NCBI GenBank assembly: GCA_033344875.1
Contig: JAWPMO010000001.1
Span: 1,203,595 to 1,267,594, forward strand
Length of the DNA: 64,000 bases
Direction of reading: 5' to 3'
Source: Ilumatobacteraceae bacterium
GTDB taxonomy: Bacteria; Actinomycetota; Acidimicrobiia; Acidimicrobiales; Ilumatobacteraceae
Shown: in pieces, positions 1 through 64,000 of the stretch
How the letters are laid out: the number at the start of each line of letters is the position of its first letter
Numbering within the stretch: the stretch's first letter is position 1
Notes under the pieces: model-generated
The model's database searches: none
What the model was told of the DNA's origin: nothing
Seen by the model: only the letters and a program-made list of their open reading frames with translations
Translations under genes and position numbers: made by a program

Positions 1-2
1 GG

Positions 3-125
3 TGCGGCCCCACCACCTGGCAGGGCGAGACGGCGCTGCGCGTCAGTGTCTCCTCGTGGAAGACCACCGTCGCCGACGCCGATCGCGCCGCCGACGTCAT
101 CATCGAGTGCGCCGGCGGACTCTGA
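3..125 (+). CDS. C-terminal fragment of a PLP-dependent decarboxylase/aminotransferase-family protein
   Basis: The window opens inside a gene. The frame starting at base 3 reads about 40 residues (CGPTTWQGETALRVSVSSWK, then TTVADADRAADVII) and stops at the TGA at 123-125. A tail of the form T-W-x-G-x-x-x-L-R-(V/I)-S-V-S-x-W-x-T-T-x-x-D is typical of the group II PLP decarboxylase or aspartate-aminotransferase-like fold. No active-site residue is inside the window, so the substrate cannot be named. The crotonase gene follows 46 bases later on the same strand. The family call rests on this short motif only. Confidence 0.5.
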   Translation, partial: CGPTTWQGETALRVSVSSWKTTVADADRAADVIIECAGGL

Positions 126-171
126 CCACCGACCCTCCCCCCGCCATCGCGCTTCGCGCGAGGATGCCCGC

Positions 172-1023
172 ATGGGTGAAGCAGTTCGAGAGGACACACA
201 CGGCCACGTCCGACGCCTGACGCTGTGCCGCGCCGAGCGGTACAACACGATCACGCCGCAGCTCCGCGACGAACTCGGCGCCGCGATCGACGCTGCCGAG
301 CGCGACTCGGCCGTGAGCGTGATCCTGCTCGACGCGGAGGGCCCGGCGTTCTGCGCCGGCTACGACCTCGACTGGGGCACCGGAGCCCAGGCCGACGAGG
401 AGACCGGGGACGCTCCCGTCTGGGACTCGGTTCGCGACCAGCACCTCATCCGCTCGTTCGCCGACACCTGGGCGAAGCTGCACGACTGTTCGAAGCCCAC
501 GGTCGCCGCCGTGCAGGGCTGGTGCATCGCGGGCGGCACGAACATCGTCTTCAACGCCCACCTCATCGTCGCCGCAGAGTCGGCCCGGTTCGGCTACCCG
601 CCATCGCGGGTCTGGGGTGTGCCGGAGGCGCCGTGGAACTGGGTCGCCCGGATGGGGCTCCAGAACGCCAGGCGCTACATGCTCACCGGCGACGAGTTCA
701 CGGCCGCGCAGGCGCTCGAGTTGGGGGCGGTCCTCGAGGTCGTGCCCGACGATGCGCTCCACGATCACGCGATGGCGCTCGCCCAGCGCATCGCACAGGT
801 GCCCGTCAACCAGTTGGAGATGATCACCTGGTCGCTCAACGCGGTCGCCGACGAGATGTACGACCCGAGGTCGTCTCGACGGCTCGGCACACTCTTCGAC
901 GGCGTCGCCCGCCACACCCAGGAAGGCCTCGACTTCGTCGCTCGTTCGGGCGAGGTCGGCATCCGCGAAGCGGTGCGAGAACGCGACCGTCCGTTCGGCG
1001 ACTACGGGGAGCGCTCGTCGTGA
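172..1023 (+). CDS. Enoyl-CoA hydratase/isomerase (crotonase) family protein
   Basis: A 283-residue crotonase-fold protein, the usual family length. The oxyanion-hole segments are visible as CAGYDL (residues 61-66) and AGGTN (about 120-124), followed by a typical A-E-S-A-R-F-G-Y-P segment and an R-R-Y-M-L-T-G-D-E-F helix. Crotonases act on acyl-CoA thioesters; the substrate here is unknown. The ATG at 172 is preferred over longer in-frame starts because it carries GAGGA about 8 nt upstream and the protein-like sequence begins there. Its TGA overlaps the GTG of the following SDR gene (GTGA), so the two are probably translationally coupled and act in one acyl-CoA or alcohol oxidation step series. 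The pairing is inference. Confidence 0.85.
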   Translation: MGEAVREDTHGHVRRLTLCRAERYNTITPQLRDELGAAIDAAERDSAVSVILLDAEGPAFCAGYDLDWGTGAQADEETGDAPVWDSVRDQHLIRSFADTWAKLHDCSKPTVAAVQGWCIAGGTNIVFNAHLIVAAESARFGYPPSRVWGVPEAPWNWVARMGLQNARRYMLTGDEFTAAQALELGAVLEVVPDDALHDHAMALAQRIAQVPVNQLEMITWSLNAVADEMYDPRSSRRLGTLFDGVARHTQEGLDFVARSGEVGIREAVRERDRPFGDYGERSS

Positions 1024-1823
1024 CCGGCCGCCTCGACGGGAAGGTCTGCATCGTCGTCGGCGCCGGCCAGCAAGCCGGGCCGACGATCGGCAACGGCCGC
1101 GCCACCTCGATCAGGTTCGCGCAGGAGGGCGCCCGCCTGCTGCTGGTCGACCGCGACGCCGACGCAGTCGCCCAGACCGCCGACGAAATCCGCTCCGGCA
1201 CCCCAGCGGCCGAGATCGTCACGGTCACCGCCGACATCACGGCCGACGACGCACCGGCGACCATCGTGCGGACCGCGCTCGACGCCTACGGGCGGATCGA
1301 CGTCCTCCACAACAATGTCGGCATCGGCGCCGGTGACGCACCGCCCCACCGGCTCACCGACGAGGTGTTCGACCGCATCATCGACGTCAACCTGCGGGCG
1401 CTCTGGCGCACGTGCCGCGAGGTCGTCCCGCCGATGCGCGAACAAGAGGCCGGCGTGATCACGAACGTCTCCTCGATCGCATCGATCGCCGGCAACCACA
1501 TCGCCGCCTACCGGATGTCCAAGGCGGGCGTCGACGCGCTCACCAAGAACCTCGCCCTCACCAACGCGAGGTACGGGATCCGCGTCAACGCGATCCTGCC
1601 CGGGCTGATCGACACACCCCTCGGTGTCGACTCGGCCGCCGCGGCGATGGGGGTCGAACGGGACGTCCTCGCCGCCCGACGCGCCGAAGCCGTCCCGATG
1701 GGACACCAGGGCACGGCGTGGGACGTCGCCAACGCAGCGCTCTTCCTCGCATCCGACGAGGCGGCGTTCATCAGCGGCGTATGCCTCCCGGTCGACGGCG
1801 CCCAGTCGGCACGCGTCGGCTGA
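1020..1823 (+). CDS. Short-chain dehydrogenase/reductase (SDR) family oxidoreductase
   Basis: A 267-residue classical SDR. The N-terminal nucleotide-binding loop is GAGQQAGPTIGNG (residues 14-26), an extended version of the usual TGxxxGxG. N-N-V-G lies at 98-101, and the catalytic Ser (about 151) with Y164-x3-K168 are present. NAD(P)-dependent oxidation or reduction of a hydroxyl or keto group is expected; the substrate is unknown. The gene starts with GTG at 1020, overlapping the stop of the crotonase gene by 4 nt, and ends 13 nt before the convergent inositol-phosphatase-family gene. Confidence 0.88.
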   Translation: MTGRLDGKVCIVVGAGQQAGPTIGNGRATSIRFAQEGARLLLVDRDADAVAQTADEIRSGTPAAEIVTVTADITADDAPATIVRTALDAYGRIDVLHNNVGIGAGDAPPHRLTDEVFDRIIDVNLRALWRTCREVVPPMREQEAGVITNVSSIASIAGNHIAAYRMSKAGVDALTKNLALTNARYGIRVNAILPGLIDTPLGVDSAAAAMGVERDVLAARRAEAVPMGHQGTAWDVANAALFLASDEAAFISGVCLPVDGAQSARVG

Positions 1824-1836
1824 GGCGCGAGCGTCG

Positions 1837-2601
1837 TCAGCCGCGCCGACGTTCGGCGAGCAACGCGTCGAGCAACTCGGGCGTCGCCGCGACGACCGGA
1901 GCGCGTCGGGCTTCGTGGTCGAGCACGCACAGGTCACGGCCGAGCACCTCCCGTGCCACGCCCCCGGCCTCCTCCAGGATCAGCACCGACGCGAGGTAGT
2001 CCCACACGCCGTGTCCGTCGTCGTTCATGTCGCACCACGCGTCGGTCACCCCACACGCGACGGCACAGATGTCGGGCGCCGACGCGCCGAGCGCCCGGAA
2101 CTGTGCCCATCCGTAGTGGTGCGTCGGGAGGCCCGACACGCCGAGGATCGACGCGGAGAGCTCCGTCGCTCCCGATGGTGAGATCGACACACCGTCGCGC
2201 TCCGCCCGACCACCGCCGCGCACGGCCGAGAACCGCTCGCCCGTCGCGTGGTTGACCACCAGCGCGGCCGCCGGGCCGTCGTCGTCGACCAGGCACAGCG
2301 CCGATCCGTACCAGGGGATCCGCCGTGACGCGTTCGTCGAACCGTCGAGCGGATCGACCACGACGATCGGTGCCGAGTCGGACCCGGGTGGCCCGGTGAT
2401 GCCGCTTTCCTCCGACAGCACCCGGTACCCGGCCCGGTACAGCGCGTCGAGACACACGGCGTCGGCGTCGAGGTCGACGGCGTACTGGCCGTCGCGAACA
2501 CCCGACGCCCCCCAATCCGTGTTCGCCCGCAGCACGGCCGCGACCTCGTCGGCGGCGGCGTGGAACGTCTCGACGGCTTGGGGCAGCTTGGGATCGATCA
2601 C
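1837..2601 (-). CDS. Inositol monophosphatase-family phosphatase
   Basis: About 254 residues with the Mg2+-dependent, Li+-sensitive phosphatase signatures: D-P-L-D-G-S-T-N as the metal-binding motif, L-S-E-E-S upstream of it, and W-D-Y-L-A-S-V-L-I-L-E-E-A-G-G at the C-terminal site. The family hydrolyses inositol phosphates, histidinol phosphate or 3'-phosphoadenosine phosphates, and sequence alone does not decide between them. An ATG at 2637 would give 12 more residues. It would overlap the start of the divergent gene, whereas GTG 2601 is 8 nt from a TACCGT hexamer shared with that gene's promoter, so 2601 is preferred. Confidence 0.85.
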   Translation of the reverse strand: MIDPKLPQAVETFHAAADEVAAVLRANTDWGASGVRDGQYAVDLDADAVCLDALYRAGYRVLSEESGITGPPGSDSAPIVVVDPLDGSTNASRRIPWYGSALCLVDDDGPAAALVVNHATGERFSAVRGGGRAERDGVSISPSGATELSASILGVSGLPTHHYGWAQFRALGASAPDICAVACGVTDAWCDMNDDGHGVWDYLASVLILEEAGGVAREVLGRDLCVLDHEARRAPVVAATPELLDALLAERRRG

Positions 2602-2609
2602 GTCGACCG

Positions 2610-2619
2610 ACGGTAGTGT
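2610..2619. promoter_or_regulatory. Shared divergent -10 element ACGGTAGTGT
   Basis: The decamer holds TACCGT on the minus strand (8 nt before GTG 2601) and TAGTGT on the plus strand (7 nt before GTG 2627). The two hexamers share the central TA. No ribosome-binding sequence fits on either side. Confidence 0.5.
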
Positions 2620-2626
2620 CCAAGGC

Positions 2627-3199
2627 GTGGCAGTCATCGACGTAGCGGGTTTCGTCGCCGATCTGAAGAGCCAGGCGATCGACCACGGGTTCCACGTCCA
2701 CGACGAACGTCACTTCGTCGAGACGTACTCGCTGCGTCAGTTGTGGGAAGTCGACCTGCACCCCGAAGAGGCGTGCGCCGGCCCGATCGACCTGCACCTG
2801 TCGCTCGACGTCGACCCGCGGGCGCTCCTCGGGTTCGAAGACGAGGTCATGAAGATGGAAGACCTCGACGACGAGCCGCCGCCCGGTTTCACGTTCCCGC
2901 TGCTGTTCACGTGGACGCTGCCACCGCTGACCAATCCCCCCGACCTGCTCGTGCTCGCGACCGATGTCGCCGGAGTCGGTGGGCCCGATCTGCCGGTCGA
3001 GGTCTCGGCGATCGACTCGTTCGCCAGCGTCACCGACGCCGCCGAACGCAGCCTGTCGCTCGTCGCCCGCATCCCGGTCGATCTCGCCGACGTCTACATG
3101 AACAACGACGGATCCGTCACCCAGGCACTCGAACGGTGCAAACATGTGAGCCTGTACCTGCTCGAACGCGCCGACGCCTGGCTCGGCGACGATTTCTGA
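2627..3199 (+). CDS. Conserved-looking protein of unknown function
   Basis: A 190-residue soluble protein that I do not recognise. It is rich in acidic and hydrophobic residues, with a Pro-rich centre around P-P-P-G-F-T-F-P and T-L-P-P-L-T-N-P-P, and ends in a helical region with C-K-H-V-S-L-Y-L-L-E-R. There is no signal peptide or membrane segment. The GTG at 2627 lies 7 nt after TAGTGT, which suggests a leaderless mRNA; no other in-frame start lies nearby. A small acidic protein gene follows 34 nt downstream on the same strand. Codon usage matches its neighbours, so it is very likely a real gene. Confidence 0.7.
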   Translation: MAVIDVAGFVADLKSQAIDHGFHVHDERHFVETYSLRQLWEVDLHPEEACAGPIDLHLSLDVDPRALLGFEDEVMKMEDLDDEPPPGFTFPLLFTWTLPPLTNPPDLLVLATDVAGVGGPDLPVEVSAIDSFASVTDAAERSLSLVARIPVDLADVYMNNDGSVTQALERCKHVSLYLLERADAWLGDDF

Positions 3200-3233
3200 C
3201 ACCACGATCACCACGCCGCAACGGAGGCACGAG

Positions 3234-3503
3234 ATGGAACTCGAAGAACGAGACGGTCTGACGGTGGCCGAACTGATCGACATGCTGAGCCACCATCCGG
3301 GCGATGCCGTGGTCGAGATGTCGATCATCGCACCGATCCGCGACGGCGACGACGACATCACCGTCGATCGGTACAACGTCGACGGCGTCATGCCCTGGCG
3401 CGACGAAGACGGCGACGGTGACGGTGACGTCGTCTGGCTGATCGGCGGCGAGGACGCCGACGTCGACGTGTTCATCGACACGATCGAACAACCCGCCGAC
3501 TGA
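3234..3503 (+). CDS. Small acidic protein of unknown function
   Basis: An 89-residue, strongly acidic protein with an N-terminal V-A-E-L-I-D-M-L-S-H-H-P-G-D segment. This resembles short activity- or stability-linked helices seen in many small actinobacterial proteins. The C-terminal half is rich in Asp and Gly (D-E-D-G-D-G-D-G-D-V). A good Shine-Dalgarno, GGAGG, ends about 8 nt before ATG 3234. It lies 34 nt after the unknown gene at 2627 and may be cotranscribed with it. No function can be assigned. Confidence 0.65.
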   Translation: MELEERDGLTVAELIDMLSHHPGDAVVEMSIIAPIRDGDDDITVDRYNVDGVMPWRDEDGDGDGDVVWLIGGEDADVDVFIDTIEQPAD

Positions 3504-3627
3504 CCCCGAGCCTCCACGACTCGCCCATCTCACGCACCGTGGGTGGGCGAACTCCATCGGTGCGGCTACCCTTGGCCCATTGTCCGAGACGCGATGAAGT
3601 GACCACAGGCTCGGAGGAGGTGGCGGG

Positions 3628-6114
3628 TTGTCGAACCAATTGATGTCGTGGACGATCGAGGCCTTCGATCGGCTGAGCGACGGCTGTGTCGCACTCGACA
3701 GCCACTGGCGCTACACCTATGTCAACTCGGCCGCTGGGCGCCTCCTCGGCCGCGACCCAGACGATCTCATCGGCAAACACGCCTGGACCGAGTTCCCGAC
3801 CGCAACCGACAACGCGTTCCGGGTCGGGTACGAGACCGCGATGTCGCAGCAGCGTCCCGTCACCGTCGAGTCGGTCGATGTCACCGGCACCCGTTGGTTC
3901 GAGAACCGGATCTATCCGTCGTCCGACGGCATCACCGTCGTGTTCATCGAGGTCACCGCCCGGAAGCAAGTGGCGATCCGCGAGGCACATCAGAACCACA
4001 TTCTCAGAGGCATCGCAAATCGGCGGCCGCTGTTCGAGAGCCTCGACGCGATCGCGCGACTCCACGAGCAGTTGAATCCGGACGCGCTGTGTTCCGTGCT
4101 GCTCCTCGGCCCCGACGGTAAGCACGTCGTTCACGGCGCTGCGCCGAGCCTGCCCGAGCGGTACACCAACGCAATCGATGGACTCGCGACGGGCGTCGGC
4201 TGCGGATCTTGCGGCACCGCTGCCGCAACCGGTGAGCGGGTCATCGTGGGCGACATCGAGACCCACCCCTACTGGGAGCAGTACCGCCACCTCGCGCTCG
4301 AGCACGGTCTCCGCGCCTGCTGGTCGACCCCGGTCATCAACGAGGACGACGAGGTCCTGGGCACCTTCGCCGTGTACTACCGCGAGCAGCGAGAACCGAC
4401 CGACGACGAGCTCCGGAGCATCGACGCCATGCTGTCGATCACGGCGGTCGCGATCGAGAGCAACCGTCTCATCACACGCCTGCGCGAGCGCGACTACTTC
4501 TTCGAACTGTCGGCCGAGATCTACTGCATCATCGACACCGTCACGCAGCGTGTCATCCAGACCAACCCGATGTTCCGGTCCGTCACCGGTTACGACGCAG
4601 CCGACCTCATCGAGCATCACTACCTCGATTTCGTACATCCCGACGACCTCGATCGGGTGAACGAGGCGATCACTGCGAAGTATCTCGACGACTCCCGGCC
4701 CGGCAGCATCGAATTCCGGTTCCTCTGCAAGGACGGTGACTACCGTTGGATGCTGTGGGACGCGATGTTCGGCCCCGACCAACTCGCCTTCGCGGTAGCT
4801 CGCGACGTGACCGGCCGGCACGAGGCCGACGAGGCGCTCGCCTACGCCAGCCAGCACGACCGACTCACCGGGTTGCCCCGACGATCGCTGGTCGAGGCCG
4901 CCATCGACGATGCGCTCGTCGGACCCATCCCCGTGTGGGTGCTCGTGTTCGGTCTCGACCGCTTCCACGCGGTCAACGAGTCGATGGGCCACGATGTCGG
5001 CGACCACGTGCTGCGTCGGACCGGCGAACGGCTCCTCGCCGCCGCGCCCGAAGCCCTCTCGGTGGGCCGATTCGCCAGCGACAAGTTCGTGCTCGTCGCC
5101 GAGGGTTCCGACCCCGCGGTGATCACCGAACTCGCCGACCGTCTCCGTCGCGTCGTGGCCAAACCCGTCGCCACCGACGATTATCACCTCGTGCTGACCA
5201 CCAGTGTCGGCGTCAGCGAGGGGCCGCTCCACGGCACCACCGCGCAGGACCTCATCCAACGTGCCGAGGCCGCGATGGTCACCGCCAAGGCGCTCGGCGG
5301 CGACACGACATCGCTGTTCTCCACCGAGCAGATGCGCGACATCGAGGAACGGCTGCAGCTCGGTCGGCGACTGCGTCAGGCGGTCAACGACGGCGACCTC
5401 GAACTCCACTACCAGCCTCAGCACGACGCGGTGGACGGTCGCCTGACCGGCCTCGAAGCATTGCTGAGGTGGACCGACGCCGAATGGGGCCGGGTCCCTC
5501 CCGACCGATTCATCCCGGTCGCCGAGACCGTCGGTCTGATGCCGGAGATCGGTCGGTGGGTCCTCCACGAGGCCTGCCGCCAAGCGAGGAAGTGGATCGA
5601 CGCGGGACACCCCCCGATTCCGATCGCGGTCAACATCTCCGCCCAGGAACTGCGGCGCGGCGGGTTGGTCGAACGTGTGCAGAGTGCGCTGGAGCGCTAC
5701 TCGCTCCCGGCCAGCGCGATCGAGATCGAACTCACCGAGAGCACGCTGATGGAGCACGTCGACCGAGCGACCGCGACCATGAAGCAACTGACCGGTCTGG
5801 GCACCTCGATCGCCCTCGACGACTTCGGTACCGGCTACTCCAGCCTCGCGTACATCAAGCACTTTCCGATCTCGAAGCTCAAGATCGACAAGAGCTTCGT
5901 CAAGGGACTGCCCGACGACACCGACGACGTGGCGATCGTCCGGAGCATCGTGGCGATGGCACATCAGCTCCGCATGACCGTGTCCGCCGAGGGAGTCGAG
6001 ACCGACGACCAGCGAGCGTTCCTCCGCGACGAGGGTTGCGACGAGCTCCAGGGCTACCTGCTCGGGCGGCCCGTCTCGGCCGACGAGGTCGCACAGCTCT
6101 TCGGCACCGACTGA
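3628..6114 (+). CDS. PAS-GAF-PAS-GGDEF(degenerate)-EAL cyclic-di-GMP signalling protein
   Basis: An 828-residue cytoplasmic sensor. In order: PAS (about 10-110), GAF (about 130-285, with G-V-G-C-G-S-C-G-T), PAS with a PAC-like tail (about 290-405), GGDEF-type domain (about 415-565) and EAL domain (about 580-825). The cyclase signature reads F-A-S-D-K-F (near residue 482) instead of G-G-D-E-F, so it is probably catalytically dead and regulatory. The EAL domain keeps E-A-L-L-R-W, D-D-F-G-T-G-Y-S-S-L and K-I-D-K-S-F, so it is likely an active c-di-GMP phosphodiesterase gated by the N-terminal sensors. The start is TTG 3628, with GGAGGAGG ending 7 nt upstream. The ATG at 3643 is the alternative. 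Confidence 0.9.
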   Translation: MSNQLMSWTIEAFDRLSDGCVALDSHWRYTYVNSAAGRLLGRDPDDLIGKHAWTEFPTATDNAFRVGYETAMSQQRPVTVESVDVTGTRWFENRIYPSSDGITVVFIEVTARKQVAIREAHQNHILRGIANRRPLFESLDAIARLHEQLNPDALCSVLLLGPDGKHVVHGAAPSLPERYTNAIDGLATGVGCGSCGTAAATGERVIVGDIETHPYWEQYRHLALEHGLRACWSTPVINEDDEVLGTFAVYYREQREPTDDELRSIDAMLSITAVAIESNRLITRLRERDYFFELSAEIYCIIDTVTQRVIQTNPMFRSVTGYDAADLIEHHYLDFVHPDDLDRVNEAITAKYLDDSRPGSIEFRFLCKDGDYRWMLWDAMFGPDQLAFAVARDVTGRHEADEALAYASQHDRLTGLPRRSLVEAAIDDALVGPIPVWVLVFGLDRFHAVNESMGHDVGDHVLRRTGERLLAAAPEALSVGRFASDKFVLVAEGSDPAVITELADRLRRVVAKPVATDDYHLVLTTSVGVSEGPLHGTTAQDLIQRAEAAMVTAKALGGDTTSLFSTEQMRDIEERLQLGRRLRQAVNDGDLELHYQPQHDAVDGRLTGLEALLRWTDAEWGRVPPDRFIPVAETVGLMPEIGRWVLHEACRQARKWIDAGHPPIPIAVNISAQELRRGGLVERVQSALERYSLPASAIEIELTESTLMEHVDRATATMKQLTGLGTSIALDDFGTGYSSLAYIKHFPISKLKIDKSFVKGLPDDTDDVAIVRSIVAMAHQLRMTVSAEGVETDDQRAFLRDEGCDELQGYLLGRPVSADEVAQLFGTD

Positions 6115-6118
6115 TCCG

Positions 6119-6208
6119 TCAGATCCGCCACGGCCCCGTCCGCAGACCGAGGTAGCTGACGCCTCCGGCAACGATCGGGAACGCGTACTGCACGAGAGCG
6201 AGCCTCAC
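6119..6208 (-). CDS. Possible 29-residue membrane peptide
   Basis: Directly downstream of the CAT tRNA, the minus strand reads a 29-residue hydrophobic peptide (VRLALVQYAFPIVAGG, then V-S-Y-L-G-L-R-T-G-P-W-R-I). It starts at GTG 6208, with a good GAGGGAG Shine-Dalgarno 4-5 nt upstream. It has one potential membrane segment and ends 5 nt from the convergent GGDEF-EAL gene. Its short length means it could be chance, but the ribosome-binding site and composition argue for expression. Confidence 0.3.
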   Translation of the reverse strand: MRLALVQYAFPIVAGGVSYLGLRTGPWRI

Positions 6209-6236
6209 GGGGCTCCCTCGGCCGCCGCTGACCTCG

Positions 6237-6309
6237 TGGGGCGGGTGGGGATCGAACCCACGACCCGGGGATTATGAGTCCCTTGCTCTGACCACTGAGC
6301 TACCGCCCC
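6237..6309 (-). tRNA. tRNA with CAT anticodon (tRNA-Met or lysidine-modified tRNA-Ile2)
   Basis: A 73-nt cloverleaf. The 7-bp acceptor stem is GGGGCGG/CCGCCCC with discriminator A. The D-arm is GCTCAGTGGTCAGAGC, the anticodon loop CTCATAA and the T-arm GTGGGTTCGATCCCCAC. CCA is not encoded. The acceptor starts with a paired G-C and there is no run of three G-C pairs in the anticodon stem, so it is not the initiator. Elongator Met and Ile2 cannot be separated with confidence; the D-arm and the GACTCATAATC loop context resemble Ile2 genes of other bacteria. Confidence 0.9.
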
Positions 6310-6321
6310 GAAAACGCACAA

Positions 6322-6344
6322 CAGGGTCCCACATCGGGACCCTG
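6322..6344 (-). terminator. Hairpin between the two tRNA genes
   Basis: A perfect 9-bp inverted repeat (CAGGGTCCC/GGGACCCTG) with a 5-nt loop. It lies immediately 3' of tRNA-Asn on the minus strand and before the CAT tRNA. The following minus-strand sequence is only moderately T-rich (a TTTT run about 15 nt later), so it may be a weak terminator or a processing signal. Confidence 0.4.
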
Positions 6345-6349
6345 CAGCG

Positions 6350-6425
6350 TGGCTCCGGGAGCAGGGCTCGAACCTGCGACAAATGGATTAACAGTCCACT
6401 GCTCTGCCAACTGAGCTATCCCGGA
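6350..6425 (-). tRNA. tRNA-Asn (GTT)
   Basis: A 76-nt gene including an encoded CCA (TGG at 6350-6352 on the plus strand). The acceptor stem is TCCGGGA/TCCCGGA with discriminator G. The anticodon loop is CTGTTAA and the T-arm is GCAGGTTCGAGCCCTGC. It lies on the minus strand upstream of the CAT tRNA and may be cotranscribed with it. Confidence 0.95.
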
Positions 6426-6496
6426 TTGACGAGCGCATACCTTATCGGCTGGCCTCGGCCGATCGCACGCCGTTCGGCAACGTTGCGGCGACCCGG

Positions 6497-7312
6497 TCAG
6501 ACCTCGACCGGGCCACTGCCGTCGACGCTCACGTGGTGGCGCGACCCGTCACGTTTGGCTCGGTACATCGCTCGGTCTGCGGCGGCGATGGCGTCGTCGA
6601 GCGCAACCGGCGAATCGGTCACGAGCGTGCCGACCGACGCTCCCACCCCATGCGCCTGATCCGTCGGCTCGCATGCCTCGACGATGCGATCGACCAGCGG
6701 CCCGGCGTCGTCGGGCCGACACAGCACGGCGATCGCGAACTCGTCGCCGCCGTACCGACCGACGATTCCGTCGGCGCCCGCTGCGACGACGAGCGATGCT
6801 GCGAGTCCCTGCAACAGGGCGTCGCCCACGGCGTGACCTTCCTCGTCGTTGACCGACTTGAAGCGGTCGACGTCGACCATGCACACCACGACCACCTCGT
6901 CGGTGCGGTCGTGCAGGAGCCGCTCGCCCATCTCATCGAATCCACTGCGGTTGAGCACGCCGGTCAGGCCGTCGTGGCGGGCCGCCCGGTGCAGCTGTGC
7001 CGAAGCCTCGTCGAGGGCGAGGAGCAGTCGCCCGAGCATGAGCGCCACCACCGGAGCCACGACGGACGGGACGACGACGGCGATCGGCAGCGCATACTGG
7101 AAGTCGATCCACTCGGCGCCCGTCAGGATCAGAACGACCGACGTGACCGCCAGCGACAGGGCGACCGAACCGATCGTGACCACCGAGACGAGGCCTCCGA
7201 CGCCGCGCCGCTTCACCGCACCGAGCACGAGCTGCTCGACTCGGTTCAGCGTCGACAAGGGATCCACATCTTCCCATCGGTGCTCCTGACCCGGCGCTTG
7301 ACCCGAGAACAC
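6497..7312 (-). CDS. Membrane-anchored GGDEF diguanylate cyclase
   Basis: A 271-residue protein. An N-terminal region with two transmembrane segments (about 42-65 and 73-98) is followed by a GGDEF domain (about 110-265). The active-site signature is intact (R-Y-G-G-D-E-F), as is the substrate-binding D-V-D-R-F-K-S-V-N-D-x-x-G-H-x-x-G-D motif, so it should make c-di-GMP from two GTP at the inner membrane face. No RxxD inhibitory site is evident five residues before the signature. It starts at GTG 7312, 24 nt after the rpoD stop, so read-through from rpoD is possible. Confidence 0.9.
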   Translation of the reverse strand: MFSGQAPGQEHRWEDVDPLSTLNRVEQLVLGAVKRRGVGGLVSVVTIGSVALSLAVTSVVLILTGAEWIDFQYALPIAVVVPSVVAPVVALMLGRLLLALDEASAQLHRAARHDGLTGVLNRSGFDEMGERLLHDRTDEVVVVCMVDVDRFKSVNDEEGHAVGDALLQGLAASLVVAAGADGIVGRYGGDEFAIAVLCRPDDAGPLVDRIVEACEPTDQAHGVGASVGTLVTDSPVALDDAIAAADRAMYRAKRDGSRHHVSVDGSGPVEV

Positions 7313-7335
7313 GTGTCGGCCGAGGGCGAGCCCGG

Positions 7336-8580
7336 CTATTCGCTCTCGAGGAACTCTCGGAGACGTTGCGAGCGCTGCGGATGACGCAGTTTGGCGAGCG
7401 TTTTCGCCTCGATCTGACGGATGCGCTCACGGGTGACCCCGAACTCGCGTCCGACCTCCTCGAGCGTCTTCGCCTGCGCCCCGTCGAGCCCGAATCGCAT
7501 GCGGACGATCTCCTGCTCGCGTTCGCTCAACTCGCCGAGCACCTGTTCGACCGCCTCGTGCAACATCGTGCGAGTCGCGGCATCGGCCGGACCGTCGACG
7601 TTGGCGTCCTCGATGAAGTCGCCGAGATTCGACTCGTCCTCTTCGCCGACCGGAGAGTCGAGCGACAGCGGATCGAGCGCATAGCGAAGCAGATCCCGGA
7701 CCTTGTCGGGCTCCATCTGCAGCTTCGCGGCCAGCTCGTCGACCGTGGGTTCGCGTTCCATCTCCTGGTGCATCTGCCGACGCACCCGAGTGAGCCGGTT
7801 CATGTGCTCGACCATGTGCACCGGGATGCGGATCGTGCGCGCCTGATCGGCGATCGAGCGGGTGATCGCCTGGCGGATCCACCACGTGGCGTATGTGGAG
7901 AACTTGAACCCCTTGGTGTGGTCGAACTTGTCGACGGCGCGCATCAACCCGAGGTTGCCCTCCTGGATCAGGTCGAGCAGCTGCATGCCCCGACCGGAGT
8001 ACCGCTTCGCGATGCTGACGACCAACCGGAGGTTGGCCTGGGTGAGCTCGCTCTTGGCCCGCTCGCCGCGCTGCACGGCACGCAGGAGCATGCGCTCGCT
8101 CGTGTCGTCGGTGACACCCTCGTCGATCTTCGTCGCGGCCGACTGACCCTCTTCGATCAGCTGGGCGAGGCGGCGCTCGTCCTCGGTGGTGAGCAGGTCG
8201 ACCTGGCCGATCTCCCGGAGGTAGAGCCGCACCGTGTCGGAGGTGCCACCGTCACCCTTGGCCGTGCGCTTCTGGCCGCGACGCCGACGTCGACGGGTGA
8301 GCAATCGCTCGATGTCGTCGTCGTCGACGAGCACCTCGCGGGCGGCACCCCGCGGCGGCGTCGCATCGTCGTCGTGGACGGTGTCGTCGACGGTGATGCC
8401 GGCACCGGCCAACGACCCGTTGACGGCGTGCAGGGCGTCCCCGGTCAGCTCGACGTTGCGGAGCACGTGGGCGACCTGCTCGGCGTGGAGTTCACCGTCG
8501 GCGCGCCCGCGCATGACCAGTGCGTCCCACTCCGATCGATCGACCCCGTCCATGGGCGGGGGTACCGTCGACAACTTCAC
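7336..8580 (-). CDS. rpoD: Primary RNA polymerase sigma factor (RpoD/SigA)
   Basis: About 414 residues with all sigma-70 regions. There is a short region 1.1-like segment near the N-terminus, region 1.2 ([10 protein letters not shown]), then region 2 ([37 protein letters not shown]). Region 3 follows (R-T-I-R-I-P-V-H-M), and region 4 ends in [14 protein letters not shown]. This is the housekeeping sigma factor that would read the -10 elements noted here. A basic R/K patch precedes region 1.2. GTG 8580 has a G-rich Shine-Dalgarno (GGGGGAT) at good spacing just after the dnaG stop. GTG 8595 is a longer in-frame option overlapping dnaG. Confidence 0.97.
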
Positions 8581-8584
8581 CGGG

Positions 8585-10342
8585 TCATCCCCCACCAGCG
8601 CGTGCCTCCATGCGTCCTTCCAGCCAACCTAGCAACCAGCCGGCTTCGTCGGGCCCCAGGGATCCGTCGCTCAGCGCCTCCATCCGCACCCGCGCCTCCG
8701 CGTCGTCGCGGATGCGGTCCGGGTCCGACGTCGGCGACCTGGTCCCGAGCTCGCGTCGGACCGCAGCCGAGATGAGGTTGCGGGCTTCGGAGGCCGGATC
8801 GACCTCGACGTCGACGACCGCGGCGCGCTCGAGCACGTCGCGTGCCTCCGGATCGGCCGCATCGAGTGCCGCATCGAGATTGCCGCCCGACTCGGCGATC
8901 GCGAGGAAGGCCCGCCGGTACACCTCGTCGATGAACAGCGCCTCGACGAGCCAGGTCGCGATCGCGTCCCAGTTCTGCACCAGGACGGCGATCGCGACGA
9001 ACTCGGCGTTCTCCTTTCGCTCCTGACGCTGCTTGGGCCGGGCCACGTTGACCTGTGGGCGCCGGACTCCACGCTCGGCCACCGACACCAGGTCGTGCAT
9101 CGGCATACCGAGCTGCGCCGCGACCTCCCCCGCGTACAGCTTGCGGATGTTGACGTTGGGATGCTCGTTGATGACGGCCAACGCCGCCTCGGCACGACGG
9201 GCGGTCGCTTCGGGCGACCGAGGCGCCTGACCGTCCATCACACGGCCCAGCCGGAACCCGAGGAACGGTTTCGCCGACTCGACCGAGGCGGCGAGGCCCG
9301 CGGGATCGTGCTGTGCGAGTTCACCCGGGTCCTTGCCGCCCGGGAACGCCGCGACGTACACCTCGACCTGGTACTTCTCCTCCCACTCGTAGAAGCGCTC
9401 CGCCGCGCCCTGGCCGGCGGCATCGGCGTCGAACGCCAACACGACCCGGCTCGCGTATCGCTTGAGGAGGCGAACGTGCTCCTCGGTGAACGCCGTCCCG
9501 CACGTCGCGACCGCACGTGGAAGACCTGCCTGATGGAACCCGATCACATCGGTGTACCCCTCGCACACGATCACCTGGTTGGCGTTGACGATGTCGCCCT
9601 TGGCCCAGTTGAGCCCGTAGAGCGTCTTCGACTTCGTGTAGATCGGTGTCTCCGAGCTGTTCTTGTACTTCGCCGGGTCGGACGAGCCGGGCAGGATCCG
9701 CCCGCCGAGCGCCACGGCATCGCCGTTCTCGGTGAAGATCGGGAACAGCACGCGCCCCCGGAACGCGTCTTGCAGCTTGTTCCGACGGTTCCGGAAGGCG
9801 AGCCCGTTGTCGTGCAGGAGCTTCGCCTCGATGCCGGATTCGCGCGAGAGCACGTCCCAGTCGTCGGGGGCCCAGCCGATCTTGAACTGGCGGGCGATGT
9901 CGCCGGACAGTCCGCGACTGCGCAGGTAGTCGCGCGCCGGACGGGCGTCGGCCGAGGTCAACAGTCGCTGGTGGTACCACTCGACCGCCTGGTTCATGGC
10001 GTCGATCAACCGTTTCCGGCGCGCTCGCTGCTGGTTCTGGCCCGGCGACGTCTCGGTGAGCTGGATACCGGCCCGATTGGCGAGGTATTCGACCGAACCG
10101 ACGAAGTCGGTGTGCTCGACCTCCTGGACGAACGTGAACACGTCGCCCGACTTGTCACAGCCGAAGCATCGGTAGCGCCCCGTCTCTTCACGCACGTTGA
10201 ACGACGGTGTGCGTTCGGCGTGGAACGGGCACAGGCCGACCCAGTTCCGACCGGTCCGTTTGAGCTGCACGTGTTGACCGACGACGTCGACGATGTTCAC
10301 GGTCGAGCGGATCCGCTCGATGTCATCGTCCGCGATCGCCAT
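8585..10342 (-). CDS. dnaG: DNA primase DnaG
   Basis: A 585-residue primase that makes RNA primers at the replication fork. The N-terminal CHC2 zinc ribbon has ligands C38, H41, C59 and C62. The catalytic core and TOPRIM domain follow ([10 protein letters not shown] near residue 258, then F-D-A-D-A-A-G). The C-terminal domain that contacts DnaB is short and Asp/Arg-rich. Start ATG 10342 lies 6 nt after TAGATT on the minus strand. dnaG then rpoD is the classical macromolecular-synthesis operon order, here without rpsU. Confidence 0.97.
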
Positions 10343-10348
10343 GCGCCG

Positions 10349-10354
10349 AATCTA
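10349..10354 (-). promoter_or_regulatory. -10 element TAGATT of dnaG
   Basis: TAGATT is followed by exactly 6 nt (cggcgc) and ATG 10342. There is no Shine-Dalgarno, consistent with a leaderless dnaG-rpoD transcript. Confidence 0.55.
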
Positions 10355-10384
10355 ACCGGCGGCCGTCGGGGGACGCCCCTCGCG

Positions 10385-11419
10385 TCAGCGCTCCGAGAAC
10401 GGTGGCGGGGGTTCGCTGTGCTCGAATGCGTGGCCGGCGAGGTCGGCTTCGGCCAGCGAACGCTCGACCTTCAGCGAGAACCCGATCGACGAGGTGAGCA
10501 CGATGGTGATCACCACCAGCGAGAGCCACGTCGGGATGTGGTACCAGTCGGCGATGATCATCTTCACGCCCACGAACGCCAAGATGATCGCCAGGCCCTG
10601 CTGGAGGAACGTGAACCGGTTGTGCATGTCGGCCAGCAGGAAGTACAGGGCGCGCAACCCGAGGATCGCGAAGGCATTCGAGGCGAACACGATGAACTGC
10701 TCACGGCTGACGGCGAGCACCGCCGGCACGGAGTCGACCGCGAACACGACGTCGGTGACCTCGACCAGCAGGAGCACGGAGAACAGCGGCGTGGCGAGCC
10801 GATGGCCGCTCTTGCGCGTGAACAGCTTCTGTCCGTCGAGTTCGTCGGTCGTGGGGACGACCCGGTTGACGAGCTTCAGGAACTTGCTCTCACCGGGGTC
10901 GACGTGGTCGTTGTCGGTGAAGATCAGCTTGCCGGCCGTGTAGAGCAGGAATCCGCCGAAGATGTAGAGCACCCACGAGAACCGTTCGATGACGGCGATA
11001 CCGGCGAAGATGAACACGGCCCGCATCACGAGCGCTCCGAAGATGCCCCAGAACAGCACACGGTGCTGGTATTTCTGCGGGACGCGGAAGTATCCCATGA
11101 TCAAGGCCCAGACGAAGACGTTGTCGATGCTCAGGCTCTTCTCGATGAGGTAGCCGGAGACGTATTCGCCCGTGGCGGCACCGCCGAACCACCACCAGAC
11201 CACCAGCGAGAAGGCGAGGCCGCAGCCGATCCAGATCGCCGACTCGACGGCGGCTTCCTTCGTCTTGACCTCGTGCGCTTCCTTGTGGACGACGAGCAGG
11301 TCGATGAGCAACATCACCGTGATGATCGCCAACAGCACGATCCAGTGCCACGGCTCGACGTCGAGCACCGCGAAGTTCTCCCGGCCGCCGGTGTCGGCGG
11401 CGATCAACGAGTGGATCAT
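10385..11419 (-). CDS. TerC/Alx-family integral membrane protein
   Basis: A 344-residue polytopic membrane protein with about eight to nine transmembrane helices. The family-defining S-L-S-I-D-N-V-F-V-W motif appears in its first half, and E-V-T-D-V-V-F-A-V-D-S-V-P-A in its second. Both acidic motifs lie in helices and are thought to bind metal. The family exports Mn2+ or takes part in metal loading of secreted proteins and in tellurite tolerance. A charged, Pro-rich cytosolic tail ends the protein. No yybP-ykoY-type riboswitch is recognisable in the short upstream region. Confidence 0.9.
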   Translation of the reverse strand: MIHSLIAADTGGRENFAVLDVEPWHWIVLLAIITVMLLIDLLVVHKEAHEVKTKEAAVESAIWIGCGLAFSLVVWWWFGGAATGEYVSGYLIEKSLSIDNVFVWALIMGYFRVPQKYQHRVLFWGIFGALVMRAVFIFAGIAVIERFSWVLYIFGGFLLYTAGKLIFTDNDHVDPGESKFLKLVNRVVPTTDELDGQKLFTRKSGHRLATPLFSVLLLVEVTDVVFAVDSVPAVLAVSREQFIVFASNAFAILGLRALYFLLADMHNRFTFLQQGLAIILAFVGVKMIIADWYHIPTWLSLVVITIVLTSSIGFSLKVERSLAEADLAGHAFEHSEPPPPFSER

Positions 11420-11514
11420 CGGGTATCGCGAGCTCGAGGCAGCATGCGCTGAACGCTACCCAGGTTTTTGCGTTCCAATCCTCCGGGGCAGCGCCGCACC
11501 GAGACCCACGTCGG

Positions 11515-14154
11515 TCAGTCCATCGACAGCACGGCCTGCGCCGCGGCGAGGCGTGCGACCGGCACCCGGAACGGCGAGCAGCTGACGTAGTCGACGCCCG
11601 CTCGGGCGAACACACCGATCGAGTCGGGATCGCCGCCGTGTTCCCCGCAGACGCCGATCTTGAGGTCGGGTCGGGTCGTCCGACCGCGCTCGACGCCGAG
11701 TCGAACGAGCTCTCCGACGCCGTCGGCGTCGACGGAGTCGAACGGGTTCCGGCGCAGCAGCCCCTGCAGCAAGTACGCCGGCATCAACCGGGACTCGACG
11801 TCGTCGCGGCTGAACCCGAACGTGAGCTGCGTGAGGTCGTTCGTGCCGAAGCTGAAGAAATCGGCCGCCTCGGCCATCTCGGCGGCCCGCAGCGCCGCCC
11901 TCGGGGTCTCGATCATCGTGCCGATCGTGACACGTGCGTTGGCGGGCACGTCGGACTTGTCGAGTTCGGCCCGCACCCAACCGCGGGCCAACTCCAGCTC
12001 GGGCCGGCTGACCGTGAGCGGGATCATGATCTCGACGATCGGCGTCTTGCCGGCCGCTCGCAGCGCGGCGACGGCGTCGAGCAGCGCCCGGACCTGCATC
12101 GCATACAGTCCGGGCTTGATCACCGCGAGCCGGACACCACGGGTACCGAGCATCGGGTTGTGCTCACTCCAGTGTTCGGCCGCCTCGAGCAACTGCCGAT
12201 CCTGCTTCGACAACTTGCCCTTGCCGGCCTGCTTGACCCGGAGCTCCTCGGTCGATGGCAGGAACTCGTGCAACGGCGGGTCGAGCAGGCGCACGGTGAC
12301 CGGCAGTCCGTCCATTTCCGTCAGGATCGTCTCGAAGTCCGCCTGCTGGGCCGCACGAAGCCGCTCGAACGCCTTCGCCTCCTGCCGTTCGTTCGACGCG
12401 AGGATCATCGACCTGACGATCGGGAGTCGGTCGGGCGCCAAGAACATGTGCTCGGTGCGACACAGACCGATCCCTTCGGCGCCGAGCTCCCGCGCGGTCG
12501 CCGCATCGGCGGCGGTGTCGGCGTTGGCCCTGACCCCGAGTCTGCCCTTGCGGATGCGGTCGGCCCAGGCGAGCACGGTCGTGAACTCCGGCGGCGGTTC
12601 GGCCGGTGCCAACGCGAGCTGACCGAGTGCGACGTCGCCGCTGTCGCCGTCGATCGACAGCCAGTCGCCCTCGGCGACCATCGTGGTGCCGACCCGGAAA
12701 CCGGCGCCGTCGATGTCGATCGCCTCGGCGCCGACGACCGCCGGCGTGCCCCATCCCCGCGCGACCACTGCAGCGTGGCTGACCAACCCGCCTCGAGCGG
12801 TGAGGATGCCGTTCGCGGCCATCATCCCGGCGATGTCGTCCGGTGTGGTCTCCTGGCGGACCAGGATGACGTCTTCGCCGCGCTCTCGGGCATCGACGGC
12901 ATCTTGAGCCGTGAAGTAGGCGCGCCCGACGGCCGCGCCGGGCGATGCACCGACGCCGGACGTCACCGCGGCGCCCTTGTCGCGGAACTGCGGATGCAGC
13001 ACGGCTTCGAGGTGGTCTTCGGTGATGCGACCGACCGCTTCGGCGCGGGTGATCTTCCACCGGCCGCCCTTCCCGTCTCGGGTTCCCTTGGTCATGTCGA
13101 CCGCCATCTTGAGCGCGGCGGCACCGGTACGTTTGCCGACGCGGGTCTGCAGCATCCAGAGCTTGCCCTGCTCGATCGTGAACTCGGTGTCGCACATGTC
13201 GCGGTAGTGCGCCTCGAGCGTCACGAAGATGCCGAGCAGCTCCCGATGGATCTCCGGGAACTTCCGGCGCATGTCGTCGAGACTCTCGGTGTTCCGGATA
13301 CCAGCGACGACGTCTTCGCCCTGGGCGTTGACGAGGAAGTCGCCGTACGCCCGGTTCTCACCGGTCGCCGCGTTCCGGGTGAACCCGACGCCGGTCCCCG
13401 ATCCGTCGTCACGGTTGCCGAACACCATGGCCTGCACGTTGACCGCCGTGCCGAGGTCGTCGGCGAGGTGCTCGCGACGCCGGTACGCGACCGCCCTGGC
13501 GCCGTTCCAGCTCGAGAACACCGCTTCCACGGCACCCCGGAGCTGATCGCGGGGGCTCTGCGGGAACGGGGACCCCGTCGCCCGCTCGACGAGCTTCAAA
13601 TAGCGTTTGCAGAGCGCCTCGAGCGCGCCGACATCGAGCTCGGCATCGAGCATCACCCCCGCCCGGTTCTTCGCCGCCTGCAGCAGCGATTCGAACTCCT
13701 CGCCTTCGACGCCGAGCACGACCTTGGCGTACATCATGATGAACCGGCGGTAGGAGTCGTAGGCGAATCGGGGATTGCCCGTCGCGTCGGCGAGGCCGCC
13801 GACGCTGACGTCGTTGAGACCGAGGTTCAACACCGTGTCCATCATCCCCGGCATCGAGAACTTGGCGCCCGACCGCACGCTGACGAGCAGCGGGTCGTAG
13901 GGATCGCCCAGCTTGCGCCCCATCGCCTTCTCCAGCCGGAAGACGTGGCGGGCGATCTCCTCGTCGAGCCGCTCTGGCCACCCACCGGCGAGGTACTCGC
14001 GGCACGCATCGGTCGACACCGTGAAGCCGGGCGGGACCGGCAACTTCAGCACCGAGGTCATCTCGGCGAGGTTCGCCCCCTTGCCGCCGAGGAGGCCTTT
14101 GAGGCTCATCGGCGGCTTGCGGTGGCGGTGGTCGAACGCGTAGACGAACGTCAT
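11515..14154 (-). CDS. ppdK: Pyruvate, phosphate dikinase
   Basis: An 879-residue enzyme interconverting pyruvate, ATP and Pi with phosphoenolpyruvate, AMP and PPi, the usual length. The N-terminal nucleotide-binding domain contains G-G-K-G-A-N-L-A-E-M and S-G-A-K-F-S-M-P-G-M-M-D-T. The central phosphohistidine domain has G-G-L-V-S-H-A-A-V-V-A-R (catalytic His). The TIM-barrel domain has the active-site G-V-C-G-E-H-G-G-D-P. ATG 14154 is chosen because the conserved F-V-Y-A-F-D sequence begins there and TAATAT stands 7 nt before it. It supports gluconeogenic or glycolytic flexibility at the PEP node. Confidence 0.96.
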   Translation of the reverse strand: MTFVYAFDHRHRKPPMSLKGLLGGKGANLAEMTSVLKLPVPPGFTVSTDACREYLAGGWPERLDEEIARHVFRLEKAMGRKLGDPYDPLLVSVRSGAKFSMPGMMDTVLNLGLNDVSVGGLADATGNPRFAYDSYRRFIMMYAKVVLGVEGEEFESLLQAAKNRAGVMLDAELDVGALEALCKRYLKLVERATGSPFPQSPRDQLRGAVEAVFSSWNGARAVAYRRREHLADDLGTAVNVQAMVFGNRDDGSGTGVGFTRNAATGENRAYGDFLVNAQGEDVVAGIRNTESLDDMRRKFPEIHRELLGIFVTLEAHYRDMCDTEFTIEQGKLWMLQTRVGKRTGAAALKMAVDMTKGTRDGKGGRWKITRAEAVGRITEDHLEAVLHPQFRDKGAAVTSGVGASPGAAVGRAYFTAQDAVDARERGEDVILVRQETTPDDIAGMMAANGILTARGGLVSHAAVVARGWGTPAVVGAEAIDIDGAGFRVGTTMVAEGDWLSIDGDSGDVALGQLALAPAEPPPEFTTVLAWADRIRKGRLGVRANADTAADAATARELGAEGIGLCRTEHMFLAPDRLPIVRSMILASNERQEAKAFERLRAAQQADFETILTEMDGLPVTVRLLDPPLHEFLPSTEELRVKQAGKGKLSKQDRQLLEAAEHWSEHNPMLGTRGVRLAVIKPGLYAMQVRALLDAVAALRAAGKTPIVEIMIPLTVSRPELELARGWVRAELDKSDVPANARVTIGTMIETPRAALRAAEMAEAADFFSFGTNDLTQLTFGFSRDDVESRLMPAYLLQGLLRRNPFDSVDADGVGELVRLGVERGRTTRPDLKIGVCGEHGGDPDSIGVFARAGVDYVSCSPFRVPVARLAAAQAVLSMD

Positions 14155-14161
14155 GATTATA

Positions 14162-14167
14162 ATATTA
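14162..14167 (-). promoter_or_regulatory. -10 element TAATAT of ppdK
   Basis: TAATAT lies 7 nt before ATG 14154 on the minus strand, within an unusually AT-rich 13-bp patch. A TATAAT directly next to the ATG is too close to act as a -10. Confidence 0.5.
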
Positions 14168-14218
14168 GTCGCTGGCCCCTCCCCGATTCCAGAGGCCAAC
14201 GTCCCTTCGTTCCGGTCG

Positions 14219-14224
14219 TAGGCT
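14219..14224 (+). promoter_or_regulatory. -10 element TAGGCT of the M50 protease gene
   Basis: TAGGCT, then 6 nt, then ATG 14231. It is divergent from the ppdK element 52 bp away. Confidence 0.5.
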
Positions 14225-14230
14225 CGTTGC

Positions 14231-15439
14231 ATGTTCCGGCTCCTCGGGTTCGACGTCCACGTCCGATCCGGGTTCATCCTGTTCACCGCCCTGATCGTGT
14301 TCCTCTATCGCGACGCGTTCGGGGTCTGGCTCGCCGGAGCGATCGCGGTGCTCACCCTGCTCCACGAGCTCGGACACGCGGTCGCTGCCCGCCGCGCCGG
14401 CTGCCAGGCGGAGATCTCGCTCGATTTCCTTGCCGGCTACACCTCGTTTCGACCGACCGCCGAGCTCTCGCGCAGGCAGCGGGCGCTGATCTCGGTGGCG
14501 GGTCCGTTCACGCAGATCGCGATCAGCCTGGTCGTCCTGGTCGCCATGGGGGTCGACCCGACGTCACTCGACAGCGTGCGCCAGTCCGACGCCGCGGCGG
14601 CGATCTGGTGGGCGGGTCCGGCGATCGGTGCTCTCAACTTGATCCCGGTGCTGCCGCTCGACGGCGGACACCTCGCCCAGACCGGGCTCGAGGTCTTCGT
14701 CGGCAAACGGGCGATGCGTGTGATGGCGATCGCCAGCGTCGTCATCACCGCCGGTGCCGCTGTCCTGATGTACGCATCGGGTCGGACCGGGTTCGTGATC
14801 TTCATCGCCTTCCTCCTGTTCAACCAGATCCAGATCGTCCAGGCGACGTCCGGCAAGCCCGGCAGCAGCGTCGACCGGTCGGTCGACGTCGAGACGGCGG
14901 CCTGGGAGACCGGGCGCCCCGGCGTGCTCGAACCCGGCCAGCGGCTGTCGCCCTGGTTCGAGGCCCATCGAGCCGTCCTCCAGGGCGACCCGGGTGGAGC
15001 GATGGGCGTGGTGCTCGCCGATCTCCGCTCGGCCAAGCAGGGTCGGTGGATCCCTCCCGTCGCCGCCACGCGGGAGCAGCTGTCGGCGGTGGTCGAGACA
15101 CTCCCCCACGATCTGCCGTCCGCCGGCAACGAGTACAGCGCCCGGGTGCTCTCCGAGATCCTGCTCGCCGTCGGCCGGGCCCAACAGGCGGGCGACTACG
15201 CGGCCGCCACGTTCTCGTCGCACCGATCATCGATGTTGGCCACGGTGGTGGCGAGGGCAGCGGCCCAACTCGGCGACGACGGCAATGCGCTGCGCTGGCT
15301 CGGCGCCGCCGCCGAGACCGCGATCACCGAAACCGACGGCCATCGCCGCCTCCTCGCGCGCACGATGGACGTCTCGCCGGAGTTCGAACGGCTGCGGTCG
15401 GACGGCGCCTACGTCACGCTCCGCGGCGAACTCGTCTGA
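14231..15439 (+). CDS. Site-2-protease-like membrane metallopeptidase (M50 family)
   Basis: A 402-residue protein. The N-terminal 200 residues hold about five membrane helices with the zinc motif H45-E46-x2-H49 (HELGH) and the second-site motif L-N-L-I-P-V-L-P-L-D-G-G-H (D144). Both are required for intramembrane proteolysis. The C-terminal 200 residues form a soluble, helical, Ala-rich region that resembles degenerate tetratricopeptide repeats and may select substrates. It has no PDZ or CBS domain. The target is unknown. The gene is divergent from ppdK and convergent with the ygfZ-like gene; the two stop codons lie in one short inverted repeat. Confidence 0.88.
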   Translation: MFRLLGFDVHVRSGFILFTALIVFLYRDAFGVWLAGAIAVLTLLHELGHAVAARRAGCQAEISLDFLAGYTSFRPTAELSRRQRALISVAGPFTQIAISLVVLVAMGVDPTSLDSVRQSDAAAAIWWAGPAIGALNLIPVLPLDGGHLAQTGLEVFVGKRAMRVMAIASVVITAGAAVLMYASGRTGFVIFIAFLLFNQIQIVQATSGKPGSSVDRSVDVETAAWETGRPGVLEPGQRLSPWFEAHRAVLQGDPGGAMGVVLADLRSAKQGRWIPPVAATREQLSAVVETLPHDLPSAGNEYSARVLSEILLAVGRAQQAGDYAAATFSSHRSSMLATVVARAAAQLGDDGNALRWLGAAAETAITETDGHRRLLARTMDVSPEFERLRSDGAYVTLRGELV

Positions 15440-15451
15440 GCCGGCGCTCAG
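15436..15451. terminator. Short symmetric hairpin containing both convergent stop codons
   Basis: CTGAGC-CGGC-GCTCAG, with a 6-bp stem and 4-nt loop. The left arm contains the TGA of the M50 gene and the right arm the TGA of the ygfZ-like gene. It is short and lacks a T tract, so any terminator function would be weak. Confidence 0.25.
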
Positions 15452-16095
15452 AACTGGACGACGGTACCCAGCTCGCTGGAACGCTTGACCCAGCCGATCG
15501 CCTGCGTGCCGACGACGCTCGTCAACACGCCGACCTCGACGCCGTCGTCGACGACCGGGTCACCGGCCTCGGCACCGGGTTCGACCGACAACCTGCGGAG
15601 CGAGCGTGGCGCCTCGGCCGCCCGGCTGTCCATCCGCTCCACGAGCTCCTGGCCGGGATAGCAACCCTTGGTGAAGTTGACGGCGATGCTCGTCAGACCC
15701 GTACCGCCCGGGATCGTCTCGCCGGGAACGATCTCGGCGCCGAGCCGGGGCCACCCGAGCGCGACCCGCTCCGCCTCGTCGGCGGTCTCACCGATCGCCG
15801 GGCCCATCGACGTCTCCGCTGCGACCCGGATCTTGAAGCGGTTGATCCGGGTGAGCAAAGCGTCGCCGAACCCTTCGTCGGTGTCGAGTTCGAACCGCTC
15901 GTCGGACACCTTGGTCACGCGCGCGAACCCGTCGACCTTGCCGGTGGGCTCGAGCACGAACGTCCAGCGCCGGTCGCCGATCGCCATGCCGTCGAGATCC
16001 TGTGAGACCTGCGACTGCAGGTAGGTCTGCGCGTCGGGTCCTTCGACGACGACCACGTCGCGAACTCCGAGCACTCGTTCGAGGTTCAGTTCCAT
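15448..16095 (-). CDS. ygfZ: YgfZ/GcvT-like folate-binding protein (Fe-S cluster enzyme maintenance)
   Basis: A 215-residue protein of the GcvT-fold YgfZ family, which uses tetrahydrofolate to help keep certain [4Fe-4S] enzymes active. The diagnostic K-G-C-Y-P-G-Q-E motif is at 143-150 with C145. The N-terminus (R-V-L-G-V-R-D-V-V-V-V-E-G-P-D-A-Q-T-Y-L-Q-S-Q-V-S-Q-D) matches the GcvT-type start. ATG 16095 is used; upstream codons are out of character. Possible clients in this window are class I fumarase, RlmN and the LipA domain, but that link is inference. Confidence 0.88.
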   Translation of the reverse strand: MELNLERVLGVRDVVVVEGPDAQTYLQSQVSQDLDGMAIGDRRWTFVLEPTGKVDGFARVTKVSDERFELDTDEGFGDALLTRINRFKIRVAAETSMGPAIGETADEAERVALGWPRLGAEIVPGETIPGGTGLTSIAVNFTKGCYPGQELVERMDSRAAEAPRSLRRLSVEPGAEAGDPVVDDGVEVGVLTSVVGTQAIGWVKRSSELGTVVQF

Positions 16096-16128
16096 CCGAC
16101 CAGTCTGGCGTGACACACTCGGGTTTCG

Positions 16129-16704
16129 ATGGCTGAGATCGATGACCTCGTACGACGCACGGTCGACACCGTGAAGATGATCGCCGACAAGGCGACCGCG
16201 TTCGCGACCAGACTGCTCCTCGGTGCCGCCGTCGTGTGCATCGGCGGGTTCCTGCTCGGTGTCGCCGCCCTGTCGGGAGGCATCGAGCAGGTCTGGATCG
16301 TGCTCGGACTCGTGTTCGGTGCGATCGCGATCGGCAGTGCGCTGATCGCCCGGTGGCGGGTCGGTTCGGTCCGTCGCCACGTCCCCGAACTGGCGAACGA
16401 GGTGCGCACCCTGATCTCCGAGGGCCGACACGGGACCCGCACGGTGATCGACACGTTCGTCGTCGACGCCGACGGCGAGGGCGACGGCGAGCGCGACGGC
16501 TTCGACCGGGGGTCGGCGATCATGATGTCGCGTCAGATGTACGGCTTCAAGAGCGTGGTCGGATCGGGTCTCGACAGCTCGGCCCGCCTGACCGCTGCCG
16601 TGACGGCGCTCACCAGCTTTCCGGGCCTCGTGTTCGGAGCGATCGCGATCAGCCTCGTGTTCGGCTTCCTGGGTGCGATCTTCCTGATCGCCCTCGCGCT
16701 CTGA
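16129..16704 (+). CDS. Membrane protein of unknown function
   Basis: A 191-residue protein with an amphipathic N-terminus, two adjacent membrane helices (about 28-50 and 56-77), a central soluble region rich in Asp, Glu and Gly (D-A-D-G-E-G-D-G-E) and one C-terminal membrane helix (about 165-190). I do not recognise a family. It is divergent from ygfZ with 33 bp between starts and convergent with trpE. Composition and codon usage match neighbouring genes. Confidence 0.7.
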   Translation: MAEIDDLVRRTVDTVKMIADKATAFATRLLLGAAVVCIGGFLLGVAALSGGIEQVWIVLGLVFGAIAIGSALIARWRVGSVRRHVPELANEVRTLISEGRHGTRTVIDTFVVDADGEGDGERDGFDRGSAIMMSRQMYGFKSVVGSGLDSSARLTAAVTALTSFPGLVFGAIAISLVFGFLGAIFLIALAL

Positions 16705-16722
16705 CGCCGGGCGTTCCCGAGC

Positions 16723-18249
16723 TCAGGCGCTGGTTCCGGCAGCTCGACGAGCGGCCGTCATCCGACGCGCGGCCGGGATGGCCGCCAGCAGACCGGCGGC
16801 CTTGTTGCGACACTCGAGGTCTTCGTCGTCGGGCACGCTGTCGGCGACGATGCCCGCGCCGGCCTGCAGGCTCGCGATCTTGCCGTCGGGCCGGATGAAC
16901 ATGGTGCGGATGGCGATCGCCGTATCGAGGTTGCCCGACCAGTCGACGTAGCCGACGACGCCCGCGTACGGGCCCCGCTTCACGGGTTCGAGTTCGTCGA
17001 TGATCTCCATCGCCCGCACCTTGGGCGCTCCGCTGACGGTGCCGGCGGGCAGCGTGGCGCGCAGCACGTCGATCGGGCCGAGTTCGTCGCGCAGGTCGCC
17101 CGACACCTGCGACGTGAGGTGCATCACGTGGCTGTACTTCTCGAGCGTCATGAGCTCGTCGGGGTGCACGGTGCCGAATTTGGCGACTCGACCCACGTCG
17201 TTGCGGGCGAGGTCGACCAGCATCACGTGCTCGGCGCGCTCCTTGGGGTGTTCGATCAGCTCCGCGGCGAGTCGGCGGTCGTGTTCGTCGGTCGCACCCC
17301 GCTTGCGGGTGCCTGCGATCGGCCGCGACACGACCTTGCGGTCGAGGAGCTGCACCATCGGCTCGGGCGACGACCCGACGATCGTGATCTCGGGGTTCCG
17401 CAGGAAGTACATGTAGGGGCTCGGGTTGACCTGGCGGAGCACCCGGTACACGTCGAACGGGTCGGCGTCGAGTTCGATGTCGTAGCGTTGCGCCAGCACC
17501 ACCTGGAAGATGTCGCCGTCGAGGATGTACTCCTTCGCCACCTCGACCGCCCGCTGGTACATGCCGTTCGGCATCGACGACTGCAGGTCGGGCAGCACGT
17601 CGTCCTTCGTGGGGGGCTCGACGGGCAGGTACGGCAGCGGCTGGGCGAGCCGGTCGACGCCCATGTGGACCCGCGCCGAGGCAGCGTCGTAGGCGTCGTC
17701 GAGTTGCCGATCGGTGAGCCCGTGCGTCGGCACGCTCTCGATCATGTAGATCCGCTGCTTCCAGTGGTCGAACGCCGCCAGCGACCCGATCACGCTCATG
17801 ATCGCGTCGGGCAGGCCGTGATCGTCGTTCGGCACGTCCGGGAGGTGTTCGACCTCACGGATCACGTCGTACCCGAGGTACCCCATGATCCCGCCGTGCA
17901 TCGGGGGCAACTCGTCGAACGCAGGGCTGGTGTAGGTCTCGAGCAGCGCCTCGATCGCAGCGAGCATCCCCTGATCGGTGGGGATGCCGGTCGGCAGGTC
18001 ACCGGTGACCTCGAGGACGCCGTCGCGCAGGAGCAACGTGGCCGACGGATTGCGACCGACGAACGAGAAGCGGCTCCAACGCTCACCGTGCTCGACCGAT
18101 TCGAGCAGGAATCCCGGTTCGTCACCGACCAGCTTCGCGAATGCCGCGACCGGCGTCTCGAGGTCGCCGAGCACCTCGGTCCACACCGGGACGATGTTGT
18201 GCTCGGCGGCCAGCGCCCGGAACTCGGCGCGTGACGGTTGGATCTTCAC
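16723..18249 (-). CDS. trpE: Anthranilate synthase component I
   Basis: A 508-residue chorismate-utilising enzyme that makes anthranilate from chorismate with ammonia supplied by TrpG. C-terminal catalytic motifs include R-P-I-A-G-T-R-K-R-G, the H-x-M-L-V-D-L-A-R-N-D segment, L-P-A-G-T-V-S-G-A-P-K and Y-A-G-V-V-G-Y. The N-terminal Trp-feedback region (L-L-E-S-V-E in the E-S form) is present. It starts at GTG 18249, 14 nt after the hisI stop, so hisI and trpE are probably cotranscribed. No trpG or other trp gene is in the window. Confidence 0.95.
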   Translation of the reverse strand: MKIQPSRAEFRALAAEHNIVPVWTEVLGDLETPVAAFAKLVGDEPGFLLESVEHGERWSRFSFVGRNPSATLLLRDGVLEVTGDLPTGIPTDQGMLAAIEALLETYTSPAFDELPPMHGGIMGYLGYDVIREVEHLPDVPNDDHGLPDAIMSVIGSLAAFDHWKQRIYMIESVPTHGLTDRQLDDAYDAASARVHMGVDRLAQPLPYLPVEPPTKDDVLPDLQSSMPNGMYQRAVEVAKEYILDGDIFQVVLAQRYDIELDADPFDVYRVLRQVNPSPYMYFLRNPEITIVGSSPEPMVQLLDRKVVSRPIAGTRKRGATDEHDRRLAAELIEHPKERAEHVMLVDLARNDVGRVAKFGTVHPDELMTLEKYSHVMHLTSQVSGDLRDELGPIDVLRATLPAGTVSGAPKVRAMEIIDELEPVKRGPYAGVVGYVDWSGNLDTAIAIRTMFIRPDGKIASLQAGAGIVADSVPDDEDLECRNKAAGLLAAIPAARRMTAARRAAGTSA

Positions 18250-18263
18250 GTGACGGCGGCCGG

Positions 18264-18638
18264 TCAGACGGCGACGACGTCGTCGGTGCCGAACGCACGG
18301 AAGAAGCACGAGCGCTCGCCGGTGTGGCAGGCTCCCGCACCCTCCTGCTCGACGACGAACAGCAGTGCATCGGCGTCACAGTCGAAGTAGGCCTCGCGCA
18401 CGAACTGGCGATCGCCGCTCGTGTCGCCCTTGCGCCACAGCTCCTGGCGGCTCCGCGACCAGTAGACCATGCGCCCCTCGTCGAACGTTCGACGGAGCGA
18501 TTCGGCGTTCATCCAAGCCATCATCAGGATCTCGCGGGTCTCATGGTCCTGCGTGATGGCAGGGATCAATCCGTCGAGGTTGTAGGTGAGCGATTCGATC
18601 TGCTCGGGCGTGACGTCGATGCGAACTCCGGTCGGCAT
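18264..18638 (-). CDS. hisI: Phosphoribosyl-AMP cyclohydrolase
   Basis: A 124-residue monofunctional HisI that opens the adenine ring of phosphoribosyl-AMP, the third step of histidine synthesis. Conserved features are M-M-A-W-M-N-A-E-S-L, Y-W-S-R-S-R-Q-E-L-W-R-K-G-D-T-S-G, the zinc and magnesium site D-C-D-A-D-A-L, and G-A-G-A-C-H-T-G-E-R-S-C-F. It lacks a fused HisE domain. It is separated by about 9 kb from hisCBHAF and leads into trpE. The start ATG 18638 lies 6 nt after TAGGCT. Confidence 0.96.
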   Translation of the reverse strand: MPTGVRIDVTPEQIESLTYNLDGLIPAITQDHETREILMMAWMNAESLRRTFDEGRMVYWSRSRQELWRKGDTSGDRQFVREAYFDCDADALLFVVEQEGAGACHTGERSCFFRAFGTDDVVAV

Positions 18639-18644
18639 GCCGCC

Positions 18645-18650
18645 AGCCTA
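18645..18650 (-). promoter_or_regulatory. -10 element TAGGCT of hisI-trpE
   Basis: TAGGCT, then 6 nt (ggcggc), then ATG 18638. No Shine-Dalgarno is visible, so a leaderless transcript is likely. Confidence 0.5.
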
Positions 18651-18716
18651 CGAGCCACGTCGCCGCACACCCCAACGGGTTGCGGGCAGCAGGTCGAACC
18701 CGTCGCCCCGGATCGA

Positions 18717-19043
18717 TCAGAGGTACAGGCCGGTGGAGGCTTCGATCCGTTTGGCGGCGACGGCGTGGAGGTCGCGCTCGCGGAGCATGATGTAGTCGTC
18801 GCCACCGACTTCGACCTCGTAGCGATCGTCCGGGCTGAACAGCACGTTGTCGCCGATCTCCGCGCTCCGGACGTTGGGCCCGAGTGCCACGACCTCCGCC
18901 CACACCAGCCGCTTGGACATCTGAGCCGTGGCCGGGATCAGGATCCCGCCACCGGTCTTGCGCTCGCCGTCCTCCTTGCTCAACTTCACCAGGAGGCGGT
19001 CGTTGAGCATCTTGATCGGAAGTTTCTGATCGACGTCGGACAC
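18717..19043 (-). CDS. groES: GroES-family co-chaperonin
   Basis: A 108-residue Cpn10-fold protein. M-L-N-D-R-L-L-V-K-L opens the fold and T-G-G-G-I-L-I-P-A-T-A matches the mobile-loop region that contacts GroEL. V-A-L-G-P-N-V and D-N-V-L-F-S-P-D-D-R-Y-E-V cover the core. It has an eight-residue N-terminal extension and an about ten-residue C-terminal extension beyond typical GroES, and no groEL lies next to it, so it may be a divergent paralogue. The start GTG 19043 lies 7 nt after TACCCT. No CIRCE operator is seen. Confidence 0.82.
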   Translation of the reverse strand: MSDVDQKLPIKMLNDRLLVKLSKEDGERKTGGGILIPATAQMSKRLVWAEVVALGPNVRSAEIGDNVLFSPDDRYEVEVGGDDYIMLRERDLHAVAAKRIEASTGLYL

Positions 19044-19050
19044 GATGGCG

Positions 19051-19060
19051 AGGGTACCGT
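19051..19060. promoter_or_regulatory. Shared divergent -10 element AGGGTACCGT
   Basis: TACCCT on the minus strand (7 nt before the GroES-family GTG 19043) and TACCGT on the plus strand (7 nt before GTG 19068) overlap at the central TA. Only 24 bp separate the two start codons. Confidence 0.55.
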
Positions 19061-19067
19061 CGACCCG

Positions 19068-19667
19068 GTGGAGTCCGTACTGCTCACGACGTCCGACGGG
19101 CACCAGCTTCCGGCCGATCTGACAGTCCCGGCCGACGGCCCGATCTACGGAGCGCCCGGCGTGGCCGTGTGCCACCCTCACCCCCGCTACGGCGGCGACC
19201 GGTTCAACCCGATCGTCGACGCGGTGTATCGGCGCCTCCCGGCGGCCGGTCTCGCGACGTTGCGGTTCGACTTCCGCCGGCAGTTCGACGGCGGGATCGG
19301 CGAGCAGAACGACGTGATCGCCGCGATCGACGAACTCGATCGACGGACCGGCGGGGACGGCCACGTCGTCGTCGGCTACTCGTTCGGCGCCGTCGTGGCG
19401 CTCACGACGACCGACGAACGCATTCGCGGCGTCGTCGCCATCGCTCCCCCGCTGACCGAGATGCCGACGATCGCGCCGCCGTCGGTGCCCGTGTTGGTGC
19501 TGACGCCGCAGCACGATCAGTTCACCCCGCCCGACGCTGCCCGCGGGGCCGTCGAGGGCTGGCCCTCGGTCGAGGTCCGGACCGTCGAGTCGGCCGACCA
19601 CTTCCTGCTCGGCCGCGCCGCCGCGGTCGCGGACTCCGTTGCCGACTGGCTCGTCGCCCGGCGATAG
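19068..19667 (+). CDS. Alpha/beta-hydrolase (dienelactone-hydrolase-like)
   Basis: A 199-residue small alpha/beta-hydrolase. It has the N-terminal H-P-H-P-R-Y-G-G-D oxyanion-loop motif, nucleophile elbow G-Y-S-F-G, an acid region around T-P-Q-H-D-Q-F and catalytic H in S-A-D-H-F. Proteins of this type are often annotated as alpha/beta superfamily hydrolases without a known substrate. There is no signal peptide. The selenoprotein cluster follows about 50 nt downstream on the same strand, so a functional link is possible but unproved. Confidence 0.85.
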   Translation: MESVLLTTSDGHQLPADLTVPADGPIYGAPGVAVCHPHPRYGGDRFNPIVDAVYRRLPAAGLATLRFDFRRQFDGGIGEQNDVIAAIDELDRRTGGDGHVVVGYSFGAVVALTTTDERIRGVVAIAPPLTEMPTIAPPSVPVLVLTPQHDQFTPPDAARGAVEGWPSVEVRTVESADHFLLGRAAAVADSVADWLVARR

Positions 19668-19719
19668 TTTGGCCGGAGGGGCCGGCCCGGCCGGTCGCCC
19701 GACACGAGGGGATCGCACC

Positions 19720-19803
19720 ATGGGGAACCATCCGCAACCAGACCGCCCCGGCGATCCCGACGAGGCGATCGGCCTCGCCGGACACGGATCGAAGGTCCGT
19801 TGA
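19720..19803 (+). CDS. Possible 27-residue leader peptide upstream of the redoxin selenoprotein
   Basis: ATG 19720 opens a 27-residue reading frame (MGNHPQPDRPGDPDEA, then I-G-L-A-G-H-G-S-K-V-R) with a GAGGGGA ribosome-binding site 7-8 nt upstream. Its TGA (19801-19803) overlaps the ATG of the selenoprotein gene as TGATG. It could be a translated leader that couples ribosomes into the selenoprotein message, or a small protein in its own right. Length alone makes it uncertain. Confidence 0.45.
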   Translation: MGNHPQPDRPGDPDEAIGLAGHGSKVR

Positions 19804-20891
19804 TGCTGCTCACCGAGCTCACGGTCGACCGCGACACCTTCGAGGCCGGCACGGGATGGCGACTGCAGCCCGAGGGGGCGTGCCGAGGCGACGTCTGCAT
19901 CCCGCTCCGCGACCCGACCGGCGACACGGTCGATGTCGCGACGGTGGCCGACCGGATGGGCCTGCCGCTCGTCCGCGACGACGAACACGGCATGTGGGCG
20001 CTCGGCCCATGGCCCGGAACCGGCCGTGCCCTGGTCGACGCGCAAGCGCCCGATCTCGTCCTCCCACAGCTCGACGGTCGCGACTTCCGGCTCTCGTCAC
20101 TGCGGGGCCAGAAGGTGCTGATCCTGTCGTGGGCACCGTATTGAGGCTGCTCCCGCGACCTGCCCGTGTGGCAGGAACTGCGAGCCGAACTCCATCCGCT
20201 CGGACTCGAGATCGTGACCGTGGGCCTCGACACCGTCGGGGCCGAAGCCTGCCGCCCGTTCATCGAGGCGGCGAATCCGCAGCACCCGTCGCTGATCGAC
20301 CAGCACCATCTGATGGCCGAACTGTTCGGTGTCGTCAACATCCCGAACAGCGTCTGGATCGACGAGGACGGCACGATCGTCCGGCCGGCCGAGGCAGCTC
20401 CACCGCCTCGACGCGAGGAGCGACCGGCACCGGCCGGTGAGATCCCCGGTCGATTCGGCGCGATCATGGGCGAGGCCTCGAAGATCCGGACCGACTCCGC
20501 GGCGTACCACGCTGCCCTTCGAGACTGGGTCGAGCGGGGTGCCGACAGCGAGTACGCGCTGTCCCCCGACGAGGTGGTCGCCCGGTCGCAGCCGCGCGAC
20601 GCCGACTCGGCGCGAGGCACCGCACACTTCGAACTCGCCACCCATTTCGAGACCAACGGGATGCACCAGGCCGCGATTCGCCACTTCCGCGAAGCGCACC
20701 GGCTCGTCCCCGACAACTTCTCCTACAAGCGCCAGGCGTGGTCGATGGAACCCGGGGCCGACGGTGCGCTCGCCCGCTTCTGGCAGGGACCCTCCGACGA
20801 CGATCCGAGCGCCTGGCCGTACGAGGGCGACTGGCTCACCGACGTGCGCGAGTTCGGCGCCGAGAACTACTACCCGGAGTTCCGGCCCTGA
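19803..20891 (+). CDS. Redoxin/TlpA-like selenoprotein with in-frame TGA (selenocysteine) at codon 114
   Basis: Read through the TGA at 20142-20144, the frame gives one 362-residue protein. A ~75-residue N-terminal domain carries a C27-x4-C32 pair. A thioredoxin-fold domain follows (L-P-Q-L-D-G-R-D-F-R-L-S-S-L-R-G, L-I-L-S-W-A-P-Y-U114-G-C116-S-R-D-L-P-V-W-Q, then G-V-V-N-I-P-N-S-V-W-I-D-E-D-G around the cis-Pro). The C-terminal region is helical and TPR-like. U114 occupies the first redox-Cys position, with C116 giving a U-x-C pair. Both halves share one frame, both look like coding sequence, and a SECIS-like hairpin follows the TGA. It overlaps the acyl-CoA ligase start (ATGA). Standard gene calling would split it at 20144 and restart at GTG 20166. 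Confidence 0.82.
20150..20184 (+). promoter_or_regulatory. SECIS-like hairpin for selenocysteine insertion
   Basis: Starting 14 nt after the TGA, CCTGCC (20159-20164) pairs perfectly with GGCAGG (20170-20175) around the 5-nt loop CGTGT. A weaker lower helix (20150-20155 with 20179-20184) flanks an internal loop. A G in the first two loop bases and a loop 20-25 nt past the UGA agree with bacterial SelB-binding hairpins. Confidence 0.6.
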
Positions 20892-22447
20892 TGCCGCTGC
20901 GTACCAGACTCCAGGCGGGCGGTGCACTCGCCAAGATGATGCTCACGCCGTTCGAGCGCCCCGACCGGCTGCCGCGGTCGCTCAGGGCGATGGCGCCGTG
21001 GGGTTCGTCGATGGCCGGTCTCGTGGCCGGAGCGGCCGCTCGATACCCCGACCGGATCGGCATCGTCGATGAGACCTCGTCGACCACCTATCGCGAGCTC
21101 TGGCGCCGATCGCAGGCGATCGCGGCCGAACTCCGGTCGCTCGGCATCGAGCACGGATCCCGCGTCGGGTTGCTGGCCCGCAACCGGCTCGGATTCGTCG
21201 AGGCGATGACGGCGGTCGATGCACTCGGGGCCGATCTGGTGCTGCTCAACACCGGTTTCGCCGGCCCGCAGTTGGCCGACGTGGTCGAGTCGGAGGGCAT
21301 CGAGGCGATCGTCCACGACGACGAGTTCACCGATGCCGTCGCGAGCTGCGGTGCACGGCTCACGATCGACGAGAACGCGCTGGAGGACATGACCCGATCG
21401 GGAACGGTCGCACCGCCCGAGCACGCCGGCCGAGTGATCATCCTGACCTCCGGGACCACCGGCCGCCCCAAAGGAGCAGCCCGAAGCAACGACGAGGGAG
21501 ATCTCGAAGCCGTCGCCGCCGTCATCGAACGGATCCCGCTGCGGCTCGGTGACACGCAGGTCGTGGCGGCGCCGATGTTCCACTCGTGGGGGCTGAGCCA
21601 CCTGCTGCTCGGGCTCGCCCGCAGTGCCACGAACGTCGTCGCCCGCCGCTTCGATCCCGAGCGAACGCTCGCCGCCGTCGCCGCTCATCGGGCCCGCGTG
21701 CTGGTCGTGGTGCCGGTGATGATGTCACGCATCCTCGACCTCGACCCCGCTGTGCTGCGCCGCCACGCCACACCGGATCTCCGCGTCATCGCGTCGAGCG
21801 GCTCGGCCATCGGGAGCGGCCTCGTAACGCGCATCACCGACCACTTCGGTCCGGTGCTCTACAACCTGTACGGCTCGACCGAGGTGGCCGTCGCCACGAT
21901 CGCGACGCCGGACGACCTGAGCATCGATCCCGGCACGGCCGGGCGGGTCGTGCTCGGCAGCCGTGTCGAGATCCTCGATGTCGACGGTGCGCCGCTCCCG
22001 GACGGCGAGGTCGGGCGGATCTTCGTCGGCAGCGCGATGCCGTTCGGTGGCTACACCAACGGCGGCGACAAGGAACGGGTTCGCGGCCTGCTCTCGTCCG
22101 GCGACATGGGCCGCTTCCACGACGGACTGCTGTTCGTCGAAGGCCGCGACGACGACATGATCGTGTCGGGCGGAGAAAACGTCTTCCCGGCCGAGGTCGA
22201 AGAACTCCTCCGAGCCCATCCGGCCATCGCCGATGCGGCCGTCATCGGCGCCGACGACGACGAGTTCGGGCAGGCACTCGCCGCCTTCGTCGTCACGGAA
22301 CCCGACGCCGAGCTCACGGCGAGCCAGGTCCGCGACCATGTCAGGGGCCACCTCGCCCGTCACAAGGTGCCGCGCACCGTCGCGTTCATCGACGAACTGC
22401 CACGCAACGCGACGGGCAAGCTGCTCCGCCGCGAACTCGACGTGTGA
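20891..22447 (+). CDS. AMP-forming acyl-CoA synthetase/ligase (ANL superfamily)
   Basis: A 518-residue adenylate-forming enzyme that would activate a carboxylic acid with ATP and CoA. The P-loop-like motif [13 protein letters not shown]4/A5 motifs (Y-N-L-Y-G-S-T-E), S-G-D-M-G hinge region, [11 protein letters not shown] motif and terminal [10 protein letters not shown] catalytic Lys are all present. The ATG at 20891 overlaps the selenoprotein TGA, so translation is coupled. Fatty acid is the likeliest substrate class, but the sequence does not decide it. Confidence 0.92.
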
Positions 22448-22468
22448 GGCGTCAGCCCGCGCCGGGCG

Positions 22469-23452
22469 TCAGCCGATGGCGGCGACCATCTCCTCCGCGA
22501 TCTCGTCGGTCAGCGCCGGGATCACGTCGAGTGCTTCCATGTTCTCGACGACCTGGCTCGGGCGGCTCGCACCGGTGATCACGGACGACACCATCGGGTG
22601 CTTGGTGCACCACGCCAAGGCGAGCTGCGCCATCGAACAGTCGAGCCGATCGGCGATCGGGCGCAACCGCTCGATGCGAGCGAGCGCCTCCTCGTCGCTC
22701 ATCCGGTCGCCGAGCCAGCCGTAGCCGTCGAGCGAGGCGCGCGAGTCGGCGGGGATGCCGTCTTGGTACTTGCCGGTCAGCAGCCCCGACGCGAGCGGGC
22801 TCCAGATCGTGTTGCCGTAGCCGGTCTCGGCGTGCAGGCGTGCGTACTCGCGCTCGACCTTGTCGCGCTCGAGCAGGTTGTACTGACTCTGCTCGGTCAC
22901 CGGCTTGTGGAGATGGTGCCGCTCGGCGATGTCGATGGCGTGGCGGATCTCGTCGGCGTTCCACTCGCTGGTGCCCCAGTAGTTGGCCTGCCCGTTCGAC
23001 ACCATCTCGCTCATCGTCCAGACGGTCTCCTCCATCGGCGTGTCGGGGTCGGCACGGTGGCAGTAGACGACGTCGACGTAGTCGAGGCCGAACCGCTCGA
23101 GCGAGGCCTCCATCGCCTGACGGAGGTACTTGCGATTGAGGGTGTTGCGCATGTTCGGGTCGTCGTCGTGGATGCCCCAGTAGAGCTTGGTGGTGACGAC
23201 GTAGGACCAGCGCGGCCATGCGAGTTCACGCAGGACCTCGCCCATGATCGTCTCGCTGCGCCCGGCGGCGTACGCCTCGGCGTTGTCGAAGAAGTTGCAG
23301 CCGGCATCGTGCGCTGCCTGCATGCACTCGAGCGCCAGGTCGTTGTCGAGTTGGGTGTCGAAGGTGACCCAACTGCCGAATCCGAGCACGCTCACCTTCA
23401 TGCCCGTGTTGCCGAGCCGTCGGTATTCCATCTTGTCGTTGGGAATCGCCAT
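22469..23452 (-). CDS. Aldo/keto reductase (Kv-beta-like subfamily)
   Basis: A 327-residue (beta/alpha)8 NADPH-dependent oxidoreductase. [14 protein letters not shown] opens the barrel. The catalytic tetrad appears as D (F-F-D-N-A-E-A-Y), Y (A-Y), K (T-T-K-L-Y-W-G) and H (V-Y-C-H-R). The nucleotide-binding end is [15 protein letters not shown]. The sequence is closest to the voltage-gated K+ channel beta-subunit group, whose bacterial members reduce assorted carbonyls. ATG 23452 lies 7 nt after TATCGT. It is convergent with the acyl-CoA ligase gene. Confidence 0.92.
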
Positions 23453-23459
23453 GTCCCCG

Positions 23460-23465
23460 ACGATA
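23460..23465 (-). promoter_or_regulatory. -10 element TATCGT of the aldo/keto reductase gene
   Basis: TATCGT, 7 nt, then ATG 23452 on the minus strand. Confidence 0.45.
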
Positions 23466-23484
23466 GCGATGCGACCGGGTGAAG

Positions 23485-24834
23485 CTACGGCGTGCCGCCG
23501 TTCATCACGAGTCGGGCGCGGCCCTCTCGCTTGGCGTGCAGCATCGCGCCGTCGGCCACGTCGATCAGGTCGTTCGAGGAAGCGAGCCGACCGCCGGTCG
23601 TCGGCGCCACGCCGACACTGATCGTGACCTGGTCGGGGCCACCCGGGATGTCGAGTGGCGCGGAGACGGCGTCGATCATGCGCTCACCGATCAGCCGGGC
23701 CTCGGCGTCGTCGACACCGGACAGCACGACCACGAACTCGTCACCCCCGAAGCGGGCGACGATCGAGTCGGCTCGACACGCACCTTCGAGGCGACGGCCG
23801 ATCTCGGACAGCACGAGGTCGCCGATGCCGTGGCCGTATCGGTCGTTGACCGACTTGAACTCGTCGACGTCGATGTACAGCAACGAGATCGCGAGCTCGG
23901 ACCGGCTCTCCATGGCCGCGAACAACCCGGCACGGTTGGACAGCCCGGTCAGCGAGTCGCGGGTGGCGGCGATGGTCAGGCGTTCACGTTCGCTCCACCG
24001 GGTCATGATCAGCTCGGTCGCATCGGCGAGCCGCCGGAAGAGTGCACGAACGTTCGTCATGACGACGTCGACCGGATAGTCGTCGGGCACGCGACCCATC
24101 ACCACGAACGCTCCCAGCACGTCGGCGCCGGTTCGGACGGCCGTGACCGACGCCCGACGCCATCCTCGATCGCTCATCGCTTCGACGATCCGCCGCGGCA
24201 GCCGTCGATCTGCGATCGGTATCGTGTCGCCGCCCGCGAGTCCGGTCCACGGCGCCCACCCTTCGTCGACGTGACAGTCGCGGATGAGTTCGGCCATCGG
24301 CTGGTCGTCGGCGCGCGCCGAGGTGACATCGACAGCGGTCGGGTCGGACAGGTCCACGAAGAAGGCCCGGGTCGTGTAGTGGAGGTTGTCGACCGTCACC
24401 TCGTCGGCGAGCAACTGCTTGATGCGATCGTGCGGTTCGCCCGCCATCTCCGCGTCGAGCGAGCGGGCGTGCGAGGTCTGCAGTTCGAGCGGCATCAACA
24501 CGACGACCCAGTCCCACGTGCCGACACCGGTCGGCACACCGGATGCGATGACGTCGACGGGATGCTGCCCACCGTCGGCGCCCATGATCTCGACCCGGAA
24601 CGGGACCGGCAGCGAGGCCGTCTGGGCGGACTCACCACCGCTCTCGATGAAGTACAGCGCGAGTTCCTCGTGCGCCGAGGGGGTGACGTACTCGAAGACG
24701 TTGCGTCCGACGAAGGTCGCCGGGTCGTGGCCGAAGAATCCGCCGAATCCGCCTGATGACTGCAGGACCTCACCCACGCCCGAAACGGTCAACACCACGG
24801 GCCGCAGCATGCTGAGCACTTCGTCGGCGTTCAT
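23485..24834 (-). CDS. PAS-like sensor diguanylate cyclase (GGDEF)
   Basis: A 449-residue soluble protein. The N-terminal PAS-like domain (about 10-120, with [17 protein letters not shown]) leads to a second sensory region (about 125-270, GAF-like) and a C-terminal GGDEF domain (about 285-445). The cyclase signature is intact (R-F-G-G-D-E-F), as are [14 protein letters not shown] and the I-S-V-G-V segment, so c-di-GMP synthesis is expected. The inducing signal is unknown. It ends 33 nt from the aldo/keto reductase start and begins just 3' of the crotonase gene on the same strand. Confidence 0.9.
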
Positions 24835-24839
24835 CCCAC

Positions 24840-25577
24840 TCAGTTTCGGCCGGGTGGGGTGTCGACTTGAGCAGCTCGGGAAGCTGCGGCCCGGTCGGCG
24901 GCGATCTGCGTCTCCATCCGGGCGAGCAGTTCACCGCGGACCTTGGCGACGGTACCCCGATACGACGCAGGATCGAGGGTCTCGGCCAGCTCGGTCGCGA
25001 TCGCCACGGCGCGGTCGAGGACCTGGTCGGCGGGAACGACCTCGTCGAGGAATCCGACGTCGACGGCATCGTGGGCGCCCGTCAGCCGAGCGTTCGCCGT
25101 CGCCCGATGGACGTGGCGCTTGCTGAGTCGTTCGAGTGCGATCGTCAGCGCCCAATCCGGCAGCACCATCTTGATCGCGACCTCGTTGAGGCCGATCTTG
25201 CACGGCACGTCGGCACCCACACGAACGTCACAGCCGAGCAGCGTGAGCGCACCACCTGCGACCGCGCTGCCGGTGCAGGCAGCGACGACCGGCACATTGC
25301 TCCCCCAGAGATGGCGCACCATCTCGCCGCCGGCGGAGACCAGACCGATGATCTGCTCGAAGTCGCCACCGAACATGACACCGAGGTCGAACCCACCGGA
25401 GAAGCGCCCCTCGCGCCCGTGGACGACGACGGCGCCGACGGTCTCGTCGTGCTCGGCCTCGGACACCGCTGCCCGGATCGCGGCGACGAGCTCGAACGAG
25501 AGCGCGTTCGCCTTGCCGTCGTCGAGATGGAGCACGGTGACCGGCCCCCGGCGTTCGATCGTCAGCGCGTCGCTCAT
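24840..25577 (-). CDS. Enoyl-CoA hydratase/isomerase family protein
   Basis: A 245-residue crotonase. Oxyanion-hole segments are F-S-G-G-F-D-L-G-V and G-S-A-V-A-G-G-A-L-T-L-L-G-C-D. Family Glu residues are not at the classical positions of short-chain enoyl-CoA hydratase, so isomerase, hydrolase or another crotonase activity is possible. ATG 25577 lies 6 nt after TACGTT, so it has its own promoter although it follows hisF by 82 nt on the same strand. The PAS-GGDEF gene lies 5 nt downstream and may be cotranscribed. Confidence 0.85.
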   Translation of the reverse strand: MSDALTIERRGPVTVLHLDDGKANALSFELVAAIRAAVSEAEHDETVGAVVVHGREGRFSGGFDLGVMFGGDFEQIIGLVSAGGEMVRHLWGSNVPVVAACTGSAVAGGALTLLGCDVRVGADVPCKIGLNEVAIKMVLPDWALTIALERLSKRHVHRATANARLTGAHDAVDVGFLDEVVPADQVLDRAVAIATELAETLDPASYRGTVAKVRGELLARMETQIAADRAAASRAAQVDTPPGRN

Positions 25578-25583
25578 ACTTTG

Positions 25584-25589
25584 AACGTA
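25584..25589 (-). promoter_or_regulatory. -10 element TACGTT of the crotonase gene
   Basis: TACGTT, 6 nt (caaagt), then ATG 25577. It separates this gene from the his operon just upstream. Confidence 0.5.
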
Positions 25590-25659
25590 CTCATCGGTAA
25601 CATCCTGCGTCGAACCGACCCCTCCGCGCACGGCGTCCCGACGGGCGATCTCGGCTCCA

Positions 25660-26442
25660 TCACGTCGCAGTCGCCGGTGGACGCACGGTGACACCCGCGG
25701 CGGCCATGACGGACTTGGCCTCCGCGACCGTGTGCTCGCGGAAGTGGAAGATCGACGCCGCGAGCACGGCGTCGGCACCACCCTCGACGACGCCGTCGAC
25801 GAGGTGCTCGAGCGTGCCGACGCCCCCGCTCGCGATCACGGGAACGTTGACCGAGTCGGCGATCGCCCGGGTGAGCACGTTGTCGAACCCTTCTCGGGTG
25901 CCATCGCGGTCCATCGACGTCAGCAGGATCTCGCCGGCACCGAGTCCGACGGCCTCGACTGCCCACTCCTCGGCGTCGATGCCCGTCGCGGTGCGCCCGC
26001 CGTGGAGGTAGACCTCGAAACCGTCGCCGACCTCGTCACTGCGGCGCTTCGCATCGATCGCCACCACGACGCACTGCGATCCGAACTCGGCCGCGATCTC
26101 GCCGATCAGTTCGGGCCGCTGCACGGCCGCCGTGTTGACACTGACCTTGTCGGCGCCGGCGCGGAGCATACGTCGGGCGTCTTCGAGCGAGCGGATGCCG
26201 CCACCGACGGTGAACGGGATGTAGACCTGCTCCGCCACGCGGAACACCATGTCGACGGTGGTCTCGCGATCGTCGGACGACGCCGTGATGTCGAGGAACA
26301 CCAGCTCATCGGCACCCTCCGCGTCGTAGCGAGCCGCCAGCTCGACCGGATCGCCGGCGTCGCGGAGGTCGACGAAGTTGGTGCCCTTGACGACGCGACC
26401 ACCGGTCACGTCGAGGCACGGAATGACCCGGGCGACCTGCAT
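25660..26442 (-). CDS. hisF: Imidazole glycerol phosphate synthase, cyclase subunit
   Basis: A 260-residue TIM barrel that uses HisH-derived ammonia to form IGP and AICAR. Conserved features are R-V-I-P-C-L-D-V (catalytic Asp), [30 protein letters not shown] and the second catalytic Asp in [11 protein letters not shown] 26442 overlaps the hisA stop (TGATG), indicating coupling. It is the last gene of hisCBHAF. Confidence 0.97.
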
Positions 26443-27161
26443 CAGCGCACCTCCAGGGCTCGAACCGCCGCGGCGACGGTGAACCGACCCTCGTACACGG
26501 CCTTGCCGGTGATGATCCCGCCGAGTCCGGGGATCGCGGCGAGGGCGATCACGTCGTCGAGCGACGACACGCCGCCGCTGGCGATCACGGGGGTCGACGT
26601 GGCGGACACCGCTTCGGCGAGCCCATCGAGGTCGGGGCCGGTGAGCATGCCGTCGCGGCTGATGTCGGTGATGACGAATGCCGCCGCGGTCGGGAACCGG
26701 CCGAGCGCGTCGGCCAACTGCACGCCGCTCCCCTCGGTCCACCCGTCGGTCGCGAGCTCCCCCGCGCGGTGATCAAGGCCGACGGCGACGTCGACGACCT
26801 CGCTGACCTCGGCGACGAGGTCGGGGTTCCGCACGGCCGCCGAGCCCATCACGACCCGGTCGACGCCGGCGTCGGCGAGGCGCCGGGCATCGTCGAGTGA
26901 GCGGACACCGCCGCCGTTCTGGAGCCGGGCCCGGCCGTGGAGCGCCGACGCCACCCGTTCGACGATGGCACGGTTGACCGGGTCGCCGGAGCGGGCGGCA
27001 TCGAGATCGACGACGTGCACCCACGGAGCCCCGGCGTCGGCGAACGACGTGGCCACGGCGACCGGGTCGTCGCCGTAGATCGTCTCGGCGTCGTAGTCGC
27101 CCTGGCTGAGCCGGACGACCCGGCCCGCCCGCAGGTCGATCGCCGGGTACAGGTCGCACAT
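26442..27161 (-). CDS. hisA: ProFAR isomerase HisA (possibly the bifunctional PriA type)
   Basis: A 239-residue TIM barrel that isomerises ProFAR to PRFAR. It has [14 protein letters not shown] (catalytic Asp), Q-N-G-G-G-V-R and [13 protein letters not shown] (second Asp). Actinobacterial members may also do the TrpF reaction (PriA); no trpF is in the window to settle this. ATG 27161 gives the classical N-terminus. GTG 27170 would overlap the hisH stop as GTGA and is a credible alternative. Confidence 0.95.
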
Positions 27162-27166
27162 GGTCG

Positions 27167-27814
27167 TCACGACGCCACCTGCGAACGAGCCGCGGCACAG
27201 ACCTGCACGAAGTTGTCGAGCAGCTGCAGACCCGTCGGCCCGGACTTCTCCGGGTGGAACTGGGTCGCGAAGACGTTGCCGAGCCGGAACGCCGCGTTGA
27301 GCGTCTCGCCGTATTCGCAGGTCGCGGCGACGACCGCCGGGTCGTCGGGAACCCCGTGCAACGAGTGCACGAAGTAGACCCATGGATCGTCGCCGACATC
27401 GGCGAGCATCGGGTCGTCGGGCAGGCGGACCGCGAGCCGGTTCCACTGCATCTGCGGGATCTTGACGCCGGGGGGAATCCAGCGCACGGTGCCGGGGATG
27501 ACGCCGAGCCCGCTGACGGTGTCGTCTTCTTCGCTGCCGTCGAAGAGCATCTGCATGCCGACGCAGATGCCGAGGAACGGCCGGCCGGAGGCGACCGCGT
27601 CGAGCGCCGGCTGGTCGAGTCCGACCGCGCGAAGCGTGCGCATGCACGCGCCGAATGCTCCGACGCCGGGCAGCACGACACCGTCGGCGTCGGCGACGAG
27701 CCCCGGGTCGACCGTGAGACGAGCGTCGGCGCCCATCTTCTCGAGCGCCTTCCGGGCCGAGTGCAGGTTGCCGATGCCGTAGTCGAGCACGGCCACGAGC
27801 GGGCGTTCGCTCAC
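27167..27814 (-). CDS. hisH: Imidazole glycerol phosphate synthase, glutamine amidotransferase subunit
   Basis: A 215-residue class I glutaminase that passes ammonia to HisF. The catalytic Cys is C84 in L-G-I-C-V-G-M-Q, and the His-Glu pair is H187 and E189 in Q-F-H-P-E-K-S-G. G-I-G-N-L-H-S at the N-terminus is characteristic. GTG 27814 overlaps the hisB stop by 4 nt. HisH precedes hisA and hisF, so the two synthase subunits flank hisA. Confidence 0.97.
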   Translation of the reverse strand: MSERPLVAVLDYGIGNLHSARKALEKMGADARLTVDPGLVADADGVVLPGVGAFGACMRTLRAVGLDQPALDAVASGRPFLGICVGMQMLFDGSEEDDTVSGLGVIPGTVRWIPPGVKIPQMQWNRLAVRLPDDPMLADVGDDPWVYFVHSLHGVPDDPAVVAATCEYGETLNAAFRLGNVFATQFHPEKSGPTGLQLLDNFVQVCAAARSQVAS

Positions 27815-28404
27815 AGCACACCCTTCGTCGACGGAACCCCACCGGCGCTCTCGACGCGCACGGCATCGCGCAGCGAACGGGCGAGCCCCTTGAACGTGGC
27901 CTCGATGATGTGGTGCACGTTGCGCCCGCGCACGAGTTCGACGTGCAGCGTCATCGCGGCCGCGTTCGCGAACGACGCGATCGCGTGTTCGGCGAGCTGC
28001 GGATCGAACGGCGGGTTGCCCAGCGGCAGGACCTCGGGCATCGGCACGATCCACTCGACGTGGGCACGCCCGGACAGATCGAGCGCGATGTCGACGAGCG
28101 CCTCGTCGAGCGGGAACCTCCCGCTCGCGAACCGCCGGATGCCCGCCTTGTCGCCCAGCGCCTCCCGGAACGCCTCACCGAGCGCGATCGCCACGTCTTC
28201 GACCGTGTGGTGGGTGTCGATGTGCAGGTCGCCGTCGGCCTTGACGACGAGATCGAACCCGCCGTGGCGTCCGAGCTGGTCGAGCATGTGGTCGTAGAAC
28301 GGGATGCCGGTCGACACGTCGGTCTGCCCGGTCCCGTCGAGATCGATCGAGATCTCGATCTTCGTTTCCTTGGTCGAACGGTCTCGTTGTGCTGTGCGGC
28401 TCAT
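27811..28404 (-). CDS. hisB: Imidazoleglycerol-phosphate dehydratase
   Basis: A 197-residue monofunctional IGPD, a Mn2+ enzyme catalysing the sixth step of histidine synthesis. The metal-binding motifs are visible as F-Y-D-H-M-L-D-Q-L-G-R-H-G-G, H-I-D-T-H-H-T-V-E-D and the C-terminal R-N-V-H-H-I-I-E-A-T-F-K. No histidinol-phosphatase domain is fused, so that step needs another enzyme. The IMPase-family gene at 1837 is one candidate (inference). ATG 28404 overlaps the hisC stop as ATGA. Confidence 0.97.
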   Translation of the reverse strand: MSRTAQRDRSTKETKIEISIDLDGTGQTDVSTGIPFYDHMLDQLGRHGGFDLVVKADGDLHIDTHHTVEDVAIALGEAFREALGDKAGIRRFASGRFPLDEALVDIALDLSGRAHVEWIVPMPEVLPLGNPPFDPQLAEHAIASFANAAAMTLHVELVRGRNVHHIIEATFKGLARSLRDAVRVESAGGVPSTKGVL

Positions 28405-29456
28405 GCCACGACCTCTCTCAGTGCGTTCAGGAAGGCGTCGTTCTCGCCGGGGTTGCCGACGGTGACGCGGAGTCGATCGGCGAGGCGCGGCCAGCCGGAG
28501 CAGTCGCGCACGAGCACGCTCCGATCGAGCAGGCCCTGCCAGACGTCGCGGCCGGATCGGGTCGTCGGCCGGAACAGGATGAAGTTGGCGCCGCTCGGTG
28601 TCACCTCGATCGGCATGCCGGCCATCTCGGCCGACAGTCGTTCGCGTTCGGCGACGATCGACCTGACGCGGTCGTCCATCTCGTCGACGAATCGCAACGC
28701 GAGCCGACCGGCGATCTGCTTGGCGGTGTCGAGGTGATAGGGCAGGACGACCTTGTCGAGTTCGGTGATGAACCACGTCGGACCGATCACGTAGCCGAGC
28801 CGGACACCGGCCATGCTCCACGTCTTGGAGAAGGTGCGCGTGACGACGAGCGGGCGGTCGTCCTGCACGAGCGACAGCGCCGACCAGTCGGCGAACTGGG
28901 CGTACGCCTCGTCGGCGACGACCAGCCCGTTCGACAGTCGGAGCAACTCGCGGATGTGCTCCTCGGGCTCGACCAGACCGGTCGGGTTGTTGGGCGACGT
29001 GAGGAACGTGACGTGCGGGTCGTGCTCGGCCACCACCCGCTGCATCTCGGCCGGGTCGAGGGTGAAGTCGTCCTGTCGTTCGCCCTCGACCACCGTGGAT
29101 CCGACCACGCGGGCGATCTGGCCGTGCATCTGATACGTCGGCTCGAAGGTCGCGACCGTCCGACCGGCACCCGCATAGGTCAGCAGGATCGTCTGCAGCA
29201 CCTCGTTCGACCCGTTGGCGGCGAACACCATGTCGGGCGACACGCCGTGGAGGGAGGCGATCGCCTCGCGCAGTTCCCACGCGGCCCGATCCGGATAGCG
29301 ATGCCACTCGACGCGGGACAGCTCCGCGGCGAACGCATCACGCCAGGCATCGGGCGGAGGGACGGCCGATTCGTTCGTGTTGAGCCGGACCGCCACGTCG
29401 ACTTGGGGTGAGTGGTACCCATCGAGCGTACGCAAGTCGTCACGGACCGGAATCAC
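28401..29456 (-). CDS. hisC: Histidinol-phosphate aminotransferase
   Basis: A 351-residue fold-type I PLP enzyme. It has L-N-T-N-E-S near the start, N-G-S-N-E-V (79-86), S-P-N-N-P-T-G (154-160), A-D-E-A-Y (181-185) with the PLP-pyridine Asp, and F-S-K-T-W with the Schiff-base Lys at about 211. It transaminates imidazole acetol phosphate. It is the first gene of the hisCBHAF operon. GTG 29456 lies 6 nt after TAGCCT and there is no Shine-Dalgarno. hisG and hisD are not in the window. Confidence 0.96.
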   Translation of the reverse strand: MIPVRDDLRTLDGYHSPQVDVAVRLNTNESAVPPPDAWRDAFAAELSRVEWHRYPDRAAWELREAIASLHGVSPDMVFAANGSNEVLQTILLTYAGAGRTVATFEPTYQMHGQIARVVGSTVVEGERQDDFTLDPAEMQRVVAEHDPHVTFLTSPNNPTGLVEPEEHIRELLRLSNGLVVADEAYAQFADWSALSLVQDDRPLVVTRTFSKTWSMAGVRLGYVIGPTWFITELDKVVLPYHLDTAKQIAGRLALRFVDEMDDRVRSIVAERERLSAEMAGMPIEVTPSGANFILFRPTTRSGRDVWQGLLDRSVLVRDCSGWPRLADRLRVTVGNPGENDAFLNALREVVA

Positions 29457-29462
29457 ACGGGC

Positions 29463-29468
29463 AGGCTA
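29463..29468 (-). promoter_or_regulatory. -10 element TAGCCT of the hisCBHAF operon
   Basis: TAGCCT, 6 nt (gcccgt), then GTG 29456. No attenuator or His-rich leader peptide fits between them, so transcription-attenuation control is not seen. Confidence 0.55.
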
Positions 29469-29493
29469 GCGAGCGGTTCCGAAACCGACGGAA

Positions 29494-29499
29494 TAGGTT
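29494..29499 (+). promoter_or_regulatory. -10 element TAGGTT of the small gene at 29506
   Basis: TAGGTT, 6 nt (ggcctc), then GTG 29506. It is divergent from the his operon element 25 bp away. Confidence 0.5.
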
Positions 29500-29505
29500 G
29501 GCCTC

Positions 29506-29724
29506 GTGACTCGCTCCACCGGCCCCAGTCCGACATCCGCCGCCGCCGAATTGCACGTCATCGCCGACACGGTCGAGCGGCAGCGTGAACGTGTTGCCGC
29601 GATCGCCGAGCCGTACCTCGGCACCGAGCGCGAAGACGTGATCGCCACCGTGCACGAGGCCGAACGGCAACTGCTGATCGCGACACGTTCGCTACGGCGA
29701 GCGATCAAGACCCTCGAACGCTGA
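29506..29724 (+). CDS. Small helical protein of unknown function
   Basis: A 72-residue protein, mostly one or two charged helices (A-E-L-H-V-I-A-D-T-V-E-R-Q-R-E-R-V, then E-A-E-R-Q-L-L-I-A-T-R-S-L-R-R-A-I-K). It has coiled-coil character and no Cys or membrane segment. It is divergent from hisC and is followed by two inverted repeats. Codon usage fits a real gene. No function can be given. Confidence 0.6.
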   Translation: MTRSTGPSPTSAAAELHVIADTVERQRERVAAIAEPYLGTEREDVIATVHEAERQLLIATRSLRRAIKTLER

Positions 29725-29729
29725 CCCGC

Positions 29730-29743
29730 CACCCGATCGGGTG
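29730..29743. repeat. 14-bp perfect palindrome CACCCGATCGGGTG
   Basis: It lies 6 nt after the stop of the small gene at 29506 and just before the strong hairpin at 29763. It could be part of a terminator array or a protein-binding site. Confidence 0.4.
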
Positions 29744-29762
29744 TTATCGGCCCGAAAACGGG

Positions 29763-29792
29763 GATGGCCCTCCGGCGAACCGGAGGGCCATC
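29763..29792 (+). terminator. Strong 13-bp hairpin with CGAA tetraloop
   Basis: GATGGCCCTCCGG pairs perfectly with CCGGAGGGCCATC around CGAA. It lies 39 nt after the small gene at 29506. It lacks a T tract, as many actinobacterial terminators do, and would block transcription into the mshD region. Confidence 0.6.
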
Positions 29793-29968
29793 GAACCCTG
29801 AGCGGATCAGGTGGCGGAACCCGATCTCGCTACGACCAGGTGGCGGGAACCTGGTTGCCGACATTCTGACGCCGCAAAGATCACACTGCAAGCATTGCCG
29901 TCCCGAATCGGCGGCACTTCACACAACTCTGACCGAGTTGACGGGACCGTCCGGCGAGAACACTGTTC

Positions 29969-29989
29969 CGGCCGAGGTCACCTCGGCCG
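29969..29989. promoter_or_regulatory. 21-bp perfect inverted repeat upstream of mshD
   Basis: CGGCCGAGGT-C-ACCTCGGCCG, two 10-bp arms around one base, ends 20 bp before the mshD ATG. A TTGACG (29938-29943) with a weak ACTGTT 18 bp later would place the transcript start next to this repeat. It could be a repressor operator or an RNA hairpin. Confidence 0.4.
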
Positions 29990-30009
29990 AGCGATACCCT
30001 TCGACGCCC

Positions 30010-30900
30010 ATGCGTGTGGTGACCGTGCTGCGACAACTCGACCGAGATCAGAGCGACCAGCTGGTCGGCTTCGTGGAGCGCGTGACCGAGGCAACGGGCA
30101 GCCGACCGCTGTCCGACCATCTCTGGCTCGACCTGCGCGCCGGCGGTTCCGACGGCTTCGTCGCCGTCACGGTCGCCGACGAGAGCGGCCTGGTGGCGAT
30201 GGCGCAGATCTCGGCCGCCAACGACTCGTCGTCGCTCGAGACCTTCGCGGTGCCCGGCCTGGGCGATGCCAGAGCGGTGCTCGACGACGCCGCGGAGACC
30301 GCGCTCGACGCGCTGACGCGCCACGGAGGCGGCCGGGTGTTCTGGTGGGTCGACGATCCGACCGACGCCGATCGTGCCTTCGCCGACGCCCACTCGTTCG
30401 AGCCGGTCCGTGGGCTCCACGAGATGCGGCGACCGCTCCCGCTCGACCAGCACGCCACGGTCACCACCCGTGACTTCGTCCCCGGCGTCGATGACGACGC
30501 CTGGCTCGCCGTCAACAATCGGGCCTTCGCCGACCACGGCGAACAGGGGGGCTGGGATACCGACGACCTCCGGCTCCGCCTGGCCGAGCCGTGGTTCGAC
30601 CCCGCCGGGTTCCGGGTCCACGAGATCGACGGACGCATCGCCGCGTTCTGCTGGACCAAGCTGCACGACGAACTCGATCCGGTGATCGGCGAGATCTACG
30701 TGATCGCGGTCGACCCCGACTTCCACGGTCGGGGTCTCGGCAAACAGCTCACGCTCGCCGGTCTCGACTCGATCGCCGCTCGCGGCATCGCCGAGGCCAA
30801 CCTGTACGTCGATGCCGACAACGTCGCCGCGGTCGGCCTGTACGAACGGCTCGGTTTCACCATCCATCGCAGCCGCCAGGCCTACGCTGGCACGTTCTGA
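30010..30900 (+). CDS. mshD: Mycothiol synthase (MshD-type tandem GNAT acetyltransferase)
   Basis: A 296-residue protein with two GNAT folds in tandem. The active C-terminal half has the acetyl-CoA motif (V-I-A-V-D-P-D-F-H-G-R-G-L-G-K) and the typical MshD end (Y-E-R-L-G-F-T-I-H-R-S-R-Q-A-Y). F-C-W-T-K-L-H precedes G-E-I-Y-V-I-A-V-D-P, as in known MshD. It acetylates Cys-GlcN-Ins in the last step of making mycothiol, the main actinobacterial thiol. ATG 30010 is the first start that gives a sensible N-terminus. The M3 peptidase gene follows 14 nt later. Confidence 0.85.
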   Translation: MRVVTVLRQLDRDQSDQLVGFVERVTEATGSRPLSDHLWLDLRAGGSDGFVAVTVADESGLVAMAQISAANDSSSLETFAVPGLGDARAVLDDAAETALDALTRHGGGRVFWWVDDPTDADRAFADAHSFEPVRGLHEMRRPLPLDQHATVTTRDFVPGVDDDAWLAVNNRAFADHGEQGGWDTDDLRLRLAEPWFDPAGFRVHEIDGRIAAFCWTKLHDELDPVIGEIYVIAVDPDFHGRGLGKQLTLAGLDSIAARGIAEANLYVDADNVAAVGLYERLGFTIHRSRQAYAGTF

Positions 30901-30914
30901 ACGAGGAGACCTCC

Positions 30915-32732
30915 ATGTCGACCACCGACGCCGAAACGACCGAGCTCCCCCGCTGGAGCGTCGCCGATGTGCACGAATCGCTCGAGGCGCGCAGCGTCGC
31001 CGACGCCCATGAGCGCATCGGCGCCGGCGCAACCCGGCTCGTGGCACTGTTCGACGAGCACGACATCCGCGCGGTCGAGCCGCGGCCGGTCACGCCGGCC
31101 GACGGGGCCGCCGCCGACGCGGTGATCGGCGCCTACAACGCGCTCAGCGAAGAATTCCAGGAACTGGGAGCCACGGTGTACGCAACGGTCACGACCGACT
31201 CGCGCGACGAACTCGCGCAGTCGCTCGCCAGCCAGCTCGACGTGCAGGAGGCCAAGATCGGGCCGCTGCTGGCACGCCTCGCCGACTGGGTCCATGCCCT
31301 GGGCGTCGACGACCTCGCCGGCGTGAGCACCGCGGTCGCCGAGCACCGCGGTCCGCTCCAACGCCTCGACGAGCGGGCGAGCCACCAGATGAGCGAGCGC
31401 GAGGAAGGCCTGTACGCCGAGCTGAGCACCACCGGATCCGGCGCCTGGGGACGTCTGATGCAAGACGTCACGTCGCAGCTCACCACCGACGTGGAGTTCC
31501 CCGACGGTCGCACCGAAACCCTGCCGATGCCGGCGGTGCGCGGTCTGGCCACCTCGACCGACCCCGTCGTGCGACGAGCGGCCTACGACGCCGAGATGCG
31601 AGCGTGGCCGACCGTGACCACCCCGGTGGCGGCCGCCATGAACGCGATCAAGGGCGAGGCGACCACGATCAACCGGCGCCGCAACTGGGATTCCCCGTTG
31701 GAGGCGTCGCTGTTCGCGAACAGCGTCAGCCGCGCGACGTTCGACGCGATGCAGTCGGCGGTCACCGCGTCGCTGCCCGACTTCCGACGATGGATGCGGA
31801 TCAAGGCCACGCTCCACGGCCACCAGGGCGGGCTGCCCTGGTGGGATCAGGTCGCACCGCTCCCCCACGTGTCCGCGTCGATCTCGTGGAGCGAGGGCAT
31901 CGACTGGGTGCGGACCGCGTTCTCCACGTACAGCAACCAGCTCGCCGGCATCGTCGACCGCGCCCTCGACGAACAGTGGATCGACGCCGAACCGCGCGAC
32001 GGCAAGACCGGCGGGGCGTTCTGCATGTCGTTCACCGGCGATCGTTCGCTCGTGCTGCTCAACTGGGCGGGGTCGGTCGACTCGGCCCAGACCACGGCTC
32101 ACGAACTCGGCCACGCCTACCACAACACGACGCTCGCCCAGCGAACGGCGTTGCAGAAGCGGGTGCCGATGGCGCTGGCAGAGACGGCGAGCATCTTCTG
32201 CGAGACGTTGGCGGTCGAGGCCGGCCTCGCCCGCCTCGAGGGCCCCGAGCGTTTGGCGTTGCTCGATGTCGACCTCGCCGGCACGAACCAGGTCGTCGTC
32301 GACATCCACTCCCGCTTCCTCTTCGAGACCGCCGTGTTCGAGCGGCGGGCCAAGGGCACGCTGGGCATCAGCGAACTCAACGAGCTGATGCTGGAGTGTC
32401 AGACCCAGGCGTTCGGTGACGGGGTCGACCCCGAACACCGGCACCCCTACATGTGGGTCCTGAAGCCGCACTACTACGGCTCGCACTTCTACAACTGGCC
32501 GTACACGTACGGACTGCTGTTCGGTCTCGGGCTGTACGCCGAGTTCCAGTCGGATCCCGAACGGTTCCGCGTCGGGTACGACGACCTGCTGTCGCGGGCC
32601 GGGATGGACACGGCCGAGGAGCTCGGTGCCGCGTTCGGACTCGACGTCACCGACGAGGGCTTCTGGACGGCGAGCCTCGACGTGTGCCGCGACCGCATCG
32701 CCCAGTACGAGCAACTCGCCGCCGAACTCTGA
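30915..32732 (+). CDS. M3-family oligoendopeptidase
   Basis: A 605-residue cytoplasmic zinc peptidase of the thimet/oligopeptidase F fold. It is mainly helical, with the catalytic motif H396-E397-x2-H400 (T-A-H-E-L-G-H-A-Y) and the third-ligand Glu in the E-T-A-S-I-F-C-E-T helix about 25 residues on. The C-terminus has H-Y-Y-G-S-H-F-Y-N-W-P-Y-T-Y, conserved in this group. It degrades short peptides. A GAGGAG ribosome-binding site precedes ATG 30915. The TGA overlaps the rlmN ATG. Confidence 0.93.
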   Translation: MSTTDAETTELPRWSVADVHESLEARSVADAHERIGAGATRLVALFDEHDIRAVEPRPVTPADGAAADAVIGAYNALSEEFQELGATVYATVTTDSRDELAQSLASQLDVQEAKIGPLLARLADWVHALGVDDLAGVSTAVAEHRGPLQRLDERASHQMSEREEGLYAELSTTGSGAWGRLMQDVTSQLTTDVEFPDGRTETLPMPAVRGLATSTDPVVRRAAYDAEMRAWPTVTTPVAAAMNAIKGEATTINRRRNWDSPLEASLFANSVSRATFDAMQSAVTASLPDFRRWMRIKATLHGHQGGLPWWDQVAPLPHVSASISWSEGIDWVRTAFSTYSNQLAGIVDRALDEQWIDAEPRDGKTGGAFCMSFTGDRSLVLLNWAGSVDSAQTTAHELGHAYHNTTLAQRTALQKRVPMALAETASIFCETLAVEAGLARLEGPERLALLDVDLAGTNQVVVDIHSRFLFETAVFERRAKGTLGISELNELMLECQTQAFGDGVDPEHRHPYMWVLKPHYYGSHFYNWPYTYGLLFGLGLYAEFQSDPERFRVGYDDLLSRAGMDTAEELGAAFGLDVTDEGFWTASLDVCRDRIAQYEQLAAEL

Positions 32733-33811
32733 TGGCCACCACCACCACCACGACCACCAGGTACGACGTCTCGCGCGACGAGCTGACCGAACTCCTCGAC
32801 GGCACACCGCGCTACCGCGTCGACCAGGTGTGGAGCGGGCTCTACGAGCAGTTCACCGACCCGACCGACTGGACCAACCTGCCCAAGAGCCTGCGCGCCG
32901 ACCTCGCGGAGCGGCTCCCGAGCGCGCTCACGCTGGTCACCGAGTCGGTCAGCAAGGGCGGCGACACGGTCAAGTTCCTCTGGGAGCTCGAGGGCGGCAG
33001 CCGCGTCGAGACCGTGCTGATGCTCTACCCCGATCGAGCGACCGTGTGCATCTCGAGCCAGGCCGGCTGCGCGATGGGGTGCGGATTCTGCGCCACCGGG
33101 CAAGCCGGTTTCACCCGCCACCTGACCGTCGGCGAGATCGTCGAGCAGGTCGCCCAGGCCACACGGCGGGCCCGCGAATCCGACCGTCGTGTCTCCAACA
33201 TCGTGTTCATGGGCATGGGCGAGCCACTCGCCAACGAAGCCACGGTGTGGTCGTCGATCGAGCGACTCCACGGCGACATCGGGTTGTCGGCACGTCACAT
33301 CACGGTCAGCACCGTCGGCATCATCCCCGGCATCCGCAAGCTCGCCGAGCGCCCGCTGCCCGTCAACCTGGCGGTGTCGATGCACGCCGCCAACGACACG
33401 CTGCGCAACGAGCTGGTGCCGATCAACCAGCGCTACCCGATCTCCGAGCTGATGCAGGCGTGCCGCGACTACCTCGAGGTCAAGAACCGGCGGATCAGTT
33501 TCGAGTGGGCGATGATCAGCGGTGTCAACGATCGCGACAGCGACGCGGCCGAACTCGCCGATCTGTGCCGCGAGCTCCGACCGCGAGCGCACGTCAACCT
33601 CATCCCGCTGAACCCGACCCCTGGGTATCCCACCGTCGGGTCGACGCTGAAGCGGGTGTACCAGTTCCGCGACCTGCTCGAGTCGCTCGGCGCGAACGCG
33701 ACGGTCCGCCAGAACCGTGGCACCGAGATCGATGCCGCATGCGGTCAGCTCGCCGCCGGCCAGCCGGTCACGCTCGGACGGCGCGCGACGACGGCCGACG
33801 GCGACGCCTGA
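32732..33811 (+). CDS. rlmN: Dual-specificity 23S rRNA/tRNA adenine-C2 methyltransferase RlmN
   Basis: A 359-residue radical-SAM enzyme that methylates A2503 of 23S rRNA and A37 of some tRNAs. The [4Fe-4S] motif is C113-x3-C117-x2-C120 (G-C-A-M-G-C-G-F-C). G-M-G-E-P, S-T-V-G-I and the resolving Cys near 337 (D-A-A-C-G-Q-L) are present, with the other catalytic Cys in the C-terminal half-site. A Thr-rich N-terminal tail precedes the RNA-binding domain. ATG 32732 overlaps the M3 peptidase stop (TGATG), indicating coupling. Confidence 0.96.
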   Translation: MATTTTTTTRYDVSRDELTELLDGTPRYRVDQVWSGLYEQFTDPTDWTNLPKSLRADLAERLPSALTLVTESVSKGGDTVKFLWELEGGSRVETVLMLYPDRATVCISSQAGCAMGCGFCATGQAGFTRHLTVGEIVEQVAQATRRARESDRRVSNIVFMGMGEPLANEATVWSSIERLHGDIGLSARHITVSTVGIIPGIRKLAERPLPVNLAVSMHAANDTLRNELVPINQRYPISELMQACRDYLEVKNRRISFEWAMISGVNDRDSDAAELADLCRELRPRAHVNLIPLNPTPGYPTVGSTLKRVYQFRDLLESLGANATVRQNRGTEIDAACGQLAAGQPVTLGRRATTADGDA

Positions 33812-33814
33812 GGC

Positions 33815-34402
33815 TCAGCGGACCGACGGGTCGGTCCACTTGCTCGGACTCGACGGTGCCGGGCCGCTCGCGACGGCGATCGCCTCGTCGATCGTGGCGA
33901 CCCGTCGGGCCATGGCGCGGTGCTCGGGCTTGATCAGCCCGGCGGCGACCGCGTCGTCGAAGAAGCGGAAGAGGGACTCGTAGTAGCCACCCACGTCGAG
34001 GAACGCGACGGGCTTGGCGATGATCCCGATCTGGTTCCACGTCAGGATCTCGAGCACCTCGTCGAGGGTGCCGAACCCGCCGGGCAGCGCGATGAACCCG
34101 CCGGAACGGTCGGCCATCGCCGCCTTGCGGCTGTGCATCGTGTCGGTGACGACGAGTTCGGTGACGCCCGTGTGTTCGATCTCCCGCCCGGTGAGCGCTT
34201 CGGGGATGAACCCGATCACGTCGCCGCCCGCGCGCAGCGCGGCATCGGCCACGATACCCATCAGCCCGACCCGCCCGCCGCCGTACACCACCGCATGACC
34301 GGACCGCGCCAGACCGACGCCCAGTTCCGCGGCCGCCTCCGCCAGTGCGGGGTCGGACCCCGGGTTGGCCCCGCAGAACACACAGATCGCCCTCGACGCC
34401 AT
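33815..34402 (-). CDS. LOG-family Rossmann protein (TIGR00730; putative nucleotide 5'-monophosphate nucleosidase)
   Basis: A 195-residue lysine-decarboxylase-like Rossmann protein. It has V-F-C-G-A-N-P-G, V-V-Y-G-G-G-R-V-G-L-M-G, and the signature P-G-G-F-G-T-L-D-E with the upstream S-R-K-A-A-M. The family cleaves ribose-5-phosphate from AMP or cytokinin riboside phosphates; older labels as lysine decarboxylase are wrong. It is convergent with rlmN (3 nt between stops) and divergent from the methylsuccinyl-CoA dehydrogenase gene. Confidence 0.9.
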   Translation of the reverse strand: MASRAICVFCGANPGSDPALAEAAAELGVGLARSGHAVVYGGGRVGLMGIVADAALRAGGDVIGFIPEALTGREIEHTGVTELVVTDTMHSRKAAMADRSGGFIALPGGFGTLDEVLEILTWNQIGIIAKPVAFLDVGGYYESLFRFFDDAVAAGLIKPEHRAMARRVATIDEAIAVASGPAPSSPSKWTDPSVR

Positions 34403-34455
34403 GGGTCACAGGATGCCAGAGCGACCCGACCAGGTGTTCACTGGTTACCGCGCAG

Positions 34456-34461
34456 TATTCT
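34456..34461 (+). promoter_or_regulatory. -10 element TATTCT of the methylsuccinyl-CoA dehydrogenase gene
   Basis: TATTCT, 6 nt (cgacgc), then ATG 34468. No ribosome-binding site is present. Confidence 0.55.
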
Positions 34462-34467
34462 CGACGC

Positions 34468-36093
34468 ATGGACGAGACCCCCGTCGCCCCCGACCTCGAC
34501 GCCGCCGCCGGCGTCCTCGACATCGCATCCGGGGTGATCGCATCGGGCGTCGAGCGGCTCACCGAACTCGGCGGCCCCGACGCCCAGCAGGTCTTCGCCT
34601 ACGAACTCGCCCACGGCGGCGCCGGGATCGCCACCGCCACCTCGATGCTGTCGTACGGCGCCAGGGGTGACGTCGAGGCCCGCCTGACCTGCGGTTTCGT
34701 CGCCGACGCCGTGCACGACCTCGCCGGCAAGGTGCTCGGACGCGAACAGCTGTGGGGCGTCGACCAGGATGCGCTCGACGGCGCGAGGGCGTTCATCGCG
34801 ACCTATCGCGACCCGGCGTTCGTCGCCTCGCTCGCCACGACACCCGGCCCGCGCCACCTCAGCGACGACATGGACATGGTCCGTGACGCGTTCGGTTCCT
34901 TCGCCGGCGACGTCGTCGCCCCGCACGCCGAGCACGTGCACCGCACCAACGACGACGTGCCGGAGGAGATCATCGCCGGACTCGCCGAGATCGGCGCGTT
35001 CGGGCTCAGTGTCCCGGCCGAGTACGGCGGCTTCAGCGAGGGAGGCGATGCGGAGTACCTCGGCATGGTCGTCGCCACCGAAGAGCTGAGTCGGGCCAGC
35101 CTCGGCATCGGCGGGTCGCTGATCACCCGCCCCGAGATCCTCACCCGAGCGCTGGTCGCCGGCGGCACCGAAGCACAGAAGTCGACCTGGCTGCCCAAAC
35201 TCGCGACCGCCGAGGTCATGCCGGCCGTCGCGGTCACCGAACCCGACTTCGGCAGCGACGTCGCCAACCTCAAGGTGACCGCCACGCCGGCCGCCGGCCC
35301 CGACGGGCAGGACGGCTACGTCATCAACGGCGTCAAGACGTGGTGCACCTTCGGCGCTCGGGCCGACGCACTGGCGCTCCTCGCTCGTACCGACCCCGAC
35401 CGTTCGAGAGGCCACCGCGGCCTCAGTCTGTTCATCGTGCCCAAGCCGCGCGGCGACGCCCACGGTTTCGAGTTCAGCCAGGACCCGGTGTCCACCGGCG
35501 ACGGCGAGCGGGTCGGCAAGATGGAGGGCCGCCCGATCGACACGATCGGCTATCGGGGCATGCACTCGTACGAGATCGCGCTCGAAGACTGGTGGGTGCC
35601 CGCCGAGAATCTCGTCGGCGAGGCCGACGGGCAAGGCAAGGGGTTCTACCTCCAGATGGCCGGTTTCGAGAACGGCCGCCTCCAGACCGCGGCCCGGGCG
35701 ATCGGCGTGATGCAAGCGGCCTACGACGAGGCCGTCGAGTACGCCCAGAACCGTGCCGTGTTCGGCTCGAACATCGTCGAATACCAGCTCACCCAGGCAA
35801 AGCTCGGGCGGATGGCCATGATCATTCAGGCCAGCCGCCAGTTCTCGCTCGAGGTGGCGACGCTGATGGCGCAGGGCAAGGGAGCCATGGAGGCGAGCAT
35901 GGTCAAGGCGTACGTCTGCAAGGCAGCGGAGTGGGTCACCCGCGAGGCGATGCAGATCCACGGTGGCTTCGGTTATGCCGAGGAGTACCCCGTGAGTCGG
36001 CTGTTCGTCGATGCACGGGTGCTGTCGATCTTCGAGGGCGCCGACGAGACGCTGTGCCTCAAGGTGATCGCCCGCCGCCTCACGGCCGGCTGA
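34468..36093 (+). CDS. mcd: Probable (2S)-methylsuccinyl-CoA dehydrogenase
   Basis: A 541-residue acyl-CoA dehydrogenase with an extra N-terminal helical domain of about 140 residues, as in methylsuccinyl-CoA dehydrogenases. The central region has A-V-T-E-P-D-F-G-S-D-V-A, N-G-V-K-T-W-C-T-F-G and I-D-T-I-G-Y-R-G-M-H-S-Y. The C-terminal domain has the G-F-E-N-G-R-L-Q-T-A-A-R-A-I-G-V-M segment and the Q-I-H-G-G-F-G-Y-A-E-E-Y catalytic helix. The match to the Mcd subgroup is by remembered family sequence. The enzyme belongs to the ethylmalonyl-CoA pathway for C2 assimilation. It overlaps the next convergent gene by 14 nt. Confidence 0.82.
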   Translation: MDETPVAPDLDAAAGVLDIASGVIASGVERLTELGGPDAQQVFAYELAHGGAGIATATSMLSYGARGDVEARLTCGFVADAVHDLAGKVLGREQLWGVDQDALDGARAFIATYRDPAFVASLATTPGPRHLSDDMDMVRDAFGSFAGDVVAPHAEHVHRTNDDVPEEIIAGLAEIGAFGLSVPAEYGGFSEGGDAEYLGMVVATEELSRASLGIGGSLITRPEILTRALVAGGTEAQKSTWLPKLATAEVMPAVAVTEPDFGSDVANLKVTATPAAGPDGQDGYVINGVKTWCTFGARADALALLARTDPDRSRGHRGLSLFIVPKPRGDAHGFEFSQDPVSTGDGERVGKMEGRPIDTIGYRGMHSYEIALEDWWVPAENLVGEADGQGKGFYLQMAGFENGRLQTAARAIGVMQAAYDEAVEYAQNRAVFGSNIVEYQLTQAKLGRMAMIIQASRQFSLEVATLMAQGKGAMEASMVKAYVCKAAEWVTREAMQIHGGFGYAEEYPVSRLFVDARVLSIFEGADETLCLKVIARRLTAG

Positions 36094-36784
36094 CCGACCG
36101 TCCGGCGACCACGCGCCGGCCGGCGACGACGAGGACGAGTAGTCCGATCCAGAACAGCGGGTTGCCCAGGATGCGGAGCAACCAGTCGGTCGACGATTCG
36201 AGGGCGGGCACACTCCGCCCGACCCAGACCGCCCCGGCCACGGCGGCGCCGATCGCGCCGACGCCGGCCCCACACAGCACGGCCGCCTGGTTGACCACCC
36301 TCCGGAGCCGACGGACACCGATCTCCCCGGTGGTCGTCATCTGGATCAGCACCACCGCCGTGGTGCCGAGCGTGAACACCACCAGCGCTCGCACCGCCAA
36401 CGGCTGACGGAACCAGTCTCGTGGCTCCTCGCCGAGACGAGACCGGAGCAGACGCCATGCGGCGTCGGTCGTGCGGTGGAACATCGAGAACCCGGCCGCG
36501 GCGGTGTAGCCCGACGCCAGTTGCTGGACGGTCGTGAAGGCGAACCCCACGGCGGCGGCGGCGACGACCGACCCGAGCCCTGACGTGGACGACACCACCC
36601 GGAAGAGCAGCCACGGGGTGAACGCCTCGTTGCCGAAGCCCCACTCGTACGCGAGCCATCCGACGGTGGCGACCAGCAGCAGCCGCTGCCGCCACGACGA
36701 CGCTCGGAGATCCGACCGGACGCCCGCGGACACCGAAGGGCGCGCCGCGCCGCCGCCGGTCGGTGCGTTCGGCTCGAGGTTCAC
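36080..36784 (-). CDS. Membrane protein of unknown function
   Basis: A 234-residue protein with about four to five hydrophobic segments: near 34-50, 66-84, 130-150, 163-185 and 208-226. A cytosolic Pro-rich start (N-L-E-P-N-A-P-T-G-G-G) precedes them. A conserved Phe-Trp-rich stretch (W-G-F-G-N-E-A-F-T-P-W-L-L-F) follows the first helix. I recognise no family. GTG 36784 is the start in use. The 3' end overlaps the mcd-like gene by 14 nt on opposite strands. Confidence 0.65.
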   Translation of the reverse strand: MNLEPNAPTGGGAARPSVSAGVRSDLRASSWRQRLLLVATVGWLAYEWGFGNEAFTPWLLFRVVSSTSGLGSVVAAAAVGFAFTTVQQLASGYTAAAGFSMFHRTTDAAWRLLRSRLGEEPRDWFRQPLAVRALVVFTLGTTAVVLIQMTTTGEIGVRRLRRVVNQAAVLCGAGVGAIGAAVAGAVWVGRSVPALESSTDWLLRILGNPLFWIGLLVLVVAGRRVVAGRSVSRP

Positions 36785-36889
36785 GATGCCATCGAATCTG
36801 ATCGTGTCGGGGCACCGCGGATTGACGATTCGTCCATTTCAGTGACCCATCGTGTCAGCTCCGGCACGCAGCGTCTGTCTATACTCTGG

Positions 36890-36895
36890 TTCACC
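36890..36895 (+). promoter_or_regulatory. -10 element TATACT
   Basis: TATACT lies 30 bp before TTG 36925. The expected start point leaves a short leader containing AGGGAG, a conventional ribosome-binding site. The upstream -35 is weak. Confidence 0.5.
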
Positions 36896-36924
36896 CCTCA
36901 AACCGCCCATCAAGGGAGCAAAAG

Positions 36925-37608
36925 TTGTACGCAGAGCGTTCATTCGAACTCAGGCGCCCCAGAGCGCGCGCAGTCGTCACGATCGAAGGACGACCCGCCA
37001 GCGGATCGTGGGACGATCTCTGGGATCTGTACTTCGACACGTTCGAACCGCTGCAGGAACTCGCGCTCCTCAACCATCTCTACGCCCGTGCCGATTTCGA
37101 GGCGCTCCTCGACGACGAACGGGTGTCGAAGCTGATCGCCTGGCACGAGGGCAAGCCGGTCGGGCTCGCCATGATCACGAACGAACTCGGGCTCGTGCCG
37201 CAGATCAGCCCCCCGTTCCTGCACGCCAAGTACCCCGAGCAGGCTGCCCGGAAGGCGGTGTTCTTCGGGATCATGATGTTCGTCGCCGAATCCCACCGCC
37301 GGAGCACCACGTTCGCTCGTCTCGTCGCCAGCATGGGTCAGATGACCGCGGCGGCCGGCGGCGTCGCCGTGTTCGACATCTGCCGACACAATCTGACGGC
37401 GCTCGAACTCGACCAGCAGCTCGCGTCGATCTCTCGATGGTTCCCCGACTCGTCGTTCGAGAAGATCGACGAGCAGAGCTATTTCGCGGCGACGCTGCCG
37501 TCGCCACCCGAACGCCGTCTGCCGATCGCTCCGCTGCCCGAGACCGCCGCCGACGGGCACCCGGCACCTTCCCTGACCCGCGTGCCCGAAACGACCGGGG
37601 TCGGCTGA
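36925..37608 (+). CDS. Protein of unknown function, possible acetyltransferase-like fold
   Basis: A 227-residue soluble protein starting at TTG 36925, with AGGGAG 8 nt upstream. The middle (K-L-I-A-W-H-E-G-K-P-V-G-L-A-M-I-T-N, then F-F-G-I-M-M-F-V-A) looks like the beta4-alpha3 core of a GNAT fold, but no clear acetyl-CoA loop (R/Q-x2-G-x-G/A) follows. The C-terminal 30 residues are Pro-rich and probably disordered. Any enzymatic label would be a guess. Confidence 0.6.
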   Translation: MYAERSFELRRPRARAVVTIEGRPASGSWDDLWDLYFDTFEPLQELALLNHLYARADFEALLDDERVSKLIAWHEGKPVGLAMITNELGLVPQISPPFLHAKYPEQAARKAVFFGIMMFVAESHRRSTTFARLVASMGQMTAAAGGVAVFDICRHNLTALELDQQLASISRWFPDSSFEKIDEQSYFAATLPSPPERRLPIAPLPETAADGHPAPSLTRVPETTGVG

Positions 37609-37627
37609 CCGACGCGGACCGTCACCG

Positions 37628-39958
37628 TCAGCGGCGCCGCCGACCCGACGAGGGCGGCAACTGGGCCTGATTGCGTTCGATCAGGATCGGGCCCAGATCG
37701 ATCGCGGGCACAGGTCGCGCGAACAGGAAGCCCTGCAGGAGACCGCAGCCGAGTTCGGCGAGCCGGAGTTGCTGTTCTTCCGTCTCCACGCCCTCGGCCA
37801 CGATCGACAGGCTGAGCGCGTGGGCGATCCCGATGACCGCGATCACGACCGCGGCGTCCTCGGTTCGGTCGACCATGCCCGAGACGAACTGACGGTCGAT
37901 CTTGACCTGCTCGATCGGGAACCGCTGCAGATACGACAACGAGGAGTTGCCCGTCCCGAAGTCGTCGACCGAGAGGTGGACGCCGAGCGCCCTCAGCCCG
38001 GCCAGCGCCGCCGCCGTCTCCAACGTGTCGGCCATCATGACCGACTCCGTGATCTCGAGCCACAGCGCTCCGGGAGCGAGCCCCGACGTCGTCAACACGT
38101 CGTCGACGAGCGCCACGATGTCGCCGTCGAGGATCTGGCGAGCGCTCACGTTGACCGAGAGGGTGAGATGCCCGCACCCCGGCAACTTGCGCCACCGAGC
38201 GACCTGATCGCACGCGCGGGTCAGCACGATCTCGCCGATCGTCGAGATCAGCCCGGAGTCCTCGGCCAGTGAGACGAACTGGTCCGGCGGCACCATCCCG
38301 GTCGGCGAGTTCCACCGGAGCAGTGCCTCGACACCGTCGACGATGCCCGTGGACGCGTCGACGATGACCTGGTAATAGACCTCGAACTCGTCGCGTTCGA
38401 TCGCGAGGTGCAGGCCGTTGTAGATCTCCAACTGGCGCTCCGACGCAGCCCGCATCGCCGGGTTGAACATCACGAAGCCGCCGCGTCCGGCTGCCTTGGC
38501 CTCGTACATGGCCGTGTCGGCGTCGCGGATCAGCGCCGTGGCGTCCGCGTCGGCCGCCCCGTTGGAGACCACCACGCCGACGCTCACCGTCACCCACGCG
38601 GTACCGATCAGTTCGAACGGTGTGGCGAACACGTCGCAGATCCGGGCCGCCACCTCGCGGGCGCGCACGACATCCGTCGCCGGCAGCACCACCAGGAACT
38701 CGTCGCCGGACAGCCGCGCCACGGTGTCGTGCATTCCGACGCTGGTCCGCAGTCGGTCGGCCGCAGCGAGCAGCAGGTCGTCGCCGACCGCGTGCCCGTA
38801 GGAGTCGTTGACCAACTTGAAGCGGTCGAGGTCGATGAACAGCAGCGCGACCGGCGTTCGGTCCGCCCTGGCCTGGTCGAGTTGGCGGTTCACCAACTCG
38901 AGAACGGCCGGGCGATTGATCAACCCGGTCAACTCGTCGGTCGTCGCCTGCCTCTCCAATCGCTCTTCGACCGTCGCCTGGGCCCGGGCTGCCAGGACGA
39001 CGCGCACGATCGCCGCCGTCGCCAGGACGACCGCCAGGCTGCCCACGACGAACCGCTCGATCAGCATGTGCGGTGACCAGAAGAACATCAACAGCGCCGG
39101 CGTCAGGAGCGACACGGCGATCAGGATGAACCGGCCGTCGTCGGTCGCCGGTCCCGACGTCTTGCGCCGCACCGTGTCGAGCATGCTCGGATGCAGCGCA
39201 GCCGCGCTGATCAACACGTACGCGAGGGCGTACGGCAGTTCGAGCACTCGGCCGGGAATGTCATCGAAGAGTCCGGCTTCGAGCGGCACGTACGCGGCGT
39301 CCCCGACGAGCAACACCAGCATCCCGACGAGCATGAGGCGCTGGGCCGTGCCGCGCACCGAGTTGCCGTACGCCAAACGGGCGGCGGCGAACACGAGGAA
39401 TGCCGAGATCGGCGGGTACACGACGATCGACAGCTTCGCGATCCATGCCGCATCGAGTCGGTACAGGACCGGGGCGATCAGCGCGACCCAACACACGAGC
39501 ATCGACGAGATCGCCAGGATCGCGCCGTCGAGGACGAGCGAGCGCGACCGGTTGGCGCTCCCCTGGGCCTTGAGCATCTTCGACAGCGCAACGGCGAACA
39601 GGGTGTAGCCGGCAAGGGCGAACAGGTCCGGCAGCAGATTCCGGTCGGCGGTCAGGTCACCGGTGGAGCCGGCCGCGGTGCGCACACCGCCGGCGATGCT
39701 CCAGACCACGCCGGCCAGGACCAGGAGCACCCAGGGCCAAGCCGACGCGGGCCGATGGCGCCGGACGCCGATGATCGCGGCGACCGGAGCGAGGACGGAG
39801 ATGGTCAGCATGCCGACGTCGCCGCTCAGGCCGGTGCCGTGCAGGAACGCCAACGGTACGCCGAACCACAGCGCGCGTTTCCAGGTGAGGAAGTGCGGCC
39901 GGTCGGACGGTTCCGGCGACGTGCCGGACCGCGCGGCCGTTCCGCTCATGGTGCTCAC
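37628..39958 (-). CDS. Multi-TM GGDEF-EAL cyclic-di-GMP protein
   Basis: About 776 residues. An N-terminal membrane region with seven to eight helices (about 25-330) leads into a GGDEF domain (about 345-505) and an EAL domain (about 520-770). The cyclase signature is R-L-S-G-D-E-F, a permitted SGDEF variant. The EAL domain has V-E-A-L-L-R-W, D-D-F-G-T-G-N-S-S-L and K-I-D-R-Q-F, so both activities may be intact. GTG 39958 is used; ATG 39949 is nearly equal. Upstream, the minus strand has TTGACA (40061-40066) about 100 bp from the start. No c-di-GMP riboswitch is evident in the leader. Confidence 0.88.
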   Translation of the reverse strand: MSTMSGTAARSGTSPEPSDRPHFLTWKRALWFGVPLAFLHGTGLSGDVGMLTISVLAPVAAIIGVRRHRPASAWPWVLLVLAGVVWSIAGGVRTAAGSTGDLTADRNLLPDLFALAGYTLFAVALSKMLKAQGSANRSRSLVLDGAILAISSMLVCWVALIAPVLYRLDAAWIAKLSIVVYPPISAFLVFAAARLAYGNSVRGTAQRLMLVGMLVLLVGDAAYVPLEAGLFDDIPGRVLELPYALAYVLISAAALHPSMLDTVRRKTSGPATDDGRFILIAVSLLTPALLMFFWSPHMLIERFVVGSLAVVLATAAIVRVVLAARAQATVEERLERQATTDELTGLINRPAVLELVNRQLDQARADRTPVALLFIDLDRFKLVNDSYGHAVGDDLLLAAADRLRTSVGMHDTVARLSGDEFLVVLPATDVVRAREVAARICDVFATPFELIGTAWVTVSVGVVVSNGAADADATALIRDADTAMYEAKAAGRGGFVMFNPAMRAASERQLEIYNGLHLAIERDEFEVYYQVIVDASTGIVDGVEALLRWNSPTGMVPPDQFVSLAEDSGLISTIGEIVLTRACDQVARWRKLPGCGHLTLSVNVSARQILDGDIVALVDDVLTTSGLAPGALWLEITESVMMADTLETAAALAGLRALGVHLSVDDFGTGNSSLSYLQRFPIEQVKIDRQFVSGMVDRTEDAAVVIAVIGIAHALSLSIVAEGVETEEQQLRLAELGCGLLQGFLFARPVPAIDLGPILIERNQAQLPPSSGRRRR

Positions 39959-40102
39959 GAGTCCGGCCGGATGGTGGGGGCGGCGATGTGGGGGGTGTCG
40001 GCGTGTTCGGCCTGGGACATATGGCTGACATCGGCGTCGATAACAGCAAAGGTGAGTGCAAGTTTTTGTCAAGTTTCGTGCGGGTGGCCCCGCCGTCGGC
40101 CC

Positions 40103-40786
40103 TCAAAACCAGTCGACGATGGCCTCGACACTCGCGACTCGTTCGAACGCTGCCCCGGCGTGGTCGTCGAAGGGATCGATCAGGACCGGGTGAAGGCCGG
40201 CCGCTTCCGACGAGCGGACGTCCATCGTCACCGAATCGCCGACGTAGGCGATGCGCGACCGGTCGAACTCGCTGAACGCATGCAGGGCGTACTCGAAGAT
40301 CCGAGGATCGGGTTTTGCCACGCCCACCACGTGGCTGTCGACGACGACCCGCATCGTGGCACCGAGACCGGGTCCGGTCTGGCAGATGCCGCCCCGGAGC
40401 AGCGCATCCTCGATCTGCCCGCTGGCATTGGACACCACGCCCATCGGCACGTCGGCCCCCGCGAGCGCGGTGAGCGCGCTCAGCGTCTCGGGGATCGGCC
40501 ACCGCCACAGATAGTGCGTGCGAGTGTGATCGAGCACCACAGCGGCGTGATCGACGAGATCGGCGTCGACGCCGACCGCCTCGACGTAGGCGACGTTGTA
40601 GGCGTTCCAGTCGCCCTCGAGGCTGTCCTGGTTGGCCTTCTCGCGCATGCCGGCGTAGTGGGCCCTCCGGTGCAGCTCCAGGTCGACCGAGCCGCCGTAC
40701 GGCGACAGCAGCGGTCCGAGCACCGTCGGATCGGGCAGGACCAGCACCCCGCCGGCATCGAACAGCACTGCGTCGAATCGTGTCAT
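40103..40786 (-). CDS. HAD-superfamily hydrolase
   Basis: A 227-residue haloacid-dehalogenase-fold phosphatase. Motif I is F-D-A-G-G-V-L, where the second Asp of the usual D-x-D is Gly, as in several small-molecule HAD branches. Motif II is V-S-N-A-S-G, motif III lies near V-V-G-V-A-K-P-D-P-R-I-F, and motif IV is Y-V-G-D-S-V-T-M-D. The helical cap domain lies between motifs I and II. The substrate is unknown. It is divergent from the small gene at 40838. Confidence 0.88.
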   Translation of the reverse strand: MTRFDAVLFDAGGVLVLPDPTVLGPLLSPYGGSVDLELHRRAHYAGMREKANQDSLEGDWNAYNVAYVEAVGVDADLVDHAAVVLDHTRTHYLWRWPIPETLSALTALAGADVPMGVVSNASGQIEDALLRGGICQTGPGLGATMRVVVDSHVVGVAKPDPRIFEYALHAFSEFDRSRIAYVGDSVTMDVRSSEAAGLHPVLIDPFDDHAGAAFERVASVEAIVDWF

Positions 40787-40824
40787 GACGACGAGTCCAG
40801 CACCCGGGACGCGGTTCTGGCGAA

Positions 40825-40830
40825 TAGATT
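40825..40830 (+). promoter_or_regulatory. -10 element TAGATT of the gene at 40838
   Basis: TAGATT, 7 nt, then GTG 40838. Confidence 0.45.
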
Positions 40831-40837
40831 CGACGAC

Positions 40838-41134
40838 GTGGGCCTCTTCAACTGGATCTTCGGCAAGCATCCGCCGCGGCCGATCGACCCCGAACGAACC
40901 GTCGAGGCCGCCTGGCTCCCCATGTGGCAGGCGCACCTCGTGCTGCCCGAACTGCTGGAGCGCGACATCCCTGCCGTGCTCAGCGAGGACCACACGTCCC
41001 ACATGATCATGACCGCTCGCGAACCGATGGCTCGGATCTTCGTGATGGAGCCGTTGCTGGCCGACGCCGAGGCCGTGATCGAGGAGATCACCGGATTTCC
41101 GCCGGCACACCAGAACGGCGGCCGCAACGGCTGA
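40838..41134 (+). CDS. Small protein, possibly DUF2007-like
   Basis: A 98-residue protein starting V-G-L-F-N-W-I-F-G-K-H-P-P. The later part (L-V-L-P-E-L-L-E-R-D-I-P-A-V-L-S-E, then A-R-I-F-V-M-E-P-L-L-A-D-A-E-A-V-I-E-E-I) has the beta-alpha-beta layout of DUF2007 putative signal-transducing proteins. That assignment is from pattern only. The GTG start follows a TAGATT by 7 nt. It is convergent with the gene at 41154. Confidence 0.6.
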   Translation: MGLFNWIFGKHPPRPIDPERTVEAAWLPMWQAHLVLPELLERDIPAVLSEDHTSHMIMTAREPMARIFVMEPLLADAEAVIEEITGFPPAHQNGGRNG

Positions 41135-41153
41135 TGCCCCCGGTCGGCACCGA

Positions 41154-41957
41154 TCAGAACGGGCTGAAGCGGAGGAGTTCTGGCGCGAACGGGCAGTCGG
41201 GCCGCAGCGCCGACGCCACCTCGTCGGAGACGCCGTCGGCGCTCGCGACGTGGGTGATCAGTTCGAGTGGAATGTCGTCGACGTCGAGATTCCACGACGA
41301 CGCCGCATCGATCACCAGCCGCCCGATCGCATCGACGTACTCGGCCGGGAGTCGCGTGCCGGCACCGGCGACGAGCCAGACCGGCGTGCCGACCGAGCGG
41401 GCGACCGCGGCGATCACGTGCGAGCCGACCGGTGCGATCACCCGCTCGGAGCCGGCGGCGACGGTCTCGACCATCACGACGTCGGCCTGGTGCGCCGCAC
41501 GCGCCAGCGACTCGGTCGGGATCGGTTCGCACGGCACGTCGAAGTGCTCGAGCCGTTGCATGAACCCCGACGCCTCGTGACGGCTGTCGGCGCACAGCAC
41601 GGTGACGTTGCCGCGCCGCATCAGTGCCGCACCCGCGACCTCGGGCCATCCGATCGTGAGCACGGTCGCGTCGTCGTCGAGTTCGGCGGCGACGCGGTGC
41701 GACGCGGCGTCGTCGTCGACCTCGTCGACGATCGCCCACGCCAGCTCGGTCGGGTCGTCTGCGGTCAGGAGACGAGCACACATCCACCACAGTGGTCCGA
41801 CCTCGGGATGGCGCTCGACGATCCGCCGACACGCGATCACGAGGTTGGCATGATCGGCGCGGAGCGAACCGAGCGCGCTCGCCGCTTCACGGACCAGCGA
41901 CGACGAATCGGCGCCTCGGACCCTGGCCACATAGCGAAGATGCTCGATCGGATGCAC
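41154..41957 (-). CDS. eIF-2B-like (IF-2B superfamily) protein of unknown function
   Basis: A 267-residue protein. The N-terminal helical part (V-R-E-A-A-S-A-L-G-S-L) and C-terminal Rossmann-like part (V-V-M-V-E-T-V-A-A-G-S-E-R-V-I-A-P-V-G-S-H, P-V-W-L-V-A-G-A-G-T-R-L-P) resemble the eIF-2B alpha / methylthioribose-1-phosphate isomerase superfamily. The isomerase Cys and Asp are not recognised, so sugar-phosphate isomerase activity is doubtful. GTG 41957 follows TACCGT by 6 nt. Confidence 0.6.
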   Translation of the reverse strand: MHPIEHLRYVARVRGADSSSLVREAASALGSLRADHANLVIACRRIVERHPEVGPLWWMCARLLTADDPTELAWAIVDEVDDDAASHRVAAELDDDATVLTIGWPEVAGAALMRRGNVTVLCADSRHEASGFMQRLEHFDVPCEPIPTESLARAAHQADVVMVETVAAGSERVIAPVGSHVIAAVARSVGTPVWLVAGAGTRLPAEYVDAIGRLVIDAASSWNLDVDDIPLELITHVASADGVSDEVASALRPDCPFAPELLRFSPF

Positions 41958-41963
41958 CTTCGT

Positions 41964-41969
41964 ACGGTA
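41964..41969 (-). promoter_or_regulatory. -10 element TACCGT of the eIF-2B-like gene
   Basis: TACCGT, 6 nt, then GTG 41957 on the minus strand. Confidence 0.45.
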
Positions 41970-42024
41970 CGTCACCGACCAATGGTTGGGGTACCCGGCC
42001 TCCGGGTCGCTACGATCGCACGCC

Positions 42025-42513
42025 GTGGCGACGAAACTGCCTGACGATCTCCAGCTCGCACCGCTCGACGGAGAGGCGCGGGCCCTCAGCGAGTGGTTGA
42101 CCACGTTCCATCTGGCGAGCGTGGTCCTCGACCCGTACACGAACGAGAGCGCATGGGTGCTCAAGTCGGCGGTCCGGATCCTCGAAGAGTTCCGTGGCTC
42201 GCATGCCCGGGTGAACTTCATCGTCACCGCCAACAACGACGACGCACAGGCGTTCCTCGGGCCGTTGACCGAACGCTTCCTCGTGTTCTGCGACCCCGAG
42301 CGCACCGTCGTGTCGGCGATGGGCCTCGAGCAGTTGCCGGCGTTCGTGTTCACCCGTGTCGACCGCGAAATCGTTGCCTCGGCACAGGGCTGGAACGCAC
42401 CCGAGTGGCATGCGGTGGCCGAGGCGATCGCGACCACGACGAAGTGGAACGTCCCGACGATCCCGGCACCGGGTGACCCGGTGGCGTTCGCCGGCACTCC
42501 CGCCGCCGGGTGA
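42025..42513 (+). CDS. Thioredoxin-fold-like protein lacking the CxxC motif
   Basis: A 162-residue protein whose middle follows the thioredoxin layout. A beta strand and turn where CxxC would sit instead read V-L-D-P-Y-T-N-E-S-A-W, followed by a helix. The cis-Pro loop equivalent is L-E-Q-L-P-A-F-V-F-T, and G-W-N-A-P-E-W-H-A-V-A-E-A-I ends the fold. With no redox Cys it is probably structural or binding rather than a disulfide oxidoreductase. Its TGA overlaps the hrpB GTG (GTGA). A TACGAT lies 8 nt before GTG 42025. Confidence 0.6.
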   Translation: MATKLPDDLQLAPLDGEARALSEWLTTFHLASVVLDPYTNESAWVLKSAVRILEEFRGSHARVNFIVTANNDDAQAFLGPLTERFLVFCDPERTVVSAMGLEQLPAFVFTRVDREIVASAQGWNAPEWHAVAEAIATTTKWNVPTIPAPGDPVAFAGTPAAG

Positions 42514-44996
42514 CCGTGCCGGGCCGCTCCGGGCGCCCGCTCCCCGACCTTCCGGTCGTCGAGACCTTCCCGGCACTCCGTGCCGCGTTGGCCGATCGGC
42601 GACGCGGCGTGCTGGTCGCCCCGCCGGGCGCCGGCAAGACGACCCTCGTCCCGCTCGCGCTGCTCGACGAGCCCTGGCTCGCAGGACAGCGGATCCTGAT
42701 GCTCGAACCTCGCCGACTCGCCACTCGCGCCGCCGCGCGCCGGATGGCCGACCTGCTCGGCGAGTCGGTGGGCGGCACGGTCGGCTACCAGACGCGCGAC
42801 GAGCGCCATGTGGGCGCCGACACGAGGATCGAGGTCGTGACCGAGGGGATCCTGACGCGCCGCCTCCAGAACGATCCGGAGCTGCCCGGTGTCGGCCTCG
42901 TCGTGTTCGACGAGGTGCACGAGCGCAACCTGTCCACCGACCTCGGACTGGCACTCGTCACCGATGTCGCGGCGACGCTCCGGCCGGATCTCCGACTGCT
43001 CGCGATGTCGGCGACACCCGACACCACCGGCCTCGTCGAGGTGCTCGGCGAGGCACCGGTGATCGAGAGCGACGGGCGCATGCACACGGTCGACCTCGTG
43101 TGGCTGCCCCGGGGCAAGCGCGACGGGATCGATGACGCGACCGCCGCTGCGGTCCTCCAGGCGCTGCGCGAGCAGGACGGCGACGTACTGGTGTTCCTGC
43201 CCGGCATCGGCGAGATCAACCGCACCAAGACAGCGCTCGATCGTTCGGTCGGACCGGACGTCGACGTGTACCCACTGGCCGGGGCGCTGTCGCTCGGCGA
43301 TCAGGACCGAGCACTGGCCCCGTCGCCGCCGGGACGACGCCGCGTCGTCCTGTCGACCGACATCGCCGAGACGTCGCTGACGGTGGATGGTGTCCGAGTC
43401 GTCGTCGACTCGGGACTCGCCAGGGCACCTCGCTTCGACGTCAGGACGGGCATGTCGCGTCTGACGACGGTCACGACGAGCCGGGCATCGGCGGATCAGC
43501 GCGCCGGCCGAGCCGGGCGGGTCGAGCCCGGCGCCTGCTACCGACTCTGGAGCAAGATCGAGCACGGTTCTCGGGCCGCCCACCGCTCCCCCGAGATCGA
43601 CGAGGTCGACCTCTCGGGATTGGCCCTCGAACTCGCGGCGTGGGGCACGCCGAGCGACGACCTCGCGTTCATCACCCCGCCGCCCCGCAAGGCGATGCGG
43701 GCGGCCACCGAGCTCCTCGTCGGGCTCGGCGCGATCGACGACGCAGGGCGGCCGACCGACGTCGGGCGCAAGATGCTGGGCCTCCCGGTCCACCCGCGTC
43801 TCGCTCGGATGCTGGTCGCCGAGCCGTCGCCGCTCGGCTGTGCCCTGGCGGTGCTGATCGACGAGCGCGACGTCCTGCGCGGCCGACCCGACGACCTCCC
43901 CGCCGACCTGTCGCTGAGATTGCTCGTGCTCGCAGGGCGTGCCGGCCACGACCAGGCCGATCGCGGCGCGGCGCGGCGCCTCCGCGACCGTGCGGCCGAT
44001 CTGGCCCGCCGCCTCCGGATCCGCTTCGACACGGACCTGATCGATGTCGACCGGGCCGGAGCGGTGCTCCTGCACGCGTTCCCCGACCGACTCGCGGCGC
44101 GACGCCGACCCGGCCAGTTCCAGCTGCGCACCGGCTCCGGTGCCTGGCTGCCCGAGACCGACCCGCTGGCCCACGAGGCCTTCATCGTCGCGGCCGACCT
44201 CGACGGCAGGCGCGACCGCTCGCGCATCCGACTCGCCGCCGCGCTCGACGCCGACGACGTCGCCATGACGTTCGCCGACGAGATCGACGAGCGGGCGACC
44301 ATCGTGTGGGACGACGGTCGCAACGACGTCGTCGAGCGGGTCGAGCGCCGTCTCGGCTCGATGCAACTCGGAGCGACCACGCGTCGACCGGCGGCGAGCG
44401 ACGCGGTCACCGCCGTGCTGATGCAGCGGGTCCGCCAGACCGGCCTCGCGGTGCTCGGCTGGTCGAAGGCATCGGTCGACCTTCGTCGACGCGTCGAGTT
44501 CCTCCATCGCAACGTCGGCGATCCGTGGCCCGACTGGAGCGTCGACCACCTCTCGGCGACGCTCGACGAATGGCTCGCCCCGTACCTGCCGGGCGCGGTC
44601 GGGCGCAATGATCTCGAGCAAGTCGACCTCGCGATGGTGCTGCGGTCGCAGCTGCCATGGCCGGAGGGTGCCGATCTCGAACGCCTCGCGCCCCCCTCGC
44701 TCGAGCTCCCGACGGGCCGTTCGGTTCCGATCGACTACTCCGGCGACGAACCGACGGTCGCCGTCCGGGTCCAGGACATGTTCGGCACGACGGTGCATCC
44801 GACCGCCGGGGGCCGGCCGATCGTGCTGCAACTGCTGTCCCCCGCCGACCGCCCGGTCCAGATCACCAGCGACCTGCCCGGGTTCTGGGCCGGCACATGG
44901 GCCGACGTCCGCAAGGACCTCGCCGGCCGGTATCCGAAGCACCAGTGGCCCGACGACCCGGCGACCGCGACGCCCAAACGGCTCAAGGGCCGCTGA
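42510..44996 (+). CDS. hrpB: ATP-dependent helicase HrpB
   Basis: An 828-residue DEAH-box helicase of the HrpB group. Walker A is A-P-P-G-A-G-K-T-T (37-45) and the DEVH box is D134-E-V-H137. S-A-T-P is motif III. S-T-D-I-A-E-T-S-L and Q-R-A-G-R-A-G-R are the C-terminal RecA motifs. HA2 and the HrpB-specific C-terminal domain (D-Y-S-G-D-E-P-T-V-A-V-R-V-Q-D-M-F-G, then L-L-S-P-A-D-R-P-V-Q-I-T) complete it. Its cellular role is poorly known. It is coupled to the upstream thioredoxin-like gene and has the TSUP gene 1 nt behind it. Confidence 0.95.
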   Translation: MTVPGRSGRPLPDLPVVETFPALRAALADRRRGVLVAPPGAGKTTLVPLALLDEPWLAGQRILMLEPRRLATRAAARRMADLLGESVGGTVGYQTRDERHVGADTRIEVVTEGILTRRLQNDPELPGVGLVVFDEVHERNLSTDLGLALVTDVAATLRPDLRLLAMSATPDTTGLVEVLGEAPVIESDGRMHTVDLVWLPRGKRDGIDDATAAAVLQALREQDGDVLVFLPGIGEINRTKTALDRSVGPDVDVYPLAGALSLGDQDRALAPSPPGRRRVVLSTDIAETSLTVDGVRVVVDSGLARAPRFDVRTGMSRLTTVTTSRASADQRAGRAGRVEPGACYRLWSKIEHGSRAAHRSPEIDEVDLSGLALELAAWGTPSDDLAFITPPPRKAMRAATELLVGLGAIDDAGRPTDVGRKMLGLPVHPRLARMLVAEPSPLGCALAVLIDERDVLRGRPDDLPADLSLRLLVLAGRAGHDQADRGAARRLRDRAADLARRLRIRFDTDLIDVDRAGAVLLHAFPDRLAARRRPGQFQLRTGSGAWLPETDPLAHEAFIVAADLDGRRDRSRIRLAAALDADDVAMTFADEIDERATIVWDDGRNDVVERVERRLGSMQLGATTRRPAASDAVTAVLMQRVRQTGLAVLGWSKASVDLRRRVEFLHRNVGDPWPDWSVDHLSATLDEWLAPYLPGAVGRNDLEQVDLAMVLRSQLPWPEGADLERLAPPSLELPTGRSVPIDYSGDEPTVAVRVQDMFGTTVHPTAGGRPIVLQLLSPADRPVQITSDLPGFWAGTWADVRKDLAGRYPKHQWPDDPATATPKRLKGR

Positions 44997-44997
44997 C

Positions 44998-45735
44998 GTG
45001 CTCGCAGCCGAGTTCGTCGGACTGTCACCCTGGATGATCGCGATCGCCGTCGCCGTCGTGATCATCGGCTCGGGCACCCAGGCATCGATCGGCATCGGAC
45101 TCGGGCTGCTCGCAGCACCGATCCTCACGCTGATCGATCCGGGCTTCATCCCCGGAGCGATCTCGGTCTGTGTCCTGCCCCTGTCGGTCGGGATGACGCT
45201 CCGCGAACGCGACCACGTCGACCGGTCGATCCTGCGCGCCGTGGTCGGTCGGTTCATCGGTGTGATCGTCGGCGCGGTCGTGCTGTCGCAGGCGGGGCAC
45301 GGACTCATCGCCATCGTGGTGGCGGTGAGCGTGCTGCTCGCGGTGATCGGTTCGGCGTCCGGCCTCCGATTCGCGCCGACGCAGCGCAACCTGCTGATCG
45401 CCGGGACCGCCTCGGGATTCTCCGGCACCGTCGCCGCGATCGGCGGGCCGCCGATGGCGCTCACCTACCAGAACGCCGACCCGCGTACGCTGCGCGCCAG
45501 CCTCGCCACGTTCAACACCATCGGCGCGACGTTCACCATCCCGAGTCTCGTGATCGCCGGAGTGCTCGGCGTTCGGGAGCTGCAGCTGGCCCTCCTGCTC
45601 CTGCCAGGTGTGTTCGTCGGTCTGTGGCTCGGCCGGGTCGGCATCGCCCGACTTCCGCCGGAACGCGTGCGGTCGTTCGTGCTGCTCGCGTGTGCGTCGT
45701 CGGCCGTCGCCCTGCTCGCCAACGAACTCCTGTGA
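44998..45735 (+). CDS. TSUP/TauE-SafE-family permease
   Basis: A 245-residue membrane protein with about seven to eight helices in two related halves. G-T-Q-A-S-I-G-I-G-L-G-L-L-A-A-P lies in the first, and G-F-S-G-T-V-A-A-I-G-G-P-P-M-A-L in the second. The family moves organosulfonates, sulfite or related anions, and the substrate cannot be told here. It starts at GTG 44998, 1 nt after the hrpB stop. Confidence 0.87.
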   Translation: MLAAEFVGLSPWMIAIAVAVVIIGSGTQASIGIGLGLLAAPILTLIDPGFIPGAISVCVLPLSVGMTLRERDHVDRSILRAVVGRFIGVIVGAVVLSQAGHGLIAIVVAVSVLLAVIGSASGLRFAPTQRNLLIAGTASGFSGTVAAIGGPPMALTYQNADPRTLRASLATFNTIGATFTIPSLVIAGVLGVRELQLALLLLPGVFVGLWLGRVGIARLPPERVRSFVLLACASSAVALLANELL

Positions 45736-45787
45736 CATCGCGAGTTGTGCCTGGAGGATCGCCTGGGTGCGACCGTCTGCCTGCTCG

Positions 45788-45793
45788 TAGGGT
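45788..45793 (+). promoter_or_regulatory. -10 element TAGGGT of the fumarase gene
   Basis: TAGGGT, 6 nt (gatgac), then ATG 45800. Confidence 0.55.
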
Positions 45794-45799
45794 GATGAC

Positions 45800-47467
<1,668 letters not shown>

Positions 47468-47546
47468 AGGTCGCGTCCGACGATCTCCGCCGGGGCGATC
47501 GCTGCGGCTCCAGGCGAAGTTCTCCACGCCCCGGGATCCGTGTGGT

Positions 47547-48341
47547 TCAGCGGCGGGCCGGTTTCCAGTAGCCGCGCACGGTCGCCCGCTTGCGTTCGAC
47601 ACCGAGCGTGTCGAAGAGGTGGGTGCGGATCGCGTGCATCGCCGACGCCTCGCCGGCGGCCCACACGTGGGTACCGTCCGGCACCTCCTCGAGTGAACGC
47701 ACGACGTCGACGAGTCGAGCCCCCGGTGTGACGTCGGGCTCGGTGACGTGCCACTCGATCGAGTCACCGTCTCGGAGATCGACATCGATCACGGCGTCGC
47801 CGCGGACGATCTCCACGTGGATCGTCGAGGTCAGCGATGCGGGTGCCATCGAGGCGAGTTGCACCGCAGCGGGCAGCGCCGTCTCGTCGGCCAGCACGAT
47901 CAGGTGCCGCGCTCGGTCGGGGTACGAATAGCCGGTTCCCGGGCCCGAGATCGCGGCGAGCGCGCCGGGCTCCACGTGCTCGGCCCACTCGGAGACCGCT
48001 CCACCCGGGTGGCGGACGATCTCGAGGTCGAGCGTGCCGTCGACGTTGTCGACTCGCAGTGGCGTGAACGTACGCAGCACCGGACGGGTTCCGTCGCGAA
48101 GCAGGAACTCGTTGCCGTCCCACTCCGGGATGACGAGCTCGTCGATCCCAGGGGTCGGCACGAGCAGTCGGACGCTCGCGGCCGGCTCGTCGACCTTCAG
48201 TTCACGCACCCCGTCCCCGGCCAGTGTGAGGCGAAGCAGGCGAGGTGACAGTTCGACCCGCTCGACCACGACGACCGGTCGGAGCGGTGGCGGCTCGCGC
48301 CGGAGCCGCGTGAGGCGAGCGAGTCGGTCGTCATCGGCCAT
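47547..48341 (-). CDS. Siderophore-interacting protein (NADPH-dependent ferric-siderophore reductase, ViuB/SIP type)
   Basis: A 264-residue FAD-binding SIP. The flavin motif is R-T-F-T-P-L-R. H-P-G-G-A-V-S-E-W-A, G-P-G-T-G-Y and A-D-E-T-A-L-P-A mark the reductase core. The C-terminus has W-A-A-G-E-A-S-A-M-H-A-I-R-T-H-L and R-G-Y-W-K, the family hallmark. It releases iron by reducing ferric siderophores. It stands alone, with no siderophore synthesis or uptake genes around it. It is convergent with fumarase. Confidence 0.93.
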   Translation of the reverse strand: MADDDRLARLTRLRREPPPLRPVVVVERVELSPRLLRLTLAGDGVRELKVDEPAASVRLLVPTPGIDELVIPEWDGNEFLLRDGTRPVLRTFTPLRVDNVDGTLDLEIVRHPGGAVSEWAEHVEPGALAAISGPGTGYSYPDRARHLIVLADETALPAAVQLASMAPASLTSTIHVEIVRGDAVIDVDLRDGDSIEWHVTEPDVTPGARLVDVVRSLEEVPDGTHVWAAGEASAMHAIRTHLFDTLGVERKRATVRGYWKPARR

Positions 48342-48498
48342 GACCCAGTCCTACCGGACACATCGATCGCTCCCTCGGCGGTGGCCGATGCCGACGGTGC
48401 GGGTTCCTCCGCAAGGTCGGTCATCGCTCGGACAGATGCCCGCACAAAGACGATCGGCAATATCGCTGACCAGGGGCGTTGCCCGCTAGATCGAACGT

Positions 48499-49995
48499 AT
48501 GTACGATTACTGGATGACGATGACCGACGCGCAGCTCGATGCCGAGGAGGCCGAGATCGCCGAAGTCGCCGGCATCTTGAACCTCGCGAACGCACGGCTC
48601 GTCGCGGTCACCGAGCGGGTGCTGAACGACGATTCGTGGGTGGGTACGGGCGTGCACTCCCCGACCCAATGGCTCGCTTATCGAGCCGGGGTCTCACCCG
48701 AGCGGGCCAAGGCGATCGTGCAGGTCGCAGCGCGGCGGGCCTCGTTCCCCGAAGTGATCTCGTCGTTCGAGGCGGGCGAGCTGTCACTCGAGCAGGTGGT
48801 CGAGCTCGTGAAGGCACCCGAGTGGGCCGACCACCTGATCCTCGACTGGGGCCGCGTCGCCACGGTCGCCCGACTCCGCAAGACGATCAGGCGCGAATGG
48901 TTCACCGAGGCACCGGGGCACGACGCGTCGAGCCGGACCGAACCGGACGAACGAGATCGGATGTCCACGTCGGTCACCGACGAGCACCGGTGGCGGATCT
49001 CCGGCGAACTCGACCTGGGCCGCGGGTCGCTTGTCGACGCCGCACTGATCGAGGCGCGCGAGACACTGTTCGCTCGAGGCCAGACGACGATCTCCACCGC
49101 CGACTGCCTCGTCGAGGTGTGCGAGCGCTTCCTCGACGGCATCGAGTCGCCGACGCGACGCGAGCGATCGAAGACGTGGCTACACATCGACGTGAGCGAC
49201 GGCACCGCGTCCGACACGGCCGGCTGGCGCCTGCCCGACGCCGTCCGTGATCGGCTGTGCTGTGACGGCATCGTCCAGCCGGTGTGGGAGCGTGACGGGC
49301 TCCCGTTCTCGGTCGGCCGTTCGCGGCGCATCGTGCCCGAACGTACCCGACGAATCGTCGAGCGCCGCGACCGTGGTTGTCGAGTGACCGGTTGCACCAA
49401 CGATCGGTTCCTCGAAGTGCATCACATCATCCACTGGCTCGAGGGTGGCCCCACGTCGACGTGGAACCTGGTCTCGCTCTGCGGCTTCCATCACCGGTTG
49501 CATCACGCCCACCGCCTCGGTATCACCGGCAATGCCGACGAGACCGACGGCATGGTCTTCACCGACGTGCGGGGACAGCCCGTTGGAGGGTTCCGGGCGG
49601 GCCAGTCCACCGACGGTCGAGCTACCGGCTCCCGCCCAGCGGTACGAGCCTCCACTGATGGGTCGCGTCGACTACGACTGGGTCGGCCTCGGCTGGGTCC
49701 ACCCCGACGAGCAACAACGTCGCCGAAACCTCAACAAACGGTCCTGACCGCCCCGCGCCACGTGGAGGTTCGCGTCGGACGATCGACGGGATCAATCTCA
49801 ACGGATGAACGGTTGACCGGCGGGCCGAGGAGTTCGCGTCCCACGGGAAGCTCAGCTAGGCCCTGTCGTACGCGCGACTGGCAGACCAAGCTCGAAGGGC
49901 CGCGGCAACCAGTAGCAGCGACAGGACAATCGGCGATGGCGCCCAATCCTTCGCCGCCCGAAGGAACAGCAGCGCCGTTAGTCCACCAAGCGTGA
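48499..49995 (+). CDS. DUF222 / HNH endonuclease-like protein, probably frameshifted near its 3' end
   Basis: The intact frame gives 498 residues. DUF222 occupies about 10-220, followed by an HNH nuclease-like domain around G-C-R-V-T-G-C, E-V-H-H-I-I-H-W, N-L-V-S-L-C-G-F-H-H-R. After about 49570 this frame turns into low-complexity Arg/Ser/Thr-rich text. The +1 frame instead carries a natural-looking tail (R-Y-E-P-P-L-M-G-R-V-D-Y-D-W-V-G-L-G-W-V-H-P-D-E) ending at 49747. A one-base shift near 49570-49600 is therefore likely, and the original product probably ended at 49747. Such genes are often multicopy in actinobacteria. Confidence 0.8.
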   Translation: MYDYWMTMTDAQLDAEEAEIAEVAGILNLANARLVAVTERVLNDDSWVGTGVHSPTQWLAYRAGVSPERAKAIVQVAARRASFPEVISSFEAGELSLEQVVELVKAPEWADHLILDWGRVATVARLRKTIRREWFTEAPGHDASSRTEPDERDRMSTSVTDEHRWRISGELDLGRGSLVDAALIEARETLFARGQTTISTADCLVEVCERFLDGIESPTRRERSKTWLHIDVSDGTASDTAGWRLPDAVRDRLCCDGIVQPVWERDGLPFSVGRSRRIVPERTRRIVERRDRGCRVTGCTNDRFLEVHHIIHWLEGGPTSTWNLVSLCGFHHRLHHAHRLGITGNADETDGMVFTDVRGQPVGGFRAGQSTDGRATGSRPAVRASTDGSRRLRLGRPRLGPPRRATTSPKPQQTVLTAPRHVEVRVGRSTGSISTDERLTGGPRSSRPTGSSARPCRTRDWQTKLEGPRQPVAATGQSAMAPNPSPPEGTAAPLVHQA

Positions 49996-50041
49996 TTGGC
50001 AGAGTGTCGATCAGGATGAATCGGAACCTTCCGCGATGCAC
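49856..50041 (-). CDS. Possible small membrane protein
   Basis: A 61-residue frame from GTG 50041 with two hydrophobic stretches (I-D-T-L-P-I-T-L-G-G-L-T-A-L-L-F-L and I-V-L-S-L-L-L-V-A-A-A-L) separated by R-A-A-K-D-W, a plausible two-helix hairpin. No ribosome-binding site is evident. It lies in the 449-bp gap between the likely end of the DUF222 gene and the ABC-F gene. I see no other feature in that gap. Confidence 0.4.
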   Translation of the reverse strand: MHRGRFRFILIDTLPITLGGLTALLFLRAAKDWAPSPIVLSLLLVAAALRAWSASRAYDRA

Positions 50042-50196
50042 GAAGATGACCGTACCGGACGGCTCGACGACACGTATCAGGAACCGTGCCCACGTCCAGG
50101 TGCGGGTCCTGCAGCACGCAGCCGCTGGTCATTCCTTCCTGCCTTCGGTCACCGCCGGCACTTCGAGACGGAGGACCGACGTGAGCCGGTACTTCG

Positions 50197-51813
50197 TCAG
50201 GCGAGGCTGACGAGTTCGAGCCAGTCGTCGCTGAAGTAGTCGACGTCGCCGTCGGGCAACAGGAGCACCTTGGTGGGGGCCAGCTCCCTCACGAAGTCGG
50301 TGTCGTGGCTCACGAAGATGATCGAGCCCGGCCAGCCCTTCAAGGCGTCGGCGACCGACTGGCGTGAGGGCGGATCGAGGTTGTTGGTCGGCTCGTCGAG
50401 CAGCAGCAGGTTGTTCCGGCCGACCATCAGCATCGCCAGCGCGAGCTTCGTCTTCTCCCCGCCGGACAGCGAGCCGGCCTCCTGGAACACCTTGCCGCCC
50501 GACAGACCGAACATGCCGAGCAGCCCACGGAGTTCGGTCTCGGTCAGGTTCACGCTGGGCGGCACGTCGGCGCGAATGTTGTCGAGCAACGTGCGGTTGC
50601 CGTCGAGGTTGTCGTGCTCCTGCGCGTAGTAGCCCGCCTCGACCTGGTAGCCGAAGTCGAAGAACCCGAGATCGGCCTTGGTCTCACCGGCGAGAATGCG
50701 CAGCAGCGACGTCTTCCCGGCGCCATTGAGGCCGAGCACGAGCAAGCGCTCACCCCGGCCGAGATCGAAGCCGACGTCCTCGAACACCGATGGGCCGCCG
50801 TACCCCTTGCACAGACCCGACGCCTCGATCACCGTCTGACCACACGGAGGCGGGTCGGGAAACTTCACCGTGATCTGCTTGCTCGACTTCGGCGCATCGA
50901 CCTTGTCGGCTTCGAGTCGGGCGATCCGCTTCTCGACGCTGTGGGCCATCGCCGCCTTCGTGGCCTTTGCGCCGAACCGGTCGACGACGGTCTGCAACCG
51001 ATCGATCTCCTTGGCCTGGCGGGCCGCCTGCTTCGTGAGCCGCTGCTCGTCGTCTGCACGTTGGGTCACGTACTGCGAGTAGGTCCCTCGATACTCGACG
51101 ATCGAACCGATCGCCGACTCGGTCGGACGATCGAGGTGGAGCACGCGAGTGATCGCCTCGTCGAGCAGCTCGAGGTCGTGGCTGATCACGACGAGCGCAC
51201 CCTTGTACTGACGGAGAAATCCCATCAGCCACTCCTTGGCGTCGACGTCGAGGTGGTTCGTCGGCTCGTCGAGACAGAGCACGTCGCTGCCGGCGAACAG
51301 GATGCGCGCCAGCTCGACGCGTCGACGCTCACCACCCGACAACACACCGATGGCGGACTCGATCCGATCCTCGCCGATCCCGAGACCGGCGGCGAGTGCT
51401 CGCGCCTCGCTCTCGGCCGAGTAGCCGCCGTTGACCCGGAACTGCTCCTCGGCGTTGACGTAGCGGGTCACGTTGCGTTCGTCGGGCGACTCCTCCATCG
51501 CGATCCGGAGCTTCTCGATCCGCACGAGCTCGTCGTCGATGCCACGACCCGACAGCACGTGCTGGATCGCCGTACGCGATTCGGCCGAGCCTTCGATCTT
51601 CGGATCCTGCGGGAGGTAGCCGAAACCGCCCTTGCGGACGACCTTGCCGGCGGCCGGTTCGTTCGCTCCACCGAGCACCTTGAACAGCGAGGTCTTCCCG
51701 GCGCCGTTGCGACCGACGATGCCCACCTTGTCGCGGGGCATGACGGTGAAACTGGCGTCGTCGACGACGAGTCGACCACCCACTTCCACCGAGAGTGCCT
51801 GCGCTTGGAGCAT
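50197..51813 (-). CDS. ABC-F family ATPase (ribosome-associated)
   Basis: A 538-residue protein with two ABC domains and no membrane part. Walker A sequences are G-R-N-G-A-G-K-T-S and G-L-N-G-A-G-K-T-S. Signatures are L-S-G-G-E-R-R-R and L-S-G-G-E-K-T-K, and Walker B regions are D-E-P-T-N-H-L-D and D-E-P-T-N-N-L-D. A charged helical linker (P-site tRNA interaction motif region) lies between them at about 245-310. Members bind the ribosomal E site. It could be a translation factor of the EttA/Uup kind or give antibiotic protection; the linker alone does not decide. Confidence 0.92.
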   Translation of the reverse strand: MLQAQALSVEVGGRLVVDDASFTVMPRDKVGIVGRNGAGKTSLFKVLGGANEPAAGKVVRKGGFGYLPQDPKIEGSAESRTAIQHVLSGRGIDDELVRIEKLRIAMEESPDERNVTRYVNAEEQFRVNGGYSAESEARALAAGLGIGEDRIESAIGVLSGGERRRVELARILFAGSDVLCLDEPTNHLDVDAKEWLMGFLRQYKGALVVISHDLELLDEAITRVLHLDRPTESAIGSIVEYRGTYSQYVTQRADDEQRLTKQAARQAKEIDRLQTVVDRFGAKATKAAMAHSVEKRIARLEADKVDAPKSSKQITVKFPDPPPCGQTVIEASGLCKGYGGPSVFEDVGFDLGRGERLLVLGLNGAGKTSLLRILAGETKADLGFFDFGYQVEAGYYAQEHDNLDGNRTLLDNIRADVPPSVNLTETELRGLLGMFGLSGGKVFQEAGSLSGGEKTKLALAMLMVGRNNLLLLDEPTNNLDPPSRQSVADALKGWPGSIIFVSHDTDFVRELAPTKVLLLPDGDVDYFSDDWLELVSLA

Positions 51814-51819
51814 CGGACC

Positions 51820-51829
51820 AGGCTACGGT
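51820..51829. promoter_or_regulatory. Shared divergent -10 element AGGCTACGGT
   Basis: TAGCCT on the minus strand (6 nt before the ABC-F ATG 51813) and TACGGT on the plus strand (8 nt before ATG 51838) share the central TA. The start codons are 24 bp apart. Confidence 0.55.
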
Positions 51830-51837
51830 CGCGATCG

Positions 51838-52266
51838 ATGACGGCCACGGTGACTTCCGCCGGACGGGGCAGATCGGCATCGCTCGCGGCCCCGCTCGCA
51901 TGCGGCTGCTGCCTCCTCGCCGGGGCGGGGTACGTCGCGGCGAACGACCCGTCCGAGGGCGGTGTGTTCCTGCCGTGCCCGTTCCGCACGCTGACCGGGT
52001 GGTGGTGCCCGGGTTGTGGGCTGACCCGCGCCACCCACCATCTGCTCCGCGGCGACATCGTGCAGGCGTTGCGCTTCCACCTGTTCGTGGTGGTCGTGCT
52101 GGCCGCGATCGTGGCGGCCTGGGCGGTCTGGCTGGTCGCCTCCACCGGACGATCGGTCGGACGCGCGATGTCGCCACCGGCGTGGATCCCGGTGGCGTTC
52201 GTCCTCACACTCGTGGCGTTCGCCGTCGTCAGGAACCTGCCGGGCATCCCCGGCCTCCGCGGTTGA
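51838..52266 (+). CDS. DUF2752 membrane protein
   Basis: A 142-residue protein with three to four hydrophobic helices. The DUF2752 signature is C-P-F-R-T-L-T-G-W-W-C-P-G-C-G-L-T-R-A followed by H-H-L-L-R-G-D, with the conserved C-P-x-C pair facing the membrane edge. The function of the family is unknown. A further C-G-C-C near residue 23 is unusual. The gene is divergent from ABC-F. Confidence 0.85.
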   Translation: MTATVTSAGRGRSASLAAPLACGCCLLAGAGYVAANDPSEGGVFLPCPFRTLTGWWCPGCGLTRATHHLLRGDIVQALRFHLFVVVVLAAIVAAWAVWLVASTGRSVGRAMSPPAWIPVAFVLTLVAFAVVRNLPGIPGLRG

Positions 52267-52284
52267 CCGCGCCCGAACGTGGCG

Positions 52285-53145
52285 CTAGAGGACGATCGCC
52301 GAGTCGTCCACGAACACCGGCGGGACACACCCGGCGGCCTCGGTCGTCGGCGGCTCACCCAGCGCCGCGGCGGTGAACAGCGCCAGCCGGCGGCGCCCCT
52401 CCTCCGAGAGGCCGGATGGCGAGTCGGCCAGGATGACCTCGGCTTCGTCGGCGGCGATCTGCGCCCAGTCGAGGATCACCAGGTTGGGGTGGAAGCGCGG
52501 CAGGTCACGGATCACCTCGTTGAGGTCGGTCTGGAACGTGTCGTCCTCGACCAGCGTGTAGAGCAGGACCGGCCGCGGATCGAGCTCGGCGATCAAGGTC
52601 TCGAGTTCCGACCGGAATGCTGCGACGTCACCGTCGAAGTGGTTGCCCAGCATCACGGCGGCGGCATCCCACTCCGGTTCGTCAGGCACGATCCGGGCGT
52701 CGACGACCTCACGACCGAACTCGACGAATCGGCCGGGCTCGGCAGCGATCTCCGCCTGCCATCCGAACGCCTCGAGCACCGCACACATCTCGCCGTCGAA
52801 CCGTGGGGCGGTCGAAGCGATCACCGTGTCGCCGATCACCAGCAGCCGGTTGCCGAACACCTCGCCGCCGATCGGGCCGGTGATCGGATCACGCGGCGGC
52901 TCGGTCGTGGGCGCCGAGGTCGCGGCCGCGACGGTCGAGGGGGGCGGCGGGATCGTGACCGGGGACGTCAGCGGCTCGGGGAACGCGCCGAGCGCGACCG
53001 TCTCGGGGACGCCGTTCACCGGCACCAACGCGGCGGGGTCGTCGTCGGCGCAGCCCGCCACCAGCAGGAGCGCCGGAACGACGAACGACGCGAGCATCGC
53101 TCGCGTCGTTCTGTCTCGTGTGTCCGCCCTGAACATCAAGGCCAT
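52285..53145 (-). CDS. Lipoprotein with an SGNH-like domain
   Basis: A 286-residue predicted lipoprotein. The signal peptide ends in L-L-L-V-A-G-C with lipid-anchor C32. A Pro/Thr-rich linker (V-T-I-P-P-P-P-S-T-V) follows, then a domain with L-L-V-I-G-D-T-V near residue 104 that resembles the G-D-S block of SGNH hydrolases but with Thr in place of the nucleophile Ser. P-N-L-V-I-L-D-W-A-Q-I-A-A follows in the C-terminal half. Catalysis is uncertain. It acts outside the membrane. Confidence 0.7.
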   Translation of the reverse strand: MALMFRADTRDRTTRAMLASFVVPALLLVAGCADDDPAALVPVNGVPETVALGAFPEPLTSPVTIPPPPSTVAAATSAPTTEPPRDPITGPIGGEVFGNRLLVIGDTVIASTAPRFDGEMCAVLEAFGWQAEIAAEPGRFVEFGREVVDARIVPDEPEWDAAAVMLGNHFDGDVAAFRSELETLIAELDPRPVLLYTLVEDDTFQTDLNEVIRDLPRFHPNLVILDWAQIAADEAEVILADSPSGLSEEGRRRLALFTAAALGEPPTTEAAGCVPPVFVDDSAIVL

Positions 53146-53195
53146 TGAAGCGGATTCGGCGACGACGCACGCACGTCGCCGCCGAATCTCTTCGA

Positions 53196-53567
53196 TCAGC
53201 GGCTGCGGAGCGAGTCGCGGATCTCGGTCAGCAGATCGATCTCGGTCGGGCCGGCGTCGTTGTCCTCTTCCGGGCTCTTCCAGTTGTTGTAGGCCCTGAT
53301 CATCAGGAACAAGATGAAGGCAACGACGACGAAGCTGATGATCGCGTCGATCACGAGACCGATGCTGATGAACGCGTCACCGATGTCGAACCCGATGCTC
53401 GTGAAGCTCGATTCGCCGAAGATCGCGGCGATGATCGGGTTGATCACACCATCGAGGAGCGCCTCGACGATCTTCTGGAAGTAGAGCGCCAGGATCAGGC
53501 CGACGGCGATGGTGACGACGTCACCCTTGTTGATGAAGTCCTTGAACTCATCGATCATGTTCTTCAT
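53196..53567 (-). CDS. mscL: Large-conductance mechanosensitive channel MscL
   Basis: A 123-residue two-helix membrane protein that opens under membrane tension during osmotic downshock. It has the N-terminal amphipathic helix (M-I-D-E-F-K-D-F-I-N-K-G-D-V-V), TM1 with A-V-G-L-I-L-A-L-Y-F, and TM2 with I-I-S-F-V-V-V-A-F-I-L-F-L. A charged cytosolic bundle (I-D-L-L-T-E-I-R-D-S-L) ends it. AAGGAGA lies 9 nt before ATG 53567. Confidence 0.95.
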   Translation of the reverse strand: MKNMIDEFKDFINKGDVVTIAVGLILALYFQKIVEALLDGVINPIIAAIFGESSFTSIGFDIGDAFISIGLVIDAIISFVVVAFILFLMIRAYNNWKSPEEDNDAGPTEIDLLTEIRDSLRSR

Positions 53568-53673
53568 GTGGAAATGGTCTCCTTCTGCATCAGGTGTCCC
53601 CCGGCGGAGATTCAAGCACACCGTGAAGGGTCCACCGCGCACTGTGTCACCCGGTCGCAGCCGCCACCGTGTC

Positions 53674-53679
53674 TACGCT
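53674..53679 (+). promoter_or_regulatory. -10 element TACGCT of the membrane protein gene at 53687
   Basis: TACGCT, 7 nt, then ATG 53687. Confidence 0.45.
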
Positions 53680-53686
53680 GACGCCG

Positions 53687-54526
53687 ATGGCGCTCGACTT
53701 CGACCCCCACGCCGGCGACGACGACCCCCAACTCCTCGACCGCATCGACGCACTGCGCGTCCTCCGCGCCGATTCGCCGGAGGAGAAGGGTCGGCTCCTC
53801 GAAGAGATCGGCGGTCCGGGCCGCGCCGAGCAGGACATCGTCGACCAGCTCTCCAAGATCAAGCCGCTGTGGGACCCCGACCGGTTCCCCGAGGCTCACC
53901 GGATGGCGATGCGCTCGCTCGAGGTGCTCGACCGCAACGGTGTCCGTGGCGCACCGATGCCACGCCCACTCGGGCCGTTGAGACCCGTCGCCGGATTCGT
54001 CGTACAACTCGTCACCCGGTGGATCGTCCGCGACCATCAGAACAAGCTCGCCTCCGACATCCGCAAGCTCTACGAACGGCGAGAGGCGAACAGCATCTGG
54101 GGCAGCCCCGCCCACGTCGCGCTTCGCCGGGCACGGATCAACGCGGTGCAGGTCGAACACGGACTCAAGTCGAACCCGATCGGTGTCCCGGGGTTCCTGC
54201 TCGGTGGCGCCGTCCTCTCGGGTCTGTTCTCCGCGATCGCCGACGGTCTGTCGAGGGCGATCACGAGCGGGACCGGACGCCTCGTGTTCGGCATCGTCGT
54301 CGCGTTGCTCATGCTGTCGCTGTCGTGGGTGGCGATCTACGCCGCCTCGATCGCCCGACGACGTATCCGGCTGACCACGCAGCAGCCGGTCGGGGCGCTG
54401 TGGGACACGATCGGCGCCGCCGGTGATCCACCGCGCGACCACTCGTACCACTTCGCGCTCGTCGCGCTGATCCTGCTGGCGGTCGCGGCCTTGGCGATCC
54501 CGCTCGTCGCCTCAGCGCTGCTGTGA
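53687..54526 (+). CDS. Membrane protein of unknown function
   Basis: A 279-residue protein. The N-terminal ~160 residues are soluble and charged (D-P-Q-L-L-D-R-I-D-A-L-R-V-L-R, then L-W-D-P-D-R-F-P-E-A-H-R-M-A-M-R-S-L-E-V-L-D-R-N-G). One hydrophobic stretch follows (about 165-185), then two at 200-225 and 256-278. No family is recognised. It is divergent from mscL with 119 bp between starts. Confidence 0.7.
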   Translation: MALDFDPHAGDDDPQLLDRIDALRVLRADSPEEKGRLLEEIGGPGRAEQDIVDQLSKIKPLWDPDRFPEAHRMAMRSLEVLDRNGVRGAPMPRPLGPLRPVAGFVVQLVTRWIVRDHQNKLASDIRKLYERREANSIWGSPAHVALRRARINAVQVEHGLKSNPIGVPGFLLGGAVLSGLFSAIADGLSRAITSGTGRLVFGIVVALLMLSLSWVAIYAASIARRRIRLTTQQPVGALWDTIGAAGDPPRDHSYHFALVALILLAVAALAIPLVASALL

Positions 54527-54567
54527 TGCCGCGCCGTTTCTGAGCCACTGGTACGGTTCCGTCGTCC

Positions 54568-55992
54568 ATGCCTCAGCAGTACGACCTCGTCATCATCGGC
54601 CTCGGTTCCGGCGGCACCCTCGCCGCCGAGTTCGCTGCCGGTGAGCTGGGTCTACGAGTTGCCGCGGTCGAGCGTGGCCGCATCGGCGGCGACTGCCTCT
54701 GGACCGGCTGCGTCCCGTCGAAGACGCTGATCGCCAGCGCCCGGGTCGCACACACCGTTCGACACGCCGCCGAGTTCGGTGTCGGTGCGTCCGAACCCGA
54801 GATCGACCTGGCCGCGGTGTGGAAGCGGATCAAGACGGTCCAGGCCGGGATCGTCACCACCGACGACAATCCCGAGCGCTTCGCCGCCCTCGGGGTCGAC
54901 CTCATCACGGGCTCGGCCCGCGTCACGGGGTACCGCCAGGTGACCGTCGACACCGATGAGGGCAGCGTCGAACTCAACACCCGATACACGCTCGTGTGCA
55001 CCGGCAGTCGCCCGGCGATCCCGTCGATCCCCGGCCTCGAGTCGGTCGATTACCACACGAGCGAGTCGCTGTTCGAGATCGACGAGCCGCCCCGTTCACT
55101 CGTGATGATCGGTGGCGGCCCGATCGCGACCGAGATGGCGCAGGCGATGGTGCGGCTCGGCGTACGGACGACGGTCCTCGAACTGGCCCACCGACTCGTG
55201 CCCCGCGACGAACCCGAGTTGGCCGATCGCCTCGGCCGCATCCTGCGCGACGAAGGTGTCGATCTGCACCTGGCGACCTCCGCGACCGCGGTTCGACCCG
55301 GCGGCGAGGGCGTCATCGTCGAGACCGCCGACGGCGACTTCACCGCGGCCGGGCTCGTCGTCGCCACGGGCCGCCACGCCAACGTCGAGTCCCTCGGACT
55401 CGAGAAGTTCGCGATTCCGTTCGGACCGGGAGGCGTCGAGGTCGATGCCCGCAACCGGACCCTGGTCCCGAGCATCTACGTGGTCGGCGACGCGGTCGAA
55501 CGGCGAGCCAACTTCACCCACGTGGCCGCCCACGACGCGGTGCTCGCCGTGCGCGACATGTTCTTCCCGGGCACCGGGACACCGTCACAGCTCGTGCCCT
55601 GGTGCACGTTCACCGAGCCCGAACTGGCCCACGTCGGGCTGACCGCGGCCGAGGCGCGCGAGCGCCACGGCGACGGCGCCGTCACGGTGCATCGTCACGA
55701 ACTGGCGCACAACGACCGGGCCAGAGCCGACGGGGCCACCGACGGCATGATCGTGATCGTCACCGCCAAGGACAAGATCGTCGGCGCCCACGCCCTCGCG
55801 CCGTCGGCCGGCGAACTGATCCACGAACTGGCGCTCGCGATCCAGTTCGGGGCCAAGCTCACCGAGCTGAGCGACATCATCCACATCTATCCCACGCTGG
55901 CGTCGGGCATCGGCCGGATCGCTGCCGACCGCTCGTTCTCCACCGCGAAGAAGTATCGGGTCCTGACCAAGATCAGCCGCTGGCTGGGCTGA
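54568..55992 (+). CDS. FAD-dependent pyridine nucleotide-disulfide oxidoreductase (mercuric-reductase-like)
   Basis: A 474-residue flavoprotein. The FAD motif is G-L-G-S-G-G-T-L-A-A and the redox-active disulfide is C43-x4-C48 (G-D-C-L-W-T-G-C-V-P-S-K). The NAD(P) motif is I-G-G-G-P-I-A-T-E-M-A-Q, and V-Y-V-V-G-D-A-V marks the second FAD contact. The dimer-interface motif reads H-I-Y-P-T-L-A-S-G rather than the H-P-x-x-x-E of lipoamide dehydrogenase, so it is not a second Lpd. No MerA-type extra Cys pair is seen at the C-terminus. The substrate is unknown. Confidence 0.87.
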   Translation: MPQQYDLVIIGLGSGGTLAAEFAAGELGLRVAAVERGRIGGDCLWTGCVPSKTLIASARVAHTVRHAAEFGVGASEPEIDLAAVWKRIKTVQAGIVTTDDNPERFAALGVDLITGSARVTGYRQVTVDTDEGSVELNTRYTLVCTGSRPAIPSIPGLESVDYHTSESLFEIDEPPRSLVMIGGGPIATEMAQAMVRLGVRTTVLELAHRLVPRDEPELADRLGRILRDEGVDLHLATSATAVRPGGEGVIVETADGDFTAAGLVVATGRHANVESLGLEKFAIPFGPGGVEVDARNRTLVPSIYVVGDAVERRANFTHVAAHDAVLAVRDMFFPGTGTPSQLVPWCTFTEPELAHVGLTAAEARERHGDGAVTVHRHELAHNDRARADGATDGMIVIVTAKDKIVGAHALAPSAGELIHELALAIQFGAKLTELSDIIHIYPTLASGIGRIAADRSFSTAKKYRVLTKISRWLG

Positions 55993-57214
55993 CCGGTTCG
56001 AGCTCCTCGAACGTGTCGACCCGACGGAGCGAGGGGAACAGCACGGCGAAGCTGGCGGCCACGAGCACGGTGATGAACCCGCCGCCGGCGATCGCCCACG
56101 GCAGACCGAACGCTCGGGCGGTGACGCCGCTCTCGAAGGCGCCGAGTTCGTTGGAGGCACCGATGAAGACGCCCTCGACCGCCGTGACGCGACCCAGCTG
56201 GTCGTTCGGGGTCACCAGGGGCAGGATCGACCCCCGGATGTACATCGAGATCATGTCGGCTGCGGAGATCACCACGAGCGCGATGAACGCAACGGTGTAG
56301 TTCCGGGTGAGTCCGAAGACGGTCGTGCCGACACCGAACACCGCGACCACCGTCAACAACGTGGGGCCGACGCGGCGCCTGACCGGTCGGATCGCGAGCC
56401 AGATCGCCATCGCCGCAGCGCCGATGCCCGGCGCCGCGCGCAACCATCCGTAGGCGATGTCGCCGACGTTCAGCCGCTCAGCCGCGATCGCCGGGATCAG
56501 CGCCACCGCTCCGCCGAACAGCACGGCGAACAGGTCGAGCGAGATCACGGCGAGCACGATCGGTGTCCGACGGACGAAGCGCAGACCCTCGAGTGCCGCC
56601 GACAGGGTTGGTCGGTCGGTGATGCGGTCCTGCTCACGGACGTACACGATCCGCAGCAGTGGGACGATCGCTGCCACCTCGAGCACCGCGGCGACGGTGT
56701 ATGCCGTCGACGGCCCGACCGTGTAGAGGAAGCCACCGAGCACGGGTCCGACGATCGACGAGGCGGTGAAGGTCGCGGTCCACAGGGCGATCACCTGCGG
56801 GAACTCGCCCTGGCTCGCGATCAGCGGCGTGATCGAACGCCGCGCGGGCGAGAGCATCGCGTCGGACGCGCCGAGCACGAACGCGATCGCGAACAGTGGC
56901 CACACCGTGCCCGGTTCGACCTGGCTGTACCCGATCAGCGCGACCGCGCACAGACCGCGCCCGAACAAGAAGAGTCCGGACACGCGCCGCCGGTCGAACC
57001 GGTCGGCGACCCAGCCCGATGCCAGCACCAGCAGCAGGGCCGGCACGAACTGGGCGAGACCGATGAACCCGATGTCGAGTTCATCGCCCGAGATGTCGAA
57101 GACCTGCTTGAAGAGGACCGTGACGAGCAGGTTGTGACCGACCGACGCGAGCGCCGTCGAGCCCAGGTATCGACGCACGGGTGCGTGCCGAAGGACCTCC
57201 CGTGCGCTCGCCAC
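55973..57214 (-). CDS. Major facilitator superfamily transporter
   Basis: A 413-residue, 12-helix MFS protein of the EntS/MFS_3 type. The loop after helix 2 has G-W-V-A-D-R-F-D-R-R-R-V, the MFS signature. Export of a small molecule is expected, but the substrate is unknown. GTG 57214 lies 6 nt after TAGCGT. The 3' end overlaps the flavin disulfide reductase gene by 20 nt on opposite strands. Confidence 0.9.
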   Translation of the reverse strand: MASAREVLRHAPVRRYLGSTALASVGHNLLVTVLFKQVFDISGDELDIGFIGLAQFVPALLLVLASGWVADRFDRRRVSGLFLFGRGLCAVALIGYSQVEPGTVWPLFAIAFVLGASDAMLSPARRSITPLIASQGEFPQVIALWTATFTASSIVGPVLGGFLYTVGPSTAYTVAAVLEVAAIVPLLRIVYVREQDRITDRPTLSAALEGLRFVRRTPIVLAVISLDLFAVLFGGAVALIPAIAAERLNVGDIAYGWLRAAPGIGAAAMAIWLAIRPVRRRVGPTLLTVVAVFGVGTTVFGLTRNYTVAFIALVVISAADMISMYIRGSILPLVTPNDQLGRVTAVEGVFIGASNELGAFESGVTARAFGLPWAIAGGGFITVLVAASFAVLFPSLRRVDTFEELEPVSPASG

Positions 57215-57220
57215 GCCGGC

Positions 57221-57226
57221 ACGCTA
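57221..57226 (-). promoter_or_regulatory. -10 element TAGCGT of the MFS gene
   Basis: TAGCGT, 6 nt (gccggc), then GTG 57214. Confidence 0.45.
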
Positions 57227-57360
57227 GCGACCGGGACCATTCCGGAACCGCATCGCAAACGTGTGACATGTGTGACCGTCATGTGACGAGTCGCGCGCTA
57301 TTCGCGCGCAACCTCGATATCCGCCGACGCGCGGTCCCGCCGCGCGAGTACACAGTCCTC

Positions 57361-57591
57361 ATGGAAGTACGGCGGACGACCTACGCAGCGGCGATTCGAC
57401 TGGCGCTGGTTCTCAGCACGGTCGCGGTACTCGCCGCCGTCGCACTGCAATCGATCGGCGAGGTGTCGACGACCCGGTTCGTGATCGCTGTCGCCGTGGT
57501 CGGATTCGTGACCAGCTGGGTGCAGACCGGGCGGATCGCCCGCACAGCAGCACCCGCCGCCTACGCCACGCGTTCCACCCTCACCACGTAG
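57361..57591 (+). CDS. Small membrane protein of unknown function
   Basis: A 76-residue protein with two membrane helices (about 10-30 and 38-55), a cytosolic R-R start and an Ala/Thr-rich tail. A TACACA lies 6 nt upstream of ATG 57361, close to but not matching the TANNNT pattern. No family is recognised. Confidence 0.6.
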   Translation: MEVRRTTYAAAIRLALVLSTVAVLAAVALQSIGEVSTTRFVIAVAVVGFVTSWVQTGRIARTAAPAAYATRSTLTT

Positions 57592-57658
57592 CCAGCAGCC
57601 GCGAGGCGGCGGGTCTCGACGGCGTGAGTCGGAACCGCGTGTGACACGATCGCTGACC

Positions 57659-58558
57659 ATGAAGGTTCGCATCGGCTTCGGTCTCGGTACCCGCACCACG
57701 TTGCACGACGATCGGTTCGGTCATGTGGTCGACGAGCTCGAGCGACTGGCTTTCGACAGCCTCTGGTTGTCGGAGCGCGTCACCGGCGAGGCGCCCGATC
57801 CACTCGTCGCGATGGCCTACGGGGCGGGTCGGACCAGCCGGCTGAAGTTCGGGATGAGCGTGATGGTGCTCCCGGGACGCAACCCGGTGCTCCTCGCGAA
57901 GGCGATCGCGTCGCTCGCGACGATGTCGGGCGGACGGATCCTCCCGGCCTTCGGTCTCGGACAGGTGCATCCGATCGAACAGCAGGCCTTCGGCGTCGAG
58001 CGCACCGAGCGAGCTGCGTGGTTCGACGAGTCGATGACCGTGATGCGCAAGTGTTGGACGGGAGAACCCGTCGTGCACGAGGGCCGGCGCTACCGGTACG
58101 ACGGTGTGAAGGTCAAGCCCGTCCCCGACCGGATGGACGTCTGGCTCGGTGGCTTCGCGCCGTCGGAACTGCGCCGGGTCGGACGCCTCGCCGACGGTTG
58201 GCTGCCGTCGTTCGTCACGCCGGCCGACGCCGAGTCGGGGCGGACGATCATCGAACAGGTCGCCGCCGAGCACGACCGCGAGATCGAGGACGACCACTAC
58301 GGCGTGCTGATCCCCTACTCCCCCACGGGACACGTGCCCGCGGTGTTGCTCGAGAGCCTCGCCAAGCGTCGCCCCGAGCTCGACCCGACCACGCTGGTAC
58401 CGAGAACCTGGAACGAGCTGCAGGTGCTGATCGGGCAGTTCATCGACGTCGGCACGTCGAAGTTCGTCGTCCTGCCGATGGACGAGCCGCACGGTGTCGA
58501 CGAGTGGACGGCCCACCTGGAAGCCGCCGCCGACGCGCTGCTCCCGCTCGAGACCTGA
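57659..58558 (+). CDS. Luciferase-fold (LLM) F420-type oxidoreductase
   Basis: A 299-residue TIM-barrel protein of the bacterial luciferase-like superfamily, with M-K-V-R-I-G-F-G-L-G at the start. F-D-S-L-W-L-S-E-R-V-T-G, G-R-N-P-V-L-L-A-K, and R-L-A-D-G-W-L-P-S-F-V follow. Actinobacterial members mostly use F420, others FMN; the sequence suggests but does not prove F420. ATG 57659 gives the canonical N-terminus. It is convergent with the lipB-lipA gene. Confidence 0.88.
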   Translation: MKVRIGFGLGTRTTLHDDRFGHVVDELERLAFDSLWLSERVTGEAPDPLVAMAYGAGRTSRLKFGMSVMVLPGRNPVLLAKAIASLATMSGGRILPAFGLGQVHPIEQQAFGVERTERAAWFDESMTVMRKCWTGEPVVHEGRRYRYDGVKVKPVPDRMDVWLGGFAPSELRRVGRLADGWLPSFVTPADAESGRTIIEQVAAEHDREIEDDHYGVLIPYSPTGHVPAVLLESLAKRRPELDPTTLVPRTWNELQVLIGQFIDVGTSKFVVLPMDEPHGVDEWTAHLEAAADALLPLET

Positions 58559-58572
58559 CCGGGCGGAGGAGT

Positions 58573-60243
58573 TCAGGAGCCGATCGCGACCGGTGTGACG
58601 TGGTCGGCCGCCTGCTTGGCGTGGTAGCTCGAGCGGGTCAGCGGGCTCGCCTCGACGTGTCCGATACCGAGATCCTCGCCGATCCGCTTCCAGCGCTCGA
58701 ACTCGGCGGGTTCGACCCATCGACTGATCGGGAGATGGTGCGAGGTCGGCCGAAGGTACTGCCCGATCGTCACGATGTCGCACCCGATGGCAGCGAGATC
58801 GGCGAGCGCGCCGATCATCTCGTCGTCGGTCTCGCCCAGACCGACCATGATGCTCGACTTGGTGACGAGCCCGGCCGCTTTGGCGTGCGACAACACGGCA
58901 AGGCTCCTCGCGTAGCCGGCCGACGGCCGCACCGCACGTTGCAGCCGAGCGACGGTCTCGACGTTGTGGTTGAGCACGTCGGGTCGCACGGCGAATAACG
59001 CCTGCAGCGACTCGAGCGACCCCTTCGCATCGGAGATCAGCGTCTCGACCCGCGCCCGCGGGCGGCGAAGACGAATCGCCTCGACACAGTCGGCCACGAA
59101 GGCCATGCCGCCGTCGGGCAGGTCGTCGCGCGCCACCATGGTGAGCACGACGTGATCGAGTTCCATCCGGTCGACCGCCTCGGCGACACGAACGGGCTCG
59201 TCGGCTGCCGGGGGCATCGGGCGACGGGTGTCGACCAGGCAGAATCCGCAGGCACGGGTGCAGCGCTCGCCGAGCACCATGAACGTCGCCGTGCCGTCGG
59301 ACCAGCACTCGGAGAGGTTCGGGCAGCCGGCGTCCTCGCATACGGTCACGAGATCGAGGTCGCGGATCGTCTTCTTGAGCTGCATCACCTCGGGACCGAG
59401 GTGCACCTTGGGGCGCAGCCAGTCGGGCTTGCGGGTCTCGATCGAGAGCCCGTCGGTCACACCGGCCTGTTCGAGTCGGGCGTGTGATCGTGGTGGGCGG
59501 AAGGTGACGGCCTCACCGGGCCCCTCGCCGCGGGAGAACGGCGTCAGATCGCCGGGACGCTCGTGCCAGGCGACATCCTGGCGCTCGACGCGTCCGTCGG
59601 CCCACCGCTGCGCGGCGAGTCGGGCGACGACGTCGACCACCTGCTGCATGGTGACGTCGATCCCCTCTTCGGCCAACGAGGTGACGGGCCGGTCGGCGAT
59701 CCCGCAGGCGACGATGTGGTCGCGCATGTACGCCATGTCGGTCGAGATGTTGAGGGCGAACCCGTGCATCGTCCGACCCCGCGCGAGGCGGACTCCGATC
59801 GCCGCGATCTTGCGCGGCCGCTCCCCTGCCGCGTCGACCCACACACCCGGGTACTCGGGCAGTCGACCGGCGCCCGACACGCCGAGTTCGGTCAGCGCGT
59901 CGATCAACAGCTGCTCGACCGACCTGACGTGTTCGAGCGACCCTTTCGCGTTGGGCAGCGACACGATCGGGTACCCGACCAGCTGGCCAGGGCCGTGGTA
60001 GGTGATGTCGCCGCCGCGTTTGACCGCGACGAAGTCGGCCCCGACCGCGGCGGGGTCGCAGCGGAGGTTGTCGTCGAGGTGGGCGTGTGGCCCGTAGGTG
60101 AACACGTGGTCGTGTTCGAGCAGCAACAGGTGCTGCTCGGTGCCCGAACCGGTCTGCGGGTCGAACAGGGCCTGCTGGAGGGCGAGCGCCTCGCGATAGG
60201 GCACCCTGCCCAGCCATCTGACTCGGAGGGGTGCCGTATCCAT
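58573..60243 (-). CDS. lipB-lipA: LipB-LipA fusion: octanoyltransferase plus lipoyl synthase
   Basis: One uninterrupted 556-codon frame. Residues 1-215 are LipB: R76-G-G-D-I-T-Y-H-G-P-G-Q87, catalytic K145 and C180 (V-A-C-G). A ~45-residue polar linker follows. Residues about 265-556 are LipA: auxiliary-cluster C302, C307 and C313, radical-SAM C328-x3-C332-x2-C335, and the R-S-S-Y (537-540) that binds the auxiliary cluster. LipB loads octanoate onto lipoyl domains and LipA inserts two sulfurs. The usual arrangement is two separate genes. It starts 2 nt after sucB, whose E2 product is a direct substrate. Confidence 0.93.
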   Translation of the reverse strand: MDTAPLRVRWLGRVPYREALALQQALFDPQTGSGTEQHLLLLEHDHVFTYGPHAHLDDNLRCDPAAVGADFVAVKRGGDITYHGPGQLVGYPIVSLPNAKGSLEHVRSVEQLLIDALTELGVSGAGRLPEYPGVWVDAAGERPRKIAAIGVRLARGRTMHGFALNISTDMAYMRDHIVACGIADRPVTSLAEEGIDVTMQQVVDVVARLAAQRWADGRVERQDVAWHERPGDLTPFSRGEGPGEAVTFRPPRSHARLEQAGVTDGLSIETRKPDWLRPKVHLGPEVMQLKKTIRDLDLVTVCEDAGCPNLSECWSDGTATFMVLGERCTRACGFCLVDTRRPMPPAADEPVRVAEAVDRMELDHVVLTMVARDDLPDGGMAFVADCVEAIRLRRPRARVETLISDAKGSLESLQALFAVRPDVLNHNVETVARLQRAVRPSAGYARSLAVLSHAKAAGLVTKSSIMVGLGETDDEMIGALADLAAIGCDIVTIGQYLRPTSHHLPISRWVEPAEFERWKRIGEDLGIGHVEASPLTRSSYHAKQAADHVTPVAIGS

Positions 60244-60245
60244 CG

Positions 60246-61655
60246 TCAGATCTCAGCGCCCCAGTCGCGGGTCTCGAGGATCTCCTTGACCATCTTGAGG
60301 AAGCCGGCGGCGTACGCGCCGTCGAATGCCCGATGGTCCCAGCTCATCGCGAGGTTGCCGACCGGGTGGATCGCGATCGCCTCGCCGCCGTCGGCGCCCT
60401 CGACCACGACCGGCTTGCGCACGATCGCGTCGGTCGAGATGATGCCGACCTGCGGCTGGTTGATGATCGGCATCGTGAGCACCGAACCGGCCGAGCCGTT
60501 GTTGGAGATCGTGAAGGTGCCTCCGGAGATCTCGTCGGGTGCCAACTTGCGGTTGCGGGCCCGGTTCGCGAGGTCGCTGATCTCGCGGGCGATCGCCTTG
60601 AGCCGTTTGGTCTCGGCGTCGCGCAGCACCGGTGCCAGGAGCCCCTCGTAGTCGAGGTCGACGGCGATCCCGAGATCGATGAAGTCGTGCACGATCAGTT
60701 CGTTGTCACCCACGCTCGCGTTGAGGTGCGGGAACTCGCCGAGCGCATCGACGATCGCCCGCGAGATGAACGGCAGGTAGGTGAGGCTGAAGCCCTCGGC
60801 CGCCTTGAACTCGGCCTTGACCTTCGAACGCGTGGCGTCGACGTTGGCGAAGTCGACCTCGACGACGCTGAAGGCGTGTGGTGACGTCGCCTTGCTCATC
60901 ACCATGTGGTCACCGGTCAGCTGCCGGATCTTGGACAGCTTGACGACCGAATCGCGCTGCCCGGCCGAAGCGGCGGGAGCCGGTGCGGGGGCAGGCGCCG
61001 GCGCGGCTGCCGGTGCAGGGGCCGGCGCGGCGGCGGGAGCAGGTGCCGGTGCGGGGGCAGGCGCCGGGGCCGGGGCCGGGGCCGGGGCGGACCCGACCGC
61101 GTCGATGTGGTCGAGTACGTCTTCGCGGGTGATGCGCCCGCCGGGGCCGGAACCGGCGATGTCGTCCGGGTTCAGGGAGTGCTCGTTGACCAACCGCCGC
61201 ACGACGGGCGACAGGAGTCGGTTGTCGGACGCAGCGGGCGCCGCAGCAGGAGCAGGAGCGGGTTCCGGTGCAGGCGCAGGTGCGGGTTCCGGTGCAGGCG
61301 CAGGTGCGGGTTCCGGTGCAGGCGCAGGTGCAGGAGCGGGTTCCGGTGCAGGTGCGGGCGCAGATTCAGGTGCGGGCTCCGGTTCGGCGGCAGGGGCGGG
61401 CTCGGACGCCGGTGCTGCATCGGCGTCGCCGACGACCGCGACGACCGTGCCGACCTCGATCGTGTCGCCCTCGGCGACGCGAATCTCACTCACGACGCCG
61501 GCGATCGGCGACGGGACCTCGGTGTCGACCTTGTCGGTCGACACCTCGAACAACGGCTCGTCTTCGGCGACCGAGTCGCCGACGCTCTTGAACCACTGTG
61601 TGATGGTGCCCTCGGTGACGGTCTCGCCGAGCTGGGGAAGGGTGACATCAGCCAT
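60246..61655 (-). CDS. sucB: 2-oxoacid dehydrogenase E2 component, probably dihydrolipoyl succinyltransferase
   Basis: A 469-residue E2. The N-terminal lipoyl domain has the modified Lys in T-D-K-V-D-T-E (K42). A long Ala-Pro-Glu linker follows, then a peripheral-subunit-binding domain (about 143-185, S-P-V-V-R-R-L) and a second Ala-Pro linker. The acyltransferase domain ends with the catalytic H441 in D-H-R-A-F-D-G-A. SucB rather than AceF is favoured by E-T-V-T-E-G-T-I in the lipoyl domain, though branched-chain E2 is not excluded. It transfers acyl groups to CoA in the cytosolic complex. An AGGAGCAG ribosome-binding site precedes ATG 61655. Confidence 0.9.
   Translation of the reverse strand: MADVTLPQLGETVTEGTITQWFKSVGDSVAEDEPLFEVSTDKVDTEVPSPIAGVVSEIRVAEGDTIEVGTVVAVVGDADAAPASEPAPAAEPEPAPESAPAPAPEPAPAPAPAPEPAPAPAPEPAPAPAPEPAPAPAAAPAASDNRLLSPVVRRLVNEHSLNPDDIAGSGPGGRITREDVLDHIDAVGSAPAPAPAPAPAPAPAPAPAAAPAPAPAAAPAPAPAPAPAASAGQRDSVVKLSKIRQLTGDHMVMSKATSPHAFSVVEVDFANVDATRSKVKAEFKAAEGFSLTYLPFISRAIVDALGEFPHLNASVGDNELIVHDFIDLGIAVDLDYEGLLAPVLRDAETKRLKAIAREISDLANRARNRKLAPDEISGGTFTISNNGSAGSVLTMPIINQPQVGIISTDAIVRKPVVVEGADGGEAIAIHPVGNLAMSWDHRAFDGAYAAGFLKMVKEILETRDWGAEI
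60958..61092. repeat. Imperfect Gly/Ala/Pro-coding repeats in the second sucB linker
   Basis: GC-rich short repeats of GCCGGx/GGGGCx units encode the Ala-Pro linker after the subunit-binding domain of SucB. Confidence 0.7.
61257..61362. repeat. 24-bp tandem repeats in the first sucB linker
   Basis: Three near-identical 24-bp units (GGTTCCGGTGCAGGCGCAGG, then TGCG) begin at 61261, 61285 and 61309. A fourth, shifted by a 6-bp insertion, begins at 61339. They encode Ala-Pro-Glu-Pro linkers, and their number is likely to vary between strains. Confidence 0.8.
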
Positions 61656-61700
61656 GATCGGTAACTCTGCTCCTGTGGTAACTGTCGATTCGTCGTGTGC

Positions 61701-63101
61701 TCAACCGTTGATGCTGCGACCGGTGAGCGACATCATCGTCTCACCGAACAGCTCGGTCATGCTGGGATGGGGTTGGATGAACTCGGCGACTTCGTCGACC
61801 GTTGCCTCCCAGTTCACGGCGAGGTAACCGCCGGACAACTGCTCGGTCACCCACGGGCCGACCATGTGCACGCCGAGCACCTGACCCGGCGTGCCGTCGG
61901 CGTTCTTCTTGGCGATGATCTTGACCATGCCGTCGGTCTGACCGACGATCTGGGCCCGACTGTTGAACTTGAACGGGTGCTTGCCCACCACGACGTCGAT
62001 GCCGGCGGCCTTGGCCGCATCTTCGCCCGGACCTGCCCACGCCACTTCGGGGTCGCAGTAGATCGCCCACGGGACCCGGTCGTACGCGACCGGCATCGCG
62101 CCCTCGCCCAGCGCATGCTTGACCACGAGGATCGCCTCGGCGTATCCCACGTGCGCCAGCTGCGGGGTGTTGATCAGGTCGCCCACGGCGTACACACCCG
62201 GCTCACCGGTCTGGCAGTACTCGTCGACGACGACGAAGCCGCGCTCGTCGACCTGGACACCGGTGCCCTCGAGCCCGAGTTGATCGGCGAACGGACGCCG
62301 CCCGACCGAGATGATGCAGGCGTCGACCTCGACCGACTCGCCGTCGCCGAACTGCACGGTCGTGCCGCCCGACCCGTCGGGAGTGTGGCCGGTGACCTTG
62401 ACATCGGTCTTGATGGTGATCTTCTTCTTCTTGAAGCTGCGCTCGACGATCTTGGTGACGTCGCTGTCGAGACCCGGCAGGATCTTGGGCAGCCCTTCGA
62501 GGATCGTGACCTCGGCGTCCAGGTCGGCGAAGGTGGAGGCGAACTCGCAGCCGATCGCGCCGCCGCCGATCACGGCGACCCGTGGCGGTACGTGGTCGAG
62601 ATTCAGCACCTCGTCACTGGTCATGATCGGACCACCCACGTCGAAGCCCGGGATCGTCCTGGGCACCGAGCCGGAGGCGAGGATCACGTTGGTGCCGGTG
62701 ATGGTCGCCGACCCGCCGTCGTTCATGGCGACCGACACGGTTCGATCGGCGCCGAGCGAGCCGACGCCGTTGAAGACCTCGACGTTGCGGCCCTTGCACA
62801 TGGCGGCGATCCCGCCGACGAGACCGGCGACGATCTTCTGCTTCCGCTCCTGCGTGACCGCGAAGTTGACCGACGGCGAACTCGACTCGATCCCGAAATC
62901 GGCGCTGTGCTCGACGTGGCGCTTGACCGCCGCCGTCTCGAGGAACGCCTTGGCCGGGATGCACCCACGGTTGAGGCACGTTCCGCCGAGTGCGTCTTTT
63001 TCGACGAGGGCCACCTGCATGCCGGCGGAGGCGGCGTACAGCGCGGCGGCGTACCCGCCCGGGCCACCACCGATGACGACGAGATCGAACGAATCACTCA
63101 C
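61701..63101 (-). CDS. lpdA: Dihydrolipoyl dehydrogenase (E3)
   Basis: A 466-residue flavoprotein that reoxidises dihydrolipoyl groups with NAD+. G-G-G-P-G-G-Y at 11-17 is the FAD motif, the active disulfide is C42-x4-C47 (G-T-C-L-N-R-G-C-I-P), and I-G-G-G-A-I-G-C-E-F-A-S is the NAD motif. The C-terminal catalytic H-P-x-x-x-E is Q-P-H-P-S-M-T-E. GTG 63101 is chosen because it starts the conserved fold and lies 7 nt after TACGGT. It is followed by sucB (45 nt gap), so one transcript could carry E3, E2 and the lipoylation fusion. Confidence 0.95.
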   Translation of the reverse strand: MSDSFDLVVIGGGPGGYAAALYAASAGMQVALVEKDALGGTCLNRGCIPAKAFLETAAVKRHVEHSADFGIESSSPSVNFAVTQERKQKIVAGLVGGIAAMCKGRNVEVFNGVGSLGADRTVSVAMNDGGSATITGTNVILASGSVPRTIPGFDVGGPIMTSDEVLNLDHVPPRVAVIGGGAIGCEFASTFADLDAEVTILEGLPKILPGLDSDVTKIVERSFKKKKITIKTDVKVTGHTPDGSGGTTVQFGDGESVEVDACIISVGRRPFADQLGLEGTGVQVDERGFVVVDEYCQTGEPGVYAVGDLINTPQLAHVGYAEAILVVKHALGEGAMPVAYDRVPWAIYCDPEVAWAGPGEDAAKAAGIDVVVGKHPFKFNSRAQIVGQTDGMVKIIAKKNADGTPGQVLGVHMVGPWVTEQLSGGYLAVNWEATVDEVAEFIQPHPSMTELFGETMMSLTGRSING

Positions 63102-63108
63102 GAACGCC

Positions 63109-63114
63109 ACCGTA
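63109..63114 (-). promoter_or_regulatory. -10 element TACGGT of the lpd-sucB-lipBA cluster
   Basis: TACGGT, 7 nt, then GTG 63101. It would drive the lipoyl cluster. Confidence 0.5.
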
Positions 63115-63161
63115 TCGTCGCTACCCACGGGTAACGCACGCCCCTCGCCGCTGTCTGGTGG

Positions 63162-63575
63162 TCAGCCCAACACCCAGCGGGCCTGGTCGTCACCACGCTC
63201 GTAGAACAGCACGCGCGACGCCCCGTCGGCGGAGGCGACGTCGAACTCGATCGCACAATCGGCGAGTGCCGACGACGAGGCCGCACAGGTCGTCGACTCG
63301 AGCCCCACCGGACGTCCCGAGGCGATCAACCGGAACGCTGCGGTCGGGTCGTCGTCGTCGGTGCCGCCGATGGTCACGAGCACACGGAGGCGGCCGGCGT
63401 CCTCGACGGCGTCGGTGACGACGACCGTCATGTCGCCCACCTCTGCCGACTCGCCGAGCGCCACCGGAGCCGCGATGTCGTCCTGACCGGTGAGCTGGAA
63501 CAGGAAGACCGCTCCGGCCAACATGATCGCGAGTCCGCAGCCCAGGGCCATCAACATCAGTGTTCGTGTCTTCAT
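63162..63575 (-). CDS. Secreted or membrane-anchored protein of unknown function
   Basis: A 137-residue protein with an N-terminal hydrophobic segment (M-K-T-R-T-L-M-L-M-A-L-G-C-G-L-A-I-M-L-A-G-A-V) that could be a signal anchor. A beta-rich extracytoplasmic domain with two Cys (T-T-C-A-A-S and A-D-C-A-I-E), perhaps disulfide-bonded, follows. The layout is DUF4352-like but no clear family match is visible. It is divergent from the selenolipoprotein gene. Confidence 0.6.
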   Translation of the reverse strand: MKTRTLMLMALGCGLAIMLAGAVFLFQLTGQDDIAAPVALGESAEVGDMTVVVTDAVEDAGRLRVLVTIGGTDDDDPTAAFRLIASGRPVGLESTTCAASSSALADCAIEFDVASADGASRVLFYERGDDQARWVLG

Positions 63576-63650
63576 GTGCGGACGAGGCTACGAGCGGAAA
63601 CGTTCGCGAAACACCGCCCGAGGTGACGGCGTCGCTCGCCTCGACCGCGG

Positions 63651-63656
63651 TACCGT
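63651..63656 (+). promoter_or_regulatory. -10 element TACCGT of the lipoprotein selenoprotein gene
   Basis: TACCGT, 7 nt (gctcctc), then GTG 63664. It supports the GTG 63664 start. Confidence 0.5.
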
Positions 63657-63663
63657 GCTCCTC

Positions 63664-64000
63664 GTGTTCCGACGTGCCCTCCCCGTACTCGCAGCGACGC
63701 TGCTCGTGGCGTGTGGCGGCGGGGACCCCGAGGCATCGCCGACCACCGATGCACCGACGCCCGCTGCCGTGACGACCGCTGCGCCAGGTGCGACAGCGAT
63801 CGATCCTGGCGCCGTGCCGGCGGCCTTGCAGTTCACCGCCCCGCTCGTCGGCGGCGGCGAGATCGAGCTCGGCGAACTCGCCGGTCGGCCGGTGCTCCTC
63901 TGGTTCTGGGCACCGTGGTGAAGCACCTGTAATCGAGAAGCTCCCTCGGTCGAGGAAGCAGCACAACGATGGGCCGGTCAGGCCGAGTTCGTCGGCGTCG
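63664..64000 (+). CDS. Thioredoxin-like lipoprotein with in-frame TGA (selenocysteine) at codon 86, partial
   Basis: GTG 63664 starts a lipoprotein: M-F-R-R-A-L-P-V-L-A-A-T-L-L-V-A-C with lipid-anchor C17, then a Pro/Thr/Ala-rich linker. The thioredoxin fold starts at F-T-A-P-L-V-G-G-G-E-I-E-L-G-E-L-A-G-R-P-V-L-L-W-F-W-A-P-W. The next codon is TGA (63919-63921) where the first Cys of W-C-x-x-C belongs. Read through it, U86-S-T-C89-N-R-E-A-P-S-V-E-E-A continues the fold perfectly to the window edge. It should be a TlpA/ResA-like extracytoplasmic redox protein with a U-x-x-C site. Confidence 0.8.
63940..63959 (+). promoter_or_regulatory. SECIS-like hairpin for selenocysteine insertion
   Basis: GCT-C-CCTC pairs with GAGG-A-AGC around the 4-nt loop GGTC. 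There are seven base pairs with one C/A mismatch, starting 18 nt after the TGA. A GGUC apical loop is also found in the E. coli fdhF SECIS, where the G and U contact SelB. Confidence 0.7.

Follow-up and report, generated by a model that had tools for sequence, protein, structure and literature searches.

The 64,000-nucleotide stretch of an Ilumatobacteraceae genome analysed here, referred to as the window, was found to carry a gene that very probably encodes a single 362-residue selenoprotein, a thioredoxin-fold oxidoreductase with a U-x-C centre in which UGA at codon 114 is read as selenocysteine (Sec). This reading is supported by conservation of the TGA with Cys alternatives among homologues, by selA, selB, selC and selD in the genome, by a constrained stem downstream of the codon, by family membership and by the fold, and it bears out the original prediction of a redoxin selenoprotein with Sec at position 114. 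The gene (19803–20891, + strand) comprises 362 codons plus the stop, from ATG 19803 to TGA 20889–20891; an alternative start one codon earlier, TTG at 19800, is possible. The sole internal stop of the frame is the TGA at 20142–20144, within W-A-P-Y-U-G-C-S-R-D-L-P, and the translation agrees with the single interrupted frame that had been proposed. The stop/start overlap with the next gene is also as predicted, since the terminal TGA has one base in common with the following ATG (20891–20893). Under the standard code the same region yields two ORFs, 19800–20144 (114 aa) and 20166–20891 (241 aa), as would be expected of a true stop, be it in a pseudogene, between two separate genes or through a sequencing error. 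The downstream ORF, however, opens only beyond the active site, at residue 122, and for this and the further reasons given below a true stop is given practically no credence.

Genome contigs were scanned for homologues with patterns that omitted the TGA region, and 57 pattern matches led to 36 relatives from bins that, by their record titles, belong to Acidobacteriota, Pseudomonadota and Acidimicrobiia/Acidimicrobiales. TGA was present at the aligned codon in all 35 homologues that cover the site (L044, which does not cover it, was excluded from the codon count), and the matched stretches included no second stop. This conservation across Acidobacteriota, Pseudomonadota and Actinomycetota groups argues against a true stop and excludes a sequencing error. 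A search of 395 genomes of the class gave 41 matches above the cut-off of the family model NF041054, described below, in 39 genomes, 39 of the matches with one TGA and two without. Among the 39 TGA-bearing matches, the position of the TGA was established in 28, the window's own included. Besides the window's locus, 29 over-cut-off loci of the class were read, and codon 114 was TGA in 27 and TGC in the other two (L073 and L075), which are the Cys homologues that the original prediction had proposed to look for. One scan homologue (L039) encodes a protein identical to that of L071, from a genome of the same class. The two halves might have occurred as independent genes in homologues; instead, the frame continues past the site in 64 site-covering homologous loci, through one TGA or one TGC, the exceptions further downstream being a frame shift near the C-terminus of L037 and the end of the contig in L040. 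In a maximum likelihood tree of 61 rows, from which L037, L040, L019 and L020 were left out, the two TGC rows group together in a single clade (100/100) whose sister is the pair of TGA rows of the same genus, and TGA rows lie on all sides of it. As the TGC clade is nested among TGA rows, replacement of Sec by Cys is the simplest direction of change.

If general suppression or a changed code made UGA stand for Trp, Cys or Arg, the frame would be equally open, but the gene's own terminator is TGA, Cys is the residue in both non-TGA homologues, and tRNA-Sec, selA, selB and selD all occur in the genome, so that such a reading is judged extremely improbable. All four components, sought as had been recommended, scored above their family cut-offs in the window's own genome: tRNA-Sec (selC) at 66.6 bits (cut-off 47), selB at 275.9 bits (242.25), selA at 396.1 bits (267.9) and selD at 367.2 bits (125). 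Their presence also speaks against a true stop, as does the fact that the TGC homologues lie in genomes where no such machinery was detected. The SelD of this genome (L060, C1:4687734-4688651, - strand) itself carries an in-frame TGA, in GAGUGCKL, and is by sequence a selenoprotein.

Across the 395 genomes of the class, tRNA-Sec was matched in 394 at E <= 0.001 and exceeded the cut-off in 279, while 14 of 14 control genomes matched at E <= 0.001 and five exceeded the cut-off. Since tRNA-Sec alone discriminates poorly, selA was added as a presence test; among the same controls it was matched in four of 14 and exceeded the cut-off in one. The two markers were compared in 29 hand-picked, non-random genomes, namely 12 with a TGA-bearing family match (10 that had appeared short of tRNA-Sec in the survey of 395, plus the two sibling genomes of the TGC pair) and 17 whose listed match spans the site and contains no TGA, the codon itself having been read only in G111 and G203; three further genomes with matches lacking TGA (G031, G236 and G212) were excluded as the site was not covered. 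In this sample selA occurred in 10 of the 12 TGA-bearing genomes, the two misses being 75% and 70% complete, versus one of the 17 without TGA. When only matches over the NF041054 cut-off were counted, the figures were 5/5 versus 0/2, and below the cut-off they were 5/7 versus 1/15. Against this simple picture, tRNA-Sec was not above the cut-off in nine of the 12 TGA-bearing genomes, and four of the 17 without TGA have it at 47.5–49.8 bits. Three nearly complete genomes (G020, G238 and G032) possess a TGA-bearing member and selA, yet tRNA-Sec does not exceed the Rfam cut-off; their tRNA-Sec genes are perhaps divergent and missed by the model. In one genome (G162; contamination estimate 5%), selA was matched strongly, at 602.9 bits, though the below-cut-off family match of that genome is without TGA. 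Within the genus that holds both forms, the TGA genomes G084 and G170 have selA and tRNA-Sec (70 and 67.9 bits), whereas no selA match and no tRNA-Sec above the cut-off was found in the TGC genomes G111 and G203, an absence that is not final because these assemblies are 88% and 74% complete.

A SECIS-like stem-loop, CCUGCC-CGUGU-GGCAGG (20159–20175, + strand), with a 6-bp stem and a 5-nt loop, begins 14 nt past the UGA. Folding energy downstream of the codon is unremarkable, with a mean z of -0.35 relative to synonymous recoding and 41 of 63 rows below zero (z of -0.78 for the window's own 60 nt), and no Rfam family matched near the TGA. As folding energy is weak proof of a SECIS element, a synonymous-codon test of the stem was used instead. 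All six pairs, G-U allowed, are formed in 44 of 46 distinct TGA sequences versus 15.7 expected from synonymous recoding with the same gene's codons, an expectation that serves as a yardstick and not as a probability because the test was designed after the stem had been seen and the rows are related. With Watson-Crick pairs only, the corresponding values are 35 of 46 and 9.9 expected, and G is the second loop position in 46 of 46. The codons of the stem-loop are skewed in the same comparison: Pro is CCC or CCA in 44/44 cases (22.2 expected), Val is GTG in 27/28 (11.1 expected) and Gly is GGG in 16/18 (3.4 expected). Changes on both sides of a pair were seen in only three sequences (L013, L042 and L089).

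In the Cys forms the stem is eroded: L073 and L075 retain five and four of the six pairs, with the loop GCTCT and the Pro codon CCG, while their Sec siblings L074 and L076 keep six pairs and CCC. The element is a stem-loop downstream of the UGA with G in the loop, and it agrees with the position and consensus rules of bacterial SECIS elements; the energy tests alone are weak. A conserved G in the apical loop is mentioned in the available part of PMC1794560. SelB and tRNA-Sec would then decode UGA 114 as Sec under the direction of this stem-loop. Recoding is well supported, and insertion of Sec in the cell is what we infer from it.

The read-through protein matched the NCBIfam equivalog model NF041054 (WAxxUGC_long, ResA-like WAxxUGC motif-containing protein) with 533 bits against a cut-off of 300, residues 1–361 aligning with profile positions 1–353 of 354, i.e. 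over the full length. The WAxxUGC motif is present as W110-A-P-Y-U114-G-C116, and a profile search of the window's own genome found one member above the cut-off. The best Pfam match is AhpC-TSA (residues 79–193; 20037–20381, + strand) with 51.3 bits (cut-off 26), followed by Redoxin with 41 bits, so that both the pfam00578 domain and the UGC motif, by which the UGC-containing Prx-like family is defined in PMC2398784, occur in this protein. The ResA model NF002854 gave 59.3 bits, under its cut-off of 170, and the CxxC active site of ResA is likewise absent, U-G-C taking its place. In an alignment of the window protein with those of 44 of 65 loci, every one of the 45 rows falls within E <= 1e-20 for NF041054 and within E <= 0.01 for AhpC-TSA. 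Relative to other NF041054 members only motif variants differ, many members elsewhere in the class having S-W, S-Y or T-Y and C-R where this protein has W-A-P-Y-U-G-C-S; L079 has U-H-C and not U-G-C. Many genomes of the class also contain matches below the NF041054 cut-off (about 130–264 bits, profile positions about 8–205 or 8–322), mostly with one in-frame TGA. These distant matches possibly constitute a sister UGC family, of which a profile search of the window's own genome revealed no representative.

Four positions, namely C27, C32, position 114 and C116, do not vary in any of the 45 aligned sequences. The first two (codons 19881–19883 and 19896–19898, + strand) form the C27-x4-C32 pair described in the original prediction, at the positions given there, in an N-terminal region of about residues 1–78 (19803–20036, + strand; pLDDT of the block 84–96). 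The AlphaFold2 model computed from this alignment has a mean pLDDT of 93.0 and a pTM of 0.90. ResA 2f9s headed the Foldseek list (E 1.4e-10). In the VIA-align comparison, which covers residues 73–250, DsbE-like 3gl3 (Z 14.1) and ResA 2f9s (Z 13.2) came first, with peroxiredoxins next at Z 11–12. HMMER alignments with 3kcm, 4nmu and 1jfu set U114 on the first Cys of CxxC and C116 (codon 20148–20150, + strand) on the second, with one residue missing. Ser117 was considered as the replacement of the second CxxC Cys and was rejected, as C116 takes that place in these three alignments; with 4txo, a chain that carries Ser as a mutation of the second Cys, Ser117 was aligned with that Ser. The C-terminal region (about residues 216–362; 20448–20888, + strand) had been described as TPR-like. 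It is mostly helical in the model, and at E <= 0.01 TPR_2 is found in 39 of the 45 members, but the TPR_2 score of the window protein, at residues 274–305, is 18.2 bits and does not reach the gathering score of 27, so that the resemblance stands in weakened form. Designed TPR proteins top the profile search only by summing many weak repeats of 7–12 bits each.

The protein is predicted to be a soluble, probably cytoplasmic oxidoreductase of the ResA/TlpA/AhpC-TSA superfamily; no export signal was apparent by eye. Sec114 would act as the nucleophile attacking a disulfide or a peroxide, Cys116 as the resolving residue closing a selenenylsulfide with it, and the U-x-C centre would be restored by the C27/C32 pair or by a cellular thiol. 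From invariance and fold we infer this chemistry; the activity would be thiol-disulfide (or peroxide) reduction, and C27/C32 is a possible second dithiol for re-reduction of the centre. It is conceivable, although rather unlikely, that the molecule is a self-contained relay in which the N-terminal C27-x4-C32 pair feeds the Sec-x-Cys centre and the helical C-terminal region serves as a docking platform. If so, it would be a three-part selenoenzyme.

The same recoding could serve an enzyme that is mainly a peroxidase of the Prx-like type and not a thiol-disulfide reductase. AhpC-TSA is the best Pfam match, Sec favours peroxide reduction, and because peroxiredoxins match at Z 11–12 the fold alone leaves the activity unsettled; the UGC class is also termed Prx-like in the available text of the 2008 (PMC2398784) and 2022 (PMC9312934) papers. 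However, the nearest solved thioredoxin-fold structures by sequence are of the ResA, TlpA and DsbE types, which also top the fold lists, the NCBIfam name is ResA-like, and the 2026 review (PMC13188914), in the portion available, places the UGC class in the TlpA disulfide reductase family. A predominantly peroxidatic function thus appears a minority prospect, and thiol-disulfide reduction is the preferred activity for the selenoprotein.

Neighbouring genes were of no help in naming a substrate, no conserved neighbour of that kind being found. The acyl-CoA synthetase gene whose start overlaps the stop codon was matched in only two of 65 loci, L013 (1.6 kb away) and L081 (partial), and lies on the opposite strand in each, and the upstream hydrolase had none in the 65 loci, the flanks of L062–L090 spanning only about 1.5 kb. 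Long flanks were available for 22 loci; there, the largest neighbour clusters (the 12 listed) all fell within 12 Acidobacteriota loci, many clusters being overlapping frames and not genes. Operon logic as a clue to function was dropped.

A second selenoprotein candidate was noted at the edge of the window, at 63919–63921 (+ strand); it runs on past the window's end (to about 1890 in L049). Its N-terminus (VFRRALPVLAATLLVACGGGD...) is lipoprotein-like, and its ResA-like domain bears an in-frame TGA in W-A-P-W-U-S-T-C-N-R-E-A-P, of the U-x-x-C type; its best NCBIfam match is ResA NF002854 with 68.1 bits, under the cut-off of 170.

The U-x-C spacing had been noted as unlike the common U-x-x-C, and the architecture had been put forward as unusual for its extra N-terminal domain and TPR-like C-terminus. 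The spacing does differ, but redoxin selenoproteins with the UGC motif are already covered by the curated model NF041054 and by three papers in the parts available: PMC2398784 (2008) lists 'Prx-like (UGC-containing)' with pfam00578 and the motif UGC, with entries of 46, taken here as the count of Sec sequences, and 855 Cys homologues from ocean samples; PMC9312934 (2022) lists 'UGC-containing Prx-like protein'; and PMC13188914 (2026) lists 'UGC-containing TlpA disulfide reductase family protein'. Among the papers available, searches for 'WAxxUGC' and for Ilumatobacter with selenoprotein gave no match, and no biochemical study of the UGC family was met in searches not aimed at that question. 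With UGC-motif redoxin selenoproteins in print since 2008, the window gene is thus an added member of a catalogued selenoprotein family, which makes the discovery a modest one. It is nonetheless a clear instance of Sec recoding of the sort that naive annotation would overlook. Within one genus, Sec and Cys forms follow the presence and absence of detected Sec machinery, and the stem is eroded in the Cys forms, which together amount to a natural experiment. With four invariant redox residues, the function of UGC-type redoxins can be put to the test.

As described in the available portions of PMC2398784, PMC9312934 and PMC13188914, the published UGC class has a pfam00578 or cd02966 domain, the UGC motif and one Sec, as here, and identity of subfamily is suggested by motif and domain. 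With Bacillus ResA (2f9s, 1st9) and TlpA (1jfu) the window protein has the thioredoxin fold in common. ResA and TlpA are exported and carry Cys-x-x-Cys, whereas the window protein has Sec-x-Cys, shorter by one residue, and extra N- and C-terminal regions.
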